From positions 1 through 22,544 of the IMG/VR virus record IMGVR_UViG_3300032246_002041: a stretch of DNA of 22,544 nt; one strand, given 5' to 3'. A program made the position numbers and the translations under genes. Under the pieces are notes generated by a model. The model was not told the origin of the DNA. It worked only from the letters and a program-made list of their open reading frames with translations, and searched no databases. Source of the DNA: a virus. Below are positions 1-22,544 of this stretch, piece by piece; position 1 is the stretch's first letter; each line of letters opens with the position of its first letter.

Positions 1-219
1 AGGGTATATGAGGGTACTTAACGGGCCAATATACCGGAGCTCGACCACACCAGTTCGTTCGATGAGATCATCACTCTCAATATTGAACCTTGCATTTTGA
101 AAAACAAATTCTCCATCGAGCGATTTGCCTAACACATCTGTGAAGTGCGTGGGGTCGCATGGTACTGTTATCGGGTTAGGCATCCTGTGCCCACGGAAAG
201 TGCATGTTTGAGGGATCAT
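1..219 (-). CDS. Partial hypothetical protein, 3' end outside window
   Basis: An open frame of 73 codons starts at the ATG at 219-217 and is still open at the left edge. It begins MIPQTCTFRGHRMPNPI. The start lies 3 bases after the stop of the ASCH-like gene, so it is the next gene of the leftward early operon. There is no Shine-Dalgarno sequence; a second ATG at 183 is also possible. I do not recognise the family. Base composition here is more AT-rich than in the central operon, as in the neighbouring ASCH-like gene, which suggests that this distal end of the operon is an accessory, exchangeable part. Confidence 0.6.
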   Translation of the reverse strand, partial: MIPQTCTFRGHRMPNPITVPCDPTHFTDVLGKSLDGEFVFQNARFNIESDDLIERTGVVELRYIGPLSTLIYP

Positions 220-222
220 AAT

Positions 223-531
223 TTATTCAATACTCGAAACTGATAGATTTACTAGCACGCAAACTCCGATACAAGCAGCCGGACCTTTCTTATCACCATA
301 GCAAGCCGTCCAGCCCGGCAAAGATTCAGGGGAATAATCCTTCCTAAAATTGAAAATAAAACCACCCAATCTCCTGCTTTTTCCATAGCCACATGAAAGA
401 ACTACAGACCTTCCGAGCGGACAGTTCTTTTCATTCCACCGATTCCCATAGAGTCGGAATTCCTCACTTTTTTCTCCCCGCTCAAATGCCTCAAAGAATT
501 CCTTTTTGAGGGGGATGAAAAGAGGCTTCAT
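223..531 (-). CDS. ASCH/PUA-like small protein
   Basis: This 102-residue protein starts MKPLFIPLKKEFFEAFERG. The pattern 'substrate-strand, then E-x-F-E-A-F-x-x-G-E-K-x-x-E-F-R, then W-N-E, then G-R-x-V-V-L-S-x-G-Y-G' looks like phage-borne ASCH-type (PUA-fold) domains, which are thought to bind RNA or modified nucleotides. That is a fold-level guess from pattern, not a search result. Its ATG overlaps the TGA of the upstream gene as ATGA, so translation is probably coupled. The gene is AT-richer than the transposition genes. In related phages such proteins sit among early accessory genes with no proven role, and none is claimed here. Confidence 0.6.
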   Translation of the reverse strand: MKPLFIPLKKEFFEAFERGEKSEEFRLYGNRWNEKNCPLGRSVVLSCGYGKSRRLGGFIFNFRKDYSPESLPGWTACYGDKKGPAACIGVCVLVNLSVSSIE

Positions 532-887
532 ACTGCGAAAAGCAGGGCTTGGCCACTATGGACCTCGCGGAGGTCGGGGCGCTTTCCGGTGAGGCAGTTA
601 TGACGGGAGAGACGCCAGTGGCGGACCTTCTTCAGCTCGGCGATTCCATGCTGGCGGAGGCGGTTCTCGATCTTCTTCCAATCAGTTTCTGGAAGGTGGC
701 GGTGGTGGATGAATCCATGGGATCCCTCTGAGGTAGAGGAGACAGCAAAGTCATCCAGGAGGCCGCTCTTGCCCTCCTTCGCACGGAGATCCCGATCACA
801 GAGCTCGAAGCGCTCGCAGAGCTCCTTCGTGCAGACAAAGCCCCCGCGCTCTAGCAGAAATAGTTCGATGCGGAGCGCGAGATCCAT
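528..887 (-). CDS. Small winged-helix-like protein
   Basis: The gene encodes 119 residues from MDLALRIELFLLERGGFVC. A longer frame extends upstream, but its N-terminus is arginine/serine-rich shadow sequence of the next gene, so I chose the ATG at 887. Residues about 1-50 read as a helix-turn-helix (LLERGGFVCTKELCERFEL, DRDLRA), followed by a possible beta wing around GFIHH and a basic helix (RLRQHGIAELKKVRHW). DNA binding is therefore likely but unproven. The leader is pyrimidine-rich with TTTCAC repeats and lacks a Shine-Dalgarno sequence. It could be a middle or late regulator filling the slot of Mor in Mu, but I see no clear Mor/C family signature. Confidence 0.6.
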   Translation of the reverse strand: MDLALRIELFLLERGGFVCTKELCERFELCDRDLRAKEGKSGLLDDFAVSSTSEGSHGFIHHRHLPETDWKKIENRLRQHGIAELKKVRHWRLSRHNCLTGKRPDLREVHSGQALLFAV

Positions 888-935
888 GGGGAAAAAGTGA
901 AAGGTGAAAAGTGAAAGGTTAAAACGGGCAATCGG
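888..935 (-). repeat. Short CACTTTTCAC-type repeats in leader
   Basis: Read on the minus strand, the spacer between the 161-residue gene and the winged-helix gene holds three related units: CCTTTCAC, TTTTCAC and CCTTTCAC, then TTTTTCCCC before the ATG. It is a low-complexity pyrimidine tract with no Shine-Dalgarno motif. A comparable A/C-rich doubled motif precedes the connector gene at 19746. Confidence 0.5.
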
Positions 936-1404
936 CAGCGACCCGCTCCGGTGCGAAGTCGGGCTTCTTGAACTTGGCAGCCATGCCAGGGATGAAATCC
1001 ACATCCTTTGGGTTGTGAGCATAGGCACGGTTGTGGACCGTGTTGCGGAACTTCTCCAGATCATCCTTGGAGAGCTCCTGCCAGCAGCCGAGGCCGTAGA
1101 GATCACGGGAGAGCCCTTCCAGATACTGCGGGCTGAACTCCGCATCGGCAGCATCCTTAAGCACCCGCCAGATCATCTTCTCGCGCTCTGGATCACGGAA
1201 CTTCTTCTCGCCGGTAATCGAGGCGCAAAACTTCAAGTAGGCATCGAGGTGCTTATTGCCGAACTCCTTCATACTGGCTGGGCATCCGGCCTCCTTGTGG
1301 AGGGCATAGCGGCGGGCTGAGTCACTGTTTTTCCACCCCATGAACTCACAGACCGTCGCCCATTGCCGCCAGTAGAGAGTCGTCTGTTTGGAGGAAAGAG
1401 CCAT
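919..1404 (-). CDS. Hypothetical early protein in the GemA/gp16 position
   Basis: The protein has 161 residues from MALSSKQTTLYWRQWATVC. The frame is open further upstream, but that part overlaps the 48-residue gene at 1412-1558 and is low complexity, so the ATG at 1404 is preferred. The N-terminal part (LSSKQTTLYWRQW...EFMGW, then HKEAG and MKEFGNKHLDAYL) appears helical with conserved-looking Trp and His. The C-terminal part (YLEGLSRDLYGLG, then L..FRNTVHNR) is also helical. In Mu the equivalent part of the early operon carries gp16/GemA, a gyrase-associated regulator. The position fits, but I do not see the GemA signature, so function is unknown. Confidence 0.65.
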   Translation of the reverse strand: MALSSKQTTLYWRQWATVCEFMGWKNSDSARRYALHKEAGCPASMKEFGNKHLDAYLKFCASITGEKKFRDPEREKMIWRVLKDAADAEFSPQYLEGLSRDLYGLGCWQELSKDDLEKFRNTVHNRAYAHNPKDVDFIPGMAAKFKKPDFAPERVAADCPF

Positions 1405-1411
1405 GGGAGAA

Positions 1412-1558
1412 TTAGCGCTTGTAGCCCCAGGTGACGGTGGCGGTGATCCCGAATGCGCAGAGCCAATAGCAGGCATCAGCCCATGAGCGACGGCTTCCCC
1501 ACCAGGCGCAGTTCACCAGATAGAGGCTCATGATGATGTAGTTAAAAAGAGGTCCCAT
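1412..1558 (-). CDS. 48-residue membrane micro-protein
   Basis: The frame begins MGPLFNYIIMSLYLVNCAWW and ends TWGYKR. It has a strong Shine-Dalgarno sequence, AGGAGG, six bases before the ATG, and its ATG overlaps the upstream stop as TGATG. Two short hydrophobic stretches (residues about 4-20 and 31-45) are rich in Trp, Tyr and Cys, suggesting a small inner-membrane hairpin. The stop is 7 bases before the next start. The ribosome site and tight packing make it a real gene; the function is unknown. Confidence 0.7.
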   Translation of the reverse strand: MGPLFNYIIMSLYLVNCAWWGSRRSWADACYWLCAFGITATVTWGYKR

Positions 1559-1995
1559 CACACACCTCCTAGTTTTTTACGAAGCTCAGAGAAGCCCTCT
1601 GCCAGTTCTTCGCGGCTCAGTGGCTCTTCTTCCTGGGGAAGTGTTTGCATGGGTGCTGCTGTGACCTTCCTCTCCTTGATCCGGCGAGAGCGGCGGTTGG
1701 TACGGAATAGGAGGACCATGTCGCGGAATCCCTCTGGATTACGCAGGATCGTGGAGGGGCGGAGAGACCAGCTGGCCTTCCCGTCGTTCTTCTCCCGGCG
1801 CATCTCGCGCACGGCTCCCTCGATATCGGTGATCGAGAAGGGGCCGCTCTCATCCTCCTCCAGAGGAGCCATCTCCTGGAGGAAGTCCCACCAGATCCGC
1901 TCATCACCCATGGAGGGACGGAGTGCAGGGAGATTGCATGCGGAGTGCAGCGCCTTGTGAAAGGTGGCGACCTGTTCGCGGGTGATCCGGTTCAT
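1558..1995 (-). CDS. Hypothetical early protein
   Basis: This 145-residue soluble protein begins MNRITREQVATFHKALHSA. The middle holds WWDFLQEMAPLEED, and residues about 76-100 read WSLRPSTILRNPEGF followed by a basic patch with RTNRRSRRIKERK. A 'W-x-L-R-P-x-x-I-L-R-N-P-E-x-F' block next to a basic tail resembles short motifs in some phage replication accessory proteins, but this is only a resemblance. The start lies 5 bases after the stop of the 57-residue gene with no clear Shine-Dalgarno sequence. Confidence 0.65.
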   Translation of the reverse strand: MNRITREQVATFHKALHSACNLPALRPSMGDERIWWDFLQEMAPLEEDESGPFSITDIEGAVREMRREKNDGKASWSLRPSTILRNPEGFRDMVLLFRTNRRSRRIKERKVTAAPMQTLPQEEEPLSREELAEGFSELRKKLGGV

Positions 1996-2000
1996 CGTGG

Positions 2001-2174
2001 TTATTTCAGGCCGGTGATGGCGACGGTGAAGGTGGTGCCGGGCAGCGTCCCTGTGAGCTTCTTGGACTCAGTGACGGCACTGGACAGATCGGTGAAGACC
2101 ATGATGGGGAAGCTGGAGGTTCCGAGGGGGGTGCGCTTGTGCTGAAGCAGGATGTAGGCGGATTTCTTGCTCAT
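2001..2174 (-). CDS. 57-residue hypothetical protein
   Basis: The frame begins MSKKSAYILLQHKRTP and ends TVAITGLK. It has AAGG a few bases before the ATG, and the ATG overlaps the stop of the 38-codon frame upstream as ATGA. The composition (alternating hydrophobic and polar residues, many Thr and Ser) suggests a small beta-rich domain. No family is recognised. Its coding reality rests on the start signal, the 5-base spacing to the next gene and the lack of another explanation for the space. Confidence 0.6.
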   Translation of the reverse strand: MSKKSAYILLQHKRTPLGTSSFPIMVFTDLSSAVTESKKLTGTLPGTTFTVAITGLK

Positions 2175-2287
2175 GATCCTTTACGGTTGCGGCGGATGAT
2201 CATTGTGGTGAGGAGGTATGGGAGAGATAGGGATCGGCGCAGGACCAACAGCAGCAGCAGTGAGTTGAGTGTCCTGTAGGTCTTCAC
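2171..2287 (-). CDS. Possible 38-codon membrane micro-protein
   Basis: A GTG-started frame fits exactly between two genes: its GTG overlaps the upstream TGA as GTGA, and its own TGA overlaps the downstream ATG as ATGA. It reads (V)KTYRTLNSLLLLLVLRR and ends RRNRKGS, a short hydrophobic run followed by a basic tail. There is no convincing ribosome site, so expression would depend on coupling. It may equally be spacer that happens to be open. Confidence 0.35.
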   Translation of the reverse strand: MKTYRTLNSLLLLLVLRRSLSLPYLLTTMIIRRNRKGS

Positions 2288-2421
2288 GCTTTGCGGATGA
2301 AAGAATACCGGCCCAAGCGTGGAGCACGGAGAGGATCGTTTTGACGGCGGGACTTCCCGAGGCAGTAGCCGGTGATGAATCCGGAACCTGCAGCAGCTAG
2401 GACGATGAGGGTGATGATCAT
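2284..2421 (-). CDS. 45-residue single-helix membrane protein
   Basis: The frame begins MIITLIVLAAAGSGFITGYC and ends SFIRKA. The first 22 residues form one transmembrane helix with Gly and Ala packing positions; the rest is basic, so the C-terminus is probably cytoplasmic. The ATG overlaps the preceding TGA as ATGA. A longer frame reading into this one from upstream is Ser/Pro/Arg-rich and overlaps the 67-residue gene, so the internal ATG is preferred. Function unknown. Confidence 0.6.
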   Translation of the reverse strand: MIITLIVLAAAGSGFITGYCLGKSRRQNDPLRAPRLGRYSFIRKA

Positions 2422-2621
2422 GGCTTGGGGGTATTGAATTGAGGTTGGATCGCGAAGCGGGCGGTGCAGGAGAGGCCTGCCGCCATGAAGAGACAGAGCA
2501 TGGTAAGGGCGCTTTCCCCAAGGGCCAACCCGATGACCATCAGCACGAGTGATAGAAGAGCGATGGCGTAGAGGAAGCCTGCGGCGATGCCGCAGGTGAG
2601 GATCTTCTCTTGCTGGCTCAT
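2418..2621 (-). CDS. 67-residue membrane protein
   Basis: This protein begins MSQQEKILTCGIAAGFLYAI and has two hydrophobic helices (residues about 8-33 and 38-53), with the C-terminal tail ending FNTPKP. It has the best ribosome site of the operon (AAGGAGG, five bases before ATG), located within the last codons of gam, and an ATGA overlap with the gam stop. It could be an inner-membrane accessory protein such as a superinfection factor, but nothing in the sequence shows this. Confidence 0.7.
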   Translation of the reverse strand: MSQQEKILTCGIAAGFLYAIALLSLVLMVIGLALGESALTMLCLFMAAGLSCTARFAIQPQFNTPKP

Positions 2622-3193
2622 TTGCCCTCCTTGGATGCTTGGGCTGTGGTGACTTGCTTGCCCTCTGTCTCGGTGATGAAGGGATCGACGAAGAAGGTCT
2701 CCTCCTGGTCGACGCGGACACCGATTTCGCGGAGCTCGGCGCTGGAGATGTTCTTCGAGGTGAAGGCCGAGATCAGACCCTCCTTATCGACCTCTTCCTT
2801 GATGCGGGTGAAGGCAGCACCCCACTTCACCGAGCTGAGCATGTGCAGCACGCGTGCAAAGGTGAATCCCGAGAGCGTCTTGAGTTTCGGCATGCCGGTG
2901 CGGAATCCGATGATCCCCTGGGAGAACTCCAGCGACTTCTTCTTGCCGAACTCCTCGGGGTTGGCGAGCGCCCAGTCGCGCACCTGATCGGTCAGGGAGT
3001 CGATGCGGGCGGAGAGATTACCGAGGGTCGCCTCGTAGCGGGAGCGCACTGCGGCGATCTCGGTATCGAGGTCAGCGGTGAGGCCGTTATGCTTGATCGT
3101 CAGCTCCGTGATCTGGCTGACGATGCTCTCGGCCTGATCTCGGGAGACGGGGGCTGGAAGGGCGGTGGTCTTGATGCGGGTTTTCTTGGTCAT
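2618..3193 (-). CDS. gam: Gam-like host-nuclease inhibitor
   Basis: This 191-residue protein matches the Mu Gam family, which binds the ends of double-stranded DNA as a dimer and shields them from host exonucleases. Diagnostic features are a long N-terminal coiled coil (residues about 15-75, with Q-A-E-S-I-V through R-I-D-S-L-T-D-Q-V) and the family block WALANPEEFGKKKSLEF, followed by GIIGFRTGMPKLKTL. The start at 3193 follows the upstream stop by 24 bases, and the leader is A/C-rich (AAATCCGAACGAACAACC) with no Shine-Dalgarno sequence. It lies downstream of MuA and MuB as in Mu. Length is close to the usual size of about 170-180 residues. Confidence 0.92.
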   Translation of the reverse strand: MTKKTRIKTTALPAPVSRDQAESIVSQITELTIKHNGLTADLDTEIAAVRSRYEATLGNLSARIDSLTDQVRDWALANPEEFGKKKSLEFSQGIIGFRTGMPKLKTLSGFTFARVLHMLSSVKWGAAFTRIKEEVDKEGLISAFTSKNISSAELREIGVRVDQEETFFVDPFITETEGKQVTTAQASKEGK

Positions 3194-3217
3194 GGTGGTG
3201 GTTGTTCGTTCGGATTT

Positions 3218-3415
3218 TTACTTGGACTGACGGTTGTTCTTTGGAGTGGCGAGGAGGGTGGTGAGGTCGCAGGCCTTGAGGGCGTTCTCGGCATTCGCTG
3301 CCTCCTGGCGGCAGGGGTAGCAGATATTTCCAAGAGCCGGATCGTGCAGATCCGTATCGGTTGGGACTTCACAGACGCAGCAGAGGGGCTGCTCCTTGTT
3401 CATCACTTCAGTCAT
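3218..3415 (-). CDS. 65-residue CxxC zinc-ribbon-like protein
   Basis: The protein begins MTEVMNKEQPLCCVC and contains two Cys pairs, CCVC near residue 12 and CYPC near residue 32, separated by about 20 residues. This is the spacing of a small zinc ribbon. The remainder is helical (RQEAANAENALKACDLTTLL). The ATG overlaps the stop of the next cysteine-rich gene as ATGA. Start could also be Met5. Together with its neighbour it forms a pair of tiny metal-binding-type proteins between MuB and Gam. Nucleic-acid or protein binding is possible; the role is unknown. Confidence 0.65.
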   Translation of the reverse strand: MTEVMNKEQPLCCVCEVPTDTDLHDPALGNICYPCRQEAANAENALKACDLTTLLATPKNNRQSK

Positions 3416-3588
3416 GGATGAAGGGGGTTAGGCTCTAGGGATTGAGGCTCTAGGTCTGATGGTGTCGGAGCGATACCGCTGCCCTTGCAATCCTGACACT
3501 TCACGCCTCGGGCAGTTCCATTCCGCTCCGTCCAGACATGCTTTCCTTGTCCCTCGCAGGAGCTGCAGCGTTTAGGTTGCTTGCTCAT
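3412..3588 (-). CDS. 58-residue DnaJ-type CxxCxGxG protein
   Basis: From MSKQPKRCSSCEGQGK the protein has two CxxCxGxG repeats (CSSCEGQG and CQDCKGSG), the zinc-binding repeat of DnaJ central domains; four Cys would bind one zinc. The rest is a Pro-rich tail (PTPSDLEPQSLEPNPLHP). A frame open further upstream is rejected because a strong GGAGG sits four bases before the ATG at 3588. The ATG overlaps the previous TGA as ATGA. There is no J domain, so it is not a DnaJ co-chaperone by itself. Single-zinc proteins of this sort occur in many phages with unknown role. Confidence 0.72.
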   Translation of the reverse strand: MSKQPKRCSSCEGQGKHVWTERNGTARGVKCQDCKGSGIAPTPSDLEPQSLEPNPLHP

Positions 3589-3800
3589 GCAACCTCCTTT
3601 TTCTTGGAGGGATCCGTCCAGGTAATGACACGACAACGATCCTCGATCTTCAGATCGATTGGCGCGTAGCCGTAGATTTTCCTAATGAGTCGGAGTGCAG
3701 CATCGTTGAAGCCCTGCGAGGAAGTTGCCTTGTAGCCACCGGCACGGACTGTGATCGTGCTCCGGGTCTCGCTAAACGTGATCTTGAGTGATTCTCTCAT
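3585..3800 (-). CDS. 71-residue hypothetical protein
   Basis: This small soluble protein begins MRESLKITFSETRSTITVRAGG and has alternating beta-type segments, a short helix (FNDAALRLIRKIYG) and a Lys-rich end. It starts five bases after the MuB-like stop and overlaps the next gene as ATGA. No family recognised. It may act with the transposition proteins, but only its position suggests so. Confidence 0.6.
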   Translation of the reverse strand: MRESLKITFSETRSTITVRAGGYKATSSQGFNDAALRLIRKIYGYAPIDLKIEDRCRVITWTDPSKKKEVA

Positions 3801-3805
3801 GGCCG

Positions 3806-4978
3806 TTATTTCCAGTTGCCCTCGGGCTGGCTGTTGGACTTGATGAGGAGGTCGGCTCCGACGAAGTGGACCCAGTTGGTATCCTCATCCTTCTTGGCAG
3901 CCAGTTTCTTGGCGTACCGGATGCGCTCGCTGATGGCCAGGAGCCCCTCTTGCTCGGCAATCTGCCGGAGGAGGTCGTAGGGCTTCTCCACATGGCCCTT
4001 CCAGATGATCTGGGCGGACTTCTCGGGGAACTCCATGCCGTTGGCTTCAAGAATGGCCGTGAGGTCGGCCTTGGTGGGCATCGTCGGGAGCGTCAGCTTG
4101 TGGGGGCCGCGTCGCACCAGCTGCTCCATCTCGGAGTGTTGGCCTGGCTTGATCTGCTCCATGAGGAGGCGGGTGCCGCAGAGGACCATGCCGCAGCCGC
4201 TCTTATCGTGGATCTCGCGGATCACCTCCAGGCAGGAGAAGAAGCTCCCCTTGCGGTAGGTGTAGGAGAGCAGGTGGAGCTCATCGAGAATCAGGAGCAT
4301 CTCGGGGGAGAGCGCCTTGATGATGTAGGCGACCAGATCGCGGGTATTCCCCCCGGAGCTCACACCCAGCGCGGAGGCGATATTCTTGACCAGCCCTCCG
4401 AGACCGCTGGCAGCTTCCATGCGGACGTAGGGAGTGGAGCCGTGGTTGTTGTGATGGGCGTAGTTCTCTAGAGCCCAGGTCTTGCCGATATGGGAGCTGC
4501 CGATGATGAAGGCAGCGGTCTTGCTCTCGCGGGCCAGATCGCAGAGCGTCCAGACCTTGCGGGCCGTGGGCGTGAGCACGAACTCCTCTCGACCCTTGAA
4601 GCGCTTCTTCTGCCGGGAGAGCCATTCGCGAGCCGACTTGGCGAGCTTCTCGGGGATCTCCAGGCGGGCACCGGTACCGTGCTGGGTATACTTGCCGGTG
4701 TAGATGCGGGTGACGGTCGTCTTGTCGTAGCCTACCTCTTCGGCGAAGTCTGCCAGGGTGAAGGGGTGCTTCTCATCGATCGACCAGAGGAAGCAATCCA
4801 CGAGAATCTGGCGACGCTCGGCCACGCAGTGACTCATGTTGGCTCGGATGTCGTGAGCGCTGAAGTTCCAGCTCTGGCGGACGGTGCCTCCGCTGTTGCG
4901 GAAAATCACTGGGGTCTCCTCCTTGGAGGCGAGCAGGGTGGTGCTGACTTCGGGTTTGTTTTCGGTGGTGGTGGGCAT
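3806..4978 (-). CDS. MuB-like AAA+ ATPase, transposition target-DNA protein
   Basis: A 390-residue ATPase of the MuB/TniB type. Such proteins bind target DNA as ATP-dependent filaments, stimulate the transposase and give target immunity. Visible parts are an N-terminal helix-turn-helix at residues about 73-96 (FTLADFAEEVGYDKTTVTRI), as in Mu B, Walker A GSSHIGKT (160-167), Walker B LLILDELH (228-235), and a sensor-like stretch GMVLCGTR (263-270). The C-terminal third is helical (PYDLLRQIAEQEG). It is longer than Mu B (312 residues), mainly at the N-terminus, with about 70 extra residues before the helix-turn-helix. It lies 32 bases downstream of the transposase, after an A/C-rich leader with the CCGAAC box. 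Confidence 0.9.
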   Translation of the reverse strand: MPTTTENKPEVSTTLLASKEETPVIFRNSGGTVRQSWNFSAHDIRANMSHCVAERRQILVDCFLWSIDEKHPFTLADFAEEVGYDKTTVTRIYTGKYTQHGTGARLEIPEKLAKSAREWLSRQKKRFKGREEFVLTPTARKVWTLCDLARESKTAAFIIGSSHIGKTWALENYAHHNNHGSTPYVRMEAASGLGGLVKNIASALGVSSGGNTRDLVAYIIKALSPEMLLILDELHLLSYTYRKGSFFSCLEVIREIHDKSGCGMVLCGTRLLMEQIKPGQHSEMEQLVRRGPHKLTLPTMPTKADLTAILEANGMEFPEKSAQIIWKGHVEKPYDLLRQIAEQEGLLAISERIRYAKKLAAKKDEDTNWVHFVGADLLIKSNSQPEGNWK

Positions 4979-5010
4979 GGTGCGTTCGGGGTGTTTGGTT
5001 TGGTTGGGTG

Positions 5011-6918
5011 TTAGAGCAGGTCTTCTGCGCTAAAGTTGGTGGAGTCGTCGGCCGTGCTGGCTAGGGCGTAGGAGTCGGGTTGTTCCTCCGTCTCATCCAG
5101 GAGGCCGGAGGCATCGACTGAGCGGAGCATGCGGACGCGTGCTCGCTCCTCGGAGGTCATGGGGGCTCCGGAGACCACGGCTGCGTTGTGCCGGGCATTG
5201 GCAGCCTTCTCTCGAGCCTCTTTCATGTGGCGGGCGCGGAAGGGAGCCAGCGCCTCAGCCTCGGCCTTGGAGGCCCGCCCGCAGGCTTCTGCGACGGCTC
5301 GGAGATCAGCCCTGTCGACTGAGGTGATGCGGGGGCAGGCGGTGACGAAGCGACCCTTCGCGTCGAAGCACCAGATCACCTCGGGAGTATAAGGATTCAG
5401 AATCGTGGAGTAGCGCTCTCCCTCGGTGAGGAGTCGGGCGTCGAAGCGGAGGACATCACCGGAGAGCTCCCCGTCGCGTGTCTCGATCATGCCGCGTCGC
5501 ACCGAGCGCTCTTCGCCTGAATCGGGGAGGAGAATAGAGGCTACTGCCTGAGGACGGAGGCGTGTGAGTTCACGCGTTCCAGGACGGAAGACTTCGTTCG
5601 GGGATTTGCGGCGCATCCCGCCGCTGCGGAGATCAGGCACGTAGTGCATATCCCATCCTTCTAGCTGGTGATCGGTACGGTCATTGATGCGCTGGTAGAT
5701 CTCTTTGGCGATGATCCGAAACTGCTGGATCGTCATGATATCCCAGCGGAGCATCTCCTGACGCTCCGGAGGCAGATAGGTCATGGCTGCGAGCAGGGCA
5801 TCGTTGCGCTTGAGCATTCCATGCAGCTGCTCAGGGCGGTGATCGGTATCCTTGCCGGTCTGTCCAGGGAGAGCGGCCATCTCGTTGTGGATGAGGTTAC
5901 CGAGGGTTTCGAGCGCCGCCTTGAAGCGGAAGTTTCCCTTCGCCCTGCCTGCGTATTGGTGCGCGGCAGCGGCAGCGCCCTCCATGCCGGATCGTGCGAC
6001 GGTCACTAGCCCCCCTGTCTCTTCGTGCAAGAAGCGCTCCAAATCCGAGTGGATCGCGGCGGTGCCATGCTCGACGACGAGCGTGGTGCCACGGTGAGAG
6101 TAGCCGGTGCCACCCAGGACCATGGCGAGCAGGAAGCGCATGTCGGCTTCCTTGAGTCCCTCCATGGTGCCATCCGCACGCTCGGTCCGCACACGCATTC
6201 CCCAGGCGAACTTATTGGCGGAGTAGAGATCGAGGGCGTGGAACTCCAGAGGACGGCCGCTCTTGCGCTGATCGATGTGGTTGACGAAGTGATCATGCCA
6301 GATGTCATCGAACATGTAGTGAGAGCCCACCCAGAGGTTGGCACGTGTCGTGTAGACCAGCTGCCGCTCGCTTGCAGCGGCGCTGCGGCCGATGCGGGCA
6401 TTCTTGAGCTCGTACTTGGTAGGGATGTGGCGCATGAGGTTGCGCTCGCCCCACCCGAAGGGGAATCCGCTCTCTGAGTTCATCGGTGTGGCTGTGATCA
6501 CCTCTCCCTTGACGTAGTCGCGGCGCAGGGCACGGATCGCCGCCTGGGAGGAGCGCTGATAGCGCTCGCAGTAGGTCTTGAGCAGTTCCTTGTCCGCATG
6601 GGAGAGGGATCTGGACTCGCTGGCATTCCATGCGGCGGGTCCGCAGAGACGGCGGTCGATGATGGCCGACCATCCGGAGCGCTTCACCAGGTAGAACTTC
6701 TTGCGGATCGTCCCCTCACTCTGACCGCTCCGGTCAGCGAGATCGGCGATGGCCTTGGAGACCCCGCGCTCCATAATGAGCAATGGGGAGAGCAACTCAC
6801 GCCAGAAGAGGAAGTCCTCGCGTGCCCTGGTCGGCAGGGTGGCCAGATCGGAAGGCAGCATCTCTGATCCGGCGAAGGGAATGAGAGATGAGGATGAAGG
6901 TAGGAGAATCGTGCTCAT
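5011..6918 (-). CDS. MuA-like DDE transposase
   Basis: This 635-residue protein is the strand-transfer transposase. Residues about 30-130 form helical DNA-binding segments (EGTIRKKFYLVKRSGW). The catalytic RNase H-like core spans about 195-355: first acidic site near D204/D205 (MFDDIWHD), second near E283 (VVEHGTAAI) where most relatives have D-N-G, and third near E337 (FKAALETLG). A beta-barrel-like region (about 450-530) and a basic helical tail with RARHMKEAREKAA (about 570-590) follow, as in the MuA C-terminal domains that contact MuB. The ATG at 6918 overlaps the previous TGA as ATGA, so I reject the upstream extension of 43 codons. Size is near that of MuA (663). Recombination ends were not found. 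Confidence 0.92.
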   Translation of the reverse strand: MSTILLPSSSSLIPFAGSEMLPSDLATLPTRAREDFLFWRELLSPLLIMERGVSKAIADLADRSGQSEGTIRKKFYLVKRSGWSAIIDRRLCGPAAWNASESRSLSHADKELLKTYCERYQRSSQAAIRALRRDYVKGEVITATPMNSESGFPFGWGERNLMRHIPTKYELKNARIGRSAAASERQLVYTTRANLWVGSHYMFDDIWHDHFVNHIDQRKSGRPLEFHALDLYSANKFAWGMRVRTERADGTMEGLKEADMRFLLAMVLGGTGYSHRGTTLVVEHGTAAIHSDLERFLHEETGGLVTVARSGMEGAAAAAHQYAGRAKGNFRFKAALETLGNLIHNEMAALPGQTGKDTDHRPEQLHGMLKRNDALLAAMTYLPPERQEMLRWDIMTIQQFRIIAKEIYQRINDRTDHQLEGWDMHYVPDLRSGGMRRKSPNEVFRPGTRELTRLRPQAVASILLPDSGEERSVRRGMIETRDGELSGDVLRFDARLLTEGERYSTILNPYTPEVIWCFDAKGRFVTACPRITSVDRADLRAVAEACGRASKAEAEALAPFRARHMKEAREKAANARHNAAVVSGAPMTSEERARVRMLRSVDASGLLDETEEQPDSYALASTADDSTNFSAEDLL

Positions 6919-7160
6919 AAGGTGATCAGTGGTGAGGGCCTGTAGGCGGCCGAATGGATGTACTCCCAGATCAGCTCGATGGCTGGTGGGCGATGAGTGA
7001 AGATCGATCCAGCCGCGCAGAGTAGGGAGACCTCCCCACCCGGCCACTCCAGCGCAATGCCCCAGACCGGTGCGTAGAGCAGCGTGCCATCGGGAGAGAT
7101 CCCGAAGGCGCAGGATCGCTTCCGTGCGACGTAGGCGATATTCTCAGGAATTTGGGGCAT
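6915..7160 (-). CDS. 81-residue hypothetical protein upstream of transposase
   Basis: The protein begins MPQIPENIAYVARKRSC and shows a compact beta-rich pattern (AFGISPDGTLLYAPVWGIALEW). Its stop overlaps the transposase start as ATGA, so it probably sets the level of transposase translation. The leader of 19 bases is C-rich with no Shine-Dalgarno sequence. I do not recognise a family. The frame could be a true accessory of transposition or just a coupling cistron. Confidence 0.6.
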   Translation of the reverse strand: MPQIPENIAYVARKRSCAFGISPDGTLLYAPVWGIALEWPGGEVSLLCAAGSIFTHRPPAIELIWEYIHSAAYRPSPLITL

Positions 7161-7179
7161 GGCGTGGAGGGGTGGAGAG

Positions 7180-7977
7180 TTATTTGGCGGCGAGGGCCTT
7201 CAGCTTGCGGGCCGTGCGCTCGTGGCGCGGGATGGCGACGTAGGCCTTGGCCTTGGTCACCCAGTCGCTGAAGATGTCGATGCCGAGGCGGATCTGGTCA
7301 TCGGTGAGGTAGTGCCAGTCCGAGCGGTCGATGATCTTGTCCAGCTCACTGAAGGTGCGGAGGACCTCCTCACGGCGGACCTTCTCGACCTCCTCCGGAG
7401 AGGGAGGAGGCAGGTTGGCACCGGCGTTGGCAGGATGCAGGCGGTGGAGGGTGGCGGGATTCGGAGGGGAGAAGCGGTCAAGCCAGGAGCGCTGCGAGGT
7501 GCCGTTGACGTATTCCCAGAGCTCGCTCTGCTTCTGCTGCAGCTTCTCGGGGAGCTGGGAGAACTCAGTGGTGGCTAGCTCGATGAAGGAGACCTTGGCA
7601 GGGAGTTGGAAATCGCGTGCAACTGCCTCAGCGACATGGAGAAAGCGGTAGGCTGTCGATTTTTTAACATCAGGGGCAAACACACGGAGCCACTCAGAGA
7701 CACCATCCTTGTTACCTCTGCCTCCCTTGGAAACCTGTCCAAGTGCGGACAAGTTTTGATTCAGCCACATCATCATGGCTCCGAAGCGGAGGACTTCGGT
7801 CATGCCGCCGACCGCCTTGCGGTACTGATCGGTGAGCTGAGTGCCGAATTCAGCACCCTGCTCAGCGTCGTGAAGATTGCCAGCTCCGACTACTTGTACG
7901 GCTTGTCCGCGCTGTTCGGTTGTTGGTGCGCCTGCTGGCGAGGCGTGAGTGGTGGAAAGGGTTAGGTCTTTTTTCAT
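7180..7977 (-). CDS. DUF3102-like early protein
   Basis: A 265-residue protein with a Thr/Ala-rich flexible N-terminus (about 1-35), then a helical core. The stretch VLRFGAMMMWLNQNLSALG, GNKDGVSEWLRVF and STAYRFLHVAEAV (residues about 62-117) resembles the DUF3102 pattern, in which a short 'W-L' motif precedes a helix-turn-helix that ends in Y-x-x-I/V-A-E. A Pro-rich linker (about 178-196, LPPPSPEEVEKV) separates a helical C-terminal domain (SELDKIIDRSDWHYLTDDQ). Possible DNA-binding protein placed two genes before the transposase. No enzyme motif. The leader (CAAGCAAGCAACC before ATG) has no Shine-Dalgarno sequence. Family assignment is tentative. Confidence 0.6.
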   Translation of the reverse strand: MKKDLTLSTTHASPAGAPTTEQRGQAVQVVGAGNLHDAEQGAEFGTQLTDQYRKAVGGMTEVLRFGAMMMWLNQNLSALGQVSKGGRGNKDGVSEWLRVFAPDVKKSTAYRFLHVAEAVARDFQLPAKVSFIELATTEFSQLPEKLQQKQSELWEYVNGTSQRSWLDRFSPPNPATLHRLHPANAGANLPPPSPEEVEKVRREEVLRTFSELDKIIDRSDWHYLTDDQIRLGIDIFSDWVTKAKAYVAIPRHERTARKLKALAAK

Positions 7978-7996
7978 GGTTGCTTGCTTGGTTGGT

Positions 7997-8104
7997 TTAG
8001 GACTGCTGAGAGTTGGGGCATGTCTTGGAGAAGGTCTTGGAGAGCCATTCTTCAGGGGTGTCGTCGCTGGTGGTGGTTGTTGGGGCTGGTTGCTGTGCGC
8101 TCAC
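7997..8104 (-). CDS. Possible 35-codon protein with GTG start
   Basis: A GTG-started frame reads (V)SAQQPAPTTTTSDD, then PEEWLSKTFSKTC, and ends NSQQS. The GTG is preceded by CACCCCGAACGCA, which closely matches the leader of the MuB-like gene, and this is the main support. Its stop is 19 bases before the next start. It overlaps the 3' end of the 81-residue coiled-coil gene in another frame. It may be a tiny acidic-amphipathic protein or not expressed. Confidence 0.35.
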   Translation of the reverse strand: MSAQQPAPTTTTSDDTPEEWLSKTFSKTCPNSQQS

Positions 8105-8297
8105 TGCGTTCGGGGTGTGGGTTGGTTGTTTTGCGTTGGGTGATGGGTGAATGGAGGAGACGGCCAATCTCGGCGCGTTTGGCTTCGATCGCGTCAAACT
8201 CCGTGTCGGTAAGCAGGCCATTGCGCTCGGCCATCGCGCTGTAGATCGCGTCGATCTCCGCAGAGAGTTTTATGATTTTGTTGTCGATCAGGCTCAT
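8052..8297 (-). CDS. 81-residue short coiled-coil protein
   Basis: Residues 1-50 (MSLIDNKIIKLSAEIDAIYS, then TEFDAIEAKRAEIGRLL) form an alpha-helical hairpin of the type seen in small phage proteins. The last 30 residues (QRKTTNPHPERSERTATS onward) are low complexity and overlap the leader and start of the 35-codon frame, so the C-terminus may be a neutral read-through. The ATG overlaps the stop of the 43-residue gene as ATGA. Function unknown. Confidence 0.6.
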   Translation of the reverse strand: MSLIDNKIIKLSAEIDAIYSAMAERNGLLTDTEFDAIEAKRAEIGRLLHSPITQRKTTNPHPERSERTATSPNNHHQRRHP

Positions 8298-8425
8298 GAG
8301 TTAGCGAGGTGGGCGAGGCGGGCGGCGAGGATTGAGCCCAGGGCGGCTAGGATCAGGAGGAGGAAGCCGAGCTGCCGGAGCTGCTTCTGCCGGTTCCAGT
8401 CGAGGATGAGGTCGGTCTTTTTCAT
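8294..8425 (-). CDS. 43-residue single-helix membrane protein
   Basis: The frame begins MKKTDLILDWNRQKQLRQLG and continues into one transmembrane helix (FLLLILAALGSILAA), ending LAHLANS. The N-terminal half is amphipathic and basic, so an N-in topology is likely. The leader after the upstream stop is CCCCACCCCGAACCCATCC, lacking a Shine-Dalgarno motif but carrying the CCGAAC box. The stop overlaps the next ATG. Function unknown. Confidence 0.6.
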   Translation of the reverse strand: MKKTDLILDWNRQKQLRQLGFLLLILAALGSILAARLAHLANS

Positions 8426-8444
8426 GGATGGGTTCGGGGTGGGG

Positions 8445-8705
8445 TTAGAGGGTCTTCTTGTTCAGGAAGGCGATGAGCTCCGCGCGGGGGACCCGATACA
8501 TGGTCTTGGAGGCGTTGGGGGAGCGGAGGTCGGTGGCCTTGAGCGCTCCCGAGTCGATAAGGTTGATCCAGTGCTGCATGGAGGTTTTGAACCACATGGC
8601 CAGCCATGGAATGGTGAAGCTCTCCATCCCGGCGGGAAGGTGGTGCTGGAAGTCGAACTCCGGTGCGGTGGCGGCGTTGGTCTTCATGGCGAGCTTCACG
8701 GTCAT
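8445..8705 (-). CDS. Excisionase/Ner-like helix-turn-helix protein
   Basis: An 86-residue protein whose second half reads as a MerR/excisionase-type helix-turn-helix: FTIPWLAMWFKTSMQHWINL, then GALKATDLR, then a basic beta wing (SKTMYRVPRAELIAFLN). Such proteins bind DNA with a recognition helix and wing. It is the second gene of the early operon, the place of Ner in Mu, where a Cro-like protein shuts down early transcription, so it may have that role by position. Start may be Met1 (three bases after the upstream stop) or Met7. The protein ends three genes before the DUF3102-like one. Confidence 0.65.
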   Translation of the reverse strand: MTVKLAMKTNAATAPEFDFQHHLPAGMESFTIPWLAMWFKTSMQHWINLIDSGALKATDLRSPNASKTMYRVPRAELIAFLNKKTL

Positions 8706-8708
8706 TCC

Positions 8709-8894
8709 TTAGGCTGCGGCTAATGGAGTCCTCTCCAACTTTTCCTTGAGTGCTGCGCGGATGAACTTGCTGCGGTCGAGATCCTGACAGCGTATGGCTT
8801 CATCGATCTGGAGGAGCATTTGATTGGGAACCCATCCACCAATGAACTTCGCATCCATCTTGGTAAGGGCTCCTCGTTTGAGTTTCTTTCGCAT
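8709..8894 (-). CDS. Ribbon-helix-helix regulator, first early gene
   Basis: This 61-residue protein fits an Arc/MetJ/CopG-type ribbon-helix-helix: basic N-terminus (MRKKLKRGALTK), a beta strand (KFIGGWVP), helix one (NQMLLQIDEAIRCQDLD), and helix two (RSKFIRAALKEKLER). Such proteins bind DNA as dimers through the paired strands and usually recognise tandem short repeats. It is the first gene after a sigma70-like promoter that carries two ACCCAGT repeats, so self-regulation is likely. It faces a second protein of the same fold across 94 bases. No Shine-Dalgarno sequence is seen. Confidence 0.75.
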   Translation of the reverse strand: MRKKLKRGALTKMDAKFIGGWVPNQMLLQIDEAIRCQDLDRSKFIRAALKEKLERTPLAAA

Positions 8895-8917
8895 GGTTTC
8901 TTGTACTTGCTTAAAAC

Positions 8918-8946
8918 CATTTAGACCCAGTTAAACACCCAGTCAA
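8918..8946 (-). promoter_or_regulatory. Predicted leftward early promoter
   Basis: On the minus strand TTGACT (8946-8941) is followed after exactly 17 bases by TAAATG (8923-8918). The -35 box matches five of six consensus bases and the -10 box three of six. An overlapping TCTAAA at spacing 15 is an alternative -10. The predicted start would lie near 8910, upstream of the first early gene. Both ACCCAGT repeats overlap the promoter. Confidence 0.5.
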
Positions 8947-8980
8947 TAAAATCTTTGGAAAAAGATTTAAGGGTGTTAAA
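8925..8980. promoter_or_regulatory. Probable compound operator
   Basis: Direct repeats ACCCAGT occur at 8925-8931 and 8937-8943, 12 bp apart, inside the leftward promoter. An inverted repeat pairs TTAAACACCC (8931-8940) with GGGTGTTAAA (8971-8980), nine of ten positions. Inside it is a perfect one, AAATCTTT (8949-8956) and AAAGATTT (8961-8968), around GGAA. Tandem half-sites about one helical turn apart suit ribbon-helix-helix dimers such as the two encoded on either side. Binding is inferred. Confidence 0.6.
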
Positions 8981-8988
8981 ACAACTTT

Positions 8989-9327
8989 ATGGCAAACCAA
9001 CGCAGAGCGGGACAAAAGCTCATCGGCTGTCAGGCAGACGAGACGCTAATCGCCCAGATAGACGCTGCACGCGGCAGGAAGGGACGTAGTTTCTTCTTAC
9101 GTGAGGCTCTCGCCGAAAAGCTTCGGCAAATGGGCTATGAGGTGAGCGACGATCTTGTCTACGCCCCCGACCCGATTCGATCCGCGATTGTTGCCGATCA
9201 AAGCGGGAGCTATAACACCATGAACATCCATCAATCTACATCGCGCTCTGCCCTGCCTCGGAGCGCTGTCCAACGTGCAACGGCAGGAAAAAAACCAGCC
9301 GGAAAAAAAAGGAGTAAGAAGAAATGA
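8989..9327 (+). CDS. Ribbon-helix-helix regulator, candidate phage repressor
   Basis: A 112-residue protein with an N-terminal ribbon-helix-helix domain at about 1-55: KLIGCQADETLIAQIDAA, GRKGRSFFLREALAEKL. The segment 55-95 appears flexible, and the end is a Lys-rich tail (GKKPAGKKRSKKK) that could add non-specific DNA contact. It is transcribed rightward from the divergent control region, opposite the early operon, which is the expected place for the lysogeny repressor. Mu itself uses a different fold for its c repressor, so this is position-based inference. The stop overlaps the next start as ATGA. A rightward promoter is not obvious. Confidence 0.65.
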   Translation: MANQRRAGQKLIGCQADETLIAQIDAARGRKGRSFFLREALAEKLRQMGYEVSDDLVYAPDPIRSAIVADQSGSYNTMNIHQSTSRSALPRSAVQRATAGKKPAGKKRSKKK

Positions 9328-9932
9328 AATTGCTTTTGGCAGCTCTGCTATTCGGATCTTCTTCGCTATTTGCTGATTCGGTTCAGCTTAAAAATGGAGT
9401 ATGTATAGCTTTTGATAGAATCATCGAGTCAGGTCAAGACGAGTTGGTTGTTTCTCGGAGTACAAATGGGGGAACGATGAAGATACCCTATTTATCAATG
9501 ACTCTCGAATCTCTCAGGAAATTCGGGTGTGTGCAAAAGAGCATAGATTCCTACATAAAAACTGAGATGGTTAAATACTCAGAACGGTTTGATAAAGACT
9601 TAAAGGATCATGAGATTGATGCTATGAGTCTAAAGATTCGAGTTGTTCAGGTGCTCGATGACGGCTTGCTTTGCAGGTTTGAAAAAATCTTACTCCATCC
9701 AACAAAAAAATATCCTGAATGTATGTTGATTGATGATGATCGTATGGCGTACCTACAAAATGGCCCCACCAATGTGATAGATGCAGATGAATTGAATGTT
9801 GTCGCTTATCACTCAGGAACTCACCGTTATCAGGCTGTAACTGGAGCAAACAAGACCATCGAGCAATGGACTTTTATTTGCTATACAAGAGACCTTCCAG
9901 AAAATCATCTTTGGAAGCCTGTAATGGATTAA
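9324..9932 (+). CDS. Secreted protein of unknown role, probable moron
   Basis: This 202-residue protein has a clear signal peptide (MKLLLAALLFGSSSLFA, cleaved before DSVQL), so it should be exported. The mature start has a short beta module (SVQLKNGVCIAFDRI, then GGTMKIPYLSMTL) that resembles the 'L-K-D-G ... I-P-...L' modules of some secreted proteins of Verrucomicrobiota and Planctomycetota. The rest is unrecognised. The gene overlaps the repressor-like gene as ATGA, so it would be expressed in the same rightward transcript, perhaps in the lysogen. Its composition is visibly more AT-rich than the flanking genes, with long A/T runs, which suggests recent gain. A surface or periplasmic role such as superinfection exclusion is possible but not shown. 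Confidence 0.7.
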   Translation: MKLLLAALLFGSSSLFADSVQLKNGVCIAFDRIIESGQDELVVSRSTNGGTMKIPYLSMTLESLRKFGCVQKSIDSYIKTEMVKYSERFDKDLKDHEIDAMSLKIRVVQVLDDGLLCRFEKILLHPTKKYPECMLIDDDRMAYLQNGPTNVIDADELNVVAYHSGTHRYQAVTGANKTIEQWTFICYTRDLPENHLWKPVMD

Positions 9933-10219
9933 CATGCCCTCCCTGGTACAGCTGTACCGTGTATGCCGGATAGCTCTAAAACGTCTCTGAATATCTTTAA
10001 TTAGATCCCCACCAGGCTGCGAGTGTACCCCTTGGTGCAGGTGCTGTGTGATAGCGGTGAAGGTCTAGAGCCCCTCTGAACACTTCTTTTTTCTTCCATT
10101 GCGAAGTAGCCCCGAACATCATTTGAGCCATGGCTTTCTACTTAGAAACACCTATGCCTTGCTCTCCGGCTGCACCGCCATTCTTTGCAGGAACTCCTCC
10201 TGATAATTGGGAGAAACAA
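9933..10219. other. Gene-free spacer between secreted protein and ClpP-like gene
   Basis: No convincing gene is seen here. The genes on both sides converge on it, so transcription should end here in both directions. Apart from the perfect palindrome at 9945-9958, it holds an A/T patch (ATCTTTAATTAGATC, 9991-10005) and a tract CTTCTTTTTTCTTCC near 10083-10097, but no strong hairpin with a T run that would mark a terminator. Confidence 0.4.
9945..9958. repeat. Perfect 14-bp palindrome
   Basis: The sequence GGTACAGCTGTACC reads the same on both strands. It lies 12 bases past the stop of the secreted-protein gene. It has no T run after it, so it is a better candidate for a dimeric protein site than for a terminator. 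No second copy was noticed in the window. Confidence 0.5.
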
Positions 10220-10831
10220 CTATCCTTTCGAGAAGTTCGCCGTGATGAAAGGAGTGCCCGTTGGGATTTCAAAGGGTTTGATCTCGGAGATCACTCCCTT
10301 CTCCAACGCGTAGGTGGTATCTTTGGCTTCCCCTTGGGTGAAGAGGTCGATCAGCTCGGAACCGCTCAGCTTCGTGCGCTCGACGACTAGCTCGCGGATT
10401 CTCGTCTCATCATTTTCCAATCCACTGAGATACTCTCTCAGCTGTGACCTGTTAAATCGAGAATCTCTCGGGAATCCCATTCCAACACCGTGGAATAGAA
10501 ACTTAGAATGTGGGCAGGCATATCTTTTTCCTGCTGCAAGAAAGATGGCCGTAGCGATTGAGTCCACGGATCCCGTGTTGTGCATGATCAGTTCGACCGG
10601 CAAACCCTTGAGAAAATTGTAGAGCGTGATACCAGCAGCCACACTTCCACCTGGTGAGGAAAACCCAAAATACAAGGCCGCAGGTTTTGCCTTGCCTATG
10701 ATATCAGAGCAAAGCGCCATCAGTCCCCGGACGGTCTGGTCATTGATCTCGTCAAAGAAATTGACATAGAAAGTTCCGGTGGGGACGTTTGGAAGAGGGG
10801 GCTGATTGTTGGTAGGGTTCGGAGGGGTCAT
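10220..10831 (-). CDS. ClpP-like serine protease
   Basis: From MTPPNPTNNQPPLPNVP the protein has 203 residues and the ClpP/crotonase fold signatures. These are strand F-Y-V-N-F at about 21-25, the glycine-rich oxyanion segment FGFSSPGGSVAAG (55-67), the nucleophile region TGSVDSIATAIFLAAG with Ser91, and the histidine region PHSKFLFHGVGMGF with His114. ClpP-type enzymes form chambers and cut proteins handed over by ATPases; some phage relatives mature capsids. Here the capsid protease is a separate S78 enzyme in the late operon, so this one probably acts otherwise. The frame could extend 30 codons upstream, but that N-terminus is basic and unlike the family. The gene stands alone, opposite the late operon, without an ATPase partner. 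Confidence 0.8.
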   Translation of the reverse strand: MTPPNPTNNQPPLPNVPTGTFYVNFFDEINDQTVRGLMALCSDIIGKAKPAALYFGFSSPGGSVAAGITLYNFLKGLPVELIMHNTGSVDSIATAIFLAAGKRYACPHSKFLFHGVGMGFPRDSRFNRSQLREYLSGLENDETRIRELVVERTKLSGSELIDLFTQGEAKDTTYALEKGVISEIKPFEIPTGTPFITANFSKG

Positions 10832-11307
10832 ACAATGAATGTAGATGATTGCACGCTCGCTAATCACGCCCAAAAACCGTCTTTTTGTCTGGCGGATCTC
10901 CCGATCCAGCCATCCGAGCAAACGCTCGGACTGCTCGTTCCTCGCATGACTAAGCTGCCTTCCCAGGCACCTTTTCCCTTATAGTTCCTACGGTTTCAAG
11001 GGTGCCCTAACCCCTTTTTGAGAAGCTCGGTAAAGCTTCTCTCGTGATAAACGAGTCCCCGAACTTCACAAGCACGAATCGCGTTAGCGGTTACCTATTT
11101 GATCCCTCCCTCATTGCCGAGGGTTGTGCCTCTTTGCTTCGCCATCTGGCAACCGGCGTAGCTTCCTTGTGCCAGCGTCGCGTTCATAGTGCGTTCGGGG
11201 GAACTCATGCGGCGCTGGCTTCTTTACACGCGTTGCTCATGCGCGTTGCGGCGGCAGGACTTGCCATCACTGCCGCCGCGTCCATTTCCAGCGGGTGGTT
11301 CCGCATC
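10832..11307. other. Probable late control region without clear gene
   Basis: No convincing gene is seen over about 475 bases. A frame from GTG 11044 stays open into the lipoprotein gene but adds about 88 residues in front of a perfect lipoprotein signal, so I regard it as chance. Two adjacent hairpins are at 11020-11055. Short frames exist at 11207-11311 (34 codons, plus strand, ending in ATGA overlap with the spanin gene) and 11095-11187 (30 codons, minus strand, after CCCCGAACGCACT). Either might be real. Promoters for the ClpP-like gene and the late operon must lie here or nearby. Confidence 0.4.
11020..11055. other. Two adjacent hairpins
   Basis: GAGAAGCT (11020-11027) pairs perfectly with AGCTTCTC (11034-11041) around CGGTAA. 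Directly next, CTCGT (11041-11045) pairs with ACGAG (11051-11055) around GATAA. A TTTTT run precedes the first stem on the plus strand, so neither direction shows the stem-then-T order of an intrinsic terminator. They could be an RNA structure in the late leader or protein sites. Confidence 0.45.
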
Positions 11308-11835
11308 ATGAAAGGGGCGGTGACCGGACTGGGCATGGTCATGGTCGCCGCCCTCCTCATGGAGCTGACGGGCTGCTCTCATCCGGTAGCCGTCGGCTAC
11401 AGCATCCCCTCGGTGGTGCCCGTCTCTGCGGCTCTCTCGACGACTCGCGGTGAGATCGAGCGGACTCGTGTGGCTATCTCCAAGGCGAGCGGGAGCGCGG
11501 CACGTCTTGCGATCTCTGCCGCCGAGCGTCACGAGTTGCAGTCCTATATCTCGGAGGCTGCAGCCTCAGTGCAGGCCGCTGACAATGCCGCATCGCTGAC
11601 GCTGACGAACCTCGGGACCTTCAACTCAAGCGTCACTAACCAGACGGCTGTACTCAATACCACCAGCGCACGACTCGACTACATCGAGCCGAAGTATCAG
11701 CACTCGGTGGCTCTGCTCTGGAAGTGGCGGCTGATCGCCCTTGGAGTCATCGGGGCGATCGTCGCCTTCCTCATCCTCAAGTACGGCAGCCGCTTGGTCG
11801 CTACTGCCGCAGCCCTCGCCGCCCGAGTCCCATGA
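11308..11835 (+). CDS. Lipoprotein with C-terminal membrane helix, probable unimolecular spanin
   Basis: This 175-residue protein has a lipoprotein signal (MKGAVTGLGMVMVAALLMEL followed by the lipobox L-T-G-C, Cys23) and a C-terminal transmembrane helix at about 138-158 (RLIALGVIGAIVAFLIL). The roughly 115 residues between are Ala/Ser/Thr-rich and helical, such as AISAAERHELQSYISEAAAS. An outer-membrane lipid anchor plus an inner-membrane helix joined by a periplasmic rod is the layout of u-spanins (known from phage T1 gp11), which fuse the two membranes at the last step of lysis. The gene opens the late operon and overlaps a holin-like gene by ATGA, which fits a lysis cassette. Alternative: another envelope-spanning lipoprotein. 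Confidence 0.65.
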   Translation: MKGAVTGLGMVMVAALLMELTGCSHPVAVGYSIPSVVPVSAALSTTRGEIERTRVAISKASGSAARLAISAAERHELQSYISEAAASVQAADNAASLTLTNLGTFNSSVTNQTAVLNTTSARLDYIEPKYQHSVALLWKWRLIALGVIGAIVAFLILKYGSRLVATAAALAARVP

Positions 11836-12176
11836 GTAGCGAACTTCTATTGTTGGTGGTCTGTTTCATCCCTCTTCTCTGCATCGTGCTGATGATTTGC
11901 TGGGGCCTCATTTCCGATACTCGCGGTAGCCGAGCCCTCGCCGGTGAGCGCCTCACCCTGGCACGCCTGGTCAACGAGCGCGATACAGCCTCCTCCATGC
12001 GGTTTGGATTCCTGCTGACGATCACGAGCCTCTGCCTTGCAGCGCTCATCGGAGTCTGTCTGGAGTTTGACTGCACGGCCTTCTGGTCATGTCTGGGTGG
12101 AACCTTCGCCGCCGCCTTTGCCGCCAAGGGGTGGCAGCGTGAAATCGAACTCTCCAAGGAGGGAGCCGCGTCATGA
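11832..12176 (+). CDS. Holin-like membrane protein
   Basis: A 114-residue protein from MSSELLLLVVCFIPLL with three hydrophobic segments (about 4-27, 57-75 and 82-97), a charged loop between the first two (RGSRALAGERLTLARLVNER), and a charged C-terminal tail (KGWQREIELSKEG). Size, helix number and placement between the spanin and the endolysin candidate suggest a class I-type holin, which makes holes in the inner membrane at lysis. Holins have no sequence signature, so this is by context. It overlaps both neighbours as ATGA; an upstream open frame within the spanin gene is rejected. Confidence 0.6.
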   Translation: MSSELLLLVVCFIPLLCIVLMICWGLISDTRGSRALAGERLTLARLVNERDTASSMRFGFLLTITSLCLAALIGVCLEFDCTAFWSCLGGTFAAAFAAKGWQREIELSKEGAAS

Positions 12177-12631
12177 AGGTTCTGACCGGCACTCGCTATC
12201 CATGGACGGTGGAGGTCATCGACGAGGATCTCGTCGTGCGCGGCGAGGAGGCCACCTGGTTCGGCGGGTCTGATGACCCGATGGATGATGGACGCACCGC
12301 AAGCGGCATCTCCACCATCGCCAATACCTCCTTCCTCGGCTGCTCGCTCCCCATGGATCTGAACCGCAAGAAGAATAACCCCTGCGCCGGATCCCCCCTT
12401 CCCAGGCTTCCTTGGTTCACGCCGGTCGTCGTCACCAATTTGGAGAATGGCAAGACGCTCACCGTCAAGCTCATCGATCTCGGTCCCTCGGCACCCCCTC
12501 GTGCTACGGCGGCCATCGACCTGACGCAGGCGGCATTCAAGGCCCTCGGAGGGAAGCTCATTCAAGGAAGGCTCAAGGTCGATTTCCGCATTCCAGGGGG
12601 CTCCAAGCTTATCACCAGGAGGGTTGCATGA
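12173..12631 (+). CDS. Double-psi beta-barrel (RlpA/3D-like) endolysin candidate
   Basis: A 152-residue protein with RlpA/3D-type barrel marks: EEATWFGGSDDP (about 25-36), TASGIS (42-47), and the core TVKLIDLGPSAP (97-108) with Asp102, followed by AAIDLTQAAFKALGG (113-127), which parallels 'V-x-D-x-G-P ... I-D-L-S-x-A-A' of lytic transglycosylases of this fold. Such enzymes cleave peptidoglycan glycan strands. No signal peptide is visible, so export would need the holin. It sits in an ATGA-linked lysis cassette. No other muramidase, amidase or peptidase is seen in the window, so it is the best endolysin candidate. It could also be a virion-associated wall enzyme. Confidence 0.7.
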   Translation: MKVLTGTRYPWTVEVIDEDLVVRGEEATWFGGSDDPMDDGRTASGISTIANTSFLGCSLPMDLNRKKNNPCAGSPLPRLPWFTPVVVTNLENGKTLTVKLIDLGPSAPPRATAAIDLTQAAFKALGGKLIQGRLKVDFRIPGGSKLITRRVA

Positions 12632-13011
12632 TCATGGCTACCGCCATCAGCGACGCCGATCTGCTCTGGCAGGCCGTTAAGATCGCCATCCCGATCTTTG
12701 GCTTCGGCATCGTGCTCTACAAGTTGGGGCGCGTGGAAACACGGAATGTCGGTCCGCAGCCATTCATCACCAAGAAGGCTGTCGAGTATGCCCTCCACGA
12801 GGACTTCCTGCGCCATACCGAGGCCAACGACATCCACCATCAGCGACTCGAGGAGCGCCTCGCCGCCCTAGAGCTACGACGCGAGGCCGACAAGGAGGCC
12901 ATCATCTCTGCCGGTGAGGAGCGCTCACGCGGCATTCACAAGCGGATCGACATGCTCGTCTCAGCCGTCGGCCAACTCACCGGCGAGGTGAAGCACCTTT
13001 CTATCAAATGA
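12628..13011 (+). CDS. DUF2730-like membrane coiled-coil protein
   Basis: A 127-residue protein with one N-terminal transmembrane helix (about 15-31, VKIAIPIFGFGIVLYKL) and a long charged coiled coil (about 55-125: HQRLEERLAALELRREADKE). Mu and its relatives have a small gene with this layout (gp25-type, DUF2730) in the same place just before gp26/gp27, so the call rests on layout and position. The role is unknown; an accessory to lysis or head assembly has been suggested for such genes but is not shown. Start could be Met1 or Met3. It overlaps both neighbours as ATGA. Confidence 0.55.
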   Translation: MIMATAISDADLLWQAVKIAIPIFGFGIVLYKLGRVETRNVGPQPFITKKAVEYALHEDFLRHTEANDIHHQRLEERLAALELRREADKEAIISAGEERSRGIHKRIDMLVSAVGQLTGEVKHLSIK

Positions 13012-13247
13012 TCACCACCGCGATCCTCCAAACCCTCTTTAACTGCTCGGGAAGTCCCTTGGCAGAATCGGTCCTGCTCACGGAAGTGCGCCTGAATCTA
13101 GGCAAGTGCGGTGAGCGCGAGTTCCAGTCGGGACTCGCCCGTCTACGACTCGACAACTGGGCCACCTCCAAGACCGATGAACTCACCGGAGACACCCTCT
13201 GGAGCATCACCAAGAAGGGCACTGCCCGCATCACGGGGGGACGATGA
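13008..13247 (+). CDS. Winged-helix-like late protein
   Basis: A 79-residue protein beginning MITTAILQTLFNCSGSPLAE. It reads as a winged helix: helix one ILQTLFNC, helix two LLTEVRLNL, recognition helix REFQSGLARLRLDNW, and a wing with LWSITKKGTARI ('W-x-I-T-x-x-G' ending typical of winged helices). It lies where Mu has gp26, right before the small terminase, and may serve DNA recognition in packaging or regulate late genes. The start overlaps the previous stop as ATGA. Confidence 0.55.
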   Translation: MITTAILQTLFNCSGSPLAESVLLTEVRLNLGKCGEREFQSGLARLRLDNWATSKTDELTGDTLWSITKKGTARITGGR

Positions 13248-13805
13248 ATGAGCGACTCACGCACCGACTCCCTGGCGGCCCGGCTCAAGCGGGCCTCTCT
13301 CTTCGACGAGTACTTCTTATGGGTCTTCTCGGAGCGTCCCTCCTTTGCAGCGCGCATGGAGTGGCTGGAGAAGCACAGCTGCAGCACCTCTGTCGGGGCA
13401 GTGCACCGGTTGCACAGGTCGCCCGAGGCGGCGGTCTGGAGAGCTGCGGAGGCCGCCAAGGCGCGCAAGGCCATGGACTCCAACCTGCCCAAGGATCTGG
13501 AGGAGACCTTCCGCAAGTCGCTGCTCAATGCCCGGTTCAACGAAGTGATGGGCGAGCTCTCCCACAAGGAGATGATGGATCACTATCAGCTGGAGCTCGA
13601 CAGCGCGCATCTCAAGCTCAAGGAGCGACAGGTCGCCCTCAAGGAGAAGATCGATCCGGCCAAGCTCGCGCAGGCCGATCGCAGGATCGCGCTTCTGGAG
13701 AATGCCGCCGTGCAGGCCAAGGAGAAGCTGGCTGGGATTGTCTCCAAGGGTGGTCTCTCGCCAGAGACCTTGCAGCAGATCGAGGAAGCAGCAGGACTCC
13801 TATGA
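13248..13805 (+). CDS. Mu gp27-like protein (DUF3486), probable small terminase
   Basis: A 185-residue helical protein from MSDSRTDSLAARLKRA. The N-terminal region has the small-terminase-like pattern: a helix-turn-helix (FAARMEWLEKHSCSTSVGAV, HRLH), then long helices (HKEMMDHYQLELDSAHLKLK). DUF3486 proteins are the Mu gp27 type and pair with gp28; they are regarded as the packaging-recognition subunit. The ATG follows the upstream TGA directly, and the stop overlaps the large terminase as ATGA, keeping the Mu gene order. Confidence 0.82.
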   Translation: MSDSRTDSLAARLKRASLFDEYFLWVFSERPSFAARMEWLEKHSCSTSVGAVHRLHRSPEAAVWRAAEAAKARKAMDSNLPKDLEETFRKSLLNARFNEVMGELSHKEMMDHYQLELDSAHLKLKERQVALKEKIDPAKLAQADRRIALLENAAVQAKEKLAGIVSKGGLSPETLQQIEEAAGLL

Positions 13806-15205
13806 TCAAGAGGACGCGCCCCAGCTACGTTCCGAAAGATTTCTCGGGGGCCTGCAAGGTCTTCCCCGAGCGCGACACCCTGCTGCTCCCCTACCAGGCG
13901 AAGTGGGTGCGCGACTCCTCACGCCTCTGCATGGCCGAGAAGAGCCGCCAGATCGGCTGGACCTGGGCGAGTGGCTACAAGCTGGTCTCCAAGAAATCAC
14001 TCTCCGCTGCCCGGCTCGACGCCTGGATCTCTTCACGCGACGACATTCAGGCCCGCCTCTTCCTGGAGGACTGCAAGAGCTTTGCAGGATTGCTGAACCT
14101 CGGAGCGCAGGATCTGGGGGAGAAGGTGATCGATGATTCGGGTCACTCGGCTTACGTCCTCGCCTTTGCCAACGGGCTCCGTGCGCACAGCATGTCGAGC
14201 AATCCCGATGCCCAGGCCGGTAAGAGGGGAGACCGCGTGCTGGATGAATTTGCGCTCCACCCTGATCCCCGCAAGCTCTACTCCATCGCCTACCCCGGCA
14301 TCACCTGGGGTGGGTCGCTCGATCTCTTCTCCACCCATCGCGGCACCGCCAACTACTTCAACCAGCTCATCCAGGAGGTACGCCACAAGGGGAACCCCAA
14401 GGGGATCTCCCTGCACCGGGTCACCCTCCAGGATGCTCTTGACCAGGCATTCCTCTACAAGCTCCAGGGGAAACTCCCTGCCGATGACGAGCGCATGGCC
14501 ATGGATGAGGCCGAGTACTTCGACTTCATCAAGAACGGCTGCGCCGATGCCGAGAGCTTTGCCCAGGAGTACATGTGCCTCCCCTCCGACGATGCCTCGG
14601 CCTTCTTATCCTATGAACTGATCGACGGCTGCAAGTATCGCGCCGGTGAGAAGTGGGAGATGACTCTCTCGGAGCTCGCCGCCTGCAAGGATGAACTCTA
14701 CCTCGGGGGCGATATCGCCCGCGTGAAGGATCTGACCGTCTTCTGGGTCATCCGAAAGGTCGGCAGCTTCCGCCCCACCATCCACCGCATCGCCCTGCGC
14801 AACGTGGCCTTCGAGGAGCAGGAGCGCCGCCTCTACGAGCTGCTCTCGCTGCCCACCCTCCGCCGGGCCTGCCTGGATAACTCGGGCCTAGGCCGTCAGC
14901 TCGTCGAGCGTGCCCAGAAGCGCTTCGGCACCTTCAAGGTGGAGGCCGTGACCTTCACCGCAGCCGTCAAGGAGGAGCTGGCCTATCCGCTCCGGGCAGC
15001 CTTCGAGGATCGCACGGTCCGCATCCCCGATGACCAGAACGTGATCGCCTCCCACCGGGCCATCCGCAAGGAGACCACCAAGAGCGGGAATGTCCGCTTC
15101 GTGGCCGAGCACACCGAGGCGGGCCACGCGGATGATTTCTGGGCTCATGCCCTCGCGCTGCACGCTGGCAAAGCCAACACCACCTTCCGGGCTGACCTCA
15201 TCTAG
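13802..15205 (+). CDS. Large terminase, Mu gp28-like
   Basis: A 467-residue packaging ATPase-nuclease. The N-terminal motor has a Walker A-like EKSRQIGWTW (46-55; the K-S-R-Q-x-G form typical of Mu gp28) and Walker B RVLDEF (145-150). The C-terminal RNase H-type nuclease has Asp304 in GGDIARVKDLTV, Asp359 in LDNSG and Asp444/Asp445 in HADDFWAHAL. The enzyme cuts concatemeric or integrated DNA and pumps it into the prohead through the portal encoded next. A frame open for another 186 codons upstream is the shadow of the small terminase; the ATG at 13802 with ATGA overlap is chosen. Confidence 0.92.
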   Translation: MIKRTRPSYVPKDFSGACKVFPERDTLLLPYQAKWVRDSSRLCMAEKSRQIGWTWASGYKLVSKKSLSAARLDAWISSRDDIQARLFLEDCKSFAGLLNLGAQDLGEKVIDDSGHSAYVLAFANGLRAHSMSSNPDAQAGKRGDRVLDEFALHPDPRKLYSIAYPGITWGGSLDLFSTHRGTANYFNQLIQEVRHKGNPKGISLHRVTLQDALDQAFLYKLQGKLPADDERMAMDEAEYFDFIKNGCADAESFAQEYMCLPSDDASAFLSYELIDGCKYRAGEKWEMTLSELAACKDELYLGGDIARVKDLTVFWVIRKVGSFRPTIHRIALRNVAFEEQERRLYELLSLPTLRRACLDNSGLGRQLVERAQKRFGTFKVEAVTFTAAVKEELAYPLRAAFEDRTVRIPDDQNVIASHRAIRKETTKSGNVRFVAEHTEAGHADDFWAHALALHAGKANTTFRADLI

Positions 15206-15210
15206 TCTCT

Positions 15211-17382
15211 ATGAACCTCTTCGCTCGATCCATCTCCCTTGGCCGTGATGCCATTGCCGCCGTGCGCCGGTCCTTCATGACCGACTTCACACGGGGTCTC
15301 GACCTCGAAGGCGGCATGGCCACCGGCCTGCGCAATCCCTACCGCCACTCGGTCTGGGTGCAGGCAGCCATCGGGCTAGTCTGCCAGCCGATCAAGTCGG
15401 TCTCCCTTAAGTTCTACCTCGGGGAGACCGAGTACGAGGAGGAAAAGCTCGCTGCCTGGTGGAGGAAACCAGCCGAGCGCATGAGCTACGACGAGTTCCT
15501 GGATGCCACAGCCGGATGGCTCAAGCTGCGGGGCGAGTTCTTCTGGGTGCTCGATGACACGTGGCTTGGGAAATCCTCCCGCCGCAGTCCCTTCCTGGTC
15601 GCCTCTCCCGATAAGATGCGTCATGTGGTGGTGGGTGGGGAGCTCCTAGGCTGGGTCCTCACGACCTCCTCCGGAGCCCAGGTGCCACTCCTCCCTGAGC
15701 AGGTCATCCATGAAAAGCGCTGGGATCCCGATAATGAATGGCGGGGGCTCGGTGAGATCGAGGCCGCACGCCTGGCAGCGGAGACCGACTTCGTCGCCGG
15801 ACGCTATGCCCGCGATACCTGGGCAAACCAAGGCGAGGGTGGCGAGTACATCTCCGCCAAGAATGGCTCCCTCACCGACGAGCAGCGGGATCAGGTGACT
15901 ACCGCCCTCCGGGCCAAGCGGGCTGCCAAGCTGCGGGGAGACTTCCGCCCTCTCTTCTTCAGTAGCGACATCGAGGTGAAGAGCCCGACCATCACCCCTC
16001 CCGATCTGGCTTTCGCCCAGAACCGACTTCAGTCCAGGCATGAAGTCTTCATCGCCTTTGGTGTCCCAGCCTCTATGGCGGACGTGCAGGCCAGCTATTC
16101 CATCGGGAGCGCCTCCGACTACTTCCGCCTGATCCACGGCACGTGCATCCCGGTCGCCGCCAAGATCACAGCCGCTATCAACCGTCTGCTTGCCATCCAG
16201 ACCGGCAAGGCGATCGAGGCCTACTTCGACTTCGACGATCACCCGGTGATGCAGCAGGTCCGGAGTGAGCGGATCGAGGCAGCCCTGAAGCTCTGGGGCA
16301 TGGGGATGCCGATGAAGGAGATCAACGGCTATCTCGACATGGGACTCAATGCCTATGCCGGATGGGAGACCGGCTATCTCCCCTTCTCGGTGCAGCCGAC
16401 CGGTACACCGATTGCAGACCCCAAGCCTGAGCCCGGCATGGATCCTGCAGAGCCACTGGATGATGCGGTCTCTCTCATGATCCGCAGTCTCAAGGCCCCC
16501 CTACCAGCACCTTCCCTCAAGGCACTTCCAGCTCCCCAGGAGATCGAATGCGGATGTGGCGGCAGCCATGCCTCCCTGAGCGAGGCAGCCCTCAAGGATG
16601 GCTCCTCCCTCTGGGCTTCCCACTGGCGGGCACGTCAGGGGACCATCAAGCTCTACCAGTCCAAGTTCAACCGGGTGCTCATGGAGGCCCGTGCCGAAGT
16701 CCTTTCCCGGATCAACCGCACTGCCAAGGCCGCTCCCTCCGAGGGACAGTTGGCCCATAGTAAAGTAGAGAAGGCTGTCTCCGCCGACTTCAACTTCGAC
16801 CTGGAAGAGTGGCAGGACGGTCTGATCGTCGAGATGAACAAGGCGGGCCGTGATGCCCTCCAGACGGCAGGCCAGCAGTGCTTCACAGAACTCGGGAAGG
16901 ATGATGCCTGGAGCATGCCCCCAGCCAAGGCGATCAACTACCTCAAGAGCCGGGAGAACTTCTTCTCAGACCTGGCCGACTCCATCCACACGCAGATCAT
17001 GGGATCGCTGGAGGAGGGCCTCCGCAGCGGCGACACCATGGAGGAGCTGGCTGGACGCATCCGCACCGAGTTCACCGGGATCTCTGCCCAGCGTGCCATG
17101 CGCATCGCTTCGACCGAGACAGGTGCCGCCTACGGGGCTGCCCGTCAGGAGGCTCTCTCCCAGTCCGGCATCGCCTTCAAGAAATGGCTCACCAGTGGTA
17201 ATGCCTCCGTACGACCCACCCACCACATGGCCAGCGGCCAGATCGTCAAGGTCAGTGACCCCTTCGTGGTCGGAGGAGCCAAGCTCATGCACCCCAGCGA
17301 CGGAAGCCTCGGAGCACCCCCGCAGGAAGTCATCAACTGCCACTGCGTCTCCGTGGCTACCCAGGAGGCTCCCAAGTCATGA
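15211..17382 (+). CDS. Portal fused to MuF-type minor head protein
   Basis: One 723-residue frame joins two proteins that are usually separate. Residues about 1-400 look like an HK97-type portal: NPYRHSVWVQAAIGLVC near the start, WVLTTSSGAQVPLLPEQVIH, and a crown segment SIGSASDYFRLIHG. It forms the dodecameric DNA channel. A Pro-rich linker (about 400-455) contains CGCGG. Residues about 465-723 look like Mu gpF/SPP1 gp7-type: ASTETGAAYGAARQEAL, VRPTHHMASGQIVKV and the end motif PPQEVINCHC. In Mu these are gp29 and gp30. The start is 6 bases after the terminase stop. No stop or Shine-Dalgarno sequence is visible at the junction, so it seems a true fusion rather than two adjacent genes. Confidence 0.85.
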   Translation: MNLFARSISLGRDAIAAVRRSFMTDFTRGLDLEGGMATGLRNPYRHSVWVQAAIGLVCQPIKSVSLKFYLGETEYEEEKLAAWWRKPAERMSYDEFLDATAGWLKLRGEFFWVLDDTWLGKSSRRSPFLVASPDKMRHVVVGGELLGWVLTTSSGAQVPLLPEQVIHEKRWDPDNEWRGLGEIEAARLAAETDFVAGRYARDTWANQGEGGEYISAKNGSLTDEQRDQVTTALRAKRAAKLRGDFRPLFFSSDIEVKSPTITPPDLAFAQNRLQSRHEVFIAFGVPASMADVQASYSIGSASDYFRLIHGTCIPVAAKITAAINRLLAIQTGKAIEAYFDFDDHPVMQQVRSERIEAALKLWGMGMPMKEINGYLDMGLNAYAGWETGYLPFSVQPTGTPIADPKPEPGMDPAEPLDDAVSLMIRSLKAPLPAPSLKALPAPQEIECGCGGSHASLSEAALKDGSSLWASHWRARQGTIKLYQSKFNRVLMEARAEVLSRINRTAKAAPSEGQLAHSKVEKAVSADFNFDLEEWQDGLIVEMNKAGRDALQTAGQQCFTELGKDDAWSMPPAKAINYLKSRENFFSDLADSIHTQIMGSLEEGLRSGDTMEELAGRIRTEFTGISAQRAMRIASTETGAAYGAARQEALSQSGIAFKKWLTSGNASVRPTHHMASGQIVKVSDPFVVGGAKLMHPSDGSLGAPPQEVINCHCVSVATQEAPKS

Positions 17383-17564
17383 AAACCATGATGCAGCCGC
17401 GCGCCAAAAATAAGCGGATTTCTTACGCCTTCGCCCCATTGACCCGTCTCAGCGAGGAAAGAGGCCTTAGCGGGGCGCTGCAGCGTCTGCAACGCGGGTC
17501 TCATCCCATCCTCACGACCCGATCCCATTCCTAACCCTTCCGATCACGAAAAAAACTCCATCCC
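17383..17564 (+). other. Spacer with hairpin, related to the one after the capsid gene
   Basis: This stretch carries CAGCGAGGAA (17450-17459) after GACCCG (17441-17446), and a stem CGGGTC (17495-17500) with GACCCG (17516-17521) around 15 bases. The same words recur in the spacer at 19629-19745. An ATGA-linked 51-codon frame (17379-17534, MKTMMQPRAKNKRISYAF) crosses it. It is Arg-rich with no recognisable family, so I treat the stretch as probably non-coding. It ends in a leader ACGAAAAAAACTCCATCCC before the protease gene. Confidence 0.45.
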
Positions 17565-18269
17565 ATGAAACAACTCCGCCGCACCATTCATCCCGAGATC
17601 AAGGTCCTCGATGCCACCACCGGACTGGTCGAGTACATCGCTAGCGACGAAACCCTCGACCACTACCGGGAGATCATCCGTGCCGATGGCTGGAGGTTCA
17701 ACTTCTTCAAGAAAAACTCTCCCTTCGTTGACAGCCACGACACCTCCACCATCGAGAAGCTCCTTGGCAGCGTCGTCGACTTCCGCGTCGAGGGCCGCCA
17801 GCTCATCGAGACCTGCAAGTGGGAGCCCGATGCCTCCCCCCTGGCAAAGATCGGCTGGGCGATGACCCAAGCGGGTCACCTCAAAGCGGTCTCGGTCGGC
17901 TTCATCCCCACCAAGGAAGTCAACCGCTGGGAGAATGGCGGCAGCGACCTGGCACGTGAGGCCACCATCCTAGGACTCGATGCCGGGACGGCCGCACGCG
18001 TCTCCTGCATCTACCTGGAGCAGGAGCAGATCGAGCTCTCGGCCTGCATCATCGGGGCCAATCCCTCCGCCCTGGCACGCTCCTTCAAGGATGGCGTCCT
18101 GAGCGACGCCGACATCGATCTCCTCTCGGAGAAGGCGATGAAGATTTCCGCAGACACAGAAGCAACCGCCCGGATGGCAGAGGAAGACGCTGCCGCCATC
18201 CGGAAACAGGAACAGCGTCAGCAAGCCGAGTGGCTACGGAAATTCGAGACCGCAGTCGGTCAACTCTAA
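17565..18269 (+). CDS. Prohead protease, S78 (HK97 gp4) family
   Basis: A 234-residue serine protease that frees the capsid from its N-terminal scaffold domain and lets the shell mature. Features are His58 in FVDSHDTST, Ser110 in HLKAVSVGFIP, and the ELSACIIGANPSAL block (157-170). The C-terminal part (about 190-234) is a charged helix that is typically removed by self-cleavage. It is followed by the capsid gene, the normal arrangement. Mu itself has a different protease-scaffold (gpI), so the head module is HK97-like. The start has no Shine-Dalgarno sequence. Confidence 0.9.
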   Translation: MKQLRRTIHPEIKVLDATTGLVEYIASDETLDHYREIIRADGWRFNFFKKNSPFVDSHDTSTIEKLLGSVVDFRVEGRQLIETCKWEPDASPLAKIGWAMTQAGHLKAVSVGFIPTKEVNRWENGGSDLAREATILGLDAGTAARVSCIYLEQEQIELSACIIGANPSALARSFKDGVLSDADIDLLSEKAMKISADTEATARMAEEDAAAIRKQEQRQQAEWLRKFETAVGQL

Positions 18270-18323
18270 ACCCAAACGTCAGTAATCCAAAACGACAGTC
18301 CAAACCCAACAACCCACACGAAC
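18270..18323 (+). promoter_or_regulatory. Long A/C-rich leader of the capsid gene
   Basis: The 54 bases between the protease stop and the capsid ATG contain very few G and no Shine-Dalgarno sequence. It carries CAACAACCCACACGAAC just before ATG and CGTCAG at 18279-18284; the gam leader region on the other strand contains CCGTCAGTCCAAG and CCGAACGAACAACC. It is the longest such leader in the window and precedes the most strongly expressed late gene. Translation initiation without Shine-Dalgarno pairing is inferred. Confidence 0.5.
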
Positions 18324-19628
18324 ATGCACAAATTCAGAAAACTCCTGGGCACCATGCCCGTCACCCTCATTCAGCTCAAAGCCGACGACCACGGAGGTGG
18401 CGCAGCTGGTAGCGGCAACTCCGACTTCCAAGCCAAGGTCCTCGCAGGTGTCGAGAAGCTCCAGACCGACGGCAAGGCCCTCGCCGATAAGGTCGAGGCT
18501 CTCGAAAAGAGCGGTGGAGACATCAGCTCCCTCAAGGCTGAGTTCGATAAGCTCGCCGAGGAAACCCGTCGTCTCCGCAAATCCCAGCTCGCCAGCTCCA
18601 GCAAGGCTGCTACCCGCAACGGTGAAGTGAGCGAGGAGTGCGCCCGTCACCTTGGTGGTCTCGCCATTGTCGCCGGACTCAAGGGTGGCCAGATCACTGG
18701 CGACCGCTACGAAGGCATCGTCAAGGATGTCCTCGGCATGGAGGCCAAGGCCGCGCTCACCACGAGCGACATCCCGCTGCCCACCGGCTACGGATCTCAG
18801 GTGGTGGAGTTGGTCAGCGCCTTCGGTGCAGCCCGCCGCTTCGGCACCGTCATGCCCCTGGGCAATGGCACCGTCAAGCTGCCTAAGCTCACGACCGATC
18901 CCACCTTCGGCCTTATCGCCCAGAGTGGACAGGTCACGGAGCGCAGCCCTGCGATCGGCTGGGTCACCTTCAACCCCGAGAAGTTCGGCGGACTGGTCCG
19001 TCTCCCTTCCGAGATCGACGAGGACTCCATCGTCGCGATCGGACAGTTCGTGGCACGCTATGCCGCCCGTCAACTCGCCCGCGTCGAGGATCACAACTTC
19101 TTCATCGGCACCGGTGCCGGTAGCGGAGTCAATGGCAGCGTGAAGGGCATCGCCCTCTCCGTCATCGACAACGCGAAGGTTGTTGTCCAGGCCTCCACGA
19201 AGACCAAGACCAGCGATCTGACGCTTGCCAATGCCCGCGCCATCCGCTCGGTGGTCGATGCTCCCGCCATCCTTGGCGGAGCCTACTACGCCCACCCCAG
19301 CATGGAGCAGGCCTTCAGCGGACTGAACACCTCGGGAGACAAGCCCTACGTCGCCAACGGCGCACGTGGAGCGACGCTCGACGGGTTCCCGATCAACTGG
19401 GTCGACATCCTGCCCGCCTACAGCACCACGGCTCAGGCTAGCAAGACCTACCTCCTCTTCGGAGACCTCTCCTACCAGTACCTCGCCACCCGTGGCGGCG
19501 TCCGGTTCGACACCTCCAAGGAAGCAGGCTTCACGACTGATGAGATCCTCATCCGCGCCCTGGAGCGCTTCACCATCGGCCTCATGGCGGACGGTGCCGT
19601 CTCCGGTCTCCAGACCGCAGCCGCCTAA
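18324..19628 (+). CDS. Major capsid protein, HK97 fold
   Basis: A 434-residue precursor. Residues about 25-110 are a helical scaffold (delta) domain with KVLAGVEKLQTDGKALADK and RRLRKSQLASSS. The mature shell domain then has the HK97 order: N-arm, E-loop region near GAARRFGTVMPLGNGTVKLP, spine helix ARYAARQLARVEDHNFFIG, then the A-domain with GVRFDTSKEAGF and EILIRALERF. The scaffold ends in an S/K-rich segment (SQLASSSKAATRNGEVSEE) that would suit cleavage by the S78 protease, but the exact site is not visible. The next spacer carries strong hairpins. Start at 18324 is chosen because it is the only ATG after the leader and in frame. Confidence 0.92.
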   Translation: MHKFRKLLGTMPVTLIQLKADDHGGGAAGSGNSDFQAKVLAGVEKLQTDGKALADKVEALEKSGGDISSLKAEFDKLAEETRRLRKSQLASSSKAATRNGEVSEECARHLGGLAIVAGLKGGQITGDRYEGIVKDVLGMEAKAALTTSDIPLPTGYGSQVVELVSAFGAARRFGTVMPLGNGTVKLPKLTTDPTFGLIAQSGQVTERSPAIGWVTFNPEKFGGLVRLPSEIDEDSIVAIGQFVARYAARQLARVEDHNFFIGTGAGSGVNGSVKGIALSVIDNAKVVVQASTKTKTSDLTLANARAIRSVVDAPAILGGAYYAHPSMEQAFSGLNTSGDKPYVANGARGATLDGFPINWVDILPAYSTTAQASKTYLLFGDLSYQYLATRGGVRFDTSKEAGFTTDEILIRALERFTIGLMADGAVSGLQTAAA

Positions 19629-19745
19629 GCGCCAGAGGATCTGACGATCCTGCGATTCTTCGCACTCTGCATCGGGTCTCACGACCCGGTGCAGCAGCGA
19701 GGAAGCAAAAAGAAAAACCTGAAACCTTAAAAACCTGAAACCTGA
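19629..19745 (+). other. Spacer with tandem hairpins after the capsid gene
   Basis: GGATC (19637-19641) pairs with GATCC (19646-19650). Then a strong 12-bp stem, CTGCATCGGGTC (19667-19678) with GACCCGGTGCAG (19683-19694), closes a TCAC loop with one G-T pair. CAGCGAGGAA follows (19695-19704), as it does after GACCCG in the spacer at 17441-17459. The stem is followed by A-rich sequence, not T, so it is not a canonical intrinsic terminator; it could protect or process the capsid mRNA. A doubled AAACCTGAAACC motif precedes the next ATG. Confidence 0.6.
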
Positions 19746-20363
19746 ATGAACGCCGGATTCTCCAGCCTGAGCCAACTCAAGCGCGAACTCCTCTTGCCCG
19801 CCGACGCGGCCAAGACGGAGAACGACGCCTCCATCCTTGCGCTCGGACTCGGAGTGGCCTCCCTCTTCGAGAGCCTCTGCGATCGGAAGTTCCGCAGGAT
19901 GAACATGGTCGACACTTTCAGTGCCGATCGCTGCTACTGGATCACGCGCGCCTACCCGATCGAGCAGGTGCTCTCCGTCGAGGTCCGCAGGGACTACGCC
20001 TCGGGATTCCAAGTGGTGTCCGGCCAGCCCAGCAATGTGGTCGAGCTGAGCGGCAAGGTCGACTTCCTGGGATTCCTCGGAGCCTATGGGGAGACCGGCC
20101 GCGTCACCTACACGGCAGGCTACTGGTGGGATGAGAGCGAGAACGGGAGCGAGACCCTTCCCGAAGGGGCTACGCCTCTCCCCGAGGATCTGCGCGCGGC
20201 ATGGGTCCTGCAGTGCCGCTGGTTCTGGGATCGCCGCTCCATCACCGAGCGGGCCAAGGCGGGATTCGCCAAGGATACCAATGATGGCTTCGCCACCCCG
20301 AGCGATGACCTGCTTGCGCCGGTGCGCGGCATCGTCGCCACCTATCGGAGGATCGCCCCATGA
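19746..20363 (+). CDS. Head-tail connector (gp6-like adaptor)
   Basis: A 205-residue protein from MNAGFSSLSQLKRELLLP. The pattern of N-terminal helices (ILALGLGVASLFESLCDRKF), a beta-rich middle with RVTYTAGYW, and C-terminal helix (LRAAWVLQCRWFWDRR) is that of phage adaptor proteins (HK97 gp6/SPP1 gp15 type), which bind under the portal. 'Y-T-A-G-Y' plus 'P-E-D-L-R-A-A' is characteristic of this group. It is placed right after the capsid gene. Stop overlaps the next start as ATGA. Confidence 0.8.
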   Translation: MNAGFSSLSQLKRELLLPADAAKTENDASILALGLGVASLFESLCDRKFRRMNMVDTFSADRCYWITRAYPIEQVLSVEVRRDYASGFQVVSGQPSNVVELSGKVDFLGFLGAYGETGRVTYTAGYWWDESENGSETLPEGATPLPEDLRAAWVLQCRWFWDRRSITERAKAGFAKDTNDGFATPSDDLLAPVRGIVATYRRIAP

Positions 20364-20842
20364 TCACGCTCTCCCTCTCCAGCGAAGCTCAGGAGCTGAT
20401 CCGCTCCTTCTCCACGATGCCGCAGCGCATCAGCGTCGCCATGGCGGCTGCCCTGGACCATGAGAACCAGAATACCATCGGCTATATTACTGAGAACAAG
20501 CTGCATCAGCGTGGCCCCACCACTCTTGGTGTGCGCAGTAGGCGTCTTAGAGAGTCAATACTATCTACGACTCCAAGGATCTCAGGCACCTCCATCTCCT
20601 CCTCGATCGGTACCAACGTCAAGTATGCCGCCGTACACGAGTTCGGCACTGGTCCCTTCACCATCCGCCCCAAGAACAAGAAGGCCCTCCGATTCAGCGT
20701 CGGAGGTGCCTTCCACTTCGCCAAGCAGGTGCGCCATCCCGGCTTCCCGGCCCGTCACATGATCCGCAGCGGCATTGAGGAGCGCATGGAGAACTACAAC
20801 AAGGCGCTCAGCGAGGCCGTCACCACTGCTCTCCAGTCATGA
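20360..20842 (+). CDS. HK97 gp10-like / tail-completion protein
   Basis: A 160-residue protein from MITLSLSSEAQELIRSF. The diagnostic block is VKYAAVHEFGTG (residues about 89-100), followed by PKNKKALRF, then FAKQVRHPGFPARHMI. This pattern is shared by HK97 gp10-type and Mu virion-morphogenesis (gpG-like) proteins that complete the neck or tail. The order connector, gp10-like, tail completion is the usual one. It overlaps both neighbours by ATGA. Confidence 0.82.
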   Translation: MITLSLSSEAQELIRSFSTMPQRISVAMAAALDHENQNTIGYITENKLHQRGPTTLGVRSRRLRESILSTTPRISGTSISSSIGTNVKYAAVHEFGTGPFTIRPKNKKALRFSVGGAFHFAKQVRHPGFPARHMIRSGIEERMENYNKALSEAVTTALQS

Positions 20843-21282
20843 GTGATCTCCCCAACAACAGCCTCCTCAAGGAGCGGCGCATGCAGGAGGCCATCAAGAA
20901 TGTCATCCTCTCGCTGCCGGATTGGCCATCCTCCGCCGAAGTCCTCATCGAGAAGAGCGGCGACCTGCTGACCGAAATCGAGACCAAGCTCCAGCAACTC
21001 AGCCTCGTGGCCGTCGTCAATGAGCCCGATGCGCTTGAGAGCGTCGAGGGAGAGGCCACCTTCAACGCCTCCTCCACATGGACCATCAGCATCTTCTCAA
21101 GCGAGCTGCTCAACGGCACCGGCCTCGACAACCTGGAGGCCTGCTTCCTGATCCGAGCAGCCCTGGCCGATACGAACCCGGAAGGACTCTGGAGCGAACC
21201 ACTTTCCAGGGCACGCATCCAGCGTGTCGGACTCTCCCCCGTCACCCGCGATCTGACCTTCACCGCCGCCTACCAGAGCTAA
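20839..21282 (+). CDS. Minor tail / neck completion protein (gp37-like)
   Basis: A 147-residue protein with MQEAIKNVILSLPDWPSSAE at its start region, then a beta-rich middle (EATFNASSTWTISIFSS) and an end with LTFTAAYQS. Pattern and place fit the small proteins that follow gp10-like genes and close the tail terminator ring, like Mu gp37 or HK97 tail-terminator. Assignment is mainly by position. It is the last gene before the tail fibre gene; unlike in Mu, no tail sheath or tube gene follows in this window. Confidence 0.6.
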   Translation: MSDLPNNSLLKERRMQEAIKNVILSLPDWPSSAEVLIEKSGDLLTEIETKLQQLSLVAVVNEPDALESVEGEATFNASSTWTISIFSSELLNGTGLDNLEACFLIRAALADTNPEGLWSEPLSRARIQRVGLSPVTRDLTFTAAYQS

Positions 21283-21289
21283 TACGGTT

Positions 21290-22544
21290 ATGAGACTCTA
21301 CCTAGATACCAACTCTTGGCTGCTTTCCACAGTACCCGGAGGGTCCAATGCCACCATTATCCTTCCAGCAAAGCAGGGGACGGATCTTGAGCTTCAAATT
21401 ATTCCATCCAGCCCTCTGCCACCAAGTGCATCTGGATCCCTAGTTGCCAAATCCAAGGATGATTATGAAGGCGGGTCAGTGACATGGGATCTGTCTTGGG
21501 AAGCATTGGAAGACTCAGACAGCAGTTACTTATTCAGACTCTCCCTACGCACAATCCCTCTCGCAGCTCTGTTTGTCGGTTCAGTCAAGACTCGGCAACT
21601 GATGGCTGAGATTACGATTACTCATGGAGAGCAAGTTTCCAAGAGCCAGACCTTCACCATATCGGTAGCTCGTGAAGTCAGCACTGGTGAGGTGGGGACT
21701 CCTGCCGATCTGCCAGACCTCAAGGCAACACAACTAGAAGCAGAGGCTGGAACCGACAACCAGCACTGGATGACTCCATTGCGAACCGCTCAGTCCATCG
21801 CTGCGCTGATTGGTGAGCAGATTACTTCCTACGCGACCATCTCGGCGCTCAATTCAGCTATCAGCGGTCTAGCCAGCGTCTACACGACCACGGCGGCAGT
21901 TGCCTCCCAGATCGTCGGTTATGGGTACCAGACAGCCTCACAAGTCACGACCGCGATCACCGCATACGGCTATCAGACAGCCTCGCAAGTCTCCTCCGCT
22001 ATTTCAGCCCTTGGCCTTGGGACGGCTTCTACGAAGTCGATCTCCGACTTTTCGCCAGCTACAGGCATCTCGCCTTCTGCCATCACTGGCACGGCAGTAG
22101 TGACCTCAGACCCCCGCCTGTCGGATGCTCGCATCGCGGTAGCTCACACCCATGTAAAGGGCGAGGTTGGGCTTGGTAATGTCGATAATACCTCGGACGC
22201 AGCTAAGCCAATATCAACTGCGACTCAGGCTGCGTTAGACGGAAAGCAAGCAGCAGGATCTTACGCGACGCTTATCGGCGGCACCGTCCCCGCCTCCCAG
22301 CTTCCTAGCTACGTTGACGACGTGCTGGAGTATGCAACGCTCTCGGCATTCCCAGCGACGGGAGAGACGGGGAAAATCTACGTTTCCACTGGAACTAATA
22401 AAACGTATCGCTGGAGCGGTTCGGCCTATGTCGAGATTGCATCCTCTCCCGGATCAACCGATTCCGTTACCGAGGGATCGACCAACCTTTATTTCACCGC
22501 CGCCCGTGCGATCTCCGCACTTGCCTCCACCCTCTCGGGTTACG
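21290..22544 (+). CDS. Tail fibre / receptor-binding protein, partial
   Basis: A frame from ATG 21290 runs open through the right edge (418 codons so far). It begins MRLYLDTNSWLLSTVPGGS. Residues about 1-150 form a beta-rich head domain that likely attaches the fibre to the virion. After about residue 185 the sequence is low-complexity and repeated: YQTASQV occurs twice with TAI/SAI between, then VKGEVGLGNVDNTSD and AAKPISTATQAALDGK, which are common fibre-shaft motifs that trimerise; later come GKIYVSTGTNKTYRWSG and VTEGSTNLYFT. The start is 8 bases after the previous stop without a Shine-Dalgarno sequence. The receptor-binding tip is outside the window. Confidence 0.8.
   Translation, partial: MRLYLDTNSWLLSTVPGGSNATIILPAKQGTDLELQIIPSSPLPPSASGSLVAKSKDDYEGGSVTWDLSWEALEDSDSSYLFRLSLRTIPLAALFVGSVKTRQLMAEITITHGEQVSKSQTFTISVAREVSTGEVGTPADLPDLKATQLEAEAGTDNQHWMTPLRTAQSIAALIGEQITSYATISALNSAISGLASVYTTTAAVASQIVGYGYQTASQVTTAITAYGYQTASQVSSAISALGLGTASTKSISDFSPATGISPSAITGTAVVTSDPRLSDARIAVAHTHVKGEVGLGNVDNTSDAAKPISTATQAALDGKQAAGSYATLIGGTVPASQLPSYVDDVLEYATLSAFPATGETGKIYVSTGTNKTYRWSGSAYVEIASSPGSTDSVTEGSTNLYFTAARAISALASTLSGY

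Follow-up and report, generated by a model that had tools for sequence, protein, structure and literature searches.

Divergent ribbon-helix-helix genes heading a Mu-type transposase operon as a probable phage immunity switch interchanged with helix-turn-helix pairs

In the DNA analyzed here, two genes for ribbon-helix-helix (RHH) proteins diverge over a shared candidate operator region, as the first-pass annotation had proposed. The pair heads a Mu-type transposase operon, and this layout recurs in relatives. We interpret the locus as the lysis-lysogeny (immunity) switch of a Mu-like phage that would employ two homologous RHH proteins instead of helix-turn-helix (HTH) repressors, a reading to which we assign a probability of roughly three in four. 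The whole stretch (the window) is a linear IMG/VR record of 22,544 bases from a probably incomplete phage, which its genes place among the Mu-like (transposable) phages, in an uncultured phage group of Verrucomicrobia-type bacteria. Searches of cultured phages for relatives of the transposase, RHH1, and RHH2 yielded none. The leftward transposase (early) operon begins with RHH1 (61 amino acids; 8709..8894, minus strand), in the Ner/Cro position; a second early gene (8445..8705; weak HTH_17 match), a MuA-like transposase gene (5011..7047; phrog_310, E=1.6e-20; conserved portion beginning near 6861), and a MuB-like transposition ATPase gene (3806..4978; phrog_296, E=4.4e-38) lie on the same strand. 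RHH2 (112 amino acids; 8989..9327, plus strand) diverges from this operon in the repressor position, and its stop codon is overlapped by a 202-amino-acid gene with a signal-peptide-like start (9324..9932, plus strand), which fills a variable cargo slot behind RHH2. The intergenic control region (8895..8988) is exactly the 94 bp separating the starts of RHH1 and RHH2 and holds two opposed promoters, with a candidate operator arm in each. The Mu-type c/Ner layout, i.e., a divergent regulator facing the first gene of the transposase operon, is present in the window.

Both flanking genes had been assigned to the RHH fold from the sequence, and the profile evidence agrees. RHH1 of the window falls just below the curated cutoff of Pfam RHH_1 (E=7.8e-4; 19.8 bits for a cutoff of 20.5), and its orthologues in the related loci L014, L033, and L034 score above it (23-26 bits). 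RHH2 of the window alone matches the same model weakly (E=0.13), its orthologue in L043 passes the cutoff (24 bits), and profile-profile comparison joined the RHH2 family to the RHH1 family with a probability of 97.6% (E=3.5e-12). The RHH domain of RHH2 is N-terminal (approximately residues 9-50) and precedes a variable tail; the AlphaFold2 model of the protein has a strand-helix-helix block at residues 9-48 with a pLDDT of 78-93, and the model of RHH1 is unreliable (pLDDT 67). Foldseek comparison of the RHH2 model with the PDB retrieved no RHH fold match, and profile searches of PDB sequences returned weak matches only, to RHH antitoxins for RHH1 and to mixed proteins for RHH2. By the profile matches, both proteins belong to the RHH (CopG/Arc/MetJ) superfamily and their families are homologous. 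Identity across diverged loci is 28-36% for RHH2 and 34-54% for RHH1. RHH2 of the nearest relative (L003; 5716-5907, minus strand) comprises 63 amino acids, with the stop right behind the RHH domain and 96% identical sequence running on past it, which suggests that the protein can do without its C-terminal tail. The strand residue expected to face DNA, assigned by analogy with Arc and read from alignments, is W in both paralogues of L014 and L033; in the window it is W in RHH1 versus Q in RHH2. This difference suggests that the relative affinities of the two window proteins may differ and that they may not read the same site.

The control region contains the leftward promoter described in the first-pass annotation, with counterparts in relatives. 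This early promoter (8918..8946, minus strand) combines a -35 TTGACT (8946-8941), a 17-nt spacer, and a -10 TAAATG (8923-8918), and the summed score of the early promoters of eight loci was reached by 1 of 1,000 shuffled sets. An opposed, conserved promoter that had escaped the annotation precedes RHH2 (8955..8982, plus strand), with -35 TTGGAA (8955-8960), 16 nt, and -10 TAAAAC (8977-8982). Its counterparts read TTGGAT-16-TAAAAC in L033, TTGTAA-16-TAAAAG in L034, TTGAAA-16-TAAAAG in L023, and TTGGCA-16-TAAAGT in L014, and the summed score of the RHH2 promoters was reached by none of 1,000 shuffled sets. Promoter calls were consensus based; a strict default promoter scan of the region reported none. 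The RHH2 -10 of the window ends 6 nt ahead of the ATG, and each RHH2 promoter in these five loci stops 6-7 nt short of the start codon, a spacing that suggests a probably leaderless RHH2 mRNA.

Repeats within the control region had been read as a compound operator, and every string named in that reading was located where it had been placed. The outer inverted repeat pairs TTAAACACCC (8931..8940), inside the early-promoter spacer, with GGGTGTTAAA (8971..8980; the inverse of TTTAACACCC), over the RHH2 -10, at 9 of 10 positions; the latter arm is one of only three matches with at most one mismatch in the whole window (0.31 expected). The inner inverted repeat (8949..8968) matches at 8 of 8 positions, AAATCTTT (8949-8956) and AAAGATTT (8961-8968) flanking an A/T spacer, and ACCCAGT forms a direct repeat (8925..8943) with copies at 8925-8931 and 8937-8943, 12 bp apart. 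Dinucleotide shuffles of the AT-rich 94 bp contained a 10-nt inverted repeat with at most one mismatch in 37% of cases, an exact 7-nt direct repeat in 54%, and a perfect 8-nt inverted repeat in 24%, and the best-repeat test on the window alone gave p=0.32. The repeats of the window by themselves are thus no better than chance, and the case for an operator relies on comparison with relatives. This comparison preserved the outer repeat of the proposed compound operator and discarded its other two elements. L003, which is 93-96% identical, lacks the left arm of the inner repeat (AAATCTTT is changed to AAAAAATT), and its second ACCCAGT reads ACCCCGT; on these changes and the shuffling frequencies we rejected both repeats as operators, and both are probably incidental. 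TTAAAAC also occurs twice, at 8911-8917 (just inside the early -10) and 8976-8982 (over the RHH2 -10), exactly 65 bp apart. Both copies are kept in L003, and the motif is possibly a third half-site.

For comparison of the outer arms, loci were oriented with RHH1 drawn rightward, the left arm adjoining the RHH2 start and the right arm lying in the early-promoter spacer. Left and right arms are, respectively, TTTAACACCC and GGGTGTTTAA in the window, TTTAACGCC and GGCGTTAAA in L034, AGTTTAACC and GGTTAAACT in L004, and TTTAACACT and AGTGTTAAA in L023. Strong palindromes occur in the early-promoter region of L014 (AACGACTTTAACTCAGTTAAAGTCGTT), L043 (GGTGTAATAAAGTTTATTACACC), and L042 (CTAAGTATA..TATACTTAG). 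The best inverted repeats of eight independent loci combined to a Fisher p=6.4e-8, to which the window, L033, L034, and L023 each add little; the window operator has the lowest symmetry among them and does not reach significance by itself. Left and right arms paired better within than between loci (16 of 40,320 permutations; p=4e-4). The window and L033 share a 17-nt word, AAGTTGTTTTAACACCC, at the same position although their RHH2 proteins are only about 35% identical; the longest shared word in 3,000 shuffled pairs was 11 nt. By this comparison, the outer repeat is a genuine conserved candidate operator, with position and symmetry kept and covarying arms, of which the left overlaps the RHH2 -10 and the other lies within the early-promoter spacer.

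Relatives were collected with transposase and RHH1 searches and comprise viral contigs and contigs of mostly Verrucomicrobia metagenome-assembled genomes (MAGs). A divergent RHH2/RHH1 pair was found in the window, L003, L004, L014, L023, L033, L034, L042/L045, and L043 (L003 and L005 are the same contig; L023 is a Verrucomicrobia subdivision 3 MAG). The pair heads a MuA/MuB operon in the window, L003, L004, L014, L023, and L042/L045, accompanies a MuB-family gene in L033/L034, and was seen from the regulator genes alone in L043. L016 has a divergent pair from a separate RHH lineage, and RHH1 of L035 (7001-7222, plus strand) heads the transposase operon without a divergent RHH2. Transposase relatives such as L009, L010, L013, L015, L017, and L018 carry a divergent HTH pair in the same slot, which marks this slot as the expected position of the lysis-lysogeny switch. 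Cargo behind RHH2 varies among loci (PLD-like, GYF_2, BamE-like, and others without assignment), and these genes gave no match to toxin families. GYF_2-domain proteins occupy the cargo slot, all on the minus strand, in L010 (2279-2794), L013 (2581-3285), L017 (1968-2579), and L014 (2694-3305); the first three are HTH phages, in which the protein is encoded close to the regulator and on its repressor side, and in L014 it is encoded directly behind RHH2. A PLD-like lipoprotein-type gene (4845-5384, minus strand; PLDc_2, E=1e-25) fills the RHH2 cargo slot of L003; the corresponding slot of the window holds a gene for an unrelated protein of secreted type. Behind RHH1 in L045, a Verrucomicrobiota prophage, are a small gene (6244-6528, plus strand), which reads by eye like an RHH protein and has no Pfam match, and a Bro-N gene (6637-7368, plus strand); L009 also carries a Bro-N gene.

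The distribution of the two kinds of pair was mapped onto transposase trees. A first, wider tree, which included long branches, called for five changes between the RHH and HTH states. The second tree was restricted to well-aligned rows, with long branches removed, and L033, L034, and L035 were excluded on account of a 2% profile probability between their transposases and the window family. On this tree the RHH state requires four changes, each imposed by supported branches, and placing the RHH loci in one clade was rejected (AU p=0.000175). L009 (HTH) is sister of the window group (RHH), and L017 (HTH) is sister of L016 (RHH), both with support of 100/100. By this phylogeny, the RHH and HTH versions have been interchanged at least four times, and the whole gene pair, together with the DNA sites between the genes, has on several occasions been exchanged for a pair of the usual kind. 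The second early gene (8445..8705) has a counterpart in the HTH-type relative L009 and thus stands outside the swapped pair.

No HTH_3 or S24 match was detected in the window record, and a repressor of another family, which had been raised as a possible controller of the early promoter, was not found within the window. HTH_3 genes over the cutoff were likewise lacking in the records of L005, L016, L033, L034, and L035, and those in the record of L004 (G001), which belong to HsdM and to a neighbor of hipA, are located away from the early region. The 42-52 kb stretch of G001 (L049) encodes type I restriction-modification (HsdM), a patatin plus a SMODS nucleotidyltransferase (CBASS-like), and hipA with an HTH partner, and is likely a defense-island-like host flank beside the phage. 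L014 is an exception in that it combines the RHH pair with an additional classical HTH_3 regulator, a 167-amino-acid protein with two HTH_3 domains encoded directly behind RHH1 (3797-4297, plus strand). The Mu-type repressor model (HTH_Tnp_Mu_1) found nothing in 17 records, a result of little weight given that it rang in no control genome either. L011 carries a LexA/CI-type S24 peptidase; the RHH-type records are without one, implying that their induction would not proceed via RecA-driven self-cleavage of a CI/LexA-type repressor.

A circuit can be proposed from this arrangement. RHH2, being outside the transposase operon and ahead of the cargo genes, would be the lysogenic repressor; on the early-promoter arm it would keep RHH1-MuA-MuB off, and on the other arm it would regulate its own synthesis. 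RHH1, the first product of the early operon, would act as the Ner/Cro analogue, binding the same arms as RHH2, shutting off RHH2, and later dampening its own promoter. The roles of repressor and Ner/Cro analogue are assigned by position only.

The records are fragments, which leaves room for a primary repressor beyond the sequenced DNA. The RHH pair might accordingly play an auxiliary part in immunity, as a secondary circuit of the P22 immI (mnt/arc) kind, with the primary repressor in the missing part of the phage, an arrangement that we regard as unlikely. Its precedent is P22, in which mutual control between arc and mnt, together with their control of ant, takes place within a region that only modulates lysogeny (PMC11016777), and it would fit the incompleteness of the window phage, the Bro-N genes (a domain frequent in antirepressors) near the switch in L045 and L009, and the HTH_3 gene beside the RHH pair of L014. 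However, the RHH pair heads the transposase operon, where relatives keep their only repressor/Ner pair. Furthermore, the window has no HTH_3, Mu-type, or S24 repressor (the Mu-type model being silent in control genomes too), most RHH-type records have no HTH_3 over the cutoff in phage DNA, and the early genes tested in the window gave no antirepressor match.

It is also conceivable, but improbable, that the operator serves one RHH protein alone, its partner having an antitoxin-like or accessory function and merely being encoded divergently. RHH domains are common in antitoxins, weak VapB and CcdA-like matches appear in L043 and L016, and the expected base-reading strand residues are unlike between RHH1 and RHH2 of the window. 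Set against this are the homology of the two families and their joint retention in at least nine loci, the variable cargo behind RHH2 with no member matching a toxin family, and the presence of one candidate operator arm in each promoter. It appears very improbable that all of the repeats arose by chance in an A/T-rich intergenic sequence that contains no operator. The inner repeat and the ACCCAGT direct repeat are probably chance products, as shuffling the 94-bp control region yielded each kind of repeat at frequencies of 24-54%, but for the outer repeat this explanation is contradicted by the conservation of the outer arms, their covariation, and the conservation of the promoters across diverged loci. 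Collectively, we favor an immunity switch made of both RHH proteins. Extending this reading beyond the window, we lean toward the view that a widespread group of transposable phages has, as its only and primary immunity switch, such an RHH/RHH pair with one inverted-operator arm per opposed promoter. As a cassette, this pair would trade places with HTH switches, and a phage could then change immunity class by replacing fold and operator together.

Textbook models of phage immunity switches derive nearly all from HTH repressors. A primary switch composed of two paralogous RHH proteins, if confirmed, would mean that one DNA-binding fold can be replaced by another within a conserved circuit layout, and the swaps, at least four among close transposase relatives, would provide natural replacements for testing cassette change against immunity.

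The locus resembles Mu c/Ner in that a putative repressor gene diverges from the gene that opens the transposase operon, with a control region common to both. It differs in its proteins, which are both RHH here versus winged-helix and lambda-type HTH in Mu, and in its operator arms and promoters, which are unrelated to those of Mu; the Mu-type repressor model had no match here (nor in control genomes). Variation of the switch between phages is a further likeness, the repressor and Ner-like ORFs being poorly conserved in Pseudomonas Mu-like phages (PMC4378225). F55 of the Sulfolobus virus SSV1 is a small viral RHH protein that binds both its own promoter and the early promoters and keeps the virus in the lysogenic/carrier state (PMC9608457). 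Unlike the pair in the window, it belongs to an archaeal virus and is a single protein with ATAGATAGAGT sites and no divergent RHH partner described. The CI/Cro-type HTH modules of L009, L010, L013, L015, L017, and L018 share the slot, the neighboring early genes, and the GYF_2 cargo but consist of HTH_3 proteins where the window has RHH proteins.

Phage P22 offers the other comparison, as its mnt and arc genes are divergent and both RHH, and the Arc operator lies between the -35 and -10 of Pant. The window shares with this immI region two divergent RHH genes with a common control region, known here from the layout, and a candidate operator arm between the -35 and -10 of its early promoter. 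In P22, mnt and arc act on each other and on ant, and the region is a secondary one (PMC11016777, PMC2629481). That region controls an antirepressor, with C2/Cro as the primary switch, whereas the window pair heads the transposase operon, with no C2-like gene found and no antirepressor match among the early genes tested. The open-access literature on RHH proteins and lysogeny or Mu-like phages yielded no description of a paired RHH switch that heads a transposase operon. The first-pass annotation had presented a paired RHH switch as a different solution for lysis-lysogeny control, a description that is overstated in view of P22 arc/mnt (PMC11016777), a known precedent for a paired phage RHH circuit.
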